A DNA stretch of 64,000 nucleotides from Sphingomonas jatrophae (lineage in GTDB: Bacteria > Pseudomonadota > Alphaproteobacteria > Sphingomonadales > Sphingomonadaceae), in contig NZ_FOZG01000002.1 of NCBI RefSeq assembly GCF_900113315.1, positions 1,054,001 through 1,118,000 on the forward strand, in the 5' to 3' direction. A program made the position numbers and the translations under genes. This document shows positions 1 through 64,000 of this stretch, in pieces. Below the pieces are notes generated by a model that was not told the origin of the DNA, made no database searches, and saw nothing but the letters and a program-made list of their open reading frames with translations. Positions within the stretch are counted from its first letter, which is position 1, and every line of letters starts with the position of its first letter.

Positions 1-82
1 ACGCGCGCTTCAGCTGGGCGGCGCGCAGCTCCTCGTCGACTTCACGAAAGAAGGCGTCCTGATTGGCAGGCGTCAGGGCCAA
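1..82 (-). CDS. TPR-like (YfgM-type) protein, N-terminal fragment
   Basis: Only the first 27 codons are inside the window; the gene continues past the left edge. A TTG start at 82 is preceded by GGAG about ten bases upstream. The peptide begins MALTPANQDAFF and continues with an acidic EVDEELR stretch. This resembles the start of the YfgM-like tetratricopeptide repeat proteins that often follow panB in sphingomonads, where they precede bamB and der. Family members are inner-membrane proteins with periplasmic TPRs and help envelope protein biogenesis. The identification rests on this short stretch and the gene order, so it is tentative. Confidence 0.5.
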   Translation of the reverse strand, partial: MALTPANQDAFFREVDEELRAAQLKRA

Positions 83-148
83 GGCGGCGAAACTCCGGAA
101 AAAAGGCGGGCCTCTTTAGACGCGCCTGCCGCTGAACGGAAGCTGTCC

Positions 149-1009
149 TCAGCCTTTCGGGCGATACACCTGATCGGGCGTCGGAAAGGCCCGCGCACGC
201 ACGTCCGCGGCATAAGCGGCGGCGGCGTCGGTGATGGCGCCGGCGATGTCGCCATAACGCTTCACGAAACGTGGCACCCGCTCGAACATGCCGAGCATGT
301 CCTCGGTCACCAGCACCTGCCCGTCGCACCGCGCCGAGGCGCCGATGCCGATGACGGGGCAGGCGATCTCCGCCGCCAGCCGGTCGGCCAACGGCTCGAT
401 CACGCCTTCCGCGACGATGGCGAAGGCGCCCGCGGCGGCGATCGCCTTGGCGTCGGCGAGGATCTTCGCCTGCTCCGCCTCGCTGCGCCCGCGCGCGCCA
501 TAGCCGCCGAGTGCATTCACCGCCTGCGGCGTCAGGCCGACATGGCCCATCACCGGGACGCCGCGCTGGCTGAGGAAGGCGACGACGGGCGCCATCGCCT
601 CACCGCCCTCCAGCTTCACCGCGGCCGCACCCGTCTCCGCCATGATCCGCGCGGCGGAGGTGAAGGCCTGTGCCGGCCCCGCCTCATAGCTGCCAAACGG
701 CATGTCGATCACCACCGCCGCATGATAGCTGCCGCGCACCACCGCGGCGCCATGCGCGCACATCATATCGAGCGTGACGGCAAGCGTGGACGGCAGGCCG
801 TAGATCACCTGGCCCAGGCTGTCGCCGACCAGCAGGATGTCGCAATGCGCGTCGAGCAGCTGCGCCATGCGCGCGGTGTAGGCGGTCAGCATCACCAGCG
901 GCTCGCCACCCTTGCGCCCTTGGATGGCGGGGATGGTGACGCGCTTCATCGGGGCGGGCGTCGGCGTGGCTCGGCTGGTCGCCGTGTCGATTGTGAAAGT
1001 CGTTGACAT
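149..1009 (-). CDS. panB: 3-methyl-2-oxobutanoate hydroxymethyltransferase
   Basis: Ketopantoate hydroxymethyltransferase transfers a hydroxymethyl group from 5,10-methylene-tetrahydrofolate to 2-oxoisovalerate, the first committed step of pantothenate and CoA synthesis in the cytosol. The 286-residue product shows the family landmarks in order: LTAYTA near 41, GDSLG at 62-66 (metal-binding aspartate), VKLEGG near 131, GHVGLTPQ at 155-162, the EGV segment near 199 and GIGAS before the C-terminus. I chose ATG 1009; an internal ATG at 949 (MKRVTIP) would remove 20 residues, but the [12 protein letters not shown] prefix is common in sphingomonads. It is transcribed toward the TPR-like gene, probably as one operon. 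Confidence 0.95.
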
Positions 1010-1151
1010 AGGTGAGAGACTAGTCGGCCGAGTCCCGGGCGGCAACTTGCGCCAGCGGAATCTTGGCCAGATGCGGCTCTTTTCGCGATTATGCGCGTTC
1101 TATGGCCCGCTGTCGCGATGAACTCGCGTCTGAAACGATCGGAGGATTTCC

Positions 1152-1559
1152 ATGAAGAGCCTTCTTTTCGCCGCTGCGCTCGCCATTTCGCTGCCCGCCA
1201 TGGCGCAGGAGATGAGCATGGGCATGTCGCAGACCCCGCCCGCCGCCGACACCGCTGCCCCTGCGGGCTCGATGGCGCCTGCCACCAGCGCCACCGACGC
1301 GATGCCGCCCGCCGCCACCGCCGGCACCGACTCGATGACCACGCAGACCGATCCGGGTGCGATGTCGACCGCGCCGGCCGCGGGGATGGATGCCAGCACC
1401 ACCACCGGTGCGGGCACGACCAGCACGATGTCGACCACCGATACGTCGACCGCGCCGACTGGCATGGCGAGCGCGCCGGCCGCGGGCGATTCGACCAATT
1501 ATCCGGTCTGCTCGCGCACCGTGAAGGATCGCTGCATCAATCGCGGCGCACGCCGCTAA
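1152..1559 (+). CDS. Secreted Met/Ala/Thr-rich low-complexity protein
   Basis: A 135-residue protein I cannot assign to a family. GGAGGA lies directly before ATG 1152. Residues 1-18 form a classical signal peptide ending AMA before QE. Residues 19 to about 112 are low complexity, rich in Ala, Thr, Met, Pro, Ser and Asp and almost without hydrophobic core residues, so this part is probably disordered in the periplasm. The last 25 residues carry two cysteines (CSRTVKDRC), which could form a disulfide. A strong intrinsic terminator follows at 1595. It stands alone, divergent from panB. Function unknown. Confidence 0.75.
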   Translation: MKSLLFAAALAISLPAMAQEMSMGMSQTPPAADTAAPAGSMAPATSATDAMPPAATAGTDSMTTQTDPGAMSTAPAAGMDASTTTGAGTTSTMSTTDTSTAPTGMASAPAAGDSTNYPVCSRTVKDRCINRGARR

Positions 1560-1594
1560 GCGGTTCACGCCGCCCGCTCCGGCGGGTCGAACAG

Positions 1595-1623
1595 GGGGTC
1601 GCCCGGTAGGGCGGCCCCTTTTT
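1595..1623 (+). terminator. Intrinsic terminator after the secreted low-complexity gene
   Basis: A 10-bp GC-rich stem (1595-1604 with 1609-1618, one G-U pair) closes a four-base GGTA loop and runs straight into five T residues. Confidence 0.8.
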
Positions 1624-1670
1624 CATGTGCCGGAGGGCGGACTGGAGCCGCAGCGCCGTCCATTCACCTC

Positions 1671-1791
1671 GTCATGCTGAAACGAGCTCAGCATCCACAG
1701 TGCGGGTAAACTGTCGTTCACTGTCGCTGGTCCACTTCCAGGCAGCGTCGGACGCTCCGCACGGTGGATGCTGATACGAGTTCAGCATGAC
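1671..1791. repeat. REP/BIME-like inverted pair in a convergent gap
   Basis: Two imperfect palindromes in opposite orientation: 1671-1698 (GTCATGCTGAA ... CAGCATCCAC) and 1764-1791 (GTGGATGCTGA ... CAGCATGAC). Each folds into a short stem with a loop of about seven bases. The same family recurs at 21801-21899, again between two converging genes. The 316-base gap 1560-1875 otherwise holds two terminators and no plausible gene. Confidence 0.75.
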
Positions 1792-1800
1792 GAGGATACG

Positions 1801-1823
1801 AAAAAGGGCCAGGCACACGGCCC
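1801..1823 (-). terminator. Probable terminator of the FKBP gene
   Basis: Read on the minus strand, a GGGCC/GGCCC stem with an eight-base loop is followed directly by five T residues. It lies 53 bases past the FKBP stop codon. The stem is short, so efficiency is uncertain. Confidence 0.5.
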
Positions 1824-1875
1824 AGCCCCTCTCTCACTTTGTCAGCCCCAACGCTTCCGCGTCAGCCGCGCTCGA

Positions 1876-2490
1876 TCAGCGGCCCTCGCCGCCCGGTGGA
1901 ACGCCCTCGGGCGCAGCACCGCCCATGCCGCCCAGACCACCCATGCCGCGCATCATCGCCTCGATGCCGCCGGGCTTGATGCCGCGCAGCGTCACGTCGA
2001 AGGTCAGCAGCGCATTGGGCGGGATCACGCCGTCGCCCGCACCCGCCGGTCCGTAGCCGAGCTCGGGCGGGATCCAGAAGCGGTATTCGGATCCCTCGTT
2101 CATCAGCTGCAGCCCCTCGACCCAGCCGGGGATCACGCCGCCCACCGGCAGCGTCGCCGGGCCGCCATGCAGCGCGCTGGCGTCGAACGTCTCGCCGCTG
2201 GCCAGCTTGCCGACATAATCGACCACCACCACGTCGTTCGCGGTCGGGCGCGGACCGGTGCCGGGCTTCAGGATCTTGTACTGCAGCCCCGACGGCGTGG
2301 TGTGCACGCCGTCGCGCGTCGCATTCTTCGCAAGGAAGGCGGCCGGCGGCGTCGCCATGCGCACCTGCCGCTCGGTGCCGGCCCACGCGGCGGCGACACC
2401 GATCACGACGAGCAGGCCGATGCCGATCCAGAGCGCGGTCAGCGCGCTCCGCTTGATCGGGCGAAGAGGGACGGCGGTGACGTCGGACAA
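1876..2490 (-). CDS. Membrane-anchored FKBP-type peptidyl-prolyl isomerase
   Basis: Catalyses cis-trans isomerisation of prolyl bonds, probably on envelope proteins. The 204-residue product has a short basic cytosolic N-terminus, one membrane segment at about 17-40, and one FKBP domain at about 64-172. Domain landmarks include VDYVGKLASGETFDAS, the VIPGW hinge and IPPELGYG near the active-site rim. The last 30 residues are a Gly/Met-rich tail (MRGMGGLGGMGG) of unknown use. It sits head-to-tail upstream of nothing obvious and is followed by a small terminator. It lies next to rpsU on the same strand, 68 bases downstream, and may be co-transcribed. Confidence 0.92.
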   Translation of the reverse strand: MSDVTAVPLRPIKRSALTALWIGIGLLVVIGVAAAWAGTERQVRMATPPAAFLAKNATRDGVHTTPSGLQYKILKPGTGPRPTANDVVVVDYVGKLASGETFDASALHGGPATLPVGGVIPGWVEGLQLMNEGSEYRFWIPPELGYGPAGAGDGVIPPNALLTFDVTLRGIKPGGIEAMMRGMGGLGGMGGAAPEGVPPGGEGR

Positions 2491-2558
2491 GGGTGCGCCT
2501 CGCGAAGCTCGATTACGGGTAAGCGGTCAGCGGGCCGGGCCTGCGCCCGGCACCGGGC

Positions 2559-2765
2559 TCAACGCTGGCCGTCGCGCTCGGCGCGCTTGCGCTCCAGCTT
2601 GCGGGCGCGGCGGATCGCGGCGGCACGCTCGCGCGCACGCTTTTCCGACGGCTTCTCATAGTGGCGGCGCAGCTTCATCTCGCGATACACGCCCTCGCGC
2701 TGCAGCTTCTTCTTGAGCGCGCGCAGCGCCTGGTCGACATTGTTGTCGCGAACGATGATCTGCAT
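2559..2765 (-). CDS. rpsU: 30S ribosomal protein S21
   Basis: A 68-residue, highly basic small-subunit protein that binds near the 3' end of 16S rRNA and helps initiation. The start [20 protein letters not shown] and the segment [21 protein letters not shown] are diagnostic, and the C-terminal third is an Arg/Lys/Ala-rich helix as in other alphaproteobacterial S21 proteins. I chose ATG 2765; the upstream in-frame extension to 2828 does not look like family sequence. The FKBP gene follows on the same strand. The 200 bases upstream (2766-2967) hold no gene and must contain promoters for both directions. Confidence 0.97.
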
Positions 2766-2967
2766 AAAACCCAGCCGTCTCCAAAACCTAGCGCCAACGA
2801 TGGCTCCGATAAGGAACCGGAACGCCACACGCGTGAAAAAGGTGCGCGGCGGGCGCTAGACCCGCAGCGGAAGACGCGCCCCCTAGCGCGATTCCCCCAA
2901 GGCCACAAGGTTCAACTCCGCGCGGTTCGGGCGTAAGCTGCCGGGCGAGGCAGAGGAGACACGCACG

Positions 2968-3735
2968 ATGGCCACGCTGAGCCAGGATCGCCCGCAAACG
3001 GGCATGAGCACGGCGGAGCAGGCCGCCCGTCAGGAGCTCGCCGCCTGCTACCGCGTGTTCGATCATCTCGGCTGGTCCGAATCGATCTACAATCACATCA
3101 CCCTGAAGGTGCCGGGCGAGGAGGGCGCCTTCCTGATCAACCCGTTCGGCCTGCATTTCTCGGAGGTCACCGCCTCCAGCCTCGTCAAGATCGACATCGA
3201 CGGCAACAAGCTCAGCGAATCGCCTCACGGCGTGAACCGCGCCGGCTTCGTCCAGCATTCCATGTTCCACCGCCACCTGTCCGACGCGCACTGCATCGCG
3301 CACACGCACACCACCGCGGGCATGGCCGTCGCCTCGCTGGAGGGCGGGCTGCGGCCGATCAACTTCTACGCCGCAGGCTTTGCCGGCCAGGTCGCCTATC
3401 ACGATTTCGAAGGCGTGACGGTGCGCGACGAGGAGGGGCCGCGCCTCGTCGCCTCGCTCGGCCAGCGCCGCCAGATGCTGCTGCGCAACCACGGCATCCT
3501 CGTCATGGGCCGCACGGTGGCGGAGACGTTCCTGCGCCACTGGCTGCTCCAGCGCGCCTGCGAGGTGCAGCTGGCGACGCTCAGCATGGGGCAGCCGATC
3601 GAGGTGCCGGCCGAGGTGATCGCCGTCCACCAGCGCGATCTGCACATGGCGCAGGCGCCGGGCGGGCCCGGTGCCGCCGATTTCGCCGCCATGGTCCGCC
3701 GCATCGACCGCATCGATCCGAGCTGGCGCGACTGA
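2968..3735 (+). CDS. Class II aldolase/adducin family protein
   Basis: A 255-residue zinc-dependent aldolase-fold protein of the fuculose-1-phosphate aldolase/adducin group; substrate unknown. Landmarks are [12 protein letters not shown] (40-50), the zinc ligands in [10 protein letters not shown] (His112, His114) and RNHGILVMG (His175). The start is supported by GAGGAGA upstream and by the MATLSQDRP leader seen in sphingomonad homologues. Its TGA shares a base with the ATG of the following (2Fe-2S) gene, so the two are translationally coupled. Why an aldolase-like protein is coupled to a molybdenum-hydroxylase small subunit cannot be read from the sequence. Confidence 0.9.
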
Positions 3736-4277
3736 TGACGCGCTTCACCGTCAACGGCCAGCCGGTCCACTACCGCCTCGATCCCGCCACGCCCCTGCTG
3801 TGGGCGCTGCGCGACGCGTCGAATCTCACCGGCACCAAATATGGCTGCGGCGTGGGGCAGTGCGGCGCCTGCACCGTCCACGTCGATGGCGTGGCGCAGC
3901 GATCCTGCCAGCTGCCGATCGGCGGGATCGAGGGCAGCTTCGTCACGACAATCGAGGCACTGTCGCGCGATCGCGGCCATCCGGTGCAGCAGGCGTGGGT
4001 GGCCGAATCGGTGCCGCAATGCGGCTATTGCCAGTCGGGCATGATCATGGCCGCCTCTGCCCTGCTCGAGCGCAACCGCAATCCTAGCGATGCGGAGATC
4101 GACGCGGCGATCACCAACATCTGCCGCTGCGGCACCTATCCGCGCATCCGCCGCGCCATCCGCCGCGCCGCTGCGGTGCTGCGCGGTGCGGAGACGATCG
4201 CCGCCGCGCCGCCCCCCGGCATCGATCCCGCCGACGCCGCCCGCGCGGTGCCGGCGCTCACCCCGCCCCGCCGCTGA
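3735..4277 (+). CDS. (2Fe-2S)-binding small subunit of a molybdenum hydroxylase (IorA/CoxS type)
   Basis: Electron-transfer subunit of xanthine-oxidase-family enzymes such as isoquinoline 1-oxidoreductase. All eight cluster ligands are present: Cys38, 43, 46 and 58 (plant-type ferredoxin cluster) and Cys96, 99, 130 and 132 (the helical cluster, CGYC ... CRC). The 180 residues slightly exceed the usual 150-160 because of a Pro/Ala-rich tail after residue 150. The ATG overlaps the aldolase stop. The usual partner, a large molybdopterin subunit, is not adjacent; a candidate of exactly that type lies at 48519-50729. The product is expected in the cytosol or to be exported bound to a Tat partner. 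Confidence 0.92.
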
Positions 4278-4295
4278 CGCTTCGTGTCAGCGGCG
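4269..4295 (+). terminator. Hairpin spanning the stop of the (2Fe-2S) gene
   Basis: A perfect ten-base stem, CGCCGCTGAC with GTCAGCGGCG, has a seven-base loop and includes the TGA stop. No T run follows at once, so it is either a weak terminator or a 3'-end stabilising hairpin. Confidence 0.4.
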
Positions 4296-4438
4296 AAATG
4301 CCGCGCCGCTTTTCGCCGCAAGCCTGTCGCCAAGCTGTCGGACGCATTCCCGGGCCATTCAGCCGAATCGGCGCAGAAGGAACGGGTCGGACGGAGAGGA
4401 CTTTCTCCCCGTCCCATGACGAAGACAGGAGAATGATC

Positions 4439-4915
4439 ATGCGGAAGCTGATTGTCGCGGCGCTGATGGGCGCCACCATGGTCACGGGCGTCGCCTCCGC
4501 GCAGACGCCGGAGCTGCGCCAGAACCGGCGCGATGTGCGCGAGGCGCAGCGCGACCTGCGCGATGCGCAGCGCTGGGGCGATCGCCGCGACGTGCGCGAC
4601 GCGCGCGAGGATCTGCGCGACGCCCGGCAGGAGCAGCGCGAGGATTGGCGCGATTATCGCCGCACCAATCGCGCCGCCTATCGCATGCCCGCTTATGTCG
4701 GCCCGCAGCGCGGCTGGCGCTATCGCCCGGTGACGGTCGGCTATCGGTTCCAGCCGAGCTATTACGGCCAGCGTTACTGGATCGATGCGCCGCGCTATCG
4801 CCTGCCGGCCGCCCGCGCCGGGGCGCGCTGGATCCGCTATGGTGACGATGTCGCCCTGGTGAACGTCCGCACCGGCCGCGTCCTGCAGGTCTACAACAAC
4901 TTCTTCTGGCGCTAA
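4439..4915 (+). CDS. RcnB-like secreted Arg/Asp-rich protein
   Basis: A 158-residue periplasmic protein related to RcnB, a family linked in Escherichia coli to nickel and cobalt homeostasis. Residues 1-21 are a signal peptide ending VASA before QTP. Residues 25-75 are a heptad-like, charge-alternating series (RRDVREAQRDLRDAQ and repeats). The C-terminal half carries the YRPVTVGYRFQP and YWIDAPRYRLP segments and ends with the WIRYGDDVALVNVRTGRVL motif typical of RcnB domains. I chose ATG 4439 rather than 4433 because AGGAG at 4426-4430 then sits eight bases away. A strong terminator follows. Metal binding is inferred from the family only. Confidence 0.85.
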   Translation: MRKLIVAALMGATMVTGVASAQTPELRQNRRDVREAQRDLRDAQRWGDRRDVRDAREDLRDARQEQREDWRDYRRTNRAAYRMPAYVGPQRGWRYRPVTVGYRFQPSYYGQRYWIDAPRYRLPAARAGARWIRYGDDVALVNVRTGRVLQVYNNFFWR

Positions 4916-4930
4916 GCCGGAGGGATCGGG

Positions 4931-4965
4931 CGGCCCGGGTGCGCAACCACCCGGGCCGTCCTTTC
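4931..4965 (+). terminator. Strong intrinsic terminator after the RcnB-like gene
   Basis: An 11-bp perfect stem (4931-4941 with 4948-4958) closes a six-base loop and is followed by TCCTTTC. Confidence 0.75.
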
Positions 4966-5008
4966 ATGCGCGCTTGACGCCGCCGCCCGGCTGGCAGACG
5001 CGGGCGCC

Positions 5009-5749
5009 ATGATGGAATCCGTTCCCGCCGCCACCCTGATTCTGTGGCGCGATGGTCCGCCCGCCGAAATCCTGATGGTGGAGCGCGCCGCCACGATGGC
5101 GTTCGCCGCGGGCGCGATGGTGTTCCCCGGCGGCCGCGTCGATCCGGGCGATCATGCGCTGGCAGCGGGCGCCGACGATCCGGGGGACGCCGCCGCGCGC
5201 ATCGCCGCCATTCGCGAGACGATCGAGGAGACTGGGATCGCGGTCGGCCTCGATCCCGTGCCCGGCGCCGCCGATCTCGCCCACATGCGCGCCGCACTTG
5301 CCGACGGGGCGGGCTTCGCCGCGCTGCTCGAGGCGGGCGGCTACCGCCTGATGCTCGATCGACTGGTGCCGTTCGCGCGCTGGTGCCCGCCCGCAGGCGC
5401 CGAGACGCGCCGGTTCGACACGCGCTTCTATGTGGCGGACGCCCCGGCGGAAACGCGCGCGCTGGCCGATGGCAGCGAGACGACCGCGGTGCGCTGGACC
5501 ACGCCGGCGGACGTGCTGGCCGATGCCGAGGCGGGCCGCTGCCACCTCATCTTCCCGACATTGCGCAATCTCGAACGGCTCGCCGGCCTGACCGATCTCG
5601 CCGCCCTCCGCGGACATGCGGCGGCGCATCCGGTGCGGATGATCGAGCCGTTCGTCGAGACCGATGCAGAGGGTGGATGGCTCTGCATCCCCGACGATGT
5701 CGGCTATCCGGTCACGCGCCAGCGGTTGAGCGACGTTCGCCGCGGCTAG
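5009..5749 (+). CDS. Nudix hydrolase
   Basis: A 246-residue Nudix protein; such enzymes split nucleoside diphosphates linked to another moiety. The Nudix box is present but interrupted: GGRVDPGD at 41-48, then a roughly 18-residue insertion, then AIRETIEETGI (REtiEEtG at 69-76) carrying the metal-binding glutamates. The insertion and the FARWCPPAGAETRRFDTRFY segment near 115-135 resemble the CoA/acyl-CoA-type Nudix enzymes (NUDT7/NUDT19 group), so a CoA-like substrate is a reasonable guess. Two adjacent ATG codons at 5009 and 5012 make the exact start uncertain by one residue. It ends 19 bases before the tRNA-Val gene on the opposite strand. Confidence 0.85.
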   Translation: MMESVPAATLILWRDGPPAEILMVERAATMAFAAGAMVFPGGRVDPGDHALAAGADDPGDAAARIAAIRETIEETGIAVGLDPVPGAADLAHMRAALADGAGFAALLEAGGYRLMLDRLVPFARWCPPAGAETRRFDTRFYVADAPAETRALADGSETTAVRWTTPADVLADAEAGRCHLIFPTLRNLERLAGLTDLAALRGHAAAHPVRMIEPFVETDAEGGWLCIPDDVGYPVTRQRLSDVRRG

Positions 5750-5767
5750 ACGCAGGCGGCGGGACGG

Positions 5768-5840
5768 TGGGCGATGACGGGCTCGAACCGCCGACATCTT
5801 CCGTGTAAAGGAAGCGCTCTACCAACTGAGCTAATCGCCC
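5768..5840 (-). tRNA. tRNA-Val (anticodon TAC)
   Basis: A complete 73-base cloverleaf on the minus strand. The acceptor stem is GGGCGAT with ATCGCCC, the D arm is GCTC-AGTTGGTA-GAGC, and the anticodon stem CTTCC/GGAAG has loop TTTACAC, so positions 34-36 are TAC (valine). The T arm carries TTCGAGC and the discriminator base is A. The genome encodes CC but then G, so the final A of CCA is added after transcription. Confidence 0.97.
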
Positions 5841-5892
5841 CGTCCGTGCGCGCCGCATGCCACCCCCGCGCCGCGCAAACAAGCGCCCGCAT

Positions 5893-6759
5893 TCACATCG
5901 GCAGGCAGCCGCCCTTCGCCGCAGCGGCAAGACACGCCGTCATCCCCTCCTGCCCCTTGGGCGAGAGAACGACGAACACGCGCCGCCGGTCGTTCGGATC
6001 GGCATCGCGGACGATCAGTTCCGCATCCGCCAGCAGCTTGATCCAGCGCAGCGCCGTGGTCGACGGCACCGCCGCGGCGATGCACAGGCTGGAGACGGAA
6101 ACGCGCACGCCCTCCATCCTTGCGGCGGTCAGGTCGAGCAGCATGTCCCACGCCGGATCGGCGAACAGCCCTTCGCCGAACACCTGATCGCGCTGGCGCC
6201 GCGCCCGGATCATCGCGCGGATCGCGGCGGGCTGGACGGGCGTGGCGGGCGCGCTGCCGCGGAATGGCGGCGCGGGGGCGGCAACATAAGGCGCGCGCGA
6301 CGGCGCTTCCTCGCTGATGTCCGAAATCGCGCGGGCGAGACGGGCCATCTCCTCGCTCAGCCGGCGCAGCCGTGCGGCATGCGCCTGATCCTCCTCCTCG
6401 CGCACGCCGCCGCGCAGCGCCGCCAGCGACAGCGCCAGTTCGCCGGCAATCTCGGTCGGCTCGGGATCGCACAGCAGCCGCGGGCCACCTGGAAAGGCGA
6501 GCGCGCCCGCCTCGTCCAGATCCGCGCGCGAGACGATGACGACGCCGCCCACCTCCGCCAGCGCGTCGATCAGCGCCTCGCTCGGGCTCACGCCGCGCAG
6601 ATCCGCCAGCACCGCGTCCGGCCGGCGCAGCAGCAGCGCGTCCGCCGCCGCCTCGGGTGCGACCGGCCCCTCCGTCCGCGCCTCCACCGCCTCCACCAGC
6701 GTGCACAGCGCGGCGCCGCCGATCGTCAGGACAGTCGGCTGGACGGTGACACCCTGCAT
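5893..6759 (-). CDS. Winged-helix (MarR-like) DNA-binding protein with a receiver-like N-terminus
   Basis: A 288-residue protein in two parts. The C-terminal third (about 195-285) reads as a MarR-like winged helix: VSVSSLCIAAAVPSTTALRWIKLL for the helix-turn-helix, then RDADPNDRRRVFVVLSPKG for the wing. Residues 1-110 (VLTIGGAALCTLVEAVE, AVLADLRGVSPSEALIDAL, VVIVSRADLDEAG) recall a degenerate receiver fold without a convincing phosphoacceptor aspartate. The middle is Ala/Pro-rich and probably a linker. It diverges from the hemerythrin gene across a 74-base gap holding an EcfG-like promoter, so it may regulate that gene. Target and signal are unknown. Confidence 0.7.
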   Translation of the reverse strand: MQGVTVQPTVLTIGGAALCTLVEAVEARTEGPVAPEAAADALLLRRPDAVLADLRGVSPSEALIDALAEVGGVVIVSRADLDEAGALAFPGGPRLLCDPEPTEIAGELALSLAALRGGVREEEDQAHAARLRRLSEEMARLARAISDISEEAPSRAPYVAAPAPPFRGSAPATPVQPAAIRAMIRARRQRDQVFGEGLFADPAWDMLLDLTAARMEGVRVSVSSLCIAAAVPSTTALRWIKLLADAELIVRDADPNDRRRVFVVLSPKGQEGMTACLAAAAKGGCLPM

Positions 6760-6780
6760 ATCTGGTTTCCCCTTCGCACC

Positions 6781-6805
6781 GGAACCGCGCCCCGCGGCGG
6801 CCGTT
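6781..6805 (+). promoter_or_regulatory. EcfG-type general-stress promoter for the hemerythrin gene
   Basis: GGAAC at 6781-6785 and CGTT at 6802-6805 are separated by exactly 16 bases, the spacing known for EcfG promoters in Sphingomonas. The predicted start, about 7-10 bases further, leaves a 20-base leader with GGAG before ATG 6834. The region is palindromic (CCGGAACC ... GTTCCGG), and the opposite strand reads GGAAC-N16-GGTT. Confidence 0.65.
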
Positions 6806-6833
6806 CCGGGGGCATCTGGATGGAGATCAGGAC

Positions 6834-7397
6834 ATGGCGGGCAAATATACCGCGCGCAACCGCGAAGGCGATCATGTGCTGAAGGCGGACGATCCCCTCG
6901 CCACCCGCCTGCTCAAGGAAGAGCATCACCGTTTCCGCGAACTGTTCGACGCGGTGGAGGAAGCCGAGGGCGAGGCGCTGGTGCCGATCGCGCAGGAATT
7001 GTGCCTTCGCCTCGCCGTCCACATGACGATCGAGGAAGAGATCCTCTATCCCGCGCTGAAGCCCGTGCTCGGCGATGACGAGATCAACGAGGGCATCGTC
7101 GAACATGCCTCGGGCAAGACGCTGGCCGCTGAGATCGAGCAGCTCGACGGCACCGAGACGCTCTACAAGGCCAAGCTGCACGTGCTCGGCGAGGAGACGA
7201 TCCACCACATCGACGAGGAGGATCGCGACATGTTCGAGGATGCGCGGCAAGCGCATGCCGCGGGCAAGATCGATCTCGATGCGCTGGGCGAGACGCTGCG
7301 CGCGCGCCAGGCCGAACTCTATGCGCAGGTCGAGAAGACGGGCGAGCTCGGCCCCACGGACGAGGCCGACGCCGAGGAGATTCCGACCGCAGCGTGA
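6834..7397 (+). CDS. Hemerythrin HHE domain protein
   Basis: A 187-residue four-helix-bundle protein expected to hold a di-iron site that binds oxygen or senses nitric oxide or redox state. Candidate ligands follow the HHE spacing: His31/His32 (EEHHRFRELFD), His63 and Glu67 (HMTIEEEILYP), His91 (EHASGK) and His124/His125 with Glu129 (HHIDEEDRDMFED). It is soluble and strongly acidic, with a disordered acidic C-terminal 35 residues and a basic N-terminal 15. GGAGATCA precedes the ATG. The EcfG-like promoter upstream suggests general stress control. Such proteins are often in the alphaproteobacterial stress regulon. Confidence 0.9.
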   Translation: MAGKYTARNREGDHVLKADDPLATRLLKEEHHRFRELFDAVEEAEGEALVPIAQELCLRLAVHMTIEEEILYPALKPVLGDDEINEGIVEHASGKTLAAEIEQLDGTETLYKAKLHVLGEETIHHIDEEDRDMFEDARQAHAAGKIDLDALGETLRARQAELYAQVEKTGELGPTDEADAEEIPTAA

Positions 7398-7439
7398 TCG
7401 ATCGGAGACGCGCGCAGGTGCCGCCGCTAGGATCGGCGC

Positions 7440-7952
7440 ATGACGCCCGCGCCGCGCCTTGTCTGCAAACAGATGGCCTCGCCGGTCGGCACGCTCACGC
7501 TGGTGGCGGGCGAGGCCGGACTTGTCGCGATCCTGTGGCAGGATGACGATCCGGCCCGCGTGCCGCTGGGCCCGCTTGCCGACGATAGCGATCACCCGCT
7601 GCTCCTGGAAACCACGCGCCAGCTCGACGCCTATTTCGCTGGCGCCCGCCGCAGCTTCGATCTCCCGCTCGCTCCCAGCGGCACGCCGTTCCAGCGGCAG
7701 GTTTGGGCGGCGCTGCTGACCATCCCCTATGGCGAGACGCGCAGCTATGGCCAACTGGCGGTCACGCTTGGCCGCCCCGGTGCGGCGCGGGCCGTCGGCG
7801 CGGCGAACGGGCGCAATCCATTGTCGATCGTCGCGCCGTGCCACCGGATCGTCGGCGGCAGCGGCGCGCTGACCGGCTTTGCCGGCGGGCTCGCCGCCAA
7901 ACATTATCTGCTCACGCTCGAGAGACGCGGCGCCGGCACGCTGCTGCTCTGA
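7440..7952 (+). CDS. ogt: Methylated-DNA--protein-cysteine methyltransferase
   Basis: Repairs O6-methylguanine and O4-methylthymine by irreversibly moving the alkyl group to its own cysteine. The 170-residue product contains the active site IVAPCHRIVG with Cys134, preceded by the helix-turn-helix segment IPYGETRSYGQLA (95-107) and the RAVGAANGRNP arginine-finger/asparagine-hinge region (117-126). Length and order match single-domain Ogt rather than the Ada fusion. It starts 42 bases after the hemerythrin gene without a clear terminator between, so it may be read from the same stress promoter. Confidence 0.95.
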   Translation: MTPAPRLVCKQMASPVGTLTLVAGEAGLVAILWQDDDPARVPLGPLADDSDHPLLLETTRQLDAYFAGARRSFDLPLAPSGTPFQRQVWAALLTIPYGETRSYGQLAVTLGRPGAARAVGAANGRNPLSIVAPCHRIVGGSGALTGFAGGLAAKHYLLTLERRGAGTLLL

Positions 7953-8033
7953 CGTCCAAGCCGCCGGTCGAAGCGCGTGGCGGATCGGTCGATTCGCCGC
8001 GCGCGATTTCCCCGACTGCGCCACCGTCCCGCG

Positions 8034-8957
8034 ATGCTCGCTGCCCTCGTCGCGGCGCTGGCCTTGCAGGCACCGCTTCCCGCGCCGCCGACGCCCACGG
8101 CCACGCTGCCGCCCGCACAGATCGATGACACGCTGGAGATTGGCGGCGAGGGCGTCGCCGCACGCTCGGTCAACACGCGCCTCACCGTGCCTGTCCGGGT
8201 CAACGGCGCGGGGCCGTTCCGCTTCATCGTCGATAGCGGCGCCGATCGCTCGGTCGTCGGCCTCGGCATCGCGTCCCGGCTGGAATTGCCGCCGGAGGAT
8301 TCGGTCATGCTCCACAGCGTTGCGGGTGCGACGCGCGTCTCGACGGTGCGGGTCGACAGCCTGTCGCTCGGCACCACCGTGATCGAGGGGCTGACGCTGC
8401 CGGTGCTGCTCGACAGCCATATCGGCGCGGCGGGCCTGATCGGCATCGATGCGCTGGCCAATCAGCGGCTGCTGCTCGATTTCAAGCGCCAGCTGATCCA
8501 GGTCGAGGATTCGCGCCGCTCGGCCACGATGCTGGACGGCGAGATCGTCGTCACCGCGCGCCGGCGCCGCGGCCAGCTGATCCTGACCGAGGTGACGGTG
8601 GGCGGGCGGCGCGTCTCGGCGGTGATCGACACCGGGTCGGAGGTGACGATCGGCAACATGGCCCTGCATCGGCATATGGCGCAGCGCCGCCGTGGCCGGC
8701 CGCTCCGTCCGGTCACGCTGACCAGCGTCACCGGTGCGTCGGTGGAGGCGGACCTCGCCATTCTGCCGACGATCCGCATCGGCCGCCTGGAATTGCGCGA
8801 CCTCACCGTCGCCTTCGCCGATCTGCCGCCCTTCCGCCTGTTCGGCCTGGCCGATCAGCCGGCCCTGCTGCTCGGCACCGACGTGCTGGAGACGTTCCGC
8901 CGCGTCGCGCTCGATTTCGGGCGGCGGCGTGTGCGGTTTCAGCTGCGGCGGGAATGA
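8034..8957 (+). CDS. Secreted retropepsin-like protease with two aspartyl lobes
   Basis: A 307-residue protein with two aspartyl-protease motifs in one chain: FIVDSGADRSVVG (Asp67) and AVIDTGSEVTIG (Asp199). Each is followed about 70 residues later by the hydrophobic-Gly psi-loop element (LIGIDAL near 135; LLGTDVLE near 275). Retroviral-type proteases have one lobe and dimerise, so a tandem chain would act as its own dimer. ATG 8034 gives a good signal peptide (MLAALVAALALQAP), so I place it in the periplasm; an ATG at 7977 would add 19 basic residues. Substrate unknown. The short gap after ogt leaves room for co-transcription. Confidence 0.8.
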   Translation: MLAALVAALALQAPLPAPPTPTATLPPAQIDDTLEIGGEGVAARSVNTRLTVPVRVNGAGPFRFIVDSGADRSVVGLGIASRLELPPEDSVMLHSVAGATRVSTVRVDSLSLGTTVIEGLTLPVLLDSHIGAAGLIGIDALANQRLLLDFKRQLIQVEDSRRSATMLDGEIVVTARRRRGQLILTEVTVGGRRVSAVIDTGSEVTIGNMALHRHMAQRRRGRPLRPVTLTSVTGASVEADLAILPTIRIGRLELRDLTVAFADLPPFRLFGLADQPALLLGTDVLETFRRVALDFGRRRVRFQLRRE

Positions 8958-8961
8958 CGGC

Positions 8962-9342
8962 TCAGTTGCCGCGCGCCTTCACCGCCGCGCCTGCGCCCGC
9001 GCCGCTGCGTTCGCAATAATAATAGCCGTCGCGCGCCGCGGCATCGAACTCACCCGACGTGTCGTAGCAGCGCGTGCCGCGCTCCACCCGCACGCCCGCC
9101 TTCGCCTCGACGCGCGGAGTGGTCCCGGCGGCTGCCCGGTCGCTCGCCATCCGGGCCGAATCGCGCGCTTCGTCATCGATCGCGCGGACCTGGCCGGTGA
9201 CGCCGCCCAGCGTCGCGCCCGGCAGCGCCTGCTGGTTCAGCCCTTCGCCCACCATGGCGCCGACGCCCTGACCCGTGCCGGGGATCTGCGCCACCGCAAT
9301 GCCCGACACCAGCGCGAGACCGAGACCAAGCATCCGCCGCAT
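8962..9342 (-). CDS. Small secreted protein, function unknown
   Basis: A 126-residue protein that I cannot assign. From ATG 9342 it starts MRRMLGLGLALVSGIAVA, a signal peptide cleaved before QIP; an ATG at 9354 would add four residues. The mature part is Gly/Ala-rich with a helical, charged middle (RAIDDEARDSARMASDRAA). It ends with two cysteines in a tyrosine-rich segment (RCYDTSGEFDAAARDGYYYCE), which probably form a disulfide. Its stop is five bases from the convergent protease gene. A GGAAC-N17-CGCT element lies at 9373-9393, upstream on its strand, but matches the EcfG consensus only partly. Confidence 0.65.
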   Translation of the reverse strand: MRRMLGLGLALVSGIAVAQIPGTGQGVGAMVGEGLNQQALPGATLGGVTGQVRAIDDEARDSARMASDRAAAGTTPRVEAKAGVRVERGTRCYDTSGEFDAAARDGYYYCERSGAGAGAAVKARGN

Positions 9343-9393
9343 CGCATCCTCCATCCTGTCCTGGGAAAGCGACCGAAGCGGCCGAATCGTTCC

Positions 9394-10068
9394 TCAGCGG
9401 TCCCACCGCTCGACGCGCCAGCCGCGCCGTGCGGCCAGGCGCTCGAGCGGCGGCGACGGGTTGGCCGCCACCGCCTCGTCGGCCCACTCCATCACCGGCG
9501 CGTCGGAGGCATGGTCCGAATAGAAGCGCACCTTCACCGCCGCGCGCTCGATCCCCTCGGCGCGCAGCCATGCCTCGATCATGCGGAGCTTGTCCGGCCC
9601 GTAGCAATTCTCGCCGTCGATCCGCGCCATGATGCGGTCGTCCAGCCCGGCGATCGAGTTGGTCGCGATCACGTCGTCAAAGCCCAGCCGCGCGGCGATC
9701 GCCTCGACATAGAGGCGGTAGGATGCGGTCGCGAGGACGAGGCGGCGCCCCTCCGCCCTGTCCGCTGCGATCTGCGCCAGCGCGCCGGGCAGCACGTTCA
9801 GCCGCAGCACCCGCTCGGCATAGCTGTCCGCCACCGGCCGCAGCCGCGCGCGCTGCACCGATCGACCGATCAGCAGCGCCTGATTCCATTCCTTCAGCCG
9901 CTTCCGGCTGATCGCCCTGGCCGCATAGGCCAGCATCACCAGCGGCACGAGCGGCGCCAGCACCAGCCGCCACGGCGCGAGCCTCAGCGCCGCGTGGATC
10001 AGGAAGGGCGTGTAGGTCCCCGTCCGCGTGACGGTGCGGTCCATGTCGTAGATGGCGAGGTTGCGCAT
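9394..10068 (-). CDS. HAD-superfamily (subfamily IB) phosphatase
   Basis: A 224-residue haloacid-dehalogenase phosphohydrolase. Motif I is IYDMDRTVT (Asp8 nucleophile, Asp10), motif II is VLATASYRLY near 110, and the acidic motif IV is FYSDHASDAPVMEW near 187-200, followed by VAANPSP. The segment between motifs I and II (RLAPWRLVLAPLVPLVMLAYAARAI) is hydrophobic and recalls the cap of IB enzymes such as phosphoserine or phosphatidylglycerophosphate phosphatases. I chose ATG 10068; longer versions have no family sequence. It diverges from the Mla lipid-transport operon, so a lipid phosphate substrate is possible but only inferred. Confidence 0.85.
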   Translation of the reverse strand: MRNLAIYDMDRTVTRTGTYTPFLIHAALRLAPWRLVLAPLVPLVMLAYAARAISRKRLKEWNQALLIGRSVQRARLRPVADSYAERVLRLNVLPGALAQIAADRAEGRRLVLATASYRLYVEAIAARLGFDDVIATNSIAGLDDRIMARIDGENCYGPDKLRMIEAWLRAEGIERAAVKVRFYSDHASDAPVMEWADEAVAANPSPPLERLAARRGWRVERWDR

Positions 10069-10202
10069 GGCCGTGCCCCTAAAGCGCGTGGCGCGAATAG
10101 CCACCGCCATTGCACGCTGCCGCACGGAACCGCGCATCGGCACTGCGCGTCTGATGCGGTGATGCTTGCCCCCGCGCGCCCTTTGCCACACAGATAGGTG
10201 GC

Positions 10203-11297
10203 ATGAGCGGGGCGACCTTCACTCAGGATGGCGACGTGCTGCGGTTGAGCGGCGCGGTCACGCTTGCCCGGCTGGGCGACCTGCCGGAGCGGCTGGAGGC
10301 GCTGTCGCCCCCGCCCGCGCGGATCGACCTGTCCGGCATCGACCGGATCGACACTGTCGGCGCATGGGTGATCCACCGCTTCGCGCGCGAACGCAGCGTG
10401 CCGGTGGAGGGCGCCGACAAGGATACCGAACGCCTGCTGCAACAGGTCGCCGCGGGCGACCGGCAGCCGCAGGTCCGCCCCGAACGGCCCGCCCCTGCCC
10501 TTCGCGTCGCCGATCAGGTCGGCGGCGCGGCGATCCGCGCCTTCGGCACCGGCATCGGCCTGGTCGGGTTCTTCGGCGGCGTGCTGGTGGCGTTCTGGTC
10601 GCTGCTGCGCCATCCCAAGCGGCTGCGCGGCCATGCCATCATCCGCCAGTTCGAGGTGGTCGGCGTGGAGGCGCTCGGCATCATCGGGCTGATGAGCTTC
10701 CTGATCGGCATCGTCATCGCGCAGCAGGGCGCGATCCAGCTTCGCCAGTTCGGCGCGGAGGTGTTCACGATCAACCTCGTCGGCCGGCTCACCTTCCGCG
10801 AACTCGGCGTGCTGATGACGGCGATCATGGTCGCCGGCCGCTCCGGCTCCGCCTTTGCCGCGCAGATCGGCTCGATGAAGCTGGCGGAGGAAGTGGATGC
10901 GATGCGCACCATCGGCGTCTCGCCGATGGAGGCGCTGGTGGTGCCGCGCGTGCTCGCCGCCATCGTCGTCATGCCGCTGCTCGGCTTCTACGCCGCGATC
11001 ATCGCGCTGATCGGCGGCGGATTGTTCAGCTGGCTGTCGCTCGACATTCCGCCGATCACCTTCGTCACCCGCATCCGCGAAGTGGTGCCGATCACCGATG
11101 TCTATCAGGGGCTGGTCAAGGCGCCGGTGTTCGGCGCGATCATCGCCATGGCGGGCTGCTTCCAGGGCATGCTGGTGGAGGGCAATGCCGAGGAGGTGGG
11201 CCTGCGCACCACCGCCGCGGTCGTGCAGTCCATCTTCCTCGTGATCGTCGTGGATGCGTTCTTCGCGGTCTTTTTTGCGCAGATCGGCTGGATATGA
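10203..11297 (+). CDS. mlaE: Mla-type ABC transporter permease with STAS domain
   Basis: Inner-membrane permease of the phospholipid transport system that maintains outer-membrane asymmetry. In this 364-residue form a STAS-like domain (about 1-80, with IDLSGIDRIDTVGAWVIHRFA) is fused ahead of the MlaE domain (about 105-364), as in many alphaproteobacteria. The MlaE part shows EALGIIGLMSFLIGIVIAQQG, the coupling-helix segment ELGVLMTAIMVAGRSGSAFAAQIGSMK with EEVDAMRTIG, and five membrane helices. Its TGA overlaps the mlaF ATG (ATGA). First gene of a four-gene operon. A partial EcfG-like GGAAC-N17-CGTC element lies at 10126-10151. Confidence 0.93.
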   Translation: MSGATFTQDGDVLRLSGAVTLARLGDLPERLEALSPPPARIDLSGIDRIDTVGAWVIHRFARERSVPVEGADKDTERLLQQVAAGDRQPQVRPERPAPALRVADQVGGAAIRAFGTGIGLVGFFGGVLVAFWSLLRHPKRLRGHAIIRQFEVVGVEALGIIGLMSFLIGIVIAQQGAIQLRQFGAEVFTINLVGRLTFRELGVLMTAIMVAGRSGSAFAAQIGSMKLAEEVDAMRTIGVSPMEALVVPRVLAAIVVMPLLGFYAAIIALIGGGLFSWLSLDIPPITFVTRIREVVPITDVYQGLVKAPVFGAIIAMAGCFQGMLVEGNAEEVGLRTTAAVVQSIFLVIVVDAFFAVFFAQIGWI

Positions 11298-12196
11298 AGC
11301 GCGACACGGACGATCGCTGCGACGACGACATCGTCGTCCGCGTGCGCGGCCTCGCCAATCGCTTCGGCGAACAGGCGGTGCACGAAAACCTCGATCTGGA
11401 GGTGCGCCGCGGCGAGATCCTCGGCGTGGTCGGCGGCTCGGGCACGGGGAAATCGGTGCTGATGCGCTCGATCATCGGCCTGCAGACACCCGCCGAGGGC
11501 GAGATCGCGGTGTTCGGTGAGCCGATGATCGGCCGGGACGAGACAGAGGCGAAGAATGTCCGCCGCCGTTGGGGCGTACTGTTCCAGGGCGGCGCGCTGT
11601 TCAGCACGCTGACCGTCGCCGAGAACGTGCAAGTCCCTTTGCGCGAATATTATCGCCGGCTGGACCAGCGCCTGCTGGACGAGATCGCCACCTACAAGGT
11701 CGCCATGTCGGGCCTGCCGCCCGAGGCCGGTCCGAAATATCCGTCCGAGCTGTCGGGCGGCATGAAGAAGCGCGCCGGCTTGGCCCGTGCGCTCGCGCTC
11801 GATCCCGAGCTGCTGTTCCTGGACGAGCCTACCGCCGGCCTCGATCCGATCGGCGCCGCCGCGTTCGACGAGCTGATCCTCGAGCTCAAGGCGACGATGG
11901 GGTTGACCGTCTTCCTCATCACGCACGATCTCGACACGCTGTATGCCATCTGCGACCGCGTGGCGGTGCTGGCGGATCGCAAGGTGATCGCCATCGGAAC
12001 GATCGAGGAATTGCTCGCGTTGGATCATCCCTGGATACAGGAATATTTCAACGGTCCACGCGGCCGGGCCGCCGCCGGCGGCGATCAGGATCTCGGCCGC
12101 GCCGAACGTGAAGAGGGGCCTCGCCTGCGGGAACAGCAGCGCCAGGCGGAAGCCGGGCAGGTCCAGGCGCAAGGCGCAGAAGGGGTGGCGCGCTGA
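11294..12196 (+). CDS. mlaF: Mla-type ABC transporter ATP-binding protein
   Basis: Cytosolic ATPase that drives the MlaE permease. The 300-residue product has Walker A GGSGTGKS (47-54), Q-loop FQGGALF (98-104), signature LSGGMKKR (153-160), Walker B LLFLDEPTAGLDP (174-186) and the switch histidine in ITHDLDTLY. The signature with MKKR is characteristic of the MlaF/Ttg2A branch. The last 45 residues (from about 256) form a Glu/Arg/Gln-rich tail beyond the usual end near 265, reading like a flexible extension. ATG 11294 overlaps the mlaE stop by four bases and the TGA overlaps the mlaD ATG by one base, so all three are coupled. Confidence 0.95.
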   Translation: MKRDTDDRCDDDIVVRVRGLANRFGEQAVHENLDLEVRRGEILGVVGGSGTGKSVLMRSIIGLQTPAEGEIAVFGEPMIGRDETEAKNVRRRWGVLFQGGALFSTLTVAENVQVPLREYYRRLDQRLLDEIATYKVAMSGLPPEAGPKYPSELSGGMKKRAGLARALALDPELLFLDEPTAGLDPIGAAAFDELILELKATMGLTVFLITHDLDTLYAICDRVAVLADRKVIAIGTIEELLALDHPWIQEYFNGPRGRAAAGGDQDLGRAEREEGPRLREQQRQAEAGQVQAQGAEGVAR

Positions 12197-13146
12197 TGGA
12201 AAACCGGTCCAACAACGTGCTGGTCGGCAGCGTCGTGCTCGGCCTTACCTTGCTGACGGTCGTCTTCCTCATCTGGATCGCGGGCTTTTCCGGCGGTTCG
12301 GATCAGAAGTTCGACATCTTCTTCAAGACCTCTGTCGATGGCCTCGCCAAGGGCTCCTCGGTCACCTTCGCCGGCGTGCCGGTGGGCAAGATCGAGGACA
12401 TCAACATCATGCCGCAGAGCCCCGAATTCGTGCAGGTGCGCATCTCGGTGAAGGAGGACGTGCCCGTCCTCCAGGGCACCACCGCCACCATCGCCGGCGT
12501 CGGCTTCACCGGCGTCAGCCAGATCAATCTGGACGGTGCGATCAAGGGCCAGCCGCCGATCACCGACGAGGGGCCCTATGGCGTGCCCGTCATCCCGACC
12601 AAGCCCGGCGCGCTCGGCGAACTGCTCAACTCCGCGCCGCAGCTGCTCGACAAGCTGAGCACGCTGACCGAGCGGCTCGGCCAGATGCTGGACGATCGCA
12701 ACCAGAACTCGATCCGCAACATCTTGGCCAACATGGACAAGCTGTCGCAGAGCCTTGCCGGCCAGGGTCCGGAGATCCGCGCGACGCTGGCGGAAACGCG
12801 CATCGCCATCCGCTCGGCGGGCGTCGCGGCAGACCAGATCGGCCAGCTCGCCGCCACCACCAACGGCATCGTCGCGCGCGACGTCCAGCCGGCGGCCGCC
12901 AATCTGAACAAGGCGATCGCCTCGGCACAGCGCAGCATGGAGACGCTGGATGCGGCGATCGGCGATGCACGGCCGGGCCTGCGCACCTTCTCGCAGCAGA
13001 CAGTGCCCAATGCGAACGCGCTGATCCGCAATCTCAACGAAATGTCCGAAGCGCTCACCGCCGTCGCGCAGAAGCTCGACCGTGGCGGCGTTGGCGGGGT
13101 GATCGGCGGCGGCCGCTTGCCCGATTACGAACCGGGGAGGAAGTGA
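12196..13146 (+). CDS. mlaD: MlaD family (MCE domain) substrate-binding protein
   Basis: Periplasmic, inner-membrane-anchored lipid-binding subunit. The 316-residue protein starts MENRSNNVLVGSVVLGL, with one membrane helix at about 10-30, then an MCE domain at about 37-115 (VDGLAKGSSVTFAGVPVGKIEDI, VQVRISVKEDVPVLQGTTATI, VGFTGVSQINLDGA). The remaining 180 residues are mostly helical and amphipathic, with LNSAPQLLDKLSTLTERLG and similar repeats. Such long C-terminal helices form the central lipid tunnel in MCE assemblies. Start and stop overlap both neighbours by one base (TGATG), showing tight coupling within the operon. Confidence 0.93.
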   Translation: MENRSNNVLVGSVVLGLTLLTVVFLIWIAGFSGGSDQKFDIFFKTSVDGLAKGSSVTFAGVPVGKIEDINIMPQSPEFVQVRISVKEDVPVLQGTTATIAGVGFTGVSQINLDGAIKGQPPITDEGPYGVPVIPTKPGALGELLNSAPQLLDKLSTLTERLGQMLDDRNQNSIRNILANMDKLSQSLAGQGPEIRATLAETRIAIRSAGVAADQIGQLAATTNGIVARDVQPAAANLNKAIASAQRSMETLDAAIGDARPGLRTFSQQTVPNANALIRNLNEMSEALTAVAQKLDRGGVGGVIGGGRLPDYEPGRK

Positions 13147-13733
13147 TGCGCCTGAAACCGCTCGCCGCGGCAATGCCGGCGCTGGCGCTTGCCGCCTGTG
13201 TCAGCTTCGGGGCCAAGGTGCCGCCCACGCTCATGTCGCTGACCCCTGCCGAGCGGCTTGCCCCCGGCACGGCGATGACCGGCACCGATGCACAGGCGAT
13301 CGCGGTCAACCTGCCGACCGCGCCGCAGTCGCTGGTCGGCCTGCGCGTGCCCGTGCAGGCCTCGCCCACCGCCGTCGCCTATCTCAAGGACGCGCAGTGG
13401 GTGGAGCCGCCGGCGCGGCTGTTCCGCCACCTGCTCGCCGAGGTGGTGGAGGCGCGCACCGGCCGCGTCGTGCCCGATTACCGCCAGCCCGCGCTCGCCC
13501 CCGCTACCCGCCTGGACGGGCGGCTGCAGGCGTTCGGCCTCGATGCCGCCAGCAGCAGCGCCGTCGTCACCTTCGATGCGGTGCTTGCCCGCACCGGCCA
13601 GGATCAGGTGCGCACCCGCCGGTTCGAGGCGCGCGTGCCCGTCACCGCGATCGATGCGGCCAACGCGCCCGCCGCGCTCAACCAGGCGGCCAACCAGGTC
13701 GCGACCGAGGTCGCCGACTGGATCGGGCGCTGA
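13146..13733 (+). CDS. ABC-type transport auxiliary lipoprotein (PqiC-like)
   Basis: A 195-residue lipoprotein closing the Mla operon. The signal MRLKPLAAAMPALALAAC has a lipobox LAAC with lipidated Cys18. Mature-part landmarks of the PqiC/YmbA-type family are VGLRVPVQASPTAVAYLKD near 55-75, WVEPPARLFRHLLAEVVEA near 79-97, and the final amphipathic helix APAALNQAANQVATEVADWIG. By analogy with PqiC it would sit on the periplasmic face of the outer membrane and receive lipids from the MCE channel. ATG 13146 shares a base with the mlaD stop. A weak hairpin (13747-13766, then CTTTTG) follows. Confidence 0.88.
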   Translation: MRLKPLAAAMPALALAACVSFGAKVPPTLMSLTPAERLAPGTAMTGTDAQAIAVNLPTAPQSLVGLRVPVQASPTAVAYLKDAQWVEPPARLFRHLLAEVVEARTGRVVPDYRQPALAPATRLDGRLQAFGLDAASSSAVVTFDAVLARTGQDQVRTRRFEARVPVTAIDAANAPAALNQAANQVATEVADWIGR

Positions 13734-13815
13734 GACGGACCGAACACCGCGGAACTTGCCTTCCGCGCGGCCTTTTGCAATCGCTCTGACATTCTATCGT
13801 CGCGCCGGAGTCATC

Positions 13816-14424
13816 ATGCCGTCTTCCCTGCCCGAGCGGGCCATCGACCGTCGCGGGCGCGAGCCGGGGCCGCTCCGGATGTTCTTTCGGCAGTTTCTGA
13901 AGCACCCGGTGATGGTCGGCTCGATCATCCCCTCGTCGGACAAGCTGATCGCGCGGATGCTCAAGCCCGTCGATTGGGCGAACACCAAACTGTTCGTCGA
14001 ATATGGCCCGGGCGTCGGCACCTTCTGCCCGCACATCCTCGAGCGGATGGCTCCCGATGCGCAGCTGATCGCGATTGACACGAACGAGGAATTCATCGGC
14101 TATCTCGGCCGCCGCATAACCGACAGCCGCTTCGTCCCCGTGCTCGGCTCCGCGGCGGACGTGCGCGCGATCATCGCTGCGCATGGCCATGCCAGCGCCG
14201 ATTACATCCTCTCCGGCCTGCCCTTCTCGACCCTGCCCGCCGGCATCGGCCCGCGCATCGCCGCCGAGACGCACGCCGCGCTGCGCCCGGGCGGCGCCTT
14301 CCTCGTCTATCAGTTCAATCCCAAGGTGAAGGATTTCCTCACCCCGCACTTCCGCCGCATCGACCATGCGTTCGAGCCGGTGAACGTGCCCCCCGCCCAG
14401 CTCTACTGGGCCTGGAAGGACTGA
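13816..14424 (+). CDS. PmtA-like phospholipid N-methyltransferase
   Basis: A 202-residue class I SAM-dependent methyltransferase of the short, soluble, membrane-associated type that methylates phosphatidylethanolamine toward phosphatidylcholine, or a close relative. Landmarks are FFRQFLKHPVMVGSIIPSSDKL (23-44), where the GSIIPSS segment is typical of this group; the SAM loop VEYGPGVGTF (61-70) with acidic IAIDTN at the end of strand 2; and the post-I motif DYILSGLPFSTLP (about 143-155). The C-terminus has FLVYQFNPKVKDFL. ATG 13816 is the first start giving family sequence. It lies just downstream of the lipid transporter operon and upstream of a converging PLD enzyme. The exact acceptor lipid is inferred. 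Confidence 0.85.
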   Translation: MPSSLPERAIDRRGREPGPLRMFFRQFLKHPVMVGSIIPSSDKLIARMLKPVDWANTKLFVEYGPGVGTFCPHILERMAPDAQLIAIDTNEEFIGYLGRRITDSRFVPVLGSAADVRAIIAAHGHASADYILSGLPFSTLPAGIGPRIAAETHAALRPGGAFLVYQFNPKVKDFLTPHFRRIDHAFEPVNVPPAQLYWAWKD

Positions 14425-14461
14425 GCTTTCCGCTCGCCTCGGCACACTCCGGGTCCGGCCC

Positions 14462-15637
14462 TCAGCGGCCGTCCAGCCCGAAGTTCAGCCGCCGCGTCAC
14501 GTTCACGTCCAGCACCGCGACGATGAAATAGGCCAGCCCCCAGCGCAGCCGGCTGAGCCAGCCGGCCTGCGCATGCCGCTCGCGCGTAATCTCCTCGGAT
14601 GCGGCCAGTTCGCCCTCGAAATAGCGGCGCATCGCTTGCGCGAAGCCGGCATCCTCCACCCGCAGAATCAGCTCCAGGTTGATGTAGAGGCTGCGCACGT
14701 CGAGATTGGCCGAGCCGATGTGCGTCACATCGTCCACCACGAACAATTTGGTGTGCAGCTTGGTCGCGGCATATTCGAACACGCGGACGCCGCGCCGGAT
14801 CAGCCGGGCATAGGTGTGGCGCGCGGCGGCGATCGTCGCGTCATTGTCCGATTTGCCCGCGGTCAGCACGCGCGCGGTGCCGCCCGCCTTGGTCACCCGC
14901 TCGATCCGTCGCAGGATGGCGGGGTTCGGCGCGAAATAGGCAGCGATCAGGTCGATGCGCCGCGCCACCTGCATGTCGCGCTTGAGGCATAGCGCCCACG
15001 GGCTCAGCCGCCGCGTCGGCCCGCCCATCAGCCAGCGGACCGGCCCCTCCGCCTCGCTCGCCCCCTTGAGGATGTGGCGCAGATCGCGCCAGCGGCCCTT
15101 GGGCATCCGCGCCCACGCCTCCAGCGCGTCGTAATAGGGCGCCAGCCGCGCCGCCGCCGGCCCCTCCACCAGCAGGCCGAGATCGCGCCATGCGCCATCG
15201 TCCGCCGCACCGAAATAATCCGCCTCGACGTTGAAGCCGCCGACGATCACCGATGTCTCGTCGGCCAGTGCCAGCTTCTGGTGGTTGCGCAGCAGATAGC
15301 GCCGGCCGAAACGCGGGCTGAAGCGGCAGACATGCGCCCCCGCCTGCTCCAGCGGCGCGAACAGGGCATCGTCCGCATCGCTACCGAAGCCGTCGATGAT
15401 CAGCGATACGCGCACGCCGCGCTGCACCGCCGCCAGCAGGGCATCGCGCACCTGCCGCCCGGTGTCGTCGTCGGTGTAGATGTAGTAGAGCAGCCGCAGC
15501 GATTTGCGCGCGCCCTCGATCAGCGCGATCAGCGCCTCGAGCCGCGTTTCGCCCTCCACCAGCAGGCGCAGCCGGTTGCCCGCGACCTCATGGGTCACGC
15601 CGTCCGCCCCCGCCTCTTCGCGCTCCGCATCCGCCAT
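14462..15637 (-). CDS. Phospholipase D family protein (cardiolipin synthase-like)
   Basis: A 391-residue protein with two HKD motifs, HQKLALAD (His119, Lys121, Asp126) and HTKLFVVD (His295, Lys297, Asp302), each followed by the G-G/S-N element ([22 protein letters not shown]). The second matches the bacterial cardiolipin synthase pattern. There is no membrane anchor at the N-terminus, unlike ClsA, so it resembles the shorter ClsB/ClsC group; a moderately hydrophobic C-terminal stretch ([11 protein letters not shown]) could bind membrane. ATG 15637 is preferred over a 144-residue upstream extension of nonsense composition. An EcfG-like element GGAAA-N16-CGTT lies at 15647-15671. Probable role: cardiolipin or related lipid synthesis. 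Confidence 0.88.
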
Positions 15638-15646
15638 CCGGGCTGC

Positions 15647-15671
15647 AACGCCCGCCCGCCCGCTGGTTTCC
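15647..15671 (-). promoter_or_regulatory. Possible EcfG-type promoter for the PLD gene
   Basis: On the minus strand GGAAA (15671-15667) and CGTT (15650-15647) are exactly 16 bases apart, one mismatch from GGAAC-N16-CGTT. The start codon at 15637 is nine bases downstream, so the leader would be very short. Confidence 0.4.
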
Positions 15672-15675
15672 GACC

Positions 15676-15704
15676 TTGACGTGCAGGCCCGTTTTCGGCT
15701 AGCG
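15676..15704 (+). promoter_or_regulatory. Probable housekeeping promoter for rpoZ
   Basis: A perfect TTGACG -35 element (15676-15681) is followed after 17 bases by CTAGCG, close to the GCTA-type -10 box used by the alphaproteobacterial housekeeping sigma factor. It points to rpoZ at 15756. The -10 match is partial. Confidence 0.45.
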
Positions 15705-15755
15705 GCACGCCTTTCCCACAGCCACCGAGCTGCGGCCCCTGAGCGGAGCGATGAG

Positions 15756-16097
15756 ATGGCGCGCGTCACCGTCGAGGATTGCGTCGACAAGATCCCGAAC
15801 CGGTTCGATCTGGTTCTGCTGGCAGCGCAGCGTGCCCGCCAGATTTCCGGCGGCGCCGAGCTGACGCTCGATCGCGACCGGGACAAGAACCCCGTCGTGG
15901 CGCTGCGCGAGATCGCGGAAGAGACCGTGCTCCCGCGTGAGCTGGAAGAGGCGGTCGTCTCCAACATGCAGCGCGTCCAGGTCGACGATGACGATGCGCC
16001 GGACGAGATTGGCAGCCTCGCCGCCTCGGCCGAGGCGCTGCGCCTCACCGCCGCCGCACCGCCGCGCAACCAGAATACCGGCGGCGATTACGAATAA
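15756..16097 (+). CDS. rpoZ: DNA-directed RNA polymerase subunit omega
   Basis: Small RNA polymerase subunit that clamps the beta-prime C-terminus, aids assembly and, in proteobacteria, contributes to a ppGpp-binding site. The 113-residue protein opens with [29 protein letters not shown], the diagnostic omega sequence, and continues with [12 protein letters not shown]. The C-terminal 40 residues are acidic and less conserved. I chose ATG 15756 over the ATG five bases earlier in another frame. It is followed by a strong terminator and then by the (p)ppGpp synthetase/hydrolase gene, the common rpoZ-spoT order. Confidence 0.96.
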
Positions 16098-16101
16098 GCA
16101 G

Positions 16102-16134
16102 GAAGGGGCGAGCGGATCGCCCCTTCTTCGTTTC
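16102..16134 (+). terminator. Intrinsic terminator after rpoZ
   Basis: A ten-base perfect stem (16102-16111 with 16117-16126) and five-base loop are followed by TTCGTTTC. It separates rpoZ from the next gene, so spoT probably has its own promoter in 16127-16237. Confidence 0.75.
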
Positions 16135-16237
16135 GGCCACCTGCGTGACGGCGTGACACCGGCGCGCTGAACAATCTTGTTGCGCCGCAAACCCTTCCCG
16201 CTTGCCTTTCCGCGCCCCCGCGCCCCATGTAGCGCGG

Positions 16238-18328
16238 GTGCTGAGACAATATGAGCTGGTCGATCGGGTTTTAAGCTACGATCCCGACGCGGATGAGGCG
16301 CTGCTCAATCGCGCCTACGTCTTCTCCGTCGCCGCGCACGGCAATCAGAAGCGCGCCTCCGGCGACCCCTATTTCAGCCATCCGATCGAGGTGGCGGGCA
16401 TCCTCACTGATCTCCGCCTCGATGCGGAGACGATCGCCACCGCCATCCTGCACGACACGATCGAGGATACGGTCGCAACACGCGAGGAGATCGAGGCGAA
16501 GTTCGGCGGCAACGTCGCGCGGATGGTCGACGGCGTCACCAAGCTGTCGAAGATCGAGGCGCAGACGGAGAATGAGCGCGCGGCGGAGAACCTCCGCAAG
16601 TTCCTCCTCGCCATGTCCGACGACATTCGCGTGCTGCTCGTCAAGCTGGCCGACCGGCTGCACAACATGCGCACGCTCCACTTCATCAAGTCGGAGGAGA
16701 AGCGCCGCCGCATCGCCCGCGAGACGATGGAGATCTACGCGCCGCTGGCCGAGCGGATCGGCATGTACGAGTTCATGAAGGAGATGCAGACACTCGCCTT
16801 CAAGCAGCTCGAGCCCGAGGCTTATGAGGGCATCACCCGGCGGCTGGCGCAGCTGAAGGAAGGCGGCGGCGATCAGATCAGCCGCATCAGCTCAGGCATC
16901 CGCCTGTTGCTCGGCCGCGCCGGCCTCCAGGCGGAGGTTTCGGGGCGCGAAAAGCATCCTTATTCGATCTGGCGCAAGATGGCCGAGCGGCACATCAGCT
17001 TCGAGCAACTGTCCGACGTGATGGCCTTCCGCGTCGTCGTCGATTCGGCCGAGGATTGCTACCGCGCGCTCGGCCTGATCCACGGCCGCTGGCCGAGCGT
17101 GCCGGGCCGGTTCAAGGATTATATCTCCACGCCCAAGCGCAACGGCTATCGCTCGCTCCACACCACCGTCTTCCACAACGAGAAGGCGCGGATCGAGGTG
17201 CAGATCCGGAGCCATGAGATGCACGCGCAGGCCGAATATGGCCTCGCCGCGCACTGGGCGTACAAGCAGAAGGGCGATCCCGACACGCAGGTGCCGTGGA
17301 TCCGCGATCTGGTCGAGATCCTCGAGCAGGCGGAAAGCCCGGAGGAGCTGCTCGAACATACCCGCATGGGGCTCTACCAGGATCGCGTCTTCGCCTTCAC
17401 GCCCACGGGTGAGCTGATCCAGCTGCCCAAGGGCGCGACCGCGATCGATTTCGCTTATGCCGTCCACACCGATCTCGGCGATCAGGCGGTGGGCGCCAAG
17501 GTCAATGGCCGCGTCGTCCCCTTGCGCACCCGGATCGAGAATGGCGACCAGATCGTCATCCTCCGCTCCAAGGCGCAGCATCCGGAGCCGTCGTGGCTCA
17601 CCTTCGCCACGACGGGCAAGGCGCGCGCCGCCATCCGCCGCTTCGTCCGCCACAAGGAACATGACGAGACGGTCGCGCTCGGCCGCAATTTCTATGACGA
17701 GATCGTCCAGCGCCTGCCCGCGCCGATCGCACCCGAGGCGTTGCACCAGGCGGTCAAGCGGCTGAAGCTGTCGGACGCGGATGCGCTGATGGAGGCGATC
17801 GCCCGCCGCCACGTGACGGACGAGCAGGTGATGGAGGCGCTGATGCCCGGCGCCACCGGCTCCGACGTCGCCCGCCTGAAGGCGCCGCCGCAGCGCGCCG
17901 CCATCTCGATCAGGGGGCTGACCCCCGGCGTCGCCTATCGGCTGGCGCCCTGCTGCCATCCGGTGCCGGGCGACCGCATCGTCGGTCTCCGCCGGCCCGA
18001 CGAGATGGTCGAGGTCCACGCCATCGACTGTCCGGAACTCGCCGACGGCGTCGATGCCGACTGGGTCGATCTGGCGTGGGGCGACGGTTCGGACGGCGGC
18101 ATCGCCCGCCTGTCGGTAATCGTGAAGAACGAGCCCGGCTCGCTCGGCGTGATGGCGACGATCCTCGGGCAGCAGGGCGCGAACATCGTCAACATGGCGC
18201 TGTTCCACCGCGACCGCGCCTTCCACACCAACCATGTCGCCGTGGAGGTCCGCGATCGCGCGCATCTCGAGCGCATCCTGGCCGCACTCCGCGCCGCCGA
18301 TGCGATCAGCCAGGCCGAGCGGATCTAG
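16238..18328 (+). CDS. spoT: Bifunctional (p)ppGpp synthetase/hydrolase (Rel/SpoT)
   Basis: Makes and degrades the alarmone (p)ppGpp in the stringent response. Domains in order: HD hydrolase (about 20-150) with intact metal ligands His48 in YFSHPIEVAG and His72-Asp73 in LHDTIEDT; synthetase (about 225-340) with RFKDYISTPKRNGYRSLHT; TGS (about 375-437, VFAFTPTGELIQLPKGATAIDFAYAVH); a helical/zinc-finger-like region with YRLAPCCHPVPGD; and a C-terminal ACT domain (about 620-695). I chose GTG 16238 (MLRQYELVDRV) because homologues begin there; a TTG at 16202 would add 12 residues. Both activities should be intact, as is usual for the single long enzyme of alphaproteobacteria. Confidence 0.95.
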   Translation: MLRQYELVDRVLSYDPDADEALLNRAYVFSVAAHGNQKRASGDPYFSHPIEVAGILTDLRLDAETIATAILHDTIEDTVATREEIEAKFGGNVARMVDGVTKLSKIEAQTENERAAENLRKFLLAMSDDIRVLLVKLADRLHNMRTLHFIKSEEKRRRIARETMEIYAPLAERIGMYEFMKEMQTLAFKQLEPEAYEGITRRLAQLKEGGGDQISRISSGIRLLLGRAGLQAEVSGREKHPYSIWRKMAERHISFEQLSDVMAFRVVVDSAEDCYRALGLIHGRWPSVPGRFKDYISTPKRNGYRSLHTTVFHNEKARIEVQIRSHEMHAQAEYGLAAHWAYKQKGDPDTQVPWIRDLVEILEQAESPEELLEHTRMGLYQDRVFAFTPTGELIQLPKGATAIDFAYAVHTDLGDQAVGAKVNGRVVPLRTRIENGDQIVILRSKAQHPEPSWLTFATTGKARAAIRRFVRHKEHDETVALGRNFYDEIVQRLPAPIAPEALHQAVKRLKLSDADALMEAIARRHVTDEQVMEALMPGATGSDVARLKAPPQRAAISIRGLTPGVAYRLAPCCHPVPGDRIVGLRRPDEMVEVHAIDCPELADGVDADWVDLAWGDGSDGGIARLSVIVKNEPGSLGVMATILGQQGANIVNMALFHRDRAFHTNHVAVEVRDRAHLERILAALRAADAISQAERI

Positions 18329-18334
18329 ACCGGC

Positions 18335-18595
18335 TTAGCGCGGGCAAAGCTCGTAGAGCCGGCGCTTCTGCGCCCGGTTCATGCGGTCGCGCAGCTTCCA
18401 TGCGCGCATGCACGCGGCGGACACCGCCGGCGCCGCCTGTCGCCCCTGCTGGCGCGCGCGGGCGCGCTCGGCATAGCCCTCCATCGTGCCGCGCTGCGTG
18501 AGGATCTGGCCGACCACCGCCGGGTCGGTCGCTTGCGCAAGCGCGGAGCTAGCGGCCAGCGAGGCTAAGGCGGCAAGGGCGAGGCGCAGCGTCAT
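18335..18595 (-). CDS. Small secreted protein with two cysteines
   Basis: An 86-residue protein that I do not recognise by name. Residues 1-20 are a signal peptide (ASSALA before QATD). The mature 66 residues are strongly basic and helical (RTMEGYAERARARQQGR) and contain two cysteines (SAACMRAWKLRD and YELCPR), likely a periplasmic disulfide. Its stop lies seven bases from the converging spoT stop, and it is followed by no clear terminator of its own. Composition matches the neighbourhood, so there is no sign of transfer. Confidence 0.65.
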   Translation of the reverse strand: MTLRLALAALASLAASSALAQATDPAVVGQILTQRGTMEGYAERARARQQGRQAAPAVSAACMRAWKLRDRMNRAQKRRLYELCPR

Positions 18596-18649
18596 GGATC
18601 ATCTCCCGAACGGGTCTGCCCTGAATGACGCGGCCGCCGCTTTCGATCC

Positions 18650-19408
18650 CTAGGGCAGGCCGATCAGGCTGATCTGCCGCCCATAATCCGGCTCACCGCG
18701 GTGCGTGGCGCGGCGGAAGGAGAAATAGCGCCGCTCGTCGGCATAGGTGTCGAGCCCCAGCGCATCGACGCGCCCCACACCCGCCGATGCCAGCCGGTGG
18801 ACGACATAGGCCTCCAGATCGAACTGCCACCGCCCCGGCCGCACGCCATCGGCGAAGAAGCGTTCATTCTCCGCATCGTCTTCCGCGAATCGCCGCACGA
18901 ACTCCTCGCCCACCTCGTACGACGCGCGCGCGATGCACGGGCCGACCGCTGCGGCGATCCGCCCGCGATCCGCCCCCAGCGCCTCCATCGCGGTGAGCGT
19001 CGCGTCGGTCACGCCCTTCAGCGCGCCACCCCAGCCGGCATGCGCCGCACCGACCACGCCGGCCGCTTCGTCCGCGAACAGCACCGGCGCACAATCCGCC
19101 GTCAGCACGCCCAGCAACAGCCCCGGCCGATCGGTGACGAGCGCGTCGGCGGGTGGGCGAACGTCGTCGGGGATCGGCCCGGTCACCGTCACCACGTCGG
19201 CCGAGTGGACCTGGTGCAGCGTCACCAGCGCCGCGCCCGGCGCCACGCCGGCCACGGCGCGCACCCGATTCTCGCGCACCGCGCCGAGATCGTCGGCAGA
19301 GCCAAGCCCGACGTTCAGCCCGGCATAGATGCCGCCCGATACGCCGCCTTCGCGGCCGAGAAAGCCGTGCGGGGCGGGCAGCAGGCGCGAGCGGGCGTGG
19401 GGGATCAT
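18650..19408 (-). CDS. pgeF: Peptidoglycan editing factor / multicopper-type purine nucleosidase
   Basis: A 252-residue YfiH/PgeF protein. The family keeps peptidoglycan precursors correct in E. coli and shows phosphorolytic or deaminating activity on purine nucleosides. Zinc ligands are His68 (LHQVHSADV), Cys106 (VLTADCAPVLF) and His123 (AAHAGWGGAL). Also typical are GIYAGLNVGLGSADD at 27-41 and IGPCI-like VGPCIARASYEVG near 165. It is downstream of midA and lgt on the same strand with only 43 bases between, the order lgt-midA-pgeF seen in other alphaproteobacteria, so an operon is likely. Start ATG 19408 is the only one that keeps the conserved N-terminus. Confidence 0.94.
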   Translation of the reverse strand: MIPHARSRLLPAPHGFLGREGGVSGGIYAGLNVGLGSADDLGAVRENRVRAVAGVAPGAALVTLHQVHSADVVTVTGPIPDDVRPPADALVTDRPGLLLGVLTADCAPVLFADEAAGVVGAAHAGWGGALKGVTDATLTAMEALGADRGRIAAAVGPCIARASYEVGEEFVRRFAEDDAENERFFADGVRPGRWQFDLEAYVVHRLASAGVGRVDALGLDTYADERRYFSFRRATHRGEPDYGRQISLIGLP

Positions 19409-19451
19409 GCCGCGTGTCTAGCGGATCGCCGCTCTGGTGCGAAGGCCGGGT

Positions 19452-20447
19452 TCAGAACCCCGCCGGCATCGGCCAGCCCGGCGCCACCGCTGCGATCACC
19501 TTGAACAGCGTGCCCATCTGGTCGGCCTCCGCCAGCCGCGCGCGGGCGAGCACGATCTCCTCCGTCCGCGCCGGCTGCGCGCGCGCCAGCATCGCCGCGC
19601 GCGGGCCGAGCCCAAGCGACTCGAGGAACGCCCCCTGGCCGACCGGCCCGGACGCGGCGCAGCCCGCCGCCCGCGCCGCCGCCAGCAGGGGCGTGAAATC
19701 GACATGCGCGGTCAGGTCCGCCTCGCCCGGATCGGCAAAGGGATCGGCGAAACGGTGGCCGCGCACCGCCTGCAGCGTGTCCCCCGTCACCGGCCCGGCA
19801 TGGCCATAGTCGATCAGCAGCAGCGCCCCGCCCCGCCGGGCAATCCGCTCCGCCAGCGCCGCGACGATGGCGACACCCGCCGGGCACGTCTCGATCACCT
19901 CACCATCGAGCGGATCGGCGGCGAATCGCCCGCCCTCCAGCCGCACCATCCGCTCGCGCCCGTTCACCATCTGGACGATCGGCAGCGCATCGACGAACTC
20001 GTTGCCGACGACGATCAGCGGCCGGTCCGCAGGCAGGCTCCCGACCGAATCGTGCCACACCGCATCGGGCACCCGCTCCGCCTGGGCGCGCCGCAGCACC
20101 GGGCTGGTCTCGACGAAGTGGACCGGCGGCTTGAGCCCGGCCCGTGCCATCGCCCGCAGCGCGTCCGCCGTCAGCGTGCCGCGCCCCGGCCCCAGCTCCA
20201 CCCAGGCGAAGTCCGCCACGCCGGCCCGGCCCGCAAGGTTCGCCGCCCACAGGCCGATCAGCTCGCCGAACATCTGGCTGATCTCGGGCGCGGTGATGAA
20301 GTCGCCGCCGCGCCCCAGCGGATCGCGCGTCGCATAATAATGCGCGTTGCACGCCGCCATCCACGCGGCGAGCGGGATCGCCCCCGCCGCGTCGACCCGC
20401 GCGCGCAGACTGTCGGCGAGATCAGGCGACGCTGGCATTCCCGGCAA
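19452..20447 (-). CDS. MidA/NDUFAF7-type SAM-dependent methyltransferase
   Basis: A 331-residue class I methyltransferase of the MidA family; the mitochondrial member NDUFAF7 dimethylates an arginine of complex I subunit NDUFS2. Family signatures are [29 protein letters not shown] (37-65) and the SAM-binding [13 protein letters not shown] (83-95), followed by [11 protein letters not shown] near 175-185 and DYGHAG near 225. By analogy it may modify NuoD in complex I, but the bacterial substrate is unproven. The start overlaps the lgt 3' end by 26 bases; an alternative ATG at 20438 would leave a 17-base overlap. Confidence 0.92.
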
Positions 20448-21297
20448 TCGGCTCGACCCGCACGCGGCGCGCAGGCGCGGTCCAGATCAGCCACAGGCCG
20501 CCTGCGATCATCGGCAGCGACAGCGTCTGCCCCATGCTCAGCCCCCACCACAGATGCTCCAGCCCCTCGTCCGGCTGACGCACCATCTCGACCAGGAAGC
20601 GGCACAGGCCGTAGCCGACGAGGCCGACACCCCAGAGCTTGCCCGGCTGGTAGCGCGCCTGCGTCCGCCAGAAGAGCAGGTTCAGCACGACGAACAGCAG
20701 CACGCCCTCCAGCAGCGCCTCGTAGAGCTGGCTCGGATGGCGGGGGATGCCGTCGCCGGTGCGCGGGAAGACGATCCCCCACGGCAGGCTCGTCGGCCGG
20801 CCCCACAGCTCGCCGTTCACGAAATTGGCGATGCGGCCGAAGAACAGCCCGAACGGCGTGACGCAGGCAACGTAATCGCAGATCCGCAGGAAGGAGAGGC
20901 CATGCCGCCGCGCCAGCCAGACCAGCGCGAGGATCACCCCCGCCAGCCCGCCGTGGAACGACATGCCGCCCTCCCACAGCTTCAATATCTCCAGCGGCTC
21001 GCGCAGCAATGTGGGCTTGTAGAACAGCACATAGGCCAGCCGCCCGCCGAGCAGAATGCCCAGCGTCGCGTAGAAGACGAGATCGTCGGCATGGCGCCGC
21101 GCCATCGGTGCGCCCGGCTGATCGAGCAGCTTCAGCAGATACCACCAGCCGACGAGAATGCCGGCGATGTAGCTGAGCGAATACCAGCGGATGACGGGAT
21201 GGAAGCCGCCCCAGGTGCCGAGATCGATGCCGGGCGTCAGCCCGAGCGATTCCCAGTGCAGGGCGGCCGATGCGTCGGCGATGGCGGCGAGGAACAT
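20422..21297 (-). CDS. lgt: Phosphatidylglycerol--prolipoprotein diacylglyceryl transferase
   Basis: Inner-membrane enzyme that attaches diacylglycerol from phosphatidylglycerol to the lipobox cysteine of prolipoproteins, the first lipoprotein maturation step. The 291-residue protein has about seven membrane helices. Signatures are [17 protein letters not shown] (YxLxY region near 39-55), [13 protein letters not shown] near 110-122 with catalytic-region His, and the Lgt signature [21 protein letters not shown] near 145-165, plus [13 protein letters not shown]. It has clients nearby: the PqiC-like, OmpA-type and beta-lactamase-fold lipoproteins in this window. It heads the lgt-midA-pgeF gene string. 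Confidence 0.96.
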
Positions 21298-21383
21298 CGG
21301 ACAGGCCCTTGTTGCGGTTTCCGGCTCCTTACCGGCGCGGGGCGGCCTCTCACAAGCGGCGGCGCTCCTCCAAGCGGCGCGGC

Positions 21384-21412
21384 TTGACTTATCCCCAGCC
21401 TTGCGTCATTTG
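21384..21412 (+). promoter_or_regulatory. Possible promoter for rpmG
   Basis: TTGACT (21384-21389) is followed after 17 bases by CATTTG. The -35 element is good and the -10 is weak. It lies 68 bases before the rpmG start, in the 180-base gap divergent from lgt. Confidence 0.4.
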
Positions 21413-21479
21413 CCCGCACGATACGGGGCGCTGGCGACGGCGCCCTTTTTCTCGTTTTCCAGGATACAAGGGCCAGGCC

Positions 21480-21647
21480 ATGGCGAAGCCGACCACCGTC
21501 AAGATCAAGCTCGTCAGCACGGCCGACACCGGCTTCTTCTACGTCACGAAGAAGAATCCGCGGACGAAGACCGAGAAGCTCTCCTTCCGCAAGTATGATC
21601 CCGTCGTGCGCAAGCATGTCGACTTCAAGGAAGCCAAGATCAAGTGA
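21480..21647 (+). CDS. rpmG: 50S ribosomal protein L33
   Basis: A 55-residue large-subunit ribosomal protein. [20 protein letters not shown] and the [21 protein letters not shown] segment are diagnostic. This is the cysteine-free (zinc-independent) form usual in alphaproteobacteria, since no CXXC pairs are present. It is monocistronic here: a divergent lgt string lies upstream and a convergent response-regulator gene downstream, across a gap filled with palindromic repeats. AGG-type ribosome binding sequence GGGCCAGGCC precedes the ATG. Confidence 0.97.
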
Positions 21648-21654
21648 TCCTGGC

Positions 21655-21899
21655 CGCCCCGGCTTCAGGGCCGGGGTGACATGGCGTTTCGCGCGTAAAG
21701 CGCCGCCACCCTCTAGTTTCATCATGCCGGACCTGTTCCGGCATCCACCGCGCGGCACCTCCAGCCGCCGCTGGCGCTCGCCGCCGCCACTCCCCGTTCC
21801 GTCATGCTGAACTCGTTTCAGCATCCACCGGCAGTCACATCCTGCGGCCGGAATGCCAGGCCGCCGAGTGGATCCTGAAACAAGTCCAGGATGACGGGC
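21655..21899. repeat. Cluster of four REP-like palindromes in a convergent gap
   Basis: Four palindromic units: 21655-21680 (CCCCGGCTTCAGGGCCGGGG), 21724-21746 (ATGCCGGA ... TCCGGCAT), 21801-21828 (GTCATGCTGAA ... TTCAGCATCCAC) and 21868-21899 (GTGGATCCTGAA ... CAGGATGACGGG). The last two are an inverted pair of the same family as 1671-1791. The first may also terminate rpmG, but it has no T run. The 283-base gap 21648-21930 contains no gene. Confidence 0.75.
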
Positions 21900-21930
21900 T
21901 GAGCGTTAGGCCGACCGCGGCATCCTCCCC

Positions 21931-22293
21931 CTAAACCAATCCCTCCACCGCCTCGACGAATCGCATGACCGAGATCGGCTTGGAGACGAACGCCTCCGCC
22001 CCCGCCGCGCGAATCCGCTCCTCGTCGCCGCGCGCGGCATAGGCCGTCACCGCCATGATCGGGATCGCCGCCAGCGCCGGCTCGCGCTTCATCGCCTGGA
22101 TCAGCTCCAGCCCGCTGACGTGCGGCATCTGGATGTCCATGATGACGAGGTCGGGCATGAAGGCGCGCGCCGTCGCCAGCGCCTCGCGCCCGTCGCTCAC
22201 CGCCTCCGTCTCGTAATCGTGCGCGCGAAGCAGATCGCAGAACAGCTTCAGGTTGAGCGCGTTATCCTCGACAACCATCACTTTCTTCTGCAC
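21931..22293 (-). CDS. DivK-like single-domain response regulator
   Basis: A 120-residue stand-alone receiver with no output domain. All key residues are present: Glu9-Asp10 and Asp53 (VIMDIQMPHVSG), Thr83 (AVTAYA) and Lys105 (VSKPIS). The sequence, especially VVEDNALNLKLF and DLLRAHDYETEAVSDG, is close to DivK, which relays phosphorylation in the DivJ-PleC cell-cycle network. GTG 22293 is chosen because MQKKVMVVEDN matches homologues; ATG 22278 would remove the first beta strand. Unlike Caulobacter, no pleD follows, because rpmG converges on it. DivK identity is therefore likely but not certain. Confidence 0.8.
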   Translation of the reverse strand: MQKKVMVVEDNALNLKLFCDLLRAHDYETEAVSDGREALATARAFMPDLVIMDIQMPHVSGLELIQAMKREPALAAIPIMAVTAYAARGDEERIRAAGAEAFVSKPISVMRFVEAVEGLV

Positions 22294-22332
22294 GGCGCGC
22301 CCACCCCCCGATCTTGCCGCGAGACATAGGCC

Positions 22333-22614
22333 ATGCCCCCGCATCCAACAATCGACGCAGATGGCGCGACGGTGATCGCGCTCGCCGCCCTCGGCTGGAC
22401 GCTGGAGGACGATGATCGCGCCACGCGCCTGCTCTCCGTCACCGGGCTGACGCCGGGCGATCTGCGCACCCGCATCGGCGATCCCGCGGTGCAGGCGGCG
22501 GTGCTCGCCTTCCTCGAAAGCCACGAGCCCGATCTGGTCGCCTGCGCGGAGGCGCTGCGCCGCTCGCCTGACGCGCTCGTCGCCGCCCACCGCGCATTGG
22601 ATCCGATAGCATGA
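22333..22614 (+). CDS. DUF3572 family protein
   Basis: A 93-residue protein of unknown function, typical of alphaproteobacteria. It reads as a compact helical protein: GATVIALAALGWTLEDDDRATRLLSVTGLTP near 11-41, then DLRTRIGDPAVQAAVLAFLESHEPDLVACAEAL. The length matches the DUF3572 family. It diverges from the DivK-like gene and its last codons overlap the next gene by four bases (ATGA), so it is translationally coupled to the HAD-type protein. No functional residues can be named. Confidence 0.85.
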   Translation: MPPHPTIDADGATVIALAALGWTLEDDDRATRLLSVTGLTPGDLRTRIGDPAVQAAVLAFLESHEPDLVACAEALRRSPDALVAAHRALDPIA

Positions 22615-23231
22615 CCCGTCCCCTGCTGATTACCGACTGCGACGAGGTGCTGCTGCACATGGTGTCGCACTTCGCCGAGTGGCTTCAGGAAGCGCACGCC
22701 ATCACCTTCACCCCCGCGCAGGAAAGCTGGGCGGAGGCGATGCGCCGGGCGGATGGCAGCGTCGTGCCCGGGCCCGAAATGTGGCGGCTGCTCGGGGCTT
22801 TCTTCGACACCGAGATGCCGCGCCAGACGCTGGTGCCGCATGCGCGCGAGGCGCTGGAGAAGATCGGCGAGGTCGCCGACATCGTCGTGCTGACCAATCT
22901 GGGCGACGAGCGCCAGCCGCACCGCGTCGCACAGCTCGATGCGCTCGGCCTGCGTCACGCCGTCGTCTGCAATCAGGGCGGCAAGGGCCCCGCGGTCGAG
23001 CGTCTGCTGGCCGAGCGGCAGCCGCCCGTCGCCGCCTTTGTCGACGACATCGCCTCGCACCATGCCTCGGTGGCGGAGCATGCGCCGGACGTCTGGCGCC
23101 TGCACATGATCGCCGATGCGCCGCTCGCCGGCGTGCTGCCGCCCGCCCCTGCGGCGCATGCCCGCATCGATGATTGGGCGGAGGCGCTGCCATGGCTGCT
23201 GGAGCGGCTTCAGGGCCAGCCAGCGGCTTGA
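22611..23231 (+). CDS. HAD-superfamily hydrolase-like protein
   Basis: A 206-residue protein with a HAD-type nucleophile motif LLITDCDEVLLH (Asp9, Asp11) at the N-terminus, motif II VVLTNLGDER near 93, and the acidic motif IV FVDDIASHHASV near 141. The DxDxV form, rather than DxDxT, is still compatible with a phosphatase. The cap region is helical and includes FFDTEMPRQTLVPHA. Substrate unknown. It is coupled to the DUF3572 gene by an ATGA overlap. The TGA is inside the -35 element of the strong promoter at 23228, which reads on to the RidA gene. Confidence 0.8.
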   Translation: MTRPLLITDCDEVLLHMVSHFAEWLQEAHAITFTPAQESWAEAMRRADGSVVPGPEMWRLLGAFFDTEMPRQTLVPHAREALEKIGEVADIVVLTNLGDERQPHRVAQLDALGLRHAVVCNQGGKGPAVERLLAERQPPVAAFVDDIASHHASVAEHAPDVWRLHMIADAPLAGVLPPAPAAHARIDDWAEALPWLLERLQGQPAA

Positions 23232-23256
23232 CAAACCTAACCGATATGGTTATTGT
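23228..23256 (+). promoter_or_regulatory. Strong sigma-70-type promoter with an operator-like dyad
   Basis: A perfect TTGACA (23228-23233), a 17-base spacer and TATTGT (23251-23256). The spacer contains the perfect inverted repeat TAACC-GATAT-GGTTA (23238-23252), which overlaps the -10 element and looks like a repressor or activator operator. The region is markedly AT-rich for this genome. It points at the RidA gene, starting 118 bases further on. Confidence 0.6.
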
Positions 23257-23373
23257 CTTTCGTTGATTTCTGCCCGCGCGTCCGACATCGTGTCGGAAAA
23301 CGGCCTCTGAGTGTCACCTTTGTCAACTTAAGCGGCGCTTGACCGCGTCATCGCTCCTTCCGAAAAGGCATCC

Positions 23374-23829
23374 ATGTCCATCGACGCCCGCCTGGCCGAG
23401 CTCGGCCACACGCTTCCCCAGGCCGCCGCGCCCGTCGCTGCCTATGTCCCCGCGGTCGAGGCGAACGGCCTGCTCCACGTCTCCGGCCAGCTCCCGTTCG
23501 AGGACGGCCAGCTGATGACCGGCCGCGCCGGCCAGGATCGTGACGAGGCCTATGCCGCGCGCGCCGCCGAGAAGTGCGGCCTGATGCTGCTCGCCCAGAT
23601 CAAGGCCGCGCTCGGCTCGCTGGATCGGGTCGAGCGGATCGTGAAGCTCGGCGTGTTCGTCAATTCGGATGCGGGCTTCACCGCGCAGCCGAAGGTGGCG
23701 AATGGCGCGTCCGAGCTGATGGTCGCGGTGTTCGGCGATGCCGGCCGCCATGCCCGCAGCGCCGTCGGCGTGCCGGTGCTGCCGCTCGGCGCGGTGGTCG
23801 AGGTCGATGCGGTCGTCGCGATCCGCTGA
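23374..23829 (+). CDS. RidA family protein (YjgH/RutC-like)
   Basis: A 151-residue member of the Rid superfamily, whose classical members hydrolyse reactive enamine/imine intermediates to ketones and ammonia. The sequence shows the YjgH/chorismate-mutase-like layout: LAELGHTLPQAAAPVAAYVPAV at the N-terminus, LLHVSGQLPFEDGQL near 35-49, and VGVPVLPLGAVVEVDAVVAI at the C-terminus. The arginine that binds substrate carboxylate in canonical RidA (RxA/GVxxLP) appears here as HARSAVGVPVLP, so the arginine is present. It is preceded by a strong regulated-looking promoter and followed 17 bases later by a glycerophosphodiesterase gene, forming a likely three-gene string. Confidence 0.9.
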   Translation: MSIDARLAELGHTLPQAAAPVAAYVPAVEANGLLHVSGQLPFEDGQLMTGRAGQDRDEAYAARAAEKCGLMLLAQIKAALGSLDRVERIVKLGVFVNSDAGFTAQPKVANGASELMVAVFGDAGRHARSAVGVPVLPLGAVVEVDAVVAIR

Positions 23830-23846
23830 CGCCGCCGGGCACTAGC

Positions 23847-24569
23847 TTGTCCCGCTCCGCCCGCACCGCCTTCCTCCGCCGCCAGCCCTTTGCGCATCGC
23901 GGGCTGCACGGCGGCGCGGTGGTGGAGAATAGCCGCACGGCCTTTGCAGCGGCGGTCGCGGCCGGCCACGGCATCGAGTGCGACGTGCAGGCCAGCCGCG
24001 ACGGCGAGGCCTTCGTCTTCCACGACTGGGATCTCGCCCGCCTGACCGGCGAGAGCGGCCTCGTCGCGGACCGCACCGCGCAGGCGATCGACCGCATCCA
24101 CCTGACCGGCACCAGCGAGACGATCCCCAGCCTGCATGCGGTGCTGACCGAGATCCTCGGCAAGGTGCCCGTGCTTATCGAGGTGAAGGCGCGTGGTTTG
24201 AACGTCGCGCCCCTGTGCGATTCGGTCGCCCGCGCGCTGGAGGGCTATCGCGGCGACGCTGCGGTGATGTCGTTCAACCCCGAGGTCGGCCGCTGGTTCG
24301 CCGCGCACGCATCGCACATCCCGCGCGGTCTCGTCGTCACCGAGGAAGGCCGCCGCGGCTGGCGGAGCAACATCGCCCGCAGCCTCGCGCGCCGTCGCGC
24401 CCGTGCCGAGTTCCTTGCCTATGACGTGCGCGATCTGCCCAGCCGCTTTGCCGCCCGCATGCGCCGTCGCGGCCTGCCGGTGCTGACGTGGACGGTGCGC
24501 GACGCTGCGGCCGAGGCGGTCGCCTTCGCGCATGCGGACGAGATCATCTACGAGCGCGCACGCTCATGA
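23847..24569 (+). CDS. Glycerophosphodiester phosphodiesterase family protein
   Basis: Hydrolyses glycerophosphodiesters from phospholipid turnover to glycerol-3-phosphate and an alcohol. The 240-residue GDPD domain has the catalytic set FAHRGLHGGAVVENS (His17, Arg18, Glu27), ECDVQASRDGEAFVFHD (Glu44, Asp46, His59) and VPVLIEVKARG (Glu near 113). No signal peptide is seen, so it is cytosolic. The start is inferred as TTG 23847 (LSRSARTAFLRRQPFAHRG), the only in-frame start giving a full domain with no overlap into ridA. Its TGA overlaps the next ATG by four bases. Confidence 0.88.
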   Translation: MSRSARTAFLRRQPFAHRGLHGGAVVENSRTAFAAAVAAGHGIECDVQASRDGEAFVFHDWDLARLTGESGLVADRTAQAIDRIHLTGTSETIPSLHAVLTEILGKVPVLIEVKARGLNVAPLCDSVARALEGYRGDAAVMSFNPEVGRWFAAHASHIPRGLVVTEEGRRGWRSNIARSLARRRARAEFLAYDVRDLPSRFAARMRRRGLPVLTWTVRDAAAEAVAFAHADEIIYERARS

Positions 24570-25699
24570 GCGACACGGTCGCCCGGATGGAGCGCGGCGT
24601 CGCCGCCTTCCCCGCCGACGAGTGGGACGCCTGCGCAGGGGACACCAACCCCTTCGTCAGCCACGCCTTCCTCTCCGCGCTCGAGGAAAGCGGCAGCGCC
24701 ACCGGACGGACCGGCTGGCAACCCGTGCCGATCGCCGTTGACGGCGCGGACGGCCGCGCCGCCGCGATCCTGCCGGCCTATGCCAAGAGCCACAGCCAGG
24801 GCGAATATGTCTTCGACCATGCCTGGGCGGACGCGCTGGAGCGGGCCGGCGGGCGCTATTACCCTAAGCTCCAGATCGCGGTGCCGTTCAGCCCGGTGCC
24901 CGGTCCGCGCCTGCTGCTGCGCGATGCGTCACTCGCCCCCGCTCTGCTGGCGGCAGCGGAGGCGGTGGTCGAGCAGAATGGCCTGTCCTCCGCCCATGCC
25001 ACCTTCGTCGCGCCCGAACAGGTGCCGTTGTTCGAGGCGGCGGGTTGGCTGATCCGTGCCGACCGCCAGTTCCACTGGGCCAATGACGGCTATCGCGACT
25101 TCGACGACTTCCTCGACCGCCTCGCCAGCCGCAAGCGGAAGGCCATTCGCAAGGAGCGCGCGGCGGCGGTCGAAGGGCTGGAGATCGTCCACCTGACGGG
25201 TGCCGAGATCGAGGAGCGGCATTGGGACGCCTTCTGGCGCTTCTACCAGGATACGGGCGCGCGGAAGTGGGGCCAGCCCTATCTCACCCGCCGCTTCTTC
25301 ACGCTGCTGGGCGAGCGGATGGGCGATGCCGTCATCCTGATGCTGGCCCTCCGCGGCGGCAAGCCGATTGCTGGCGCGCTCAATCTGGTCGGCCGCGATA
25401 CGCTCTACGGCCGCTATTGGGGTGCGACGGAGGAGGTGCCCTTCCTCCATTTCGAGCTCTGTTATTATCAGGCGATCGACGTCGCCATCGCCCGCGGCCT
25501 GAAGACGGTGGAGGCGGGCGCGCAAGGCTCGCACAAGCTGGCGCGGGGCTACACGCCGACGCCCACTTGGTCGGCCCACTATATCGCCGATCCCGGCTTC
25601 CGCCGCGCGGTCGCGGACTATCTCGTCCGTGAACGCGAGGCGGTGGCCGAGGACATCGAGGTGCTGACCGAGATGGGTCCGTTCAAGCGCGGCGGCTGA
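24566..25699 (+). CDS. GNAT/FemAB-like acyltransferase (DUF482 family)
   Basis: A 377-residue protein of the peptidogalycan-biosynthesis (DUF482) group in the GNAT superfamily; enzymatic activity has not been defined. Recognisable segments are NPFVSHAFLSALEESGSA near 29-46, the conserved YPKLQIAVPFSPVPGPRLL near 100-118, and HWDAFWRFYQDTGARKWGQPYLTRRFF near 220-246. The C-terminal GAQGSHKLARGYTP has the arginine/glycine run expected at the acyl-CoA site. It is cytosolic. An ATGA overlap couples it to the glycerophosphodiesterase gene, so it belongs to the RidA-led string. Confidence 0.85.
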   Translation: MSDTVARMERGVAAFPADEWDACAGDTNPFVSHAFLSALEESGSATGRTGWQPVPIAVDGADGRAAAILPAYAKSHSQGEYVFDHAWADALERAGGRYYPKLQIAVPFSPVPGPRLLLRDASLAPALLAAAEAVVEQNGLSSAHATFVAPEQVPLFEAAGWLIRADRQFHWANDGYRDFDDFLDRLASRKRKAIRKERAAAVEGLEIVHLTGAEIEERHWDAFWRFYQDTGARKWGQPYLTRRFFTLLGERMGDAVILMLALRGGKPIAGALNLVGRDTLYGRYWGATEEVPFLHFELCYYQAIDVAIARGLKTVEAGAQGSHKLARGYTPTPTWSAHYIADPGFRRAVADYLVREREAVAEDIEVLTEMGPFKRGG

Positions 25700-25723
25700 G
25701 GCCGCCGCGCCCGGGCCTATGGC

Positions 25724-26398
25724 TTAGCCGCGATCGTCCGTCAGCGGCACGATGCGCACTTCGACACGGCGGTTCTGGCTGCGCCCGTCGGGCGTGTCGT
25801 TGCTGGCGATCGGCTGGCTCGCGCCGAAGCCCTGCGTCGCCATCCGCGCCGGCGCCACGCCGCGGGTCGAGAGGTAATCGGCGACCGAGCGGGCACGGTT
25901 CTGCGACAGCGGCACGTTGATCGCATCGTTGCCGGTCGAATCCGTGTGGCCGTAGACGTCGATGATCGTTTGCGGATAGTCCGAAAGCGTCGATGCGACC
26001 TGATCCAGCGTGCTGCGGAATTCGGGCTTGATCGCATAGCTGTTGGTGTCGAACGTGATGCCGGCGGGGATATCCAGCTTGATCTGGTCGCCCTCGCGAA
26101 CGACGTTCACGCCCGTGCCTGCCGTCTTGCGGCGCAGCTCCTGCTCCTGCCGGTCCATATATCCGCCGACGGCCGCACCCGCGATCGCGCCGATGCCGGT
26201 GCCGACGATCTTCTCCGTCCGGTCGCGCCGCCCACCCAGCACGTCGCCCGCGAGGAAGCCGCCGAGCGCGCCGACGCCCGCGCCGATCGCCGCGCGCGAC
26301 ACGCGCTGCTCGCCCGTTACCGGATCGGTGGTGCAAGCGGCAGTCGTCATCAGGCCGAGCGCCGCGACGGCGGCGGACAGGCTGTGGGTGCGGCGCAT
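25724..26398 (-). CDS. OmpA family lipoprotein (YiaD-like)
   Basis: A 224-residue outer-membrane-anchored peptidoglycan-binding protein. The signal peptide ends in a lipobox TAAC with Cys22. Residues 38-85 form a glycine-zipper segment (AAIGAGVGALGGFLAGDVLGG and GTGIGAIAGAAVGGYMDRQ). An OmpA domain follows at about 105-220, with ITFDTNSYAIKP, DVYGHTDSTGND (diaminopimelate-binding Asp) and SQNRRVEVRIVP (Arg). This order is that of YiaD/Pal-like proteins. I chose ATG 26398. On its strand a GGAAC-N16-GGTT element (26461-26437) precedes it, one base from the EcfG consensus. It diverges from the CNNM-type gene. Confidence 0.92.
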   Translation of the reverse strand: MRRTHSLSAAVAALGLMTTAACTTDPVTGEQRVSRAAIGAGVGALGGFLAGDVLGGRRDRTEKIVGTGIGAIAGAAVGGYMDRQEQELRRKTAGTGVNVVREGDQIKLDIPAGITFDTNSYAIKPEFRSTLDQVASTLSDYPQTIIDVYGHTDSTGNDAINVPLSQNRARSVADYLSTRGVAPARMATQGFGASQPIASNDTPDGRSQNRRVEVRIVPLTDDRG

Positions 26399-26539
26399 CT
26401 TTGTGGTCTCCTCGATATTTCGATCCTGCCGCGGCCAACCTGAATCAAGCCGGGTGGTTCCAGCGCAGCGCGAACACGGGCCCGACGACGTAATCAGTTG
26501 TCGTGGACATGCTTTCCGTCCAAAGACCGCAGGCAGACC

Positions 26540-27847
26540 GTGGCTCAGCCTCTTCAACCCTTCCCCTGGATCGATTGCGCGATCATCATCGCGCTGATCG
26601 CGCTCAATGGTCTGTTCGCGATGAGCGAGCTGGCGATCGTCTCCGCGCGCAAGGCACGGCTGGAGGCGCGGGCGAAGAACGGCCGGGGCGCCGCCACCGC
26701 GATCCAGCTCGCCTCCGATCCCGGCCGCTTCCTGTCGACGGTGCAGATCGGCATCACGCTGATCGGCATCCTGGCGGGCGCCTATTCGGGTGCGAGCCTC
26801 GGCGGTCCGGTGGGCGAGCGGCTGATGCTGCTCGGCGTACCGGCGGACAGCGCAGCCGAAGTCGGTTTCGCCCTGGTGATCGTGCTGACCACCTATGTCT
26901 CGCTGATCGTCGGCGAACTCGTCCCCAAGCAGATCGCGCTGCGCAATCCCGAGCCGATCGCCATCTACATGGCGTTGCCCATGCTGTGGCTGTCCAAGGT
27001 GACCGCACCGGTCGTCTGGGTGCTCGACAAGTCGAGTGCGGCGATCTTCAAGCTCATGCGCCTGTCGCGCGAGGGTGAGTCGCAGGTGACCGCGGAGGAA
27101 CTGCACTTGATCGTCGCCGAGGCCTCCAATGCCGGCGTGATTGAGGAGAGCGAGCGCGCGATCATCTCCGGCGTGGTCCGCCTCGCCGACCGCCCCGCGC
27201 GCGAGGTGATGACGCCCCGCACCGAGATCGAGTGGATCGATTGCGGCTGGGATGCCGACACGCTGCGCCAGAAGCTCGGCGCGATGCCGCACAGCCGAAT
27301 GCCGGTGGCAAAGGGGTCGGTCGATGACATCGTCGGCGTGGTGCAGGCGCGCGACGTGCTGGCGGCGACGATCGCCGGCCGCCCGCTCGACCTCGAGGCG
27401 CTGATGCGCACCGCCCCGGTCATCCCCGACCAGATGGACGCGATGGACGCGCTCCAGGTGCTGCGTGCGGCGGAAGTGCCGATGGCACTGGTGCACGACG
27501 AATATGGCCATTTCGACGGCATCGTCACGCCGGCGGATCTGCTCGCGGCAATCGCTGGCGCCTTCGCCTCGGATGCGGACGAGGATGCCGATCCGCCGCT
27601 GGTCGAGCGGGCGGATGGCAGCCTGCTGATCTCCGGCTCGCTCGCCGCCGACATGATGGCGGAGCGGCTGCGCGTCACCCTGCCAGAGGATCGCGACTAT
27701 GCGACTGCTGCGGGCTTCGCGCTATCGGTGCTGCGCCACCTGCCGACGACGGGCGAGACGTTCGAGGCGGAGGGCTGGCGGTTCGAGATCGTCGACATGG
27801 ACGGGCGCAAGATCGACAAATTGCTCGCAACGCCGCTGGACGCCTGA
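26540..27847 (+). CDS. CNNM/CorC (HlyC) family transporter protein
   Basis: A 435-residue integral membrane protein with a DUF21/CNNM transmembrane domain (about 10-190; ALNGLFAMSELAIVSARKARLEARA, TLIGILAGAYSGASLGGP, YVSLIVGELVPKQIAL), two CBS domains (about 205-330; PAREVMTPRTEIEWID, MALVHDEYGHFDGIVTPADLL) and a C-terminal CorC_HlyC domain (about 345-430). Family members handle Mg2+ or Co2+ export or resistance, and are often mislabelled haemolysins. I prefer GTG 26540 (MAQPLQPFPWIDC) to a TTG at 26498, whose 14 extra residues are unlike the family. The transported ion cannot be told from sequence. Confidence 0.9.
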   Translation: MAQPLQPFPWIDCAIIIALIALNGLFAMSELAIVSARKARLEARAKNGRGAATAIQLASDPGRFLSTVQIGITLIGILAGAYSGASLGGPVGERLMLLGVPADSAAEVGFALVIVLTTYVSLIVGELVPKQIALRNPEPIAIYMALPMLWLSKVTAPVVWVLDKSSAAIFKLMRLSREGESQVTAEELHLIVAEASNAGVIEESERAIISGVVRLADRPAREVMTPRTEIEWIDCGWDADTLRQKLGAMPHSRMPVAKGSVDDIVGVVQARDVLAATIAGRPLDLEALMRTAPVIPDQMDAMDALQVLRAAEVPMALVHDEYGHFDGIVTPADLLAAIAGAFASDADEDADPPLVERADGSLLISGSLAADMMAERLRVTLPEDRDYATAAGFALSVLRHLPTTGETFEAEGWRFEIVDMDGRKIDKLLATPLDA

Positions 27848-27912
27848 GCATTAGGCCAAGAGGCGGCGAACGGCGATTGCGCATCGCCCTGCAAAGCCCC
27901 ACTCTCCCGGCC

Positions 27913-28770
27913 ATGCCCGATGCCCGCCCGCTCGTGCCGCGCCACCGCCTTTCGACGCGGCTGTGGCACTGGCTGAATGCCCTCACCGTCATCATCATGG
28001 TGATGAGCGGGCTGATGATCTTCAATGCGCATCCCCGGCTCTATTGGGGCAAGGCGGGCGCGAACAGCGATCCGGCCTGGCTGGAGATCGGCTCCACTGG
28101 CAATCGCGGGCTGGTTCGGATCGGTTCGGTCGAGATCCCGACCACGGGCGTGCTCGGCCTGTGGCGCGATGCGAACGGCGTCGAGCGGCGGCGCGCCTTC
28201 CCGCACTGGGCGACGATCCCGTCCGGCTACAGCCTGTCGAGCGCGCGGCTGTGGCATCTGTTCTTCGCGTGGGTCCTGATCGTCCCCGGCATCGCCTACC
28301 TGCTGTGGAGCGTGATCAACCGCCATCTTCGCCGCGATCTGCTGCCGTCGCGTGCGGAACTGCGGCCATCGGCGATCTGGCACGACGTGCGCCAGCATGC
28401 CCGGCTGCGCTTCCCCAAGGGGCAAGCTGCGCTCCGCTACAACATCCTCCAGAAACTGGCCTACTGCGCGGTGCTGTTGCTGATCCTGCCACTACTGGTG
28501 CTGACGGGTCTTGCCATGTCGCCCGCCATGGATGCGGGCTGGCCGTGGCTGCTTGATCTGTTCGGCGGGCGGCAGTCGGCCCGCTCGCTTCATTTCATCG
28601 CCATGGCCTCGCTGGTCGGCTTCATCCTCGTCCACCTCATCATGGTGGTGCTGGCGGGCCCGTGGAACGAGATCCGCTCGATGATCACCGGTCGCTTCCG
28701 CCTGCCGCCCGAAGAAGAAGATCAGGCCACCCACCCCGAGGGCGAAGTAAGGCGGGAGCATCTGCCATGA
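27913..28770 (+). CDS. Cytochrome b (cytochrome b561/NiFe-hydrogenase type), partner of a molybdoenzyme
   Basis: A 285-residue inner-membrane diheme cytochrome b. It has four main helices with heme-ligand histidines: STRLWHWLNALTVIIMVMSGL near 15-36, SARLWHLFFAWVLI near 112-125, a third helix near 185-206, and RSLHFIAMASLVGFILVHLIMVVLAGP near 228-254. It also has a long periplasmic loop (40-110). This pattern matches cytochrome b subunits of thiosulfate reductase and formate dehydrogenase. I chose ATG 27913 because the longer TTG start adds nonconserved residues. Its TGA overlaps the next ATG (ATGA), so it almost certainly passes electrons to or from the sulfite-oxidase-fold protein downstream. 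Confidence 0.9.
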   Translation: MPDARPLVPRHRLSTRLWHWLNALTVIIMVMSGLMIFNAHPRLYWGKAGANSDPAWLEIGSTGNRGLVRIGSVEIPTTGVLGLWRDANGVERRRAFPHWATIPSGYSLSSARLWHLFFAWVLIVPGIAYLLWSVINRHLRRDLLPSRAELRPSAIWHDVRQHARLRFPKGQAALRYNILQKLAYCAVLLLILPLLVLTGLAMSPAMDAGWPWLLDLFGGRQSARSLHFIAMASLVGFILVHLIMVVLAGPWNEIRSMITGRFRLPPEEEDQATHPEGEVRREHLP

Positions 28771-29513
28771 CGATCGGACGCCGCCCGCTGCTCGCCGGGC
28801 TCGCCGCACTGCCACTTACGGCGTGCGACCGGCTGGACGGCTCGCCCGCCTTCCGCTCGCTGCTGCGCACGGGTGAGCGGCTGACCCATGATACCCAACG
28901 CCTGCTGGTGGATCGCTCTGCGCTCGCCCGCGAATTCGGCGCAGGCGATTTGTCGACCGTGTTCCGCGCCAATGGCAACGTCACCGCAGCCGGCCCCGCT
29001 TATGCCGCCCATGTCGCCTCGGGCTTCCGCGACTGGCGGGTGCGGATCGACGGGCTCGTCACCCGGCCGCTCAGCGTGTCGCTGGACGAGATGCGCCGCC
29101 TGCCGCGTCGTACGCAGATCACGCGCCATGACTGCGTCGAGGGATGGAGCGCGATCGGCCAGTGGACCGGCGTGCCGCTGCGCATCCTGCTCGACATGGT
29201 GGGGGTGCAGAGCGCCGCGCGCTACATCGTCTTCCACTGCGCCGACCGCTTCGGGGCCACGCCATATTATGAGAGCGTCGACATGATCGACGCGCGCCAT
29301 CCGCAGACCATCCTTGCCTATGCCCTGAACGGCGCGGCGCTACCGGTCGCCAACGGTGCGCCGCTCCGCGTGCGGATCGAGCGGCAGCTCGGGTACAAGT
29401 CAGCCAAATATATTGAGCGGATCGAGGCGGTGGCGGATCTTGGGCAGATCGGCCGCGGCAAGGGCGGATATTGGGAAGATGTTGCCGATTACGCCTGGTA
29501 TGCCGGCATCTGA
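28767..29513 (+). CDS. Molybdopterin-dependent oxidoreductase (sulfite oxidase fold), lipoprotein-like
   Basis: A 248-residue protein with a sulfite-oxidase-like molybdopterin domain at about 75-235. The Mo-ligand cysteine is Cys123 in RHDCVEGWSAIGQWTGVPL, similar to the YedY/MsrP pattern. Other landmarks are PRRTQITRHD and AAIPVANGAPLRVRIERQLGYKSAKYIERIE-type text near 205-235. The N-terminus MTIGRRPLLAGLAALPLTACD has both a twin-arginine motif and a lipobox (LTAC, Cys20), so it may be a Tat-exported lipoprotein. It is coupled to the cytochrome b gene by ATGA. The substrate may be oxidised methionine or another S-oxide, but this is inference. Confidence 0.88.
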   Translation: MTIGRRPLLAGLAALPLTACDRLDGSPAFRSLLRTGERLTHDTQRLLVDRSALAREFGAGDLSTVFRANGNVTAAGPAYAAHVASGFRDWRVRIDGLVTRPLSVSLDEMRRLPRRTQITRHDCVEGWSAIGQWTGVPLRILLDMVGVQSAARYIVFHCADRFGATPYYESVDMIDARHPQTILAYALNGAALPVANGAPLRVRIERQLGYKSAKYIERIEAVADLGQIGRGKGGYWEDVADYAWYAGI

Positions 29514-29575
29514 TCTTCCCGGTTGCGCAGGCTGCCTCGCGCGCTAGTCTCCTGTCCCATTGAGGGACTTGATCG

Positions 29576-30595
29576 ATGCGAGTGCGCTTCTGGGGAACGC
29601 GGGGCTCGCTGCCGGTGGGCCCCCGCGCGGACAGCACGGCCGACAAGCTGGCGCGCGCGCTGCTCGCCGCTGACGGCCTACGCTTCGCCGATCGGGAGGA
29701 GGCACTCGCCTTCGTCGCCACCCTGCCCTTCGCATTGGGCGGTTCCTATGGCGGGGCGACGTCCTGCGTCGAGATCGAAGGGCCGGAGGATGCCTTCCTC
29801 GTCTGCGACATGGGCTCGGGTCTGCGTGAATTCGGCCTGGATGCGATGCATCGCATCGCCGCGGGCCATGCGCCCGTCTTTCACATCTTCCTGTCGCACA
29901 TGCACTGGGATCACATCATGGGATTCCCGTTCTTCGCGCCCGCCTTCGATCCGCGCGCGACGATCGTCATCCATGGCGGCCATCCCGACATGGAGCAGGC
30001 GCTGCGTCGGCAGCAGGAAGAAATCAGCTTCCCCGTGCCGTTCGACGCGCTACGCGCCACCATCTCGTTCCAGCCGATGCAGCCCGGACAGGTGCACGAG
30101 ATTGCAGGTGTGTTCGTTACGCTGGCAGTCCAGGATCACAGTCACGGAAGTTTCGCCTACCGCTTCGAAGCTGGTGGCGCGTCGCTCTGCTACGCCACCG
30201 ATGGCGAGCACAAGCTCGCCGATCGCGATGGCGCCGCGCGGTTCGGTGCCTTCCTGAAGGACGCCGATCTCGTCATCTTCGACACCATGTATTCGCTGGC
30301 CGAGAGTGTCACGCTGAAGGCGGATTGGGGCCACAGCTCCAATATCGTCGCGGTCGAATTGTGTCAGGCGGCAGGCGTCCGCACGCTCGCCATGTTCCAC
30401 CACGAGCCGACCAGCGATGACGAGGCGATCGCCGCCATGCACCGCGAGACGGTGCGTTACGCCGCCTTTAACGCTGCCGGTCACGCACGCCCGCTCGACG
30501 TGATCTGCGCCTTTGACGGGATGGAAGTCTTGCTTTCACCCGAGATCATCGAACAGGATCGTGCGAAATCTCACGGGTCGAAAGGTGAACATTGA
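29576..30595 (+). CDS. MBL-fold metallo-hydrolase (phosphodiesterase-like)
   Basis: A 339-residue metallo-beta-lactamase-fold protein with the signature HMHWDHIMG: His108, His110, Asp112 and His113 for the dinuclear metal site. A metal-bridging Asp lies in SLCYATDGEH and a further His in WGHSSN or FHHEP near 270-290. The start MRVRFWGTRGSLPVGP and the GATSCVEIE segment match the cyclic-nucleotide/RNase Z-like branch, where RFWGTRGS is typical. It could be a phosphodiesterase, but no substrate is shown. Promoter TTGACT-N16-CATAAG of the next gene overlaps its stop codon. Confidence 0.85.
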   Translation: MRVRFWGTRGSLPVGPRADSTADKLARALLAADGLRFADREEALAFVATLPFALGGSYGGATSCVEIEGPEDAFLVCDMGSGLREFGLDAMHRIAAGHAPVFHIFLSHMHWDHIMGFPFFAPAFDPRATIVIHGGHPDMEQALRRQQEEISFPVPFDALRATISFQPMQPGQVHEIAGVFVTLAVQDHSHGSFAYRFEAGGASLCYATDGEHKLADRDGAARFGAFLKDADLVIFDTMYSLAESVTLKADWGHSSNIVAVELCQAAGVRTLAMFHHEPTSDDEAIAAMHRETVRYAAFNAAGHARPLDVICAFDGMEVLLSPEIIEQDRAKSHGSKGEH

Positions 30596-30620
30596 CTGTA
30601 AACTTCCATTGCACATAAGT
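30592..30620 (+). promoter_or_regulatory. Probable promoter of the MucR-like gene
   Basis: TTGACT (30592-30597) with CATAAG or ATAAGT 16-17 bases on, in an unusually AT-rich patch (30585-30660), 91 bases before the start. The -10 match is moderate. MucR genes are often autorepressed at AT-rich promoters. Confidence 0.4.
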
Positions 30621-30710
30621 TACGCTTGCAGTTCGTGCATGATTCCACCATCTGATCAGCCAGTCCGGCCCGGGTCGCTGCGTTGGCCGGCCGAGTAGAT
30701 AGGAACCCTC

Positions 30711-31322
30711 ATGGCCGATACATCCGACGAAACCCTGCTGACGCTCACCGCGGACATCGTCGCCGCCTACGTCACCAACAATCGCCTGCCCGCGCAGGAT
30801 GTCGCGCCCGTGATCCAGCAGGTCCACGCCACGCTCGCCGGTCTCGGCAAGCCGGTCGAGGCGCCTGCTGAACAGCAGAAGCCGGCGGTTCCGGTCCGCT
30901 CTTCGATCAAGCCGGATCATCTCGTCTCGCTCGAGAGCGGCAAGAAGATGAAGATGCTCAAGCGTTATCTCATGACCAACTATGGCATGACGCCTGAGGA
31001 TTATCGCAAGAAGTGGGGCCTGCCTTCGGATTACCCGATGGTCGCGCCGAATTATTCGGAGAGCCGAAAGGCGCTGGCCAAGGCGATCGGCCTCGGCCGC
31101 AAGCCGCGCGATGCGGACGAGGCCGAGGGTGCCGAGCCGGAGCTCGACATCGCCGAGGCACCCGTCGACGAGACGCCTGCGGAGGCGGCTCCCGCGGAGA
31201 AGCCCGCGCCCAAGCGTCGCGGCAAGGCGGCGGCGAAGCCCGCAGCCGTGGAAGAGCCCGCTGCCGAGGCGGAGCCCGCTCCTGCACCGAAGCGTCGCGG
31301 CCGCAAGCCCAAGGGCGAGTGA
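30711..31322 (+). CDS. MucR/Ros family regulator lacking the zinc ligands, with a basic AT-hook-like tail
   Basis: A 203-residue MucR-family DNA-binding protein. The family core is clear: SIKPDHLVSLESGKKMKMLKRY, then GMTPEDYRKKWGLPSDYPMVAPNYSESR (about 66-120). Aligned to Ros/MucR, the four zinc-binding positions (Cys, Asp or Cys, His, His) are Ser73, Ser76, Tyr86 and Asn90, so no zinc can be bound in the usual way. Some Ros homologues fold without zinc, so function is still plausible. After residue 130 comes an acidic stretch, then a Lys/Ala-rich tail with KRRGKAAAK and KRRGRKPKGE, which resembles an AT-hook. MucR proteins repress exopolysaccharide, motility and cell-cycle genes in related bacteria. 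Confidence 0.9.
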   Translation: MADTSDETLLTLTADIVAAYVTNNRLPAQDVAPVIQQVHATLAGLGKPVEAPAEQQKPAVPVRSSIKPDHLVSLESGKKMKMLKRYLMTNYGMTPEDYRKKWGLPSDYPMVAPNYSESRKALAKAIGLGRKPRDADEAEGAEPELDIAEAPVDETPAEAAPAEKPAPKRRGKAAAKPAAVEEPAAEAEPAPAPKRRGRKPKGE

Positions 31323-31329
31323 CCGGCAC

Positions 31330-31366
31330 CGGCCGCCCGCACCGCGCGGGCGGCCGGACCGCTTTC
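31330..31366 (+). terminator. Strong hairpin terminator after the MucR-like gene
   Basis: A 12-bp perfect GC stem (31330-31341 with 31347-31358) and five-base loop are followed by ACCGCTTTCC. The T run is short, but the stem is very stable. Confidence 0.65.
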
Positions 31367-31457
31367 CCGCTGACCGCGACAGGACGAAGCGCGGCTGCGG
31401 CGGGGGGAAGAAAAAAGCACTTTCTCTACCGGTGCAGGGGAGAATAGCCTGCACGCA

Positions 31458-32471
31458 ATGACTCGCCGTCCTTTCCTAGCCGCGCTCACTGCGCTCCTGC
31501 TGGCGTCGCCACTCTTCGCCGCCGCTCCGCCGGTCAGCCTGCTCAACGTCTCCTACGATCCCACGCGTGAGTTGTACCGCGCGGTCAACGCCGCCTTTGC
31601 GCGGCAATGGGCCCGCACGCATGGCGGCCAAATCGTCACTATCCAGCAGAGCCATGGCGGCTCGGGCAAGCAGGCCCGCGCCATCATCGACGGGCTCGAT
31701 GCCGATGTTGCGACGCTCGGCCTCGCCTACGACATCGACGAAATCGCCAAGCGCTCCAAACTGCTGCCCGCCACGTGGCAATCCCGTCTGCCGGCAAACA
31801 GCGCGCCTTATTGGTCGACGATCGTGCTGTTGGTGCGCAAGGGCAATCCCAAGAACATCCGCGATTGGGATGATCTGGCAAAGCCCGGCGTCGAGGTCAT
31901 CACGCCCAATCCGAAGACCGGCGGCGGCGCACGCTGGAATTATCTCGCTGCTTGGGGCTATGCGCAGCGCCGCTACGTCACGGCCGCAGCCACGCGCGAT
32001 TTCATGACGCGGCTGTTCCACAACGTGCCCGTGCTCGACAGCGGTGCGCGCGGCGCCACCACCACCTTCGTCCAGCGCGGACAGGGGGATGTGCTGATCA
32101 CGTGGGAGAATGAGGCGATCCTCGCCCAGCAGGAGCTGGGCGGCGGCCAGTTCGAGATCGTCGTGCCGTCCGTCTCCGTCCTGGCGGAGCCTTCGGTCGC
32201 GCTGATGGACAAGGTAGTCGATCGCAAGGGCACGCGGGCACCCGCGCAGGCCTATCTCGATTTCCTCTACAGCCGCCAGGCGCAGGAACTGATCGCGCGC
32301 AATCATTACCGACCCCGCGACCCCGCGGTTGCCCGCCGCTACGCCGCCGATTTCCCGCGACTGGCGCTGTTGCAGGTGGATCGTAATTTCGGCGGCTGGG
32401 CGCGTGTGCAGCAGGCCCACTTCTCGAACGGCGGACTGTTCGACCGGATTTATCGAGACGCCAGGCGGTGA
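31458..32471 (+). CDS. Sulfate/thiosulfate ABC transporter substrate-binding protein
   Basis: A 337-residue periplasmic sulfate-binding protein of the Sbp/CysP family. A signal peptide (1-22, ASPLFAA) is followed by [20 protein letters not shown]. Typical ligand segments are [38 protein letters not shown] and [18 protein letters not shown]. No permease or ATPase gene is beside it, so it must work with a transporter elsewhere. A seven-base stem (31432-31438 with 31448-31454) places the GGGGAGA ribosome-binding stretch in its loop just before the ATG. It is flanked by terminators on both sides and is thus a single-gene unit. Confidence 0.93.
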
Positions 32472-32488
32472 CTCCCTGAGCGCACCCT

Positions 32489-32527
32489 GCGGCCCGGTCG
32501 CTTCACGGAGCGCCGGGCCGCTTCTTT
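32489..32527 (+). terminator. Terminator between the sulfate-binding and glycosyltransferase genes
   Basis: A nine-base stem (32489-32497 with 32513-32521), with an internal CGCT/AGCG pairing, is followed by TTCTTTG. The converging glycosyltransferase stop is at 32529, so it can serve both directions. Confidence 0.65.
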
Positions 32528-32528
32528 G

Positions 32529-33536
32529 TCAGCTGCCAAGAATGCGGCGGTAGAGCGCGAGATAATCGTCCGCCATCCGCTCGACCGAGAAGCGTTCGAT
32601 TGCATGCGCCCGGCAGGCCGCCCGGTCGATCTCCCCCAACCGCTCGACAGCCGCGATCGCCTCCGCCTCGGTGTTGACGAGAAAGCCGGTCACGCCATCG
32701 ACGATCAGCTCCGGCATGGATCCGCGCGCATAGGCGATCACCGGCGTGCCGCACGCCATCGCCTCGGCGACGGACAGACCGAACGGCTCGTCGAAATGGA
32801 TGAGGTGGAGCAGAGCCGCGGCCTGTCCAAGCGTCCGCGCGCGCTCGGCACCGCCGACCGCACCGATGAAGCGCGCATCCGGCCCGAGCAGAGGCTCCAC
32901 CTCCCGCTCGCTATAGCCGCTGTCCTGCACGATGCCTGCCAGCACGATCTCCCGCCCGGCCGCCCGCGCGACGCGGATCGAGTCCGCGGCCCCCTTGTCG
33001 GGATGGATGCGGCCGAAGAACAGCAGTCGTTCCGCGCCCTGAGGCTCGAACGGGAAGTCGTCGATGCGGATGCCGTGATGGATCGTCGCGGCATAATCGA
33101 GCGACGGATGCCGATCCGAGTCCGAGATCGCAACATAGTGCACGCGGTGCTCATACGGCTTGTACATCGGCAGGATGCGATCCGAGGAGAAGCCGTGGAT
33201 CGTCGTCACCATCGGCGTCGGCACCAGATTGGCGAAGGCGTGGGCAGGGAAGTCGGCCTGATTGTGGATCAGGTCGAATTCGCCCGCACGCTCGAACAGA
33301 TGGGCGAGATGGGCGAACTCCCACACCTTCGCATCGATCGCCGGATCTTCCGAGTAAGGCGCGGGCACCACGCCGGCGAGCGTGCCCGCCGTCTGGCTGT
33401 CGAGCGTGGCGAATAGGGTCACGTCGACGCCGCGTGCCACCAGTGCCTCGGTCAGCAGCGAGGTGACGAGTTCCCACGGCCCGTAGGCGCGTGGCGGCGT
33501 GCGCCAGCTGATCGGCGCGAGCATGGCGATCTTCAA
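32529..33536 (-). CDS. Glycosyltransferase family 4 protein
   Basis: A 335-residue GT-B retaining glycosyltransferase. The N-terminal acceptor domain starts MKIAMLAPISWRTPPRAYGPWE, typical of GT4 proteins that act on small sugars. The C-terminal donor domain shows RLLFFGRIHPDKGAADSIRVARAAG near 170-195 and EPFGLSVAEAMACGTPVIAYARGSMPELI near 255-285, the E-x7-E donor-binding motif. It has no membrane segment. It is the last gene of a three-gene operon with GH13 and GH130, overlapping the GH13 stop by four bases. A role in making a storage or protective glycan is inferred from these neighbours only. Confidence 0.9.
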   Translation of the reverse strand: MKIAMLAPISWRTPPRAYGPWELVTSLLTEALVARGVDVTLFATLDSQTAGTLAGVVPAPYSEDPAIDAKVWEFAHLAHLFERAGEFDLIHNQADFPAHAFANLVPTPMVTTIHGFSSDRILPMYKPYEHRVHYVAISDSDRHPSLDYAATIHHGIRIDDFPFEPQGAERLLFFGRIHPDKGAADSIRVARAAGREIVLAGIVQDSGYSEREVEPLLGPDARFIGAVGGAERARTLGQAAALLHLIHFDEPFGLSVAEAMACGTPVIAYARGSMPELIVDGVTGFLVNTEAEAIAAVERLGEIDRAACRAHAIERFSVERMADDYLALYRRILGS

Positions 33537-35101
33537 GCGGACAGCTCCACTATGATTCCTTCATCGGGGCGCAGCATTCCCGGCTCGGGCTCGCCGGCGA
33601 GCGTCGAGAGCAGAGGCGTGCCGCTCCAGGCGATGCTCCGGCTCTCGGGGGTGAGATTGAGCAGCACGCGCAGTCGTCGGTCGCCCAGCCGGCGCTCGAA
33701 CATCAGCACGTCATTTTCAGCGTCCACCGCCGAGATGTCGCCGAGCGACAACGCTCGCTCCTCCCGCCGAAGCGCGAGCAGCCGGCGGTAGAGCGTCAGC
33801 ATCGAGCACGGATCGTCCGCCTGTGCCGCCACGTTGCGGGTCCGCCAGTCGTCGTGCAGCGGCAGCCACGGCGCCCCCGTGGTGAAGCCGGCCTGCGCGC
33901 CCGCATCCCACGCCATCGGCGTCCGCACCGGATCGCGCCCAAGGCCGAGGCCGGGTTCACGCAACTCGCGTGGATCGACCGCCTTGTCTTCGGGGATCGC
34001 CACATAGGCCATGCCCAGCTCATCGCCATAATAGAGCGTCGGCGTGCCGCGCAGCGTCAGCAGCAGCATCGCCGCCACGCGTGCCTGTGCCTCGCCGACA
34101 CGGGCGGCGATCCGCGGGCGGTCGTGATTGCCCAGCACCCAGTTCGGCCACCCGCCGGGCGGCAGCGCCGCCTCATAGTCGCGGATGGCGGCGGCGATGG
34201 TGGCCGCGTCCCAGGTCATCCCGATCAGCTGGAAGTTGAAGGGCAGGTGCACGCCCGGGGCTTCCGGTGTGCCGTAATAATGCATCAGCCGGTCGTTCGG
34301 CAGATAGATCTCACCGATCAGCAGCCGCGCGCCATAGTCGTCCGCGATGCGCCGCATCTCGGCCGAGATGTCGTGCACTTCGGGCTGGTCGGTGGAATGG
34401 AGCTGCAACACCTTGTGCATCTCGCCCATGCCATGCGCGTAACCGGGGTTGACCGGATTGTCGCGGAAGTCGGCCGCCTTGATCATGTGCCACAGCACGT
34501 CGATGCGAAATCCGTCGACGCCGCGGTCGAACCAGAAGCGCAGGCCGTCCATCATCGCCGCGCGCAGATCCGGATTGCGCCAGTTGAGGTCCGGCTGCTC
34601 CTTCAGGAAGGCATGGCTGTAATATTGCCCGGTCGCCGCGTCATAGTCCCACGCCGGGCCACCGAAATCGCTGATCCAGTTGTTCGGCGGTCCGCCGTCC
34701 GGCGCTGGATCGCGCCAGATATACCAGTCGCGCTTCGGATTATCACGGGAGGAGCGGCTTTCGACGAACCATGGGTGCCGGTCCGACGAATGGTTGGGCA
34801 CGAGATCGAGCAGCAGCTTCAGCCCGCGCGCATGCGCCGCGGCCAGCAGCCGGTCGAACGCCGCCAAATCGCCGAACAGCGGATCGATGCCGGTATAATC
34901 AGCCACGTCATAGCCGAAGTCCGCCATGGGCGAGGGGAAGATGGGCGACAGCCACAGCGCATCGACGTCCAGCATCGTCAAATAGTCGAGCCGCGCCTCG
35001 ATCCCAGCCAGATCGCCGACACCGTCGCCATCCGCATCCTGGAAGGAACGGGGATAGATCTGGTAGATGGTGGCCGCCTCCCACCACGGCCGTTCGCTCA
35101 T
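33533..35101 (-). CDS. GH13 alpha-glucosidase family enzyme
   Basis: A 522-residue alpha-amylase-superfamily enzyme of the oligo-1,6-glucosidase/alpha-glucosidase type. The (beta/alpha)8 barrel holds all conserved regions: DLVPNHSSDRHPWF (99-112), the nucleophile GVDGFRIDVLWH (Asp201), the acid/base LIGEIYLP (Glu264) and VLGNHDRPR (His326, Asp327). The opening WWEAATIYQIYPRSFQDADGDGVGDL is typical. There is no signal peptide, so it acts in the cytosol on imported or internal glucosides. ATG 35101 overlaps the GH130 stop by four bases; upstream in-frame sequence to 35599 is just antisense to GH130 and was rejected. Confidence 0.95.
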   Translation of the reverse strand: MSERPWWEAATIYQIYPRSFQDADGDGVGDLAGIEARLDYLTMLDVDALWLSPIFPSPMADFGYDVADYTGIDPLFGDLAAFDRLLAAAHARGLKLLLDLVPNHSSDRHPWFVESRSSRDNPKRDWYIWRDPAPDGGPPNNWISDFGGPAWDYDAATGQYYSHAFLKEQPDLNWRNPDLRAAMMDGLRFWFDRGVDGFRIDVLWHMIKAADFRDNPVNPGYAHGMGEMHKVLQLHSTDQPEVHDISAEMRRIADDYGARLLIGEIYLPNDRLMHYYGTPEAPGVHLPFNFQLIGMTWDAATIAAAIRDYEAALPPGGWPNWVLGNHDRPRIAARVGEAQARVAAMLLLTLRGTPTLYYGDELGMAYVAIPEDKAVDPRELREPGLGLGRDPVRTPMAWDAGAQAGFTTGAPWLPLHDDWRTRNVAAQADDPCSMLTLYRRLLALRREERALSLGDISAVDAENDVLMFERRLGDRRLRVLLNLTPESRSIAWSGTPLLSTLAGEPEPGMLRPDEGIIVELSA

Positions 35102-36234
35102 GCGAAGCGTGCCTTGGGAATGCGGGTCAGCCGGCAGGCGAGATCCGCCTCCCCGCTCGCCACAAGCCAGTCGTCGCCCGCATCGACCATGCCGGTCGAG
35201 AAGACGACGGAGCTGGGCAAGTAGAGCCGGTCGGCGAAGCGTGCGGTCAGCGCCGGATTCGCCTCCAGCACGGGAACGGTGTCGTCGAGGTGGATCAGCC
35301 GCCATGGCTCGGCCGCGTCGAACAGGGCCCAGAAGGTGCGGTAGACGCCCACCGTCTCCTGCGGCGCGACGCCGTGCCACAAGGTCAGCCAGCCCCGGTC
35401 CGTCAGCACCGGCGGCGTGCCGCCGCCCACCTTCGCCGCGGTGGCGGTGCCCGCGCGCGGGCGGATGCCCGGCGCCTCGTGCGGCCGCCAGTGCAGCCCG
35501 TCGGGCGAGCGGGCGAGGTTGATGGACGGGCCAGGCAGGTGTTCGGAGCCCGGCGGATAGAGGAACCAGCACTCGCCCAAGGGCCGCGTCAGCGCCCAAT
35601 AGGCGCCGTCCACACGGCCTTCGTAGAGCAGCATGTCCTTGTTCTGATGATCGAGGACGATGCCCTCCAGCCGCCAGTCGAGCCCGTTGCCGCTGACGTG
35701 CATCGTCGTCGAATGACGCTCGGCCGAAACCGAGCAGGTCGTCATCCAGTATCGTCCATCGATCCGGCTGATCCGGGCATCCTCGACGCCATAATGCTGG
35801 TAATCTGCCACCGGCGCGATCGCGCGGTCGTAATGCACATCGACGATCCGGCGTCCGTCCGCATCCAGTTCGACCGGCAGCAGCCAGGAGAGCGAGGTCA
35901 GTCCGAGCACGCGGTGCCGCTTGCCTTTCAGCTCGAACTGGCGCGGGTCGGCCATGTCGATATCGGCGAGCGGCCAGCCATCGAGCACGTAGCCGTCGGC
36001 GGTCCAGCGGATCGCACGCGCGAGGCCGGCGACCACCGGCTCACACAGTGCCTCCGCCACGCGCACCATCATCAGCAAATTGCCCGACGGCAGGCGCGTG
36101 AAGCCGGGATTGAACGCGCCCAGCACGAACGTGTCCGCGCCCAGCGATCCGCGCAGCGGCGAGCGCGCGAGATCGACATCGTCGGGCGTGAAGACGAGGC
36201 GGTCGTCGAGGACGGCCGTGGATCGTTCCGGCAT
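35098..36234 (-). CDS. GH130 family glycoside phosphorylase/hydrolase
   Basis: A 378-residue five-bladed beta-propeller protein of GH130, a family with mannosyl-glucose and beta-1,2- or beta-1,4-mannooligosaccharide phosphorylases. Landmarks are FVLGAFNPGFTRLPSGNLLMMVRVAE (37-62), YGVEDARISRIDGRYWMT near 150 (the catalytic Asp of the VEDARI motif), and GGGTPPVLTDRGWLTLWHG near 270. No signal peptide is present. It is the first gene of the GH130-GH13-GT4 operon. An EcfG-like promoter ends only nine bases before the ATG, so the mRNA may be leaderless or begin downstream. The sugar is not known. Confidence 0.88.
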   Translation of the reverse strand: MPERSTAVLDDRLVFTPDDVDLARSPLRGSLGADTFVLGAFNPGFTRLPSGNLLMMVRVAEALCEPVVAGLARAIRWTADGYVLDGWPLADIDMADPRQFELKGKRHRVLGLTSLSWLLPVELDADGRRIVDVHYDRAIAPVADYQHYGVEDARISRIDGRYWMTTCSVSAERHSTTMHVSGNGLDWRLEGIVLDHQNKDMLLYEGRVDGAYWALTRPLGECWFLYPPGSEHLPGPSINLARSPDGLHWRPHEAPGIRPRAGTATAAKVGGGTPPVLTDRGWLTLWHGVAPQETVGVYRTFWALFDAAEPWRLIHLDDTVPVLEANPALTARFADRLYLPSSVVFSTGMVDAGDDWLVASGEADLACRLTRIPKARFA

Positions 36235-36243
36235 CGTGCGCGC

Positions 36244-36268
36244 AACGGTGCGCGCCGGGCACGGTTCC
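36244..36268 (-). promoter_or_regulatory. EcfG-type promoter of the GH130-GH13-GT4 operon
   Basis: On the minus strand GGAAC (36268-36264) and CGTT (36247-36244) are separated by exactly 16 bases, a full consensus match. The start codon at 36234 is nine bases away, so transcription should begin within two or three bases of the ATG. Confidence 0.7.
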
Positions 36269-36317
36269 GTAAGTCCATGGCTTTACTTGGCTGCGCGTTC
36301 ACGTCAGGGCCACTGCC

Positions 36318-37829
36318 GTGAAGCGCGTCCTCAATCCCATCGCCCTCAGCGACCGGCAGTTCAATTGGCTGGTCGTGGCTTTGATGTCCGTCGGCTTCCT
36401 CGCGCTGATCGCGGCCGGCGCGGCGGCCGCTTATGTCGTGTCGCGCAACCAGGCGCAGACAGGATGGGTCACGCACACCTACGAGGTGGAGCGCGGCATC
36501 TTCGAATATCGCCTGCTGTTCGAGCGGATCGAGACGGCGCGGCGCGGCTATATGCTGACGCAGCAGCCAAGCTTCCTGCAAAGCTATGAAGAGGCGTCGG
36601 TCGGCGTGCCGCGCGCGCTGGCGCGGGTGCGCCGGCTGACCGCGGACAATCCCGCGCAGAAACGGCCGGTCGCCCGGCTCGAACAGCTCGATCGCGCGCA
36701 GAAGGAACTGGCGGACGAATCGGTCGCGCTGGTCCGCTCGGGTCGGGCGATGGATGCGCTGCGCCGCTTCGGCGTCGATGGCAGCATCGCCATCGTCCGC
36801 GAGATGCGGCGCGTCACCGACCGGATGTTCGCCGAGGAGAACCGCCTGCTCGCCCTGCGCGAGGCGGAGCAGGTGCGCACCGGGCGGCTGTTCTACTGGG
36901 TGATCGGGGTGGCGGCGCTGCTGCTGCTCGGCGTTGCCGCGCTGTCGCTCGTCGTCATCCGCCGCTACGTGACCGAGCTTGGCCGCAGCCAGGGAGCGCT
37001 CCGCCAGCTGAACGAGGGACTGGAGGATGCGGTCAAGACGCGCACCGCCGATCTCCAGCGCGCGAACGAAGAGATTCAGCGTTTCGCCTATATCGTCAGC
37101 CACGATCTGCGCTCGCCGCTGGTCAACGTGATGGGCTTCACCGCCGAGTTGAAGGCGGCGACCAAGCCGCTCGCCGCGCTGATCGACCGGGCCGAGGAAG
37201 AGGCACCGCACATCGTCGACGAGGAGGCCCGCCTCGCGGCCCGTGAAGACCTGCCGGAGGCGATCGGCTTCATCCGTGCCTCGACGCAGAAGATGGACCG
37301 GCTGATCAACGCCATTCTGAAGCTGTCGCGCGAGGGGCGGCGCGTCATCACGCCGGAACGGCTCGACATGGCCGCGCTGATCGAAGGGATTCGCGGGTCG
37401 CTCGCCCACCGGCTCGATGCGGCCGGTGCCGAGGTGCGGGTCGATATGCCGCTGCCGGCGATCGTCAGCGATCGCGTGGCCATCGAGCAGGTCTTCTCCA
37501 ACCTCATCGAGAATGCGGTCAAATATGCCGCGCCCGGCCGCCCCGGCGTTGTCGAGGTGCGCGGCCGTCGCGAAGGGCCGCGACTGATCTATGAGGTTGC
37601 GGATAATGGCCGCGGAATCGATCCAAAGGATCATGAGCGCGTGTTCGACCTGTTCCGCCGGTCGGGCGTACAGGATCAGCCGGGCGAAGGCATCGGCTTG
37701 GCGCATGTCCGTGCGCTGGTCTATCGGCTCGGCGGCACGATCGGTGTCGAATCGCAACTGGGTTCGGGCGCGACCTTCCGGGTCGTGCTGCCGGCAATTC
37801 TCGTGAAGGAAGGTGAGCGGCAGTCATGA
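36318..37829 (+). CDS. Sensor histidine kinase with CHASE3 domain
   Basis: A 503-residue membrane kinase. Membrane helix 1 at about 17-40, a CHASE3 periplasmic sensor (about 45-185; RGIFEYRLLFERIETARRGYMLTQQPSFL), membrane helix 2 at about 191-214, a coiled coil to about 250, then the HisKA domain with YIVSHDLRSPLVNVMGF (His262) and an ATPase with the N box NLIENAVKYA, G1 DNGRGIDPKDHERVFDLF and G2 GEGIGLAHVRAL. It should be an active transmitter. The signal for CHASE3 domains is usually unknown. Its stop overlaps the ATG of the next receiver gene by four bases. It diverges from the GH130 operon over 83 bases. Confidence 0.93.
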   Translation: MKRVLNPIALSDRQFNWLVVALMSVGFLALIAAGAAAAYVVSRNQAQTGWVTHTYEVERGIFEYRLLFERIETARRGYMLTQQPSFLQSYEEASVGVPRALARVRRLTADNPAQKRPVARLEQLDRAQKELADESVALVRSGRAMDALRRFGVDGSIAIVREMRRVTDRMFAEENRLLALREAEQVRTGRLFYWVIGVAALLLLGVAALSLVVIRRYVTELGRSQGALRQLNEGLEDAVKTRTADLQRANEEIQRFAYIVSHDLRSPLVNVMGFTAELKAATKPLAALIDRAEEEAPHIVDEEARLAAREDLPEAIGFIRASTQKMDRLINAILKLSREGRRVITPERLDMAALIEGIRGSLAHRLDAAGAEVRVDMPLPAIVSDRVAIEQVFSNLIENAVKYAAPGRPGVVEVRGRREGPRLIYEVADNGRGIDPKDHERVFDLFRRSGVQDQPGEGIGLAHVRALVYRLGGTIGVESQLGSGATFRVVLPAILVKEGERQS

Positions 37830-38269
37830 ACGGACAGCAGAGCGTCAACATCGTCATGGTCGAGGACGATGAGGGCCATGCCCGCCTGATCGAGAAGAAC
37901 ATCCGCCGCGCGGGAATCTCGAACGCCATCCGTCATTTCACGGACGGCACCAGCGCGCTGGATTACCTCTTCCACCATCCCGAAGGGCCGGCGGCGAACG
38001 GCCCGGCGCTCGTCCTGCTCGATCTCAACCTGCCCGACATGAGCGGGACGGACATTCTCGTCCGCCTCAAGGAAGATACCAGCCCTCTTCGCCGCACCCC
38101 CGTGGTCGTCCTCACGACCACCGACGACAAGGTGGAAATCCAGCGCTGCTACGATCTCGGCTGCAACGTCTACATCACCAAGCCGGTCGATTATGAGAGC
38201 TTCGCCCAGGCCATCCGCCAGCTCGGCCTGTTCCTGTCCGTGATCCAGGTGCCCGATCCCGAGGAATGA
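37826..38269 (+). CDS. Rcp1-like single-domain response regulator
   Basis: A 147-residue receiver close to the Rcp1 type that usually pairs with phytochrome-like or CHASE3 kinases. Key residues are Asp14/Asp15 (VEDDEGHARLI), Asp66 (VLLDLNLPDMSG), Thr97-99 region (VVVLTTTDD) and Lys119 (YITKPVDYESF). There is no output domain. The four-base overlaps with the kinase upstream and the receiver-kinase downstream (ATGA at both joints) imply equal translation of all three, as expected for a phosphorelay. It probably shuttles phosphate from the CHASE3 kinase. Confidence 0.93.
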   Translation: MNGQQSVNIVMVEDDEGHARLIEKNIRRAGISNAIRHFTDGTSALDYLFHHPEGPAANGPALVLLDLNLPDMSGTDILVRLKEDTSPLRRTPVVVLTTTDDKVEIQRCYDLGCNVYITKPVDYESFAQAIRQLGLFLSVIQVPDPEE

Positions 38270-39303
38270 GCGACCGTCCCCGCCACATCCTCTACATCGA
38301 CGACGATGACGGTCTGCGGCGGCTGACCGCGCGCGCCCTCGCACGCCGCGGCTTCGAGGTGACGACGGCCGGCAGCGGCCCCGAGGGGGTCGCGCTCGCG
38401 CAGCAGGGCCGCTTCGATCTGATCGCGATCGATCACTACATGCCCGGCATGGACGGCCTCGCCACCTTGGCCGAGCTTCAGGCGCTGCCCGATCTGCCGC
38501 CCGTCGTCTACGTCACCGGTTCGGAGGAAAGCCGGATCGCCGTCGCCGCGCTGAAGGCGGGCGCCACCGAATATGTCGTGAAGTCGATCGGCGACGATTT
38601 CTTCGACCTGCTCGCCGCTGCGTTCGAGGGCGCATCCGAGCAGGTCGGACTGCGCCGTGCCAAGGAAGAGGCGGAGGATGCACTGCGCGCCTCCAACGCG
38701 CGGCTGGAAGCGCTGCTGCGCGAGGTCAATCACCGCGTCGCCAACTCGCTCCAGCTCGTCACCGCCTTTGTTCAGATGCAGGCGCGCGAGCTCGACGATC
38801 CCGCCGCGCGCGCCGCGCTCGAGGATACGCAGAGCCGCATCACGGCGATCGCGCAGGTTCACCGCCGCCTCTACACCTCCGACGATGTCGAGACGGTGGA
38901 GATGGGCGACTATCTCGGCGCGCTGCTGAAGGAGCTCGAGGACACCTGGTCCACCCCCGCCGCCCGCCGCACGCTGCGGCTGGACGCTGAGCCGATCCGC
39001 CTCAAGACGGACCGTGCCGTCTCGGTCGGCGTGATCGTCAACGAGCTTGTCTCCAACGCCTGCAAATATGCCTATCAGACATCGTGCGACGGCGAGATCC
39101 GCGTGCAGCTGCGTCAGCAGCCCGACGACAGCTTCCTCCTCGCGGTCGAGGATGATGGCTGCGGCATGCCGGTGGCGGGCGCACCGCGCGGCACCGGGCT
39201 CGGCACCAAGCTGATCCGCGCCATGGCCGCCAGCCTCGGCACCGCAGTCGAGTTCGACCTCGCCCATCGCGGCGTCCGCGCGACCCTGCAGGCGGCGTGC
39301 TAA
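38266..39303 (+). CDS. Receiver domain fused to a HisKA_2-type histidine kinase
   Basis: A 345-residue soluble hybrid. Receiver at 1-120: IDDDDGLRRLTARAL with Asp56 in AIDHYMPGMDG and Lys106 in YVVKSIG. A coiled coil at about 128-150 leads to a HisKA_2/HWE-like dimerisation domain with REVNHRVANSLQLV (His156), then an ATPase domain with NELVSNACKYAY and DDGCGMP plus GTGLGTKLIRAMAASL. Input is thus from phosphorylation and output is another phosphotransfer, since no DNA-binding domain exists. HisKA_2 proteins in alphaproteobacteria often feed the PhyR-EcfG general stress pathway, which would link this relay to the EcfG-like promoters nearby; that link is inference. Confidence 0.92.
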   Translation: MSDRPRHILYIDDDDGLRRLTARALARRGFEVTTAGSGPEGVALAQQGRFDLIAIDHYMPGMDGLATLAELQALPDLPPVVYVTGSEESRIAVAALKAGATEYVVKSIGDDFFDLLAAAFEGASEQVGLRRAKEEAEDALRASNARLEALLREVNHRVANSLQLVTAFVQMQARELDDPAARAALEDTQSRITAIAQVHRRLYTSDDVETVEMGDYLGALLKELEDTWSTPAARRTLRLDAEPIRLKTDRAVSVGVIVNELVSNACKYAYQTSCDGEIRVQLRQQPDDSFLLAVEDDGCGMPVAGAPRGTGLGTKLIRAMAASLGTAVEFDLAHRGVRATLQAAC

Positions 39304-39914
39304 GCCGGGTACGCGGGGCTCTCCTCGGCTTCGCGCTGGCAGCGGGGCTGGCGCTGATCCTGCTCAAGGTCGGCGCGCTGCTCGATTCGGGTTGGGGCGG
39401 CGCTTGGGACAAGACGATCCTGTCGGCGCTTTACGGCGCGCTGCCGCCGGCGAGGGTGCGCGCGGTGACCGCGCTCGGCTCGGGTGTGGTGCTGACGCTC
39501 GTCGTCGCGATTGCCGCCGGCGCGATGGCGGTGGCGGGGCGCTGGCGCCAGGCCCTCCTGCTAGTCGCCGCCGCCCTCAGCGGCTCGCTCGCCGTCGATC
39601 TGCTGAAGCATGCGGTGGCGCGCCTCCGCCCGGCCTTGTTCGAGCATCTGGAGCAGGTCGGCTCGGCCAGCTTCCCCAGCGCCCATGCCGCCAACTCGGC
39701 CATCGTCTATCTCTCGCTCGCCGCCGCCGTCGCCGCGCTCGGCGCGCGTCCGCCGCTTGCCCGCTTCGCGCTCGTCACCGGCATCGCGCTCACGCTGGCG
39801 ATCGGGGCGAGCCGCATCGTGCTCGGCGTCCACTGGCCGTCCGACGTGCTCGCCGGCTGGCTGTTCGGGGCGACATGGGCCTTTGCCTGGGCGCGACTGG
39901 CGCGACGCGCCTGA
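39297..39914 (+). CDS. PAP2-family membrane phosphatase
   Basis: A 205-residue type 2 phosphatidic acid phosphatase with about five membrane helices. The three-part signature is intact: KHAVARLRP (KX6RP, near 102-110), SFPSAHAANS (PSxH, near 123-132) and SRIVLGVHWPSD (SRX5HX3D, near 165-176). The GTG start at 39297 overlaps the last seven bases of the receiver-kinase gene, implying co-transcription with the relay. Substrates could be phosphatidic acid, lipid pyrophosphates such as undecaprenyl pyrophosphate, or PGP; sequence does not decide. PAP2 proteins sit in the inner membrane with the active site in the periplasm. Confidence 0.9.
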   Translation: MLSRVRGALLGFALAAGLALILLKVGALLDSGWGGAWDKTILSALYGALPPARVRAVTALGSGVVLTLVVAIAAGAMAVAGRWRQALLLVAAALSGSLAVDLLKHAVARLRPALFEHLEQVGSASFPSAHAANSAIVYLSLAAAVAALGARPPLARFALVTGIALTLAIGASRIVLGVHWPSDVLAGWLFGATWAFAWARLARRA

Positions 39915-39957
39915 TTTGCTACAGGGCAGCCCAAGTTTCCAGGCCGGGGAGGGCCGC

Positions 39958-41478
39958 ATGACCACCATCATCAAGCCGGAGCATCTGATCGACAGCGTGG
40001 CCGATGCGCTGCAATATATCAGCTACTTCCACCCCATGGACTATATCCGCGCGCTCGGCGCCGCTTACGAGGCGGAACAGGGCCCGGCTGCCAAGGACGC
40101 CATCGCCCAGATCCTGACCAACAGCCGCATGTGCGCGGAGGGGCATCGCCCGATCTGCCAGGATACGGGCATCGTCACCGTGTTCGTGAAGTGGGGCCAG
40201 GATTGCCGGCTGGAAGGCGACCGCTCGCTCCAGCAGGTCGTCGATGAGGGCGTGCGCCGCGCCTACCTTCACCCCGAAAACCGCCTGCGCGCCTCGATCC
40301 TCGCCGATCCCGCCTTCGCCCGCACCAACACCAAGGACAACACGCCGAGCGTGCTGCACGTCGAGATGGTGCCCGGCCACCATGTCGACGTGACCGTCGC
40401 GGCCAAGGGCGGTGGCAGCGAGAACAAGTCCAAGTTCAAGATGCTGAACCCCAGCGATTCGATCGTCGACTGGGTGCTGGAGATGGTGCCGCAAATGGGT
40501 GCCGGCTGGTGCCCCCCGGGCATGCTCGGCATCGGCATCGGCGGCACTGCGGAGAAGGCGGTGCTGCTCGCCAAGGAGTCGCTGATGGGCGACATCGACA
40601 TGGCGCAGCTCAAGGCCCGCGGACCCTCCAACAAGATCGAGGAGATGCGGATCGAGATCTTCGACAAGGTCAATGCGCTCGGCATCGGCGCGCAAGGCCT
40701 GGGCGGCCTCGCCACCATCCTCGACGTCAAGATCATGGACTGGCCGACGCACGCCGCGTCCAAGCCCGTCGCGATGATCCCGAACTGCGCCGCCACGCGC
40801 CACGCCCACTTCCACCTCGACGGCACCGGCCCCGCTTACCTTGAGCCGCCGAGCCTCGAGGAATGGCCGAAGGTCGAGTGGACGCCATCCAAGGAGTCGA
40901 TCCGCGTCGATCTCGATACGCTGACGCCCGAGATCGTCGCCTCGTGGAAACCGGGCGACCGGCTGCTCCTGAACGGCAAGATGCTCACCGGCCGCGATGC
41001 GGCGCACAAGCGCATCGCCGACATGAAGGCCAGGGGTGAGCCGCTGCCCGTCGAGTTTGCCGGCCGCGTCATCTATTATGTCGGCCCGGTCGATCCGGTC
41101 GCGGGCGAGGTGGTCGGCCCCGCCGGCCCCACCACCGCGACGCGGATGGACAAGTTCACCGACATGATGCTCGACACCGGCCTTCTCGCCATGGTCGGCA
41201 AGGCCGAGCGCGGGCCGGCGGCGATCGAGAGCATCAAGCGGCACGGCTCGGCTTACCTGATGGCGGTCGGTGGCGCGGCCTATCTGGTCGCCCGCGCGAT
41301 CAAGGCATCGAAGGTGGTCGGCTTCGAGGATCTCGGCATGGAGGCGATCTACGAGTTCGAGGTGCGCGACATGCCCGTCACCGTCGCGGTCGACGCCACC
41401 GGCACCTCGGTCCACCACACCGCCCCGCTCGTCTGGCGCGACAAGATCGCGCGGGAGCGCCTGCTCGAACAGGCGTGA
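39958..41478 (+). CDS. fumA: Class I (iron-sulfur) fumarate hydratase
   Basis: Interconverts fumarate and malate in the TCA cycle through an oxygen-sensitive [4Fe-4S] cluster. The 506-residue protein carries both domains of class I fumarase in one chain: an N-terminal alpha domain (about 10-285; RMCAEGHRPICQDTGIVTVF and GGSENKSKFKML, with a cluster cysteine also in MGAGWCPPGMLGIGIGGT) and a C-terminal beta domain (about 325-500; GRDAAHKRIADM, GPTTATRMDKFTD). ATG 39958 follows GGGGAGGG. Iron-sulfur fumarase links to the Mn/Fe and oxidative-stress genes elsewhere in the window. The next gene starts ten bases after its stop. Confidence 0.95.
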   Translation: MTTIIKPEHLIDSVADALQYISYFHPMDYIRALGAAYEAEQGPAAKDAIAQILTNSRMCAEGHRPICQDTGIVTVFVKWGQDCRLEGDRSLQQVVDEGVRRAYLHPENRLRASILADPAFARTNTKDNTPSVLHVEMVPGHHVDVTVAAKGGGSENKSKFKMLNPSDSIVDWVLEMVPQMGAGWCPPGMLGIGIGGTAEKAVLLAKESLMGDIDMAQLKARGPSNKIEEMRIEIFDKVNALGIGAQGLGGLATILDVKIMDWPTHAASKPVAMIPNCAATRHAHFHLDGTGPAYLEPPSLEEWPKVEWTPSKESIRVDLDTLTPEIVASWKPGDRLLLNGKMLTGRDAAHKRIADMKARGEPLPVEFAGRVIYYVGPVDPVAGEVVGPAGPTTATRMDKFTDMMLDTGLLAMVGKAERGPAAIESIKRHGSAYLMAVGGAAYLVARAIKASKVVGFEDLGMEAIYEFEVRDMPVTVAVDATGTSVHHTAPLVWRDKIARERLLEQA

Positions 41479-41488
41479 GGCCGCGCTG

Positions 41489-42061
41489 CTGATCCACCTG
41501 CCCGTTGTCGAGAACCGTATCGCCCAGTTCGCGGCGCGGTTCGAACGGCACGGGACAGGCTGGGTCTACTACCGCGATGGTGCAAGCGGCGGCGTGCCGG
41601 TCAGCGATGCGGAGCACGCATCGCTCCTCGCCGACAATGAACGCCTGCTGCGCGGGACGGAGCGCGTCATGCGCTGGTGGCTGGTTGTCGCGGTGATTGC
41701 GGGTGCCGCTTGGGCGATCTGGACGGACGACGATCCGGGTCGGCACCCCTGGGCCTATGGCCTCTTGTTCGTCGCACCCATGCCGTGGGTGGCGCTCACC
41801 TTCCGCCGGGCGGATCGACTCGCCGACGAACTCGCAGGCCGCAGGGTCGCGATCGCCGCACCGCAGGGAGCCGACCGCGCGGCGCTCAGCCGGATGGCGG
41901 CGCTGCCGTGGAGCATCGGCGCGATGCTGGTGCTGGTCTGCGCTCTCCTCGCAGTGCAGAGCCGCCCGTGGGAGACGACGCAGCAGCGCCTGTGGCTGGC
42001 AGAGGCGGTGGCCGGCGGCGGCTTTGGCCTGTGGCTGCTCTGGCTCAAGCGCCGCCGCTGA
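41489..42061 (+). CDS. Membrane protein of unknown function, inferred CTG start
   Basis: A roughly 190-residue protein with two pairs of hydrophobic segments (WWLVVAVIAGAAWAIW near 62-77 with YGLLFVAPMPWVALTF near 90-105; WSIGAMLVLVCALLAV near 140-156 with AVAGGGFGLWLLWL near 170-184) and a soluble N-terminus (IHLPVVENRIAQFAARFERHGTGWVYYRDG). I could not find an ATG, GTG or TTG in frame that keeps the N-terminal text. The codon CTG at 41489 is ten bases after the fumarase stop, with GTGAGG overlapping that stop at the right distance, so I infer a CTG start. An ATG in front of MRWWLV would start it at 41669. Function unknown. Confidence 0.55.
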   Translation: MIHLPVVENRIAQFAARFERHGTGWVYYRDGASGGVPVSDAEHASLLADNERLLRGTERVMRWWLVVAVIAGAAWAIWTDDDPGRHPWAYGLLFVAPMPWVALTFRRADRLADELAGRRVAIAAPQGADRAALSRMAALPWSIGAMLVLVCALLAVQSRPWETTQQRLWLAEAVAGGGFGLWLLWLKRRR

Positions 42062-42064
42062 GCG

Positions 42065-43228
42065 TCACCGCGCCAGCCGTTCCTCGCTGAGCGAATAGGC
42101 CGAGCGCCGCCCCGTCTCCCCGTCCGGCACCGCCGTCACGAAGTAAGCGACGCCGCGCCCCCTCGCCCGGTTGATCCACAGGCCGGAGCGCAGGCCATAG
42201 GCATCGCCGCTATGCCCCACCCGCGGCACGCCGTCGCCGAACAGGTCGTCGCGGCAGCCGGCTCGGCGCGAGGGCAGCCGCTGTACCGCCAGGCCATAGC
42301 CGCAGATCGTGCCGGGCGTGCTTTCCCCCGTCACGCCGTTGCCGCCGTCATAGGCCCAGCGCTCCGCCAGCAGCGCCTCGACCGAAGCCGGCGTCAGCAG
42401 CCGTACCCCGTCCACCGCGCCGCCGCCCAGCAACAGCCGGCCGATCGTCGCCAGATCGCGCGCACTGATCCTGAGGCCGCCCTGCGGCGAGAACAACGCG
42501 CCATTCTCACCCGCCCGCCACGTCGCCAGATCGCACGAGCCATCCGCCGCCGGCACCACCGGGCAATCCGGCCGTCGCCCATGCAGATCGTCACGCAGCG
42601 GCTTGCCCGCGCGATCGTCCAGCTCCACCGCCCGCGCCACGGCCGCGTCGCCGCAGGTCGGCCAGTTGAAGCAGGCATCGAGCTTCAGCGGCGCCAGCAC
42701 CAGCCGCTGCATCAGCCGGTCGAAACGCTCGCCCGTCGCCCGCTCCATCACGCTGGCGACGACGGGGAAGTTCAGGTTGGCGTAGCGGAAGAAGTCGCCG
42801 GGGCCGTGCGCCGCATCCCACGCGCGGGGGTCGCGCACCCGTGATGCCAGCGTCTCGCCCAGCGGCACCGCATAATCCACCGCATCGGTCAGCCCGGCGC
42901 GGTGCGACAGCAGCAGGCGGAGCGTGACGGGCCGGTCCGGGAAGTTTGGGTGACGCAGCGGCCAGCCGAGCATGCCCGACACATCCGCATCAAGGTCTAG
43001 CCTGCCCGCCTCCACCAGCCGCATCACGCCGATCGCGACAACCAGCTTGGAAATGGACGCGATCCGCACCGGATCGTCCGCCGTCACCTGCCGCCGCGCA
43101 GACCGGTCGGCATAGCCGCTCGCCCGCACCTCGGTCACTCCCGCGGCGTCGAACGCCACCCGCACGCGCGCGCCCGGCGCCCCACAGGCGGCGAGCAGCA
43201 GGGTCAGTCCAAGGACGGTGACGCGCAT
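42065..43228 (-). CDS. Beta-lactamase-fold serine hydrolase, lipoprotein
   Basis: A 387-residue penicillin-binding-like hydrolase of the class C beta-lactamase/esterase fold. The lipobox LLAAC (Cys15) suggests membrane attachment. The catalytic SxxK is Ser58-x-x-Lys61 in [10 protein letters not shown], the second motif is YxN in FFRYANLNF near 160, and the third is the His-Ser-Gly type ([13 protein letters not shown] near 350). It has several cysteines in pairs ([26 protein letters not shown]) that can form periplasmic disulfides. I chose ATG 43228; ATG codons at 43231 and 43249 are possible. Its stop lies three bases from the convergent upstream gene. Substrate (ester, D-amino peptide or lactam) is unknown. 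Confidence 0.85.
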
Positions 43229-43310
43229 CATATCGCACGATACTGCCATGCCCCACGCGCGGGAACCACGCCCGCGCCTCGCGCGCTGCGGTGCGGCGAC
43301 AGGAGGTTGG

Positions 43311-44471
43311 ATGCGGCGGGCGGTGCGGATCTTCGGGACGGCGTTGCTGTTCCTCATCGTCGGGCTCTGCCTCGCGGCGGTCTGCGTGCCGCCGTTCCTC
43401 GACCGCGTCTATTATCAGGGCCCCGTCAGTGCCCATTTCGATGGCGCCCGCTTCTTCAATCCCGATGACGCGCCCGGCCGGCCGGCCGCGCGCTTCTCGC
43501 CTGCCCGGCTCATCCGCTTCCTCGCCCGCTCGGGCCGTGCGCCATGGCCCGAAAAGGTCGCCGTGCCGCGCGGCTATCCGCCGGCCGAGGCGACGCCTTG
43601 CCCGCCGATGCGCGGCGCGGTGGTGGAGAATTGGGGGCGCTGCTCGGCCCAGGTCGATCCTTTCGCCATGTGGGTGACATGGATCGGCCACGCCACCGCG
43701 CTCGTCCAGGCGAACGGCGTGTCGATCCTCACCGATCCGATCTGGTCGGAGCGCACCGGCCCGCTCGTCTTCGGGCCGAAGCGCGTGCGCGAGCCCGGCA
43801 TCCGGCTGGACGATCTGCCGAAGATCGACCTCATCCTGATCAGCCACGCCCACTGGGATCATCTCGATCTCCCCACGCTGAAGGCGCTGTGGGAGCGGGA
43901 CAAGCCGCTGATCGTCACGGGCCTCGGCAACGACACGATCCTGCGCAAGGCGGGCATCCCCGCGCAGGCGCACGACTGGGGCGGGCGCGTTGCGGTGAAG
44001 CCGGGCGTCGAGGTGATCGTCGAGCGGGTCCATCACTGGAGCACGCGCTGGGGCGCGGATCGCAACCGTGCCTTGTGGGCAGGCTTCGCGGTGCGGATGC
44101 CGGCGGGCAATCTGTTCTTCGCCGGGGATACCGGCTGGGGCGACGGCAGCTGGGTGCGGGAGGCGGCACGCCACGGCCCCTATCGCCTCGCCCTGATCCC
44201 GATCGGCGCCTTTCTGCCGCGCGAGATGATGCAGCCGAGCCACATCAGCCCGGTCGAGGCGGCGGACGTGTTCCGCGGCGTCGGCGCCGCCCACGCGCTC
44301 GGCATCCACTGGGGCACGTTCCAGCTGTCGGACGAGGCGATCGACGCGCCGCCGCTGCTGCTCGCGCAGACGCTGCGCGCGCGCGGCGTGCCGGCGGATC
44401 GCTTCCGCACGCTGGAGGTCGGGCGTCCCTGGGCGGTGCCGCCGCTGGCGCCCGCGCCGGCGCGGCGTTAA
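43311..44471 (+). CDS. NAPE-PLD-like MBL-fold hydrolase, membrane-anchored
   Basis: A 386-residue metallo-beta-lactamase-fold protein of the NAPE-hydrolysing phospholipase D-like/UlaG branch. Residues 1-28 form a membrane anchor or uncleaved signal ([19 protein letters not shown]). The metal motif is [11 protein letters not shown] (His179, His181, Asp183, His184), preceded by [28 protein letters not shown], typical of the branch, and followed by AGDTGWGDG and [15 protein letters not shown], with further metal ligands. AGGAGG sits five bases before ATG 43311. NAPE-PLD enzymes cut N-acylphosphatidylethanolamine, so a lipid substrate is possible, in keeping with other lipid genes here; it is not proven. 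Confidence 0.88.
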
Positions 44472-44482
44472 GGCGCACGGCC

Positions 44483-44899
44483 ATGACGCTCAGGCCCTTC
44501 CACCTCGCCTTTCCGGTCGACGATCTCGCCGCCGCGCGCGCTTTCTATGGCGGCGTGCTCGGCTGTCCCGAGGGGCGCAGTGCCGAGACGTGGATCGATT
44601 TCGATCTCTACGGCCACCAGATCGTCGCGCACCTCGCGCCCGCCCGCACCGATGCCGCGGCCAATCCGGTCGACGGCCATGACGTGCCCGTGCCGCATTT
44701 CGGCATCGTCCTGACCATGGCCGACTGGCAGGCACTGGCCGACCGGCTGGAGGCCGCGGGCACGCATTTCGGCATCGCGCCGCACATCCGTTTCCAGGGC
44801 CAGACAGGCGAGCAGGCGACCATGTTCTTCCGTGATCCGGCGGGCAATGCGCTCGAATTCAAGGCGTTTGCCGACGACGCGATGCTGTTCGCGAAATGA
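44483..44899 (+). CDS. VOC superfamily (glyoxalase-like) protein
   Basis: A 138-residue vicinal oxygen chelate fold protein. [25 protein letters not shown] is the first beta-alpha-beta-beta-beta module start, and [26 protein letters not shown] the second. Metal-ligand candidates are His8, Glu/His in the second module and Glu near [15 protein letters not shown], a typical terminal ligand. Its length matches single-copy VOC proteins such as dioxygenase-like or fosfomycin-resistance-like members, but no specific substrate is evident. The stop overlaps the SDR start by four bases (ATGA). Together with the upstream MBL gene it forms a close string. Confidence 0.88.
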
Positions 44900-45651
44900 G
44901 CCGCACCGCCTTCATCACCGGCGCCACCGCCGGCATCGGGCTGGCAGCCGCGCGCCGCTTCGTCGAGGGTGGCTGGCGCGTCGTCGCGACGGGGCGGCGC
45001 GAGGATCGGCTGCGCGCTCTGCAGGACGAGTTGGGGGCAGAGCGCGTCCACATCGCCGCCTTCGACGTGGCGGACCGGCCGGCGATGGAGGCCGCCATCG
45101 CCGCACTGCCTGCGCCGTTTGCGGGCATCGATCTGCTGGTCAACAATGCCGGCCTCGCGCTCGGCACGGCGGTGGCGCAGGAAGCCGATCTCGACGGGTG
45201 GGAGCGGATGATCGCGACCAACGTCACCGCCCTCGTCACGCTCACGCGCCGGCTGTTGCCGATGCTGATCGAGCGGCGCGGCGCCATCGTCAACCTGTCC
45301 TCGGTGGCGGCGACGTACCCGTATCGTGGCGGCAACGTCTATGGCGGCACCAAGGCGTTCGTCCGCCAATTCTCGCTCGGCCTGCGCTCCGATCTGCACG
45401 GAACGGGCGTGCGCGTCACCTCGATCGAACCGGGCATGGTCGAGACCGAGTTCACCACCGTCCGCACGGGCGATCAGGCCGCGTCCGACGCCTTCTATGC
45501 GGACATGACGCCGATGACCGGCGACGACATCGCCGAGACGATCTTCTGGGTGGCGACGCTGCCGCCGCACCTCAACATCAATGCACTGGAATTGATGCCG
45601 GTCGATCAGAGCTTCGCCGGCTTCCAGGTGGATCGCCCGGGCCGCCGCTGA
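44896..45651 (+). CDS. SDR family NADP-dependent oxidoreductase (YdfG-like)
   Basis: A 251-residue classical short-chain dehydrogenase. The cofactor-binding motif is TGATAGIG (8-15) and the NNAG element is [12 protein letters not shown] near 80-91. The catalytic Ser is in [14 protein letters not shown], with Tyr and Lys in [13 protein letters not shown]. The layout and the C-terminal [18 protein letters not shown] match YdfG-type 3-hydroxy acid or serine dehydrogenases. It is translationally coupled to the VOC gene. It converges with tonB, and the stops are only ten bases apart. Confidence 0.93.
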
Positions 45652-45661
45652 GCGCGCCCGT

Positions 45662-46420
45662 TCAGCTCAGCTGGAACGGGATGTTGAGATAGCCGACCGC
45701 TTCCACCGGCTCGCCCGCTTGCGTGCCGGGCAGGAAGCGCCAGCGCCGCACCGTATCCAGCGCCGCCTCGTCCAGCCGGTCGAACCCGCTGGTGCGCGCC
45801 ACGGCAATCTCCTTCACCCGGCCGTCCGTCGTGATGACGACCCGCAGGCGAACGGTGCCCTGCTCCTTCTTGCGGCGCGACTCGGTGGGGTAACGCGGCG
45901 ATGGATTGTTCAGGCTCTTGGCCGACCCGTTCGGCGGCACGATCGGCGCTGCGATCACAGCGGCAGGCGCGGGCGCGGCCGGTGCGGGCGTCTCCGCCAC
46001 GACGGGCGTCGGCGCGGGCACGCTGACGACGGGGGTGGAGGCGACCGGCGCATCGACGATGCGGGGCGGCGCGACGACCGCGGTCACCGCAGGGGCGGGC
46101 GGCTGCGGCGCCTCGGGCGGGGGCGGCGCCTCGGGCGGGGGCGGCGGCGCGGCCTCCAGCGGCGGCGGCGGCACATCCTCCGCCAGCTCGATCACCTTCA
46201 GCTCGCTATATTTCGGCTTGCTGACGGGGATCACGTCCAACTTGATGAGCACGAAGATCAAGAGAACGTGCAGCGCCGCGATGGCGGCCAGCGCGATCAG
46301 GTTCGGGCCGGAGCGCTCACCATAACGGGCAGGCGGCGCGGGTGGCGTGACGACCAGCCGCAACGCCGGCTGTCGCCGGTCGGCGTCCGGATGCTCGGCC
46401 CGTGCAAATGCCGTCGCCAT
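45662..46420 (-). CDS. tonB: TonB-family energy transducer
   Basis: Couples the inner-membrane proton motive force to outer-membrane TonB-dependent receptors. A 252-residue protein with an N-terminal membrane anchor at about 42-60 (LIALAAIAALHVLLIFVLI), an extended Pro/Ala/Val-rich periplasmic spacer at about 80-160 (PPPPLEAAPPPPPEAPPPPEAPQPP), and a C-terminal TonB domain at about 168-250. The latter has the SPRYPTESRRKKEQGTVRLRVVI and FDRLDEAALDTVRRWRFLPG segments. ExbB/ExbD are not next to it. A Fur-box-like palindrome lies about 50 bases upstream at 46470-46489, consistent with iron control. Confidence 0.94.
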   Translation of the reverse strand: MATAFARAEHPDADRRQPALRLVVTPPAPPARYGERSGPNLIALAAIAALHVLLIFVLIKLDVIPVSKPKYSELKVIELAEDVPPPPLEAAPPPPPEAPPPPEAPQPPAPAVTAVVAPPRIVDAPVASTPVVSVPAPTPVVAETPAPAAPAPAAVIAAPIVPPNGSAKSLNNPSPRYPTESRRKKEQGTVRLRVVITTDGRVKEIAVARTSGFDRLDEAALDTVRRWRFLPGTQAGEPVEAVGYLNIPFQLS

Positions 46421-46469
46421 CGCTGAACCCTCTTTGAACGGTCTCAGCGATCTCGCTAATCGAACAGGT

Positions 46470-46489
46470 AATGCGAATCAATCGCAATT
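46470..46489. promoter_or_regulatory. Fur-box-like operator upstream of tonB
   Basis: AATGCGAATCAATCGCAATT contains the inverted repeat TGCGA-ATCAA-TCGCA, resembling alphaproteobacterial Fur operators. On the minus strand it overlaps a TTGATT -35 element 17 bases before TAGCGA, 50-70 bases ahead of the tonB start, and it also covers the last codons of the RHH gene. Confidence 0.5.
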
Positions 46490-46714
46490 CGCCGCAGCCC
46501 GCGCCCGCTCGAACAGCCACACCCGGATCGCGCTGGCGAGATTGGCAGCGTCCTGCGCCTGCACCCGCACCGCGTCGATCCGCGCGACCAGCGCCGACAG
46601 CGGCAGCCCGTCAGTCGCCGCCGCTTCCTCCAGCGCCGTCCAGAAGATGGGTTCGAGGCTGAGCGACGTGGCGTGGCCGGCGATCGTCACCGATCGTTTT
46701 ACCGGACCCGCCAC
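46478..46714 (-). CDS. Ribbon-helix-helix domain protein
   Basis: A 78-residue protein of the RHH_4 type (often annotated as arylsulfate-sulfotransferase-like by historical error). It starts MAGPVKRSVTIAGHATSLSLEPIFWTALEEAA: a basic beta strand (KRSVTIAGHATSLSL) followed by two helices, as in ribbon-helix-helix DNA-binding proteins. The remainder is helical and charged (VRVQAQDAANLASAIRVWLFERAR). It follows phaB by ten bases on the same strand. It may be a small repressor or an antitoxin-like protein; no toxin partner is adjacent. Confidence 0.8.
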   Translation of the reverse strand: MAGPVKRSVTIAGHATSLSLEPIFWTALEEAAATDGLPLSALVARIDAVRVQAQDAANLASAIRVWLFERARAAANCD

Positions 46715-46724
46715 CGCGCCCGCC

Positions 46725-47447
46725 TCAATACATGTGCTGGCCGCCGTTGATCGACAGCGTCGATCCGGTGACGAAGCCGGCTTCCTCGCCGCACAGGAAC
46801 ACGACGCCGCGGGCGATCTCCTCCGCCTCGCCCAGCCGGCCGACGGGGATCTTGGCGACGATCTTGGTCAGCACGTCCTGCGGCACCGCGGCGACCATGT
46901 CGGTATCGATATAGCCGGGCGCGATCGCGTTCACCGTGATGCCGAACTTCGCGCCTTCCTGCGCCAGCGCCTTGGTGAAGCCATGGATGCCCGACTTGGC
47001 GGCGGCATAATTGACCTGGCCATATTGGCCCGCCTGCCCGTTGATCGAGCCGATGTTGACGAACCGGCCCCAGCCGCGCCCTTTCATGCCGGCGAAGGTC
47101 GCCTTGGCCATGTTGAAGCAGCCGCCGAGATTCGTGTCGATCACGTCCTTCCACGCCTGGTAGTCCATGCGCAGCAGCGTGCCGTCGCGCGTGATGCCGG
47201 CATTGTTGACGACGATGTCGACGGGGCCGAGCTCCGCCTCCACCGCGGCGACGCCGGCCGCGCAAGCTTCATGATCGGCCACGTCCCACTTGAAGGCGCG
47301 GATGCCCGTCCGCTCGGTAAAGGCCTGTGCCCGCGCCTCGTTGCCGGCATAATTGGCCGCGACGGTGCATCCCACCGCCTTCAGCGCGGTGCTGATCGCC
47401 TCGCCGATACCACGGGTTCCGCCCGTCACGATCGCTACGCGCGCCAT
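46725..47447 (-). CDS. phaB: Acetoacetyl-CoA reductase
   Basis: NADPH-dependent SDR that reduces acetoacetyl-CoA to (R)-3-hydroxybutyryl-CoA for polyhydroxybutyrate. The 240-residue protein has the motif VTGGTRGIGEAIS (7-19), the NNAG element VDIVVNNAGITRDGTLLRM near 78-96, GRFVNIGSINGQAGQYGQVNYAAAKSG with catalytic Ser, Tyr and Lys, and the PhaB-typical IAPGYIDTDMVAAVPQDVL. ATG 47447 is chosen; an ATG at 47450 adds one residue. No phaA or phaC is in the window, so the synthase must be elsewhere. It is between hemH and the RHH gene on the same strand. Confidence 0.94.
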   Translation of the reverse strand: MARVAIVTGGTRGIGEAISTALKAVGCTVAANYAGNEARAQAFTERTGIRAFKWDVADHEACAAGVAAVEAELGPVDIVVNNAGITRDGTLLRMDYQAWKDVIDTNLGGCFNMAKATFAGMKGRGWGRFVNIGSINGQAGQYGQVNYAAAKSGIHGFTKALAQEGAKFGITVNAIAPGYIDTDMVAAVPQDVLTKIVAKIPVGRLGEAEEIARGVVFLCGEEAGFVTGSTLSINGGQHMY

Positions 47448-47483
47448 CATCGCCTCTCCCGCTGTAAACTTGTCCGACAAGCC

Positions 47484-48491
47484 TTATGCCGCACCGATCC
47501 AGCCTTCAAGCTCGCGCCCAAGGATGGTTCGTAACATTGCAATGCCCGCCTCGCCGTCGTTGAGGCAGGGCAGGTAATCGAACCGCTCGCCGCCTGCCGC
47601 CAGGAACGTCTCGCGTCCGCGGATCGCCAGCTCCTCCAGCGTCTCCAGGCAGTCGGCGGCGAAGCCGGGCGCGACGATGGCGACGCGGCGCACGCCCCTG
47701 GCGGGCAGGCCGGCCAGCACCGTGTCGGTCGCCGGCTCCAGCCATTTCGCCCGGCCGAAGCGCGACTGAAAGGTGACGATCAGCTCCCGCCCCAGCGCCT
47801 CCGACAGCAATCGCGCGGTCTTCTGGCAATGACAGTGATAGGGGTCGCCCAGCGCCAGCGTGCGCGCGGGCATGCCGTGGAAGCTGGCGAGGATCGCGTC
47901 CGGCGCCTGCTCCAGCGTGCTCAGCGACTTTTGCACGCTCGCCGCCAGCGCCGCGATATAGGCGGGATCGTCATGATAGGGCGGCAGCGTGCGCAGCGCC
48001 GGTTGCCAGCGCATGCCGGCGAGCGCGAGAAAGGCGGCATCGTTCGCCGTCGCCGTCGTCGCCGCGCAATATTGCGGATAGAGCGGCGCCAGCAGGATGC
48101 GCTCGCACCCCTCGGCCTTCAGCGCCGCCAGCCGCTCGCCGATTGCGGGATTGCCGTAGCGCATGGCATGATCGACGATCACGTCCGGCCCGAACGCACC
48201 CTGCAGTGCCTGCGCCTGCGCGCGGGTGATCGCGGCTAGCGGCGATCCTGCCTCGCTCCACACCTGCTTGTAGGCATGCGCGGATTTTTTCGGCCGCGTG
48301 CGCAGGATCACGCCGCGCAGGATCGGCTGCCAGACGATCTGCGGGATCTCCACCACGCGCCGGTCGGAGAGGAATTCGGCGAGGTAGCGGCGCACCGCAG
48401 CGGGCTCCGCCGCATCGGGCGTCCCGAGGTTGACCAGCAGCACGCCGACACGCGGACGCGGGATGTTGGGATGATCGGAAGGCGGTGTCAT
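47484..48491 (-). CDS. hemH: Ferrochelatase
   Basis: Inserts ferrous iron into protoporphyrin IX, the final step of heme synthesis, at the inner membrane. A 335-residue protein with GVLLVNLGTPDAAEPAAVRRYLAEFLSD (15-42), the ferrochelatase signature around the catalytic His in LASFHGMPARTLALGDPYHCHCQKTARLL near 203-230, and LTFQSRFGRAKWLEPATD near 243-260. No [2Fe-2S] extension is seen at the C-terminus. The downstream phaB begins 36 bases after the stop. Heme supply relates to the cytochrome b gene and the TonB gene, but no regulatory link can be shown. Confidence 0.95.
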   Translation of the reverse strand: MTPPSDHPNIPRPRVGVLLVNLGTPDAAEPAAVRRYLAEFLSDRRVVEIPQIVWQPILRGVILRTRPKKSAHAYKQVWSEAGSPLAAITRAQAQALQGAFGPDVIVDHAMRYGNPAIGERLAALKAEGCERILLAPLYPQYCAATTATANDAAFLALAGMRWQPALRTLPPYHDDPAYIAALAASVQKSLSTLEQAPDAILASFHGMPARTLALGDPYHCHCQKTARLLSEALGRELIVTFQSRFGRAKWLEPATDTVLAGLPARGVRRVAIVAPGFAADCLETLEELAIRGRETFLAAGGERFDYLPCLNDGEAGIAMLRTILGRELEGWIGAA

Positions 48492-48518
48492 GCGCCCGCT
48501 CCTTGCCCGACGATGGCG

Positions 48519-50729
48519 TCAAGCGCCATCGCTGCGCAAAGGCAGGGTTCGCATCCGCCGCCCGCCGGCCGCCAGCGCGTTGGCGATGGCCGGCGCGACC
48601 GGCGGCACCGCGAGTTCCCCGACGCCGCCCGGTGCCGCATCGCTCGCGACGATCTCCACGAGGATCTCGGGCGTATCCGCCAGCACCGGCAGGCCGAGGT
48701 CGGCGAAGCTCGTCTGCTCGGGCAAGCCGTCCGCATAGGTGATCGCGCCGCCCAGCGCCGCCGCCAGCCCCCAGATCAATCCGCTTTCCACCTGCTGGCG
48801 GACGATCTCCGGATGGATCACGCGCCCGACATCCACCGTTGCCGCCAGCCGGTCCACCCGCACCCGCCCGTCCGCAATCCGTGCCTCCGCCAGCACCGCG
48901 GCATAGCTGCCGAAGCCGGCATGCAGCGCGAGGCCCTGCCCGTTGCCCGGCCCCTGCCAGCCGCCCAGCGCCGCGACGCCCGTCAGGCAGCGCGCCAGTC
49001 GCGGCTGGCCGCCAAGCATCTGCACGCGGTAGCCGAACGGATCCTGGCCGCCGAGCGCCGCCAGCTCATCGACGAAGCTTTCGGTGAAGAAGGCGGTGTA
49101 GCTGTGCGCGACCGAGCGCCACATCCCCGTCGGCACGCCCAGATCGACAGGCAGGTGATCCACCGCCAGCGCAGGGATGGCATAAGGCGGCCGCGCGCCC
49201 TCCACCGCGGCGGCCTCCGCCTCTCCGGCGCCGCCCATGCCGCGCGTGCCGCCCCGCACCATCATCTCGCCCATGGTGGAGGGCGCCGCGATCCGCGCCT
49301 GCCAGCCGAGGATGCGCCCGTCCGGCGCCAGCCGCGCCGCCATCGCCGCGCGGGCGGGCGGCCGATTGCGCGCCGCCCGCGTCTCCTCCTCGCGCGACCA
49401 GCAGAGCTGCACCGGCCGCTTCAGCTTGGCCGCCAGCACCGCCACCTGCTCCACCGCGTCCGTCTCCGCCTTGCGGCCGAAGCCGCCGCCGATCGGCATC
49501 GGATAAAGCGTCACCTGCACAGGCGACAGGCCGATCGCCCGCGCCGCGGCATCGCGCGCCGCCACCTGCGCCTGCACCGGCGCCCAAACCTCCAGCCGAT
49601 CACCGGAAAAACGCGCAGTGGCGACCAGCGGCTCGATCGGTGCATGCGCAGCGAACGGCACGGCATAGCGCGCGGTGATCACCTCCCGGCCGCGGAACAC
49701 CTCACCCAGGCCGCCCGCTTCGGCGAAGCGCCCGCCCGCGCCCGTCGCCAGCGCCTGCTCCAGCGCCGCATCGATCGTCGCCTGGCTCGGCCGCGCGGCG
49801 CGGCTGGTGAAGGCGATCCCCATGGCCTCCAGCGCCCGCTCCGCCGCCCACGTGTTGGTCGCCACCGCCGCGACCCAGCCCGGCCGGTCGATCACTGCCA
49901 GCAAGTGCGGCACGGCAAAGGCCTTGGCGGTGTCGAAGCCGGTGACCACGCTGTCGCCCAGCGGCCCCTGCCGGATCGCGGCGAACACCATGTCGGGCAA
50001 CCGCACGTCGGCGGCGAATCGGATCGATCCGTCCACCTTCGCCGGCAGATCCAGCCGCGGCACCGATTTGCCGACCAACCCGTCCGGTCGCCGTCCCCGC
50101 GGCGGCGGATCGTCGGGCGGGGTCAGCGTCGCCGCCTTCGCCGCCAGCTCGCCGAAGCGCAGCCGGTCGGTGCCGCGGGTGACGAAGCCCGCCTCGGTAT
50201 CGCACGCCTCCCAGGCCACGCCCCAGCGCTCTGCCGCCGCCATGCACAGCAGCGCCCGCGCCACCGCGCCGGCATGGCGGTATTTCGCCTCGAACGCGCG
50301 GATCGAGGTGGAACCGCCCGTCAGCATCAGCGGCCCCTGCCGCGCCACCGCACCGCCGATCGATCGCGCCAGTCCGTCCAGCATCGCCGGCGCGCGCGCG
50401 GCGGCGGCATCGCCGACGATCAGCTCGTTCGCATAAGCCGGGTGGATCGGCGCGGTCTCGACGCCCACCGTCCGCCAATCCGCCCCCAGCGCATCCGCCA
50501 GGATCTGCGGCAGCGACGTCCACACGCCCTGCCCCATCTCCGCCTGGCCGACGATGACGGTGACATGCCCGTCCTCGCCGATCTTCAGAAACGGGTCGAG
50601 CACATGCTCGCCGACGGCGGCGACGAGGTTCGGCGGCGCACGCCGCGGCAGCGCCGCAAAGCCGACCAGCAGGCCAAGCCCCGCGCCGCCGCCGATCAGA
50701 AGCCTGCGGCGGGTAAGGCCTGTTGTCAT
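48519..50729 (-). CDS. Molybdopterin cofactor-binding large subunit (isoquinoline 1-oxidoreductase beta type)
   Basis: A 736-residue xanthine-oxidase-family large subunit of the IorB/CoxL branch. A Tat signal (MTTGLTRRRLLIGGGAGLGLLVGFAAL) suggests export with a folded small subunit. Typical text includes GEDGHVTVIVGQAEMGQGVWTSLPQILAD near 66-95, MLTGGSTSIRAFE near 135, and the final GVGELAVPPVAPAIANAL with the catalytic Glu of the GEL/GVGE element. The matching (2Fe-2S) small subunit is not adjacent; a candidate is at 3735-4277. Substrate is unknown; N-heterocycles or aldehydes are usual. It sits just upstream of hemH on the same strand. Confidence 0.92.
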   Translation of the reverse strand: MTTGLTRRRLLIGGGAGLGLLVGFAALPRRAPPNLVAAVGEHVLDPFLKIGEDGHVTVIVGQAEMGQGVWTSLPQILADALGADWRTVGVETAPIHPAYANELIVGDAAAARAPAMLDGLARSIGGAVARQGPLMLTGGSTSIRAFEAKYRHAGAVARALLCMAAAERWGVAWEACDTEAGFVTRGTDRLRFGELAAKAATLTPPDDPPPRGRRPDGLVGKSVPRLDLPAKVDGSIRFAADVRLPDMVFAAIRQGPLGDSVVTGFDTAKAFAVPHLLAVIDRPGWVAAVATNTWAAERALEAMGIAFTSRAARPSQATIDAALEQALATGAGGRFAEAGGLGEVFRGREVITARYAVPFAAHAPIEPLVATARFSGDRLEVWAPVQAQVAARDAAARAIGLSPVQVTLYPMPIGGGFGRKAETDAVEQVAVLAAKLKRPVQLCWSREEETRAARNRPPARAAMAARLAPDGRILGWQARIAAPSTMGEMMVRGGTRGMGGAGEAEAAAVEGARPPYAIPALAVDHLPVDLGVPTGMWRSVAHSYTAFFTESFVDELAALGGQDPFGYRVQMLGGQPRLARCLTGVAALGGWQGPGNGQGLALHAGFGSYAAVLAEARIADGRVRVDRLAATVDVGRVIHPEIVRQQVESGLIWGLAAALGGAITYADGLPEQTSFADLGLPVLADTPEILVEIVASDAAPGGVGELAVPPVAPAIANALAAGGRRMRTLPLRSDGA

Positions 50730-50826
50730 CCTGTCCGTCTAGACCATGGCGGGCGGCGATCAAGCGGATGTCCTTAACCGGGCTGAAAGCCGGCCGTGCC
50801 ACAAGGGCGACGAGGGGAGACGGGCG

Positions 50827-51153
50827 ATGGCGACGGTGATGCGGATCGAGGCGGAGCAAGGCGCGCCGACGGAGCTGGCCGCCCGCATCCATCAGCTCGG
50901 TCGCGATTGTGCGCTCCTGTCCGTCGGGGAACTGTGCCACCGCACCGATCGGCTGCGCGTGCAGGCGGCGGCGGGTGGCTTTGCCGCACTCGCGCGGCTT
51001 GCCGGTGCGCTGGGCGATGCGCTGGCCAAGGATGGCCGCGCCGCGCCCGTGCGCATCTATATCGACCTGATGGAGGACGCGCTCGGCTGCGCCGGCCAGG
51101 GCGCGGCCGCGGGCGAGGCGCTGCTCGCCGCCGCATCCGTCCGCCTCGCCTGA
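50827..51153 (+). CDS. Unrecognised 108-residue protein
   Basis: A small protein that I cannot place in a family. It has no signal peptide or membrane segment. It reads as an alpha/beta or helical domain: MRIEAEQGAPTELAARIHQLGRDCALLSVGELCHRTDRLRVQAAAGG, then an Ala-rich helix AALARLAGALGDALAKDG and an acidic strand VRIYIDLMEDALGCAGQG. Three cysteines (about 28, 36 and 88) are notable. GGGAGA precedes ATG 50827. It is five bases upstream of the degenerate UPF0016 paralogue, so the two are probably co-expressed. Homologues may exist only in sphingomonads. Confidence 0.6.
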   Translation: MATVMRIEAEQGAPTELAARIHQLGRDCALLSVGELCHRTDRLRVQAAAGGFAALARLAGALGDALAKDGRAAPVRIYIDLMEDALGCAGQGAAAGEALLAAASVRLA

Positions 51154-51157
51154 CCGG

Positions 51158-51724
51158 GTGGACGCACTCCTTTCCAGCTTCCTTGCCGCGCTGATCGCGG
51201 AACAGGGCAGCGCCACGCAATTGCTGGTGCTCGCCGCGCTTGCCCGATTCGGGCGGAGCGGGCCCGTCGCGCTCGGGCTGGTCGCGGGGATCGCGCTCAA
51301 CGCTGCGCTGTCCGCGGCGGCCGGCGCCGGCGCTGCCGCACTCGTCTCCTACCGCGCCGCCCTGCTTATGTCCGCGCTGGCGCTGCTCGCCGCGGGCGGC
51401 GCGATGCTGTTCGCGCCGGGCACGCTCAAGGTGCAGCTGTATCAGCGGCTGGGTCCGTTTGCCGCCACCCTGGTCGCCACCTTCGTGCAGGGGTTCGGCG
51501 ATCGCACGCAGTTCCTGATCTTCGCGCTTGCCGCCCGCGCAGAGGTGCCGCTGCTCGCCGCGGTCGGGGGCACGCTGGGGGCCATTGTCAGTCTGCTGCC
51601 CGCCTTGCTGCTTGGTGCGGCATTTCCGCGGCGCTGGCCGCTCACCATGCTGCGTCGTTGCGGCGCCGCACTGTTTCTCCTTGTCGGGATCGTTCTGTCG
51701 CTGGCAACATTGCGGCTGATCTGA
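51158..51724 (+). CDS. Degenerate UPF0016 (GDT1/TMEM165-like) membrane protein
   Basis: A 188-residue protein with six predicted membrane segments arranged as two repeats, as in the UPF0016 metal/H+ antiporters. In that family each repeat carries the motif E-x-G-D-K-T. Here repeat 1 reads LIAEQGSATQLL and repeat 2 reads FVQGFGDRTQFLIF: in repeat 1 the Asp-Lys is lost, and in repeat 2 the leading Glu is replaced by Gln while Gly-Asp-Arg-Thr remains. It may therefore have changed or lost transport function. GTG start at 51158. Its canonical relative, with both motifs intact, lies 900 bases downstream at 52621. Confidence 0.75.
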   Translation: MDALLSSFLAALIAEQGSATQLLVLAALARFGRSGPVALGLVAGIALNAALSAAAGAGAAALVSYRAALLMSALALLAAGGAMLFAPGTLKVQLYQRLGPFAATLVATFVQGFGDRTQFLIFALAARAEVPLLAAVGGTLGAIVSLLPALLLGAAFPRRWPLTMLRRCGAALFLLVGIVLSLATLRLI

Positions 51725-51826
51725 TCGCGCGTTCAGCCTGATCGCCCAATTTCATCGGACCGTTCTGCGACCAAAAAGCGATCGGATCGTTCCGCCCGCC
51801 GACCGACACGAAGGAGTCCCCCAATC

Positions 51827-52324
51827 ATGGCCGACGCGCCCGAGAAGCTCGCCACCCCGACGGATCTGGCGTCCAACGCCACCCGCTCCGTTGCCGACAC
51901 GCTGAACCAGGCGCTGGCGGACAGCTATGCGCTCTATATCAAAACCAAGAACTTCCACTGGCACGTCTCCGGCCCGCACTTCCGCGATTATCACCTGATG
52001 CTCGACGATCAGGCGACGCAGATCCTCGGCACCACCGACGTGATTGCCGAGCGCGTGCGCAAGACCGGCAACACCACGCTCCGCTCGATCGGCGACATCG
52101 CCCGCCGTCAGCAGATCCGCGACAATGACGCCGATTTCGTCAGCCCCACCGACATGCTGAGCGAGCTGCGCGACGACAATCTGAAGCTCGTCGAGGCCTT
52201 CCGCGAGGTTAAGGAAGCCGCCGAATCCGCGGGCGACAATGCCACGTCCGGCATCGTCGACGAATGGACCGATCAGGCCGAGGAGCGGGCCTGGTTCCTG
52301 TTCGAGGCCAGCCGCGCCGGCTGA
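51827..52324 (+). CDS. dps: Dps/ferritin-like DNA-protection protein
   Basis: Forms dodecamers that oxidise and store iron and protect DNA against peroxide. The 165-residue protein has the Dps landmarks NQALADSYALYIKTKNFHWHVSGPHFRDYHLMLDDQATQI: the ferroxidase ligands His in KNFHWHV and Asp/Glu near LDDQA, plus FQEIRREVREAAES-like helical text with VEAFREVKEAAES. The N-terminus is short and weakly basic (MADAPEKLATPTDLASN), so DNA binding by a long lysine tail is not expected. AAGGAGT precedes the ATG. It stands between the two UPF0016 paralogues, which makes a metal/oxidative-stress patch. Confidence 0.93.
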   Translation: MADAPEKLATPTDLASNATRSVADTLNQALADSYALYIKTKNFHWHVSGPHFRDYHLMLDDQATQILGTTDVIAERVRKTGNTTLRSIGDIARRQQIRDNDADFVSPTDMLSELRDDNLKLVEAFREVKEAAESAGDNATSGIVDEWTDQAEERAWFLFEASRAG

Positions 52325-52343
52325 TCCGACGCGAAGTTGAAGG

Positions 52344-52378
52344 ACGGCGCGGCTTGCCAGCGGCAGGCCGCGCCGTTC
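52344..52378 (+). terminator. Terminator after dps
   Basis: A ten-base perfect stem (52344-52353 with 52367-52376), with an inner TGCC/GGCA pairing, is followed by TTCGC. It ends the dps unit ahead of the riboswitch leader. Confidence 0.5.
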
Positions 52379-52425
52379 GCATGTCCGCGGTTTGACTCAG
52401 CCGACCGTGCCGCCTAACTCTCCCC

Positions 52426-52545
52426 CGTCATCCGGGGAGTAGCCGGCGGTGCCTCCAGCGCACCGTGTTCCGTATCGACATACTCGGGTGAGAGCCCGCG
52501 GTGCGGATCGAGGGATCTGAACGCCCTCCAGCGAGACCGATGGCG
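52426..52545 (+). promoter_or_regulatory. yybP-ykoY manganese riboswitch
   Basis: Consensus elements occur in the right order: GGGGAGTAGCC (52434-52444); a hairpin CGGTGC/GCACCG; ATCGACATACTCGG (52474-52487); hairpins CGGG/CCCG and GAGGG/CCCTC; and the closing GCGAGACCGATGG (52531-52543), whose GATG pairs with CATC at 52429. This class binds Mn2+ between the two internal loops. A nine-base stem further on (52562-52570 with 52597-52605) probably forms the expression platform. It leads into a UPF0016 gene, a standard partner of this riboswitch. Confidence 0.88.
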
Positions 52546-52620
52546 CCACACCTCCCGTCATGCCGGGCGGAGGGGTGCGGCGTCGTCCTGTCTCTGCCGC
52601 CCGGCCCGGATCGCTCGCCC

Positions 52621-53181
52621 ATGGAACCGCTGTTCGCCTCCACGCTCGTCGTCGCGCTTGCCGAGATGGGCGACAAGACGCAGCTGCTCGCCATCCTGCT
52701 GGCCAGCCGCTTCCGCCGGCCCTGGCCGATCGTCGCAGGCATCCTGCTCGCCACCATCGCCAATCACGCGCTCGCCGCATGGGCGGGTGTCGCCGTCGCC
52801 GGGCTGCTGAACGGCTTCTGGTTCCGCCTGGCGGTGGCACTCGGCTTCCTCGCCATGGCGGCGTGGACGCTCGTCCCCGACAAGGCGGACGACCTCACCA
52901 CCAAGCCGGGCCGCGGTGCCTTCGTCACCACGCTGATCGCCTTCTTCCTCGTCGAGATCGGCGACAAGACGCAGGTCGCCACCGTCGCGCTCGGCGCTCG
53001 CTACGGCTCGGTCGCGCTCGTCGCCGCGGGCACCACCATCGGCATGATGCTGGCCAACATGCCCGCCGTGTGGCTGGGGGAGCGGATCACGCGGGTCGTG
53101 CCGCTGAACATCGTCCGCATGGTGGCGGCGGGGCTGTTCGCCATCCTCGGGCTGGTGGCGCTCATCGCGCTGTTCGCATGA
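52621..53181 (+). CDS. UPF0016 (GDT1/TMEM165-like) manganese exporter
   Basis: A 186-residue, six-helix inner-membrane protein of the CaCA2/UPF0016 family. Bacterial members export Mn2+ (MneA type) and lower its toxicity. Both transport motifs are intact: VALAEMGDKTQLLAI near 11-25 and FLVEIGDKTQVATVAL near 109-124, each with Glu and Asp that bind the cation. The start ATG 52621 lies 75 bases after the riboswitch core, and the family text begins PLFASTLVVALAEMGDKT immediately. The leader riboswitch implies induction by high manganese. It is the functional counterpart of the degenerate copy at 51158. Confidence 0.94.
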   Translation: MEPLFASTLVVALAEMGDKTQLLAILLASRFRRPWPIVAGILLATIANHALAAWAGVAVAGLLNGFWFRLAVALGFLAMAAWTLVPDKADDLTTKPGRGAFVTTLIAFFLVEIGDKTQVATVALGARYGSVALVAAGTTIGMMLANMPAVWLGERITRVVPLNIVRMVAAGLFAILGLVALIALFA

Positions 53182-53238
53182 AGCGGTCGCAAGGCAGGCT
53201 TGCCTGCCGGTTCGTCGACCGAGACCATCAAAAGCCGT

Positions 53239-53267
53239 GAGCGGTTCCACGAAGGTGGAAACCGCTC
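53239..53267. repeat. Palindromic hairpin in the hisG leader
   Basis: GAGCGGTTCCAC pairs with GTGG-A-AACCGCTC: a 12-bp stem with one bulged A and a GAAG loop. It ends 16 bases before the hisG ATG. It is either a dispersed palindromic repeat or a regulatory hairpin; another palindrome (GGCAGGC-TTGCCTGCC) lies just upstream at 53191-53206. Confidence 0.5.
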
Positions 53268-53283
53268 TAAGGCCTCGCAGATC

Positions 53284-53949
53284 ATGGCTGACCCGATCGT
53301 CTTCGCAGTGCCCAAGGGGCGGATCCTCGGCGAGGTGCTGCCGCTCTTCGCCGCGCTCGGCATCGAGCCCGAGCCTGCCTTTGCCGATCCCGACTCGCGC
53401 GCGCTCCGCTTTGCTACCAACCGGGCGGACATCAGCCTGATCCGCGTGCGCGCGTTCGATGTCGCCACCTTCGTCGCGCACGGCGCCGCGCAGGTCGGCA
53501 TCGTCGGCTCCGACGTGCTCGATGAATTCGACTATCCGGAGCTTTACGCGCCCGTCGATCTCGACATCGGCCATTGCCGCATCTCGGTGGCGGAGCCGGC
53601 TGCGATGGCGGCGGCGGACGATCCGCGCGAGTGGAGCCACGTCCGCGTCGCGACCAAATATCCCGGCATCACTCGGGCGCATTTCGAGGCGCGCGGCGTG
53701 CAGGCGGAATGCGTCAAGCTGAACGGCGCGATGGAGATTGCGCCCGTCCTCGGCCTCGCCGACCGCATCGTCGATCTCGTCTCCTCCGGCCGCACCCTGA
53801 AGGAGAACGGCCTCGTCGAGGTGGAGGTGATCGCGGAGGTTTCCGCCCGCTTGATCGTCAACCGCGCCGCGTTCAAGACGCGTGCCGCCGTCATCGCGCC
53901 TCTCGTGGAGGGCTTTCGCCGCCTGACGGATGGGGCGCGCGCGGCATGA
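53284..53949 (+). CDS. hisG: ATP phosphoribosyltransferase, short form (HisG-S)
   Basis: Catalyses the first step of histidine synthesis, joining ATP and PRPP. The 221-residue product is the short form, lacking the C-terminal ACT-like regulatory domain of the long HisG (about 290-300 residues), so it needs a HisZ subunit. It shows [18 protein letters not shown] (5-22), [26 protein letters not shown] (about 69-94) and the PRPP-binding loop [23 protein letters not shown] near 160-182. ATG 53284 follows a hairpin. Its last four bases overlap the hisD start (ATGA). No hisZ is visible in the window. Confidence 0.95.
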
Positions 53950-55238
53950 TCCGGCTCGACGCACGCGATCCCGGCTTTGCCGACGCCTTTTCCGCGCTGG
54001 TCGACGCGCGGCGCGAGGCGGATGAGGATGTCGCGCAGGCCGTCGCCGCCATCGTCGCCCGCGTGAAGGCGGAGGGCGACGCGGCGCTGCATGAGCTGAC
54101 GCTCCGCTTCGATCGCCACGATCTCGATGTCACCGGCTGGCAGGTGCCGCGCGCCGAGCGCCGCGCCGCGCTCGAGTCGCTCGCCCCTGATCTGCGCGAC
54201 GCGCTCGAACTCGCCGCGTCCCGCATCGCCGACTACCACGCCCGCCAGAAGCCCGAGGATGGCGAGCGGACGGACGCGGCGGGCGTCCGCCTCGGTGCGC
54301 GCTGGCGGGCGGTGGATGCGGCGGGCCTCTACGTGCCGGGCGGCCGCGCGGCCTATCCCTCCTCCGTGCTGATGAACGCCATTCCCGCCAAGGTGGCGGG
54401 CGTCGGGCGGCTGGCGATGGTCACGCCGACGCCGGGGGGCGAGACGAACCCGCTCGTCCTCGCCGCCGCCGAGATTGCCGGCGTTGACGAGGTGTGGCGC
54501 GTCGGCGGCGCGCAGGCCATCGCCGCGCTCGCCTGGGGCACCGGCCGGATCGCGCGCACCGACGTGGTGGTCGGCCCCGGCAATGCCTGGGTGGCGGAGG
54601 CGAAGCGCCAGCTCTACGGCGTGGTCGGCATCGATATGGTCGCGGGGCCATCCGAGATCGTCGTCGTGGCCGATGCCGCCAACGATCCGCGCTGGACGGC
54701 CGCCGATCTGCTCAGCCAGGCCGAGCATGACCCGACCAGCCAGTCGATCCTGCTGACCGACGATGCCACCTTCGCCGATGCCGTCGCCGAGGCGGTCGAG
54801 GATCAGCTGAACGTCCTCCGCACCGGCGCCACCGCGCGCGAAAGCTGGGCGGCGAACGGCGCCATCCTGATCCTGCCGACGCTTGACCATGCGATCCCGC
54901 TGATTGACCGGCTTGCGCCCGAGCATCTCCAGCTCGCCATCGACGATCCCGACACGCTGTTCGCCCGGGTCCGCCATGCCGGCTCGGTCTTCCTCGGCCG
55001 TCACACGCCCGAGGCGGTCGGCGATTATGTCGCCGGGCCGAACCACGTCTTGCCGACGGGTCGTCGCGCGCGGTTCGCCTCGGGCCTGTCGGTGCTCGAT
55101 TTCATGAAGCGCACCAGCTTCATCGCGCTCGATGCCGCCGCTCTCGATCGGATCGGCCCGGCAGCGGTCGCGCTGGCGGAGGCCGAAGGGCTTCCTGCCC
55201 ACGCCGCATCGGTCGCCATCCGGCTCGGCGGGCGCTAG
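53946..55238 (+). CDS. hisD: Histidinol dehydrogenase
   Basis: NAD-dependent zinc enzyme that oxidises L-histidinol to L-histidine in two steps, ending the pathway. The 430-residue protein has the family text [29 protein letters not shown] near 120-148, [28 protein letters not shown] near 200-227, [16 protein letters not shown], and the zinc-ligand segments [16 protein letters not shown] (His) and [15 protein letters not shown] (Glu-His). The C-terminus keeps [25 protein letters not shown]. It overlaps hisG by four bases; 22 bases separate it from the flavin reductase gene. Confidence 0.96.
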
Positions 55239-55260
55239 GCGGGTCAGACAGGAGCAGGCG

Positions 55261-55761
55261 ATGGCGGACGAGGCGGAGATCGCAACCGGGCTGAAGGCAG
55301 CGATGCGGCGGATGCCGGCCGCCGTCGCGCTGATCACCACGCTCGATCCGGAGGGTGGCGAGCCCGCCGGCCTCGCTGCGTCCGCGGTGATCCCGGTCTC
55401 GATGGCACCGCCCTCGATGCTGGTCGCGATCAACCGCAACGCCAGCGCGCACAGCGCGATCGAGCGGTCGGGCCGCTTCTGCATCAACCTGCTCAGCACG
55501 CAGCAGACCGCGCTCGTCACGCTCTTTTCGAGCACCGACATGCGCGCGCAGCGATTCGCCGATGAGGGCTGGCAGACGCATGACGGCCTGCCCTTCCTGC
55601 CCGCCGCCTGCGCCAACATCTTCTGCCGTGTACAGACGACTTTGATCCACGGCACGCACGAGCTGTTCATCGGCAATGTCGAGGATGTGCGCACGAGCGT
55701 CGGCGATGCACCGCTCGGCTGGCTGGAAGGGGGGTTCGCCGCGCTCGGCCCGCTCGCCTGA
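55261..55761 (+). CDS. Flavin reductase family protein (FMN-binding)
   Basis: A 166-residue flavoprotein of the HpaC-type flavin reductase family that gives reduced flavin to monooxygenases. It starts with the family text AAMRRMPAAVALITTLDPEGGEPAGLAASAVIPVSMAPPSMLVAINRNASAHSAI, where AASA/PPSMLVAIN is the flavin-binding strand-loop. Next come GRFCINLLSTQQTALV near 75-90 and the HELFIGNVEDVRT terminal strand. No monooxygenase partner gene is adjacent, so the acceptor is unknown. ATG 55261 follows GGAGCAGGCG. The hisD gene is directly upstream, perhaps in the same transcript. Confidence 0.9.
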   Translation: MADEAEIATGLKAAMRRMPAAVALITTLDPEGGEPAGLAASAVIPVSMAPPSMLVAINRNASAHSAIERSGRFCINLLSTQQTALVTLFSSTDMRAQRFADEGWQTHDGLPFLPAACANIFCRVQTTLIHGTHELFIGNVEDVRTSVGDAPLGWLEGGFAALGPLA

Positions 55762-55819
55762 GCGGGGACGTGGCCGCCTCGGACCTTGCGCATGGCGCAA
55801 GAGCGTTTAAGCCCGGTGC

Positions 55820-56485
55820 ATGACCGAACTCTGGCAGCACATCGTCGCGGATTTCACCAACATCGGGCAGCCGGCGCAACTCGCCGCCTTCCTCCAGGTG
55901 CTGATGATCGACGTGATGCTGGCGGGCGACAACGCCATCGTCGTCGGTGCGCTGGCGGCAGGCCTGCCGACCAAGCAGCGCAAGCAGGTCATTCTCATCG
56001 GCATCCTTGCCGCGCTGGTGCTGCGCGTCATCTTCGCGCTGATCGTCACCCAGTTGCTTCAGGTCGTCGGGCTGGTCTTTGCCGGCGGGCTGCTGCTGCT
56101 CTGGGTGGCGTGGAAGATGTGGCGCGAACTGTCGCACGGCCAGGGCGGCGGATCGCCCGAAATCGAGGGCGACGAGGGTGCGGGCGTGAAGCCGGCGCGC
56201 AGCTTCGCCGCCGCCGCCTGGGCGGTCGCGGTCGCCGATGTCAGCATGAGCCTCGACAATGTGCTGGCGGTCGCCGGTGCCGCGCGCGAGCATCCCGGCA
56301 TCCTGATGATCGGCCTGCTCCTGTCGGTGATCCTGATGGGCGTCGCCGCCAATCTGATCGCCCGCTATATCGAGCGCTATCGCTGGATCGCCTATGTCGG
56401 TCTCGCGGTGATCGTCTACGTCGCGGGCAAGATGATCTACGAAGGCCTCGTCGCGCACGATACGGGGCTGCTGACCCTGTTCTGA
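55820..56485 (+). CDS. TerC/YjbE family integral membrane protein
   Basis: A 221-residue TerC-family protein with about seven membrane helices. The first conserved acidic motif is LMIDVMLAGDNAIVVGALAAGLP near 30-52, and the second is VADVSMSLDNVLAVAGAA near 138-155; both hold aspartate and asparagine residues needed for metal transport. Bacterial TerC proteins such as YkoY, YceF and Alx export Mn2+, often for exoenzyme metallation. The YjbE-type subfamily has the NxxP-less layout seen here. It adds to the manganese theme with the riboswitch/UPF0016 pair 3 kb away. No riboswitch is seen in its own short leader. Confidence 0.9.
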   Translation: MTELWQHIVADFTNIGQPAQLAAFLQVLMIDVMLAGDNAIVVGALAAGLPTKQRKQVILIGILAALVLRVIFALIVTQLLQVVGLVFAGGLLLLWVAWKMWRELSHGQGGGSPEIEGDEGAGVKPARSFAAAAWAVAVADVSMSLDNVLAVAGAAREHPGILMIGLLLSVILMGVAANLIARYIERYRWIAYVGLAVIVYVAGKMIYEGLVAHDTGLLTLF

Positions 56486-56526
56486 TCGCCTGCGTCGACG
56501 TCGTCATGGCTTGAGGGAGCGGGCGA

Positions 56527-57228
56527 ATGAGCGATGCGCTGGAACCAGTCGAGCCAATGGCAGCGCGGACGCCGGTCCGCTGGCCAGGCGAGAGCGAGGC
56601 CTATCGCGCGGCCCGCACCGCGCTGCTTGCCGAGGAATATCGCCTCCGCCGCACGCGTGAGGCGGTCGCCGCGCAGCGCCGCGCGCTGCCGCCCGGCCCC
56701 GTGTTCGAGGATCGCTACCGCTTCGAGGGTCCGGGCGGTGAGACGAACCTCGCCGGCCTTTTCGGGGATCATGACACGCTGGTCGTCTACGTGATGATGT
56801 TCGCGCCCCAGGGCGGCCGCACCCGCCCCTGCCCGATGTGCACCTCGACGATCGCGGCGTGGGACCAGTCGATCCCGTCGATGCGCCGCAATTTCGCGCC
56901 TGCCGTCGTCGCCCGGCGCACGTCCGCTGCCGACATGCAGGCCTTTGCCGCAGAGCGCGGCTGGCGCAACCTGCCCCTCTTCGCCGATCTCGACGGCCGT
57001 TTCGTCGCCGACCTCCAGGCGGTCGGCCCCGACGACATGGACAATCCCGGGCTCGCCGTCTTCACCCGCGCGGGCGGCACGATCCGCCTGTTCTGGGCGG
57101 ACGAGATGGCACTGCCCGATCCCGGCCAGGATCCCCGCGGCCAGGCCGACTTCCAGCCGCTCTGGACCCTGCTCGATCTCACGCCCGAAGGCCGCCGGCC
57201 GGACTGGTATCCGACGCTCGACGACTAG
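56527..57228 (+). CDS. DUF899 family thioredoxin-like protein
   Basis: A 233-residue protein of the DUF899/AhpC-TSA-like group. The fold is thioredoxin-like, with a candidate redox motif GGRTRPCPMCTSTIAAWD (Cys-Pro-Met-Cys) near 98-115, and conserved segments LPPGPVFEDRYRFEGPGGETNLAGLFGDHDTLVVYVMMFAPQ near 55-96 and NLPLFADLDGRFVADLQAVGPDDMDNPGLAVFTR near 151-184. There is no signal peptide, so it is cytosolic. Function is not established in general. Its TAG stop shares the sequence CTAG with the stop of the convergent L,D-transpeptidase gene. It is 41 bases after the terC gene. Confidence 0.9.
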   Translation: MSDALEPVEPMAARTPVRWPGESEAYRAARTALLAEEYRLRRTREAVAAQRRALPPGPVFEDRYRFEGPGGETNLAGLFGDHDTLVVYVMMFAPQGGRTRPCPMCTSTIAAWDQSIPSMRRNFAPAVVARRTSAADMQAFAAERGWRNLPLFADLDGRFVADLQAVGPDDMDNPGLAVFTRAGGTIRLFWADEMALPDPGQDPRGQADFQPLWTLLDLTPEGRRPDWYPTLDD

Positions 57229-57722
57229 GCGATCTCCACTGCGTCGCCCGGGCTGAGCCGCGGCAGCAGCGCCAGCAGCGCATCCCGCTCCACCGCGACG
57301 CACCCTTCGGTCGTCGCGCCATCGCGCCAGCAATGCAGGAAGATCGCGCTGCCCGCGCCCGGCACCGGCGGCGCGTCATTGTGCCCCAGCACGACGATCA
57401 CGTCGTAAAGCCCGTCCTCGCGCCACAGCCGCTCGGCGGAGTGCCCATGCGGGTGGCGCACCGGGCGGTTATAGGCGGGGTCGGCGGGATCGTCGGACCA
57501 GCCGTCTGCCCGCCCGATCCAGCGCCATGGCAAGGTCATGCCCGCCGGCACCGTCACCCTGTCGGGCCGCAGCAGCACGGCGCGGATCGGCCAGCGCCCC
57601 ATCGGGCTGCTGCCGTCGCCCTCGCGCTTCGCCTCCGCCGCCACGGTGCCGCTCCGTCCGATCGCGCACGGCAAGTCGACGCCCGGCCCGGTCAGCCGAC
57701 CCGCCGCCGCGCGCAGGATCAC
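57225..57722 (-). CDS. L,D-transpeptidase (YkuD) family protein
   Basis: A 165-residue YkuD-domain protein. The catalytic segment is [32 protein letters not shown]: the HxxG-like His, and Cys in EGCVAV as nucleophile (near 150). The N-terminal half has [26 protein letters not shown], typical of the YkuD domain edge. No signal peptide or lipobox can be seen, although these enzymes work in the periplasm; export may need another signal, or the protein may act on a cytosolic substrate. It is the last gene of the xth-ribA-ldt operon, overlapping ribA by four bases. Confidence 0.88.
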
Positions 57723-58780
57723 AGCTGGTGCCCGGTGCGGTCGCGCTTGGTGACCAGATACTGTTCGTTGTGCGGATTCTCACCCGCCTTGTGCGGCACG
57801 CGTTCGACTACGGTCACGCCCGCCGCACCCAGCGCCGCCGCCTTGGCCGGGTTGTTGGTCATCAGCCGCACCTCGCGTTGGCCGAGCAGCGCCAGCATCC
57901 GCGCCGCCACCTTGAAGTCGCGCGCATCCACCGCGAAGCCGAGCCGCGTATTGGCATCGACCGTGTCGTATCCCTGGTCCTGCAGCGCATAAGCGCGCAG
58001 CTTGTTGACCAGCCCGATGCCGCGGCCTTCCTGCCTGAGATAGAGCAGGATGCCCCAGCCCGCCGCCGCCATGCCATGGATCGCGGCGTTGAGCTGCGGC
58101 CCGCAATCGCATTTCAGGCTGCCCAGCACATCGCCCGTCAGGCACTCGCTGTGCAGGCGGACGAGCGGGGGGCGGCCGTCGGGCGTGCCGATCAGCAACG
58201 CGACATGCGTGTCCCCGCCTGCCGGCGCACGGAAGGCGACGATCTCGGCCGTCTCCGCACCCGCCACCGGCAGCCGCGCGCGCGTCGCGAGCAGCAGCCG
58301 GGCGGGATCCTCGTGTGCGTCGATGTCCTCGGGCGTCAGCGTCACCTCGACCACCGCATCGCCGACGAAGAAGGCGGGCAGCAGGCCCGCGACCCGCGCC
58401 AGCCTGAGCGCCGCCGCCGCCGCGACCGGATCGGGGTCGGGCACCGCGCGATAGGGCCCTTTCAGCGGCGTCGCGAGATCGCGTGCCGGGTCCGCCAGCG
58501 CGAAGGCGGCGTCGAAATCCAGCCACGGCGCGCGCTCTACCAGCACGGGCGAATCGGGCACCGCCGCATCCACCTGGTTCGCCAGCTTCAGCGTCGCCGC
58601 GCGCCCGGCGGACAGCAGCACGCCCGCGCGCGCCTCCGGATCGAACGCCGCCAGCCGGCCGGCATCCGCCGTCTCGACGGCGAGCAGCGCCAGCGTGGCA
58701 GATGGCCCGCGCACCGCGACGGGCCAGCCGCGCCGCAGCGCATCCACGCCCCGCGCCGCGACCCGCGCATCCCCGCTCAA
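57719..58780 (-). CDS. ribA: GTP cyclohydrolase II with N-terminal extension
   Basis: Opens GTP to 2,5-diamino-6-ribosylamino-pyrimidinone phosphate, a first step of riboflavin synthesis. The C-terminal ~200 residues are a complete RibA domain: [23 protein letters not shown] with three zinc-binding Cys, [36 protein letters not shown], and [11 protein letters not shown]. The N-terminal ~150 residues do not read as DHBP synthase (RibB), which lacks its motifs here, so this is RibA with an uncharacterised extension. I chose TTG 58780: the TTGA overlap with the xth stop mirrors the ATGA joints elsewhere. The total is 353 residues. Confidence 0.9.
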
Positions 58781-59571
58781 AAGGCGAACTCGGTGACGAG
58801 CGGCACGTGATCGGACGGTTTCAGCCAGTTGCGGCACGGCTCCAGCACGCGGTGATCGGTCGCCTGCGCGGCGACGGCGGGGCTCGCCCACATATGATCC
58901 AGCCGCCGCCCGCGATCATTCACCGTCCAGTCGGGCGAGCGATAGCTCCACCACGTATGCAGCCGCTTGGGCGCGGGGTGGAAGTGCCGGCCGAGATCGA
59001 CCCAGCCATGCGCCGCCTGCAACCGGCCGAGCGTTTCCACCTCGATCGGCGTGTGGCTGACCACGTCGAGCAACTGCTTGTGGCTCCACACGTCGCATTC
59101 CAGCGGTGCGACGTTGAAATCGCCGACCAGCAGAGTTGGCTCGCGCAACTCTTCCGACCAGCGGATCATGCGTTCGAGAAAGTCGAGCTTCTGACCGAAT
59201 TTTGGGTTCACCGTCCGGTCGGGCACGTCGCCACCGGCGGGGATGTAGACATTCTCCAGCCTCAGGCCGCCGGGAAGGCGCACGCCGATATGCCGCGCCT
59301 CGCCATTGTCCTGCCAGTCGTGCCGGCTCGCCTCCTCCAGCGGCACGCGCGAGAGCGTCGCAACGCCGTGGTGCATGCGCTGCCCGTTGAGCACGCGGTG
59401 CGTATAGCCCAGCCGCTCGAACATGTCGTGCGGGAAGCTGTCGTCATGCACCTTGGTCTCCTGCAGGCAGAGGATGTCGGGCGATTCCTCCGTCAGCAGA
59501 CGTTCGACGATGCCGGCGCGCGCACGCACCGAATTGATGTTCCAGGAAACGATCTTGAGCGTGTCGGCCAT
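58777..59571 (-). CDS. xth: Exodeoxyribonuclease III
   Basis: Mg2+-dependent AP endonuclease and 3'-5' exonuclease of base excision repair. The 264-residue product has the motifs [14 protein letters not shown] (5-18), [14 protein letters not shown] (Glu near 38), [30 protein letters not shown] near 112-141, [12 protein letters not shown] (Asp, Asn near 155), [16 protein letters not shown] (near 222) and [12 protein letters not shown] (Asp-His at the end). ATG 59571 is right; the 76 extra codons to 59799 look like shadow sequence. It leads the xth-ribA-L,D-transpeptidase operon. A TATAAG -10-like element sits at 59770-59775 on its strand. Confidence 0.95.
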
Positions 59572-59820
59572 GTCGCCGCGCGATGTAGCGTGGCCGGGGC
59601 GGTCCTGCCACTGCCCGGCGGGCCTCTCCGCGATGCCGCAAACAGAAAGGCCCCCGCACCGGGGGCATGGTGCGAGGGCCGACCTGGCGTTCGTCACGCG
59701 AGGCGGGTCAGGGTCTAGGCCCGGGCAACAGGGGGAAAATCCCGGGCGGCCTCCCTGGCCGCTGAAGTCCTTATAGGGGCGCCTAGCTTGCCCCTGCATG
59801 AACGGGTCGGTTCACCTCGA
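59572..59820. other. Intergenic region between lolA and xth
   Basis: A 249-base gap. It holds the lolA terminator (59641-59680) and a probable xth promoter (TATAAG at 59775-59770 on the minus strand, no clear -35). Between them, GGCCCGGGCAACAGGGGGAAAATCCCGGGCGG can fold into a hairpin, but I see no small-RNA family. No convincing open reading frame lies here. Confidence 0.6.
59641..59680 (-). terminator. Intrinsic terminator of lolA
   Basis: On the minus strand a 12-bp stem (59680-59669 with 59660-59649, one T-G wobble), an eight-base loop, then TTTCTGTTT. It lies 141 bases past the lolA stop. Confidence 0.75.
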
Positions 59821-60426
59821 TCAACCCGTGCGGCCCCGCGGGCGCGGGTCGCGCCAGCGGAACGTTCCGTCGCTCACCGGCACGTTGAACCGCTGATTGG
59901 TCAGCATCACCGAGCTGCGATTCCCTTGCGCGTCGCGCGTGATCCAGCCCTGGAGGGAGAGGCCCGCGGGCGCCCCCGCATTGCGCTGGAAGGCGAGCGT
60001 CGTCACGCCGAATTCGGGGTGCTTGGGATCGCGCGCCTCGACCAGCAGCTCGTCCGGCGCGCCCGGCACCACCTTGGCGAATCGGGTCAGATCCTTGGAG
60101 GGGTCGAGCAGCACGCCCAGCGGCGATCCGCCGACCGGCCAGCTCGACACCTGCTTCACCGAATAGTCGATCATCGTCAGCCGCGATCCATCGCCGACGA
60201 TCAGCAGCGGCACGCCCGGCTGGTACTGGAAGCGCACCTTGCCCGGCCGCTTGAGGCTGAGCGTGCCGGTCAGCGCCTTGCCGGTGCGATCGGTCTGGGT
60301 GAAGTTCGCCGTCATCGAGGTGACCGCGCGCAGATGCTGCGACACCTGGTCGAGCGGGGCAGGTGCGGCCGCCAGAGGGGCCGCGGCGACGAGGGCGATG
60401 GGCGCGAGCGCGATCGCTCGAAACAT
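59821..60426 (-). CDS. lolA: Outer-membrane lipoprotein carrier protein LolA
   Basis: Periplasmic chaperone carrying lipoproteins from LolCDE to the outer membrane. The 201-residue precursor has a signal peptide (1-21, LAAA before PAPL) and the LolA fold: an unclosed beta-barrel with VSQHLRAVTSMTANFTQTD near 28-46, GTLSLKRPGKVRFQYQPGVPLLIVGDGSRLTMIDY near 54-88, and GVLLDPSKDLTRFA near 103-116. Start ATG 60426 has CAGGAG seven bases upstream. Its cargo likely includes the lipoproteins seen in this window. It diverges from the EF-hand/OmpA gene across 172 bases. Confidence 0.94.
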   Translation of the reverse strand: MFRAIALAPIALVAAAPLAAAPAPLDQVSQHLRAVTSMTANFTQTDRTGKALTGTLSLKRPGKVRFQYQPGVPLLIVGDGSRLTMIDYSVKQVSSWPVGGSPLGVLLDPSKDLTRFAKVVPGAPDELLVEARDPKHPEFGVTTLAFQRNAGAPAGLSLQGWITRDAQGNRSSVMLTNQRFNVPVSDGTFRWRDPRPRGRTG

Positions 60427-60598
60427 GGGCACACTCCTGGAGTGGGGGTTCCCGCTTCCCCTATCGGCGAAGCGTTGAACCCGCGCTGAATTGCGTCGCC
60501 GAACGGCTGAACCGCGGCTGACGATCCGCCTCATCGAGCGTTCAAGCCGCCCCCCGCAAGAGCGGGGCAGCGGGCGGGCAGAACGATTCAGGAGAACC

Positions 60599-63891
<3,293 letters not shown>

Positions 63892-63945
63892 CCCGGACGC
63901 CGGCTCTCCCGCTCGGGGAGGGCCGGCGCGTGAGGAGGCGCTGAC

Positions 63946-64000
63946 GTGACCGACTTTCTCGCACGGGCGGACGGCCTCGCGCTGGCCTATGCTCACCGCC
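63946..64000 (+). CDS. Alpha/beta-hydrolase-like protein, N-terminal fragment
   Basis: The gene is cut by the right edge after 18 codons (MTDFLARADGLALAYAHR). GTG 63946 has a perfect AGGAGG seven bases upstream. The DGLALAY element resembles the first strand of alpha/beta hydrolases (often ADGxxLAYR). Function cannot be set from this fragment. A GC hairpin (about 63899-63926) separates it from gyrB. Confidence 0.5.
   Translation, partial: MTDFLARADGLALAYAHR

Follow-up and report, generated by a model that had tools for sequence, protein, structure and literature searches.

The stretch of DNA analysed here (64,000 nt of the Sphingomonas jatrophae genome, hereafter the window) carries on its minus strand three consecutive genes for glycan-active enzymes, and on its plus strand a divergent set of three signalling genes (Table 1). 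The GH130 protein, encoded by the first gene of the minus-strand set, is 378 residues long and opens with the ATG at 36234, the earliest ATG, GTG or TTG downstream of the preceding in-frame stop codon. By eye, the next ten codons contained no further start codon. The ATG start of the GH13 gene, which we placed at the peptide MSERPWW (the PF00128 scan ran from position 35134), overlaps the GH130 stop codon by 4 nt, and the TTG start of the GT4 gene overlaps the GH13 stop codon by another 4 nt. Since the next long open reading frame past GT4 that we regard as a gene lies on the plus strand (31458–32471), the three genes look like a single predicted transcription unit. The solved structures nearest to the GH130 protein were Lin0857 and the Uhgb_MS mannoside synthase, and its structure-bearing relatives are, by name, mannoside phosphorylases and synthases; phosphate-binding residues are reported to distinguish GH130 phosphorylases from hydrolases (PMC4599007). 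The GH13 protein was nearest to 6aav, 7voh and 3wy1 (alpha-glucosidases and an alpha-glucosyltransferase), and the chain nearest to GT4 is named merely "Glycosyl transferase" (7fg9/8x3q). A literature search on GH130 together with Sphingomonas gave nothing on this operon among the matches listed.

Table 1. Features of the GH130 locus, in window coordinates.
Feature	Position	Strand	Basis
GT4-type glycosyltransferase, TTG start	32529..33536	-	Pfam glycosyltransferase families
GH13 alpha-glucosidase-like protein	33533..35101	-	PF00128
GH130 family protein (beta-mannoside phosphorylase/hydrolase family), operon gene 1	35098..36234	-	Pfam PF04041, 71.2 bits
Nine-base gap from CGTT to ATG, without Shine-Dalgarno match	36235..36243	-	Predicted transcription start within about 1 base of the ATG (published spacing)
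EcfG-type promoter GGAAC-N16-CGTT	36244..36268	-	Letters read; kept in relatives
CHASE3 sensor histidine kinase, KipF-like	36318..37829	+	PF05227, PF00512, PF02518
Single-domain response regulator, divergent operon	37826..38269	+	PF00072
Receiver and HisKA_2 histidine kinase, PakF-like	38266..39303	+	PF00072, PF07568

Directly before the GH130 gene, the minus strand reads GGAAC-CGTGCCCGGCGCGCAC-CGTT, followed by the nine bases GCGCGCACG and by the ATG at 36234–36232. The first-pass annotation had proposed a full EcfG consensus on the proper strand nine bases before this start codon, and the letters agree with it exactly. The site combines the GGAAC -35 box, the CGTT -10 box and a spacer in the 16–17 nt range of EcfG-type promoters (a group which we take to be ECF15-type here), and its distance of 9 nt falls within the 100 nt upstream of a same-strand gene. 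No Shine-Dalgarno core match of 3 or more was found upstream of the GH130 gene.

The divergent operon starts 83 nt from the GH130 ATG. PakF of Sphingomonas melonis Fr1 (#1661) has a receiver domain. For the same strain, KipF is reported to be a CHASE3 kinase connected with salt sensing (PMC10950880) and to act as the kinase of PakF (PMC5863495). The window has a CHASE3 HisKA kinase close to a receiver–HisKA_2 kinase, with a response regulator as neighbour, as in the Fr1 pair that feeds salt and heat signals into the general stress response. In view of these descriptions, the divergent kinases are probably KipF and PakF, the likeness to Fr1 being one of published description. The same three genes were found together in S. 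melonis AS2.3, S. aquatilis and S. liriopis, away from their GH130 genes, with identities of 63–65% for the CHASE3 kinase (residues 153 or 163 to 498 covered), 81–84% for the response regulator and 67–68% for the receiver–HisKA_2 kinase. The window was the only place where these genes were seen next to the GH130 operon: among 80 other GH130 loci (some of them short) none of the three was observed beside GH130, apart from a kinase hit of 29% identity about 5 kb away in one locus (L131).

Distribution and conservation of the EcfG-type site

Taken as a string of letters the site is within chance; it is weak alone and its context is strong. The window contained three matches to GGAAC-N15..18-CGTT, where 0.98 would be expected; at least three were obtained in 10 of 100 shuffles. 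The whole genome (4.06 Mb) contained 33 matches to GGAAC-N16-17-CGTT and 37 to the pattern written backwards, showing no genome-wide enrichment by this comparison. The positions of the matches were very different. With genes called by a home-made simple codon-usage caller, 24 of the 30 exact sites examined (out of 33; two of the loci, L029 and L030, are a single site seen on both strands) preceded a gene by at most 120 nt, one of the 24 additionally overlapping a called gene. The corresponding figure for the backwards pattern was 0 of 29 scored sites (30 of the 37 were fetched and one, close to a contig end, was left unscored), of which 26 were within genes and 3 were intergenic.

Only three of the 24 upstream sites were 9–10 nt from an ATG, the others being at 16–102 nt. 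Besides the site before GH130, these are two exact sites on contigs C5 and C6 of the same genome, 9 nt (L007) and 10 nt (L023) before an ATG; the genes behind them appeared by eye to encode a membrane protein and an acetyltransferase-like protein, and it is possible that they are further leaderless stress genes. Within the window, a second exact EcfG-type site was observed at 6781–6805 on the plus strand, 28 nt upstream of a gene beginning MAGKYTARNREGDHV, and the third exact match (11996–12021) was within a called gene.

GH130 relatives were present in 45 of the 199 family genomes sampled, the S. jatrophae genome included. In a first family sample, the exact motif was found within 300 nt upstream in 4 of 29 relatives (5 of 30 with the window). 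A second scan used the best 80 of 497 GH130 relatives from named genomes, which together with the window gave 81 upstream regions, 79 of them distinct after two duplicates had been dropped. The exact motif with a spacer of 16 or 17 was present within 100 nt before the GH130 start in 29 of the 79 regions, so the EcfG-type promoter is kept at the same place in these relatives. The spacer was 16 in 24 of the loci and 17 in 5; each of the other spacers from 8 to 27 was seen at one locus at most. The motif occurred once on the opposite strand. Across the 359 alternative permutations of the motif letters the mean count in the 79 regions was 0.12, and the two highest counts among them, 18 and 5, belonged to one-base shifts of the motif itself. 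The motif was present in 28 of the 58 loci having both GH13 and GT4 genes against 1 of the 21 loci without this context, as defined by a score rule that also excludes some short or divergent loci. Eleven more loci showed the variant GGAAC-N16/17-CGCT, ending 8–9 nt before an ATG, and under our rules 39 of the 79 had no call for either form, CGTT or CGCT.

Some of the sampled loci carried unexpected taxonomic labels. One is assigned to Arthrobacter sp. TPD3018 (L075); its GH130 gene groups closely with that of S. aquatilis, and the label is therefore probably wrong. Six loci on contigs labelled Myxococcota or delta-proteobacteria (L090, L091, L097, L100, L110 and L136) had GH13 and GT4 hits beside GH130, and three loci from Spirosoma and Larkinella (L121, L122 and L133) had none. 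GH130 identities of 60–66% in both sets suggest that the cluster, or GH130 by itself, has been transferred.

Short-distance and leadered layouts of the operon

The 29 exact cases fell into two groups according to the distance between CGTT and the start codon. It was 8–10 nt in 14 of them, all with an ATG start, and 22–30 nt in 15, which started with TTG (11 cases), ATG (3) or GTG (1) and had mostly G-rich, Shine-Dalgarno-like leaders. On a quick tree of the GH130 proteins (built from residue 11 onward) these groups fell largely into two sister clades; the counts that follow come from related rows, and the window is a long end branch. The clade containing the window (29 rows, support 89) had a promoter 8–10 nt before an ATG in 24 genes (14 with CGTT and 10 with CGCT), no long-distance case, and 5 rows without a called motif. 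The sister clade (20 rows, support 85) had 13 long-distance cases, no short one, and 7 rows without a called motif; its leaders, 23–30 nt in length, contain Shine-Dalgarno-like sequences and are mostly followed by TTG or GTG. ATG starts were assigned to 29 of 29 rows in the window clade versus 3 of 20 in the sister clade by a start-codon picker that slightly favours ATG. The mean longest Shine-Dalgarno core match was 1.66 nt in the former and 3.95 nt in the latter, and two of the five motif-less members of the window clade (L062 and L078) had a 4-nt match each. Two changes on the tree are needed to account for the short and long states of the motif-bearing rows, which we read as one change at the split between the two clades and another in an outlying row (L134).

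The window itself shows a particular arrangement. Its GH130 protein has about seven additional N-terminal residues compared with relatives (36211–36234), and GTC stands where the relatives have their start codon. Measured against the conserved part of the protein, the promoter of the window sits where the leadered relatives have theirs. A convergent origin of its short-distance layout, to which the longer N-terminus and the promoter position could point, was set aside because the tree places the window inside the short-distance clade, through nested branches with supports of 98, 82 and 89.

We tentatively propose, at somewhat under even odds, that the same EcfG-controlled operon exists in Sphingomonas in two inherited layouts, a leaderless one starting on AUG and a leadered one with Shine-Dalgarno-like sequences. 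In the lineage of the window, the unit from promoter to ATG would have stayed at 9 nt despite the longer N-terminus. The leaderless layout implies that GH130 translation would depend on initiation at a 5' AUG, which would add a translational level of stress control, so that the general stress response would govern both transcription and translation of the operon. The existence of a leadered sister clade was beyond what the first-pass annotation had considered.

Probable regulation by EcfG and predicted transcription start

A single locus of the S. jatrophae genome encodes NepR, PhyR, an ECF sigma factor in an EcfG neighbourhood and a HisKA_2 kinase, so that PhyR, NepR and a candidate EcfG are all encoded. 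The NepR and PhyR models scored above cut-off. The sigma gene adjoins phyR, with a GGAAC-N17-CGTT site between the two, and was named EcfG from its neighbourhood and domains, just the general ECF model passing the cut-off among the 25 NCBIfam models listed. In the same region, a small open reading frame beside the EcfG-type gene (L142:7587–7919, minus strand), which had no Pfam match, has an end that looks NepR-like by eye and is perhaps a second NepR.

Published data from a relative bear directly on the cluster. In S. melonis Fr1, the genes #1751 ("Glycosidases") and #1750 ("Glycosyltransferase") rank in the top 50 by strength of EcfG activation, with log2 values of -3.4 and -3.8, respectively (Table 1 of PMC6599016). 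The motif string given for #1751 matches, with 1 mismatch, the sequence between GH130 and GH13 in S. aquatilis, and that of #1750 matches, with 0 mismatches, the sequence before GT4; the motif-to-gene distances in S. aquatilis agree with the published 26 nt (#1751) and 69 nt (#1750). Judged by these strings and distances, #1751 is the GH13 gene of this cluster and #1750 its GT4 gene. As both are listed as EcfG-activated, the stress link is already known in a relative: EcfG control of the cluster is contained in the Fr1 data, though it goes undiscussed in the passages covered, a precedent that the first-pass annotation did not mention. GH130 is absent from the portion of the Fr1 table covered, and "1752", the number presumed to be GH130, had no match in the main text of PMC6599016. 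The GH130 promoter in the S. melonis group has CGCT in place of CGTT. The site of the window resembles the EcfG promoters of Fr1 (PMC6599016) and of Sphingopyxis granuli TFA (PMC7083833), in which GGAAC-N16/17-CGTT lies no more than 100 nt from the start codon. The organisation of the operon differs: the window has a single promoter before GH130 followed by overlapping genes, whereas S. aquatilis and strain TPD3018 (and Fr1, by its motif strings) have separate EcfG-like sites for GH13 and GT4. The earlier proposal that the operon is tied to the general stress response is thus upheld by the positional conservation, by the PhyR/NepR/EcfG-type locus and by the published EcfG dependence of the Fr1 orthologs.

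The position of the transcription start can be predicted from published spacings. In Caulobacter, the SigT motif GGAAC-N16-TGCT is placed at -34 of a mapped start (PMC4287350); counting -34 as the first base of the motif leaves nine bases between the motif and +1. For Rhizobium NT-26, a pattern derived at a mapped start reads GGAAC-N18-TT-N8-G (PMC6011840), which puts eight bases before the start if that is the final G. An offset of about 8–9 nt, applied to the nine bases found here, predicts a start at the first base of the ATG or at the base just before it. Short distances are also listed in Fr1, where EcfG sites lie 8–10 nt from the start of #0072 (10), #1765 (8) and #2534 (8) (Table 1 of PMC6599016). 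The GH130 gene has an AUG start and no Shine-Dalgarno sequence before it, like the leaderless mRNAs of the alphaproteobacteria Sinorhizobium meliloti (PMC3616915), Bradyrhizobium japonicum (PMC4842269) and Zymomonas (PMC7566282), in which a leader and a Shine-Dalgarno sequence are likewise not predicted. The 171 leaderless starts of S. meliloti are all said to be AUG, a codon that is also part of the definition of a leaderless ORF in that work (PMC3616915). The present case differs from these in having a predicted start, an EcfG-type promoter and a leadered clade among its orthologs. A search of the accessible literature combining "leaderless" and "EcfG" retrieved one paper, with EcfG turning up in it once, in a reference. 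The leaderless layout of the GH130 mRNA is well supported as a prediction, and the suggestion of an almost leaderless operon mRNA holds in this form, by virtue of the published offsets, the 8–10 nt distance and constant ATG in the window clade and the scarcity of Shine-Dalgarno matches there.

Three other explanations were weighed. A chance match in GC-rich DNA was taken seriously given the unraised counts in the window and in the genome; it is rejected, and we regard it as extremely improbable, because most of the genomic matches examined sit upstream of genes, where no scored control site does, and because the motif is conserved in relatives, keeping its position across Sphingomonas while the spacer letters differ. 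Use of the site by another ECF sigma factor recognising GGAAC would fit the general preference of these factors for AAC in the -35 box (PMC7083833). However, a CGTT box combined with an N16 spacer is what has been published for EcfG and SigT (PMC7083833, PMC4287350), and the Fr1 GH13 and GT4 orthologs depend on EcfG (PMC6599016), which makes this explanation very unlikely.

A larger share, though still a minor one, goes to the view that the EcfG promoter is genuine and that the main transcript has a leader of 2–5 nt, or that GH130 is mostly translated from a second, leadered transcript. The start-site offset is based on two published examples, and about half of the leaderless units of Zymomonas also had an upstream promoter (PMC7566282). 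Against this, a crude scan of 32300–36600 found no sigma-70-like promoter, and a sigma-70 promoter for the operon was discarded as a candidate; moreover, the divergent genes are just 83 nt apart, the window offers no Shine-Dalgarno match that a leader could use, and the AUG is kept in all members of the window clade. We consider this version unlikely.

We therefore favour, with a probability of roughly 0.8, a genuine EcfG promoter driving a leaderless or near-leaderless GH130-GH13-GT4 mRNA under the general stress response. In this model, activation of the PhyR-NepR-EcfG pathway would turn on the operon through the promoter before GH130. The EcfG–RNA polymerase would start about nine bases past CGTT, on or beside the first base of the GH130 start codon, giving an mRNA that would be leaderless or nearly so. 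Translation of GH130 would then begin at the 5'-terminal AUG with no Shine-Dalgarno sequence involved; GH13 and GT4, presumably co-transcribed, would be translated next via the 4-nt overlaps.

Under stress the operon may serve to synthesise or recycle a glycan of mannose and glucose with a protective or storage role. The stress link suggests a reason why GH130, an alpha-glucosidase-like enzyme and a glycosyltransferase stay together in many Sphingomonas. An orthologous operon occurring in two layouts would offer a clean comparison for the role of leaderless translation in the general stress response of the alphaproteobacteria.
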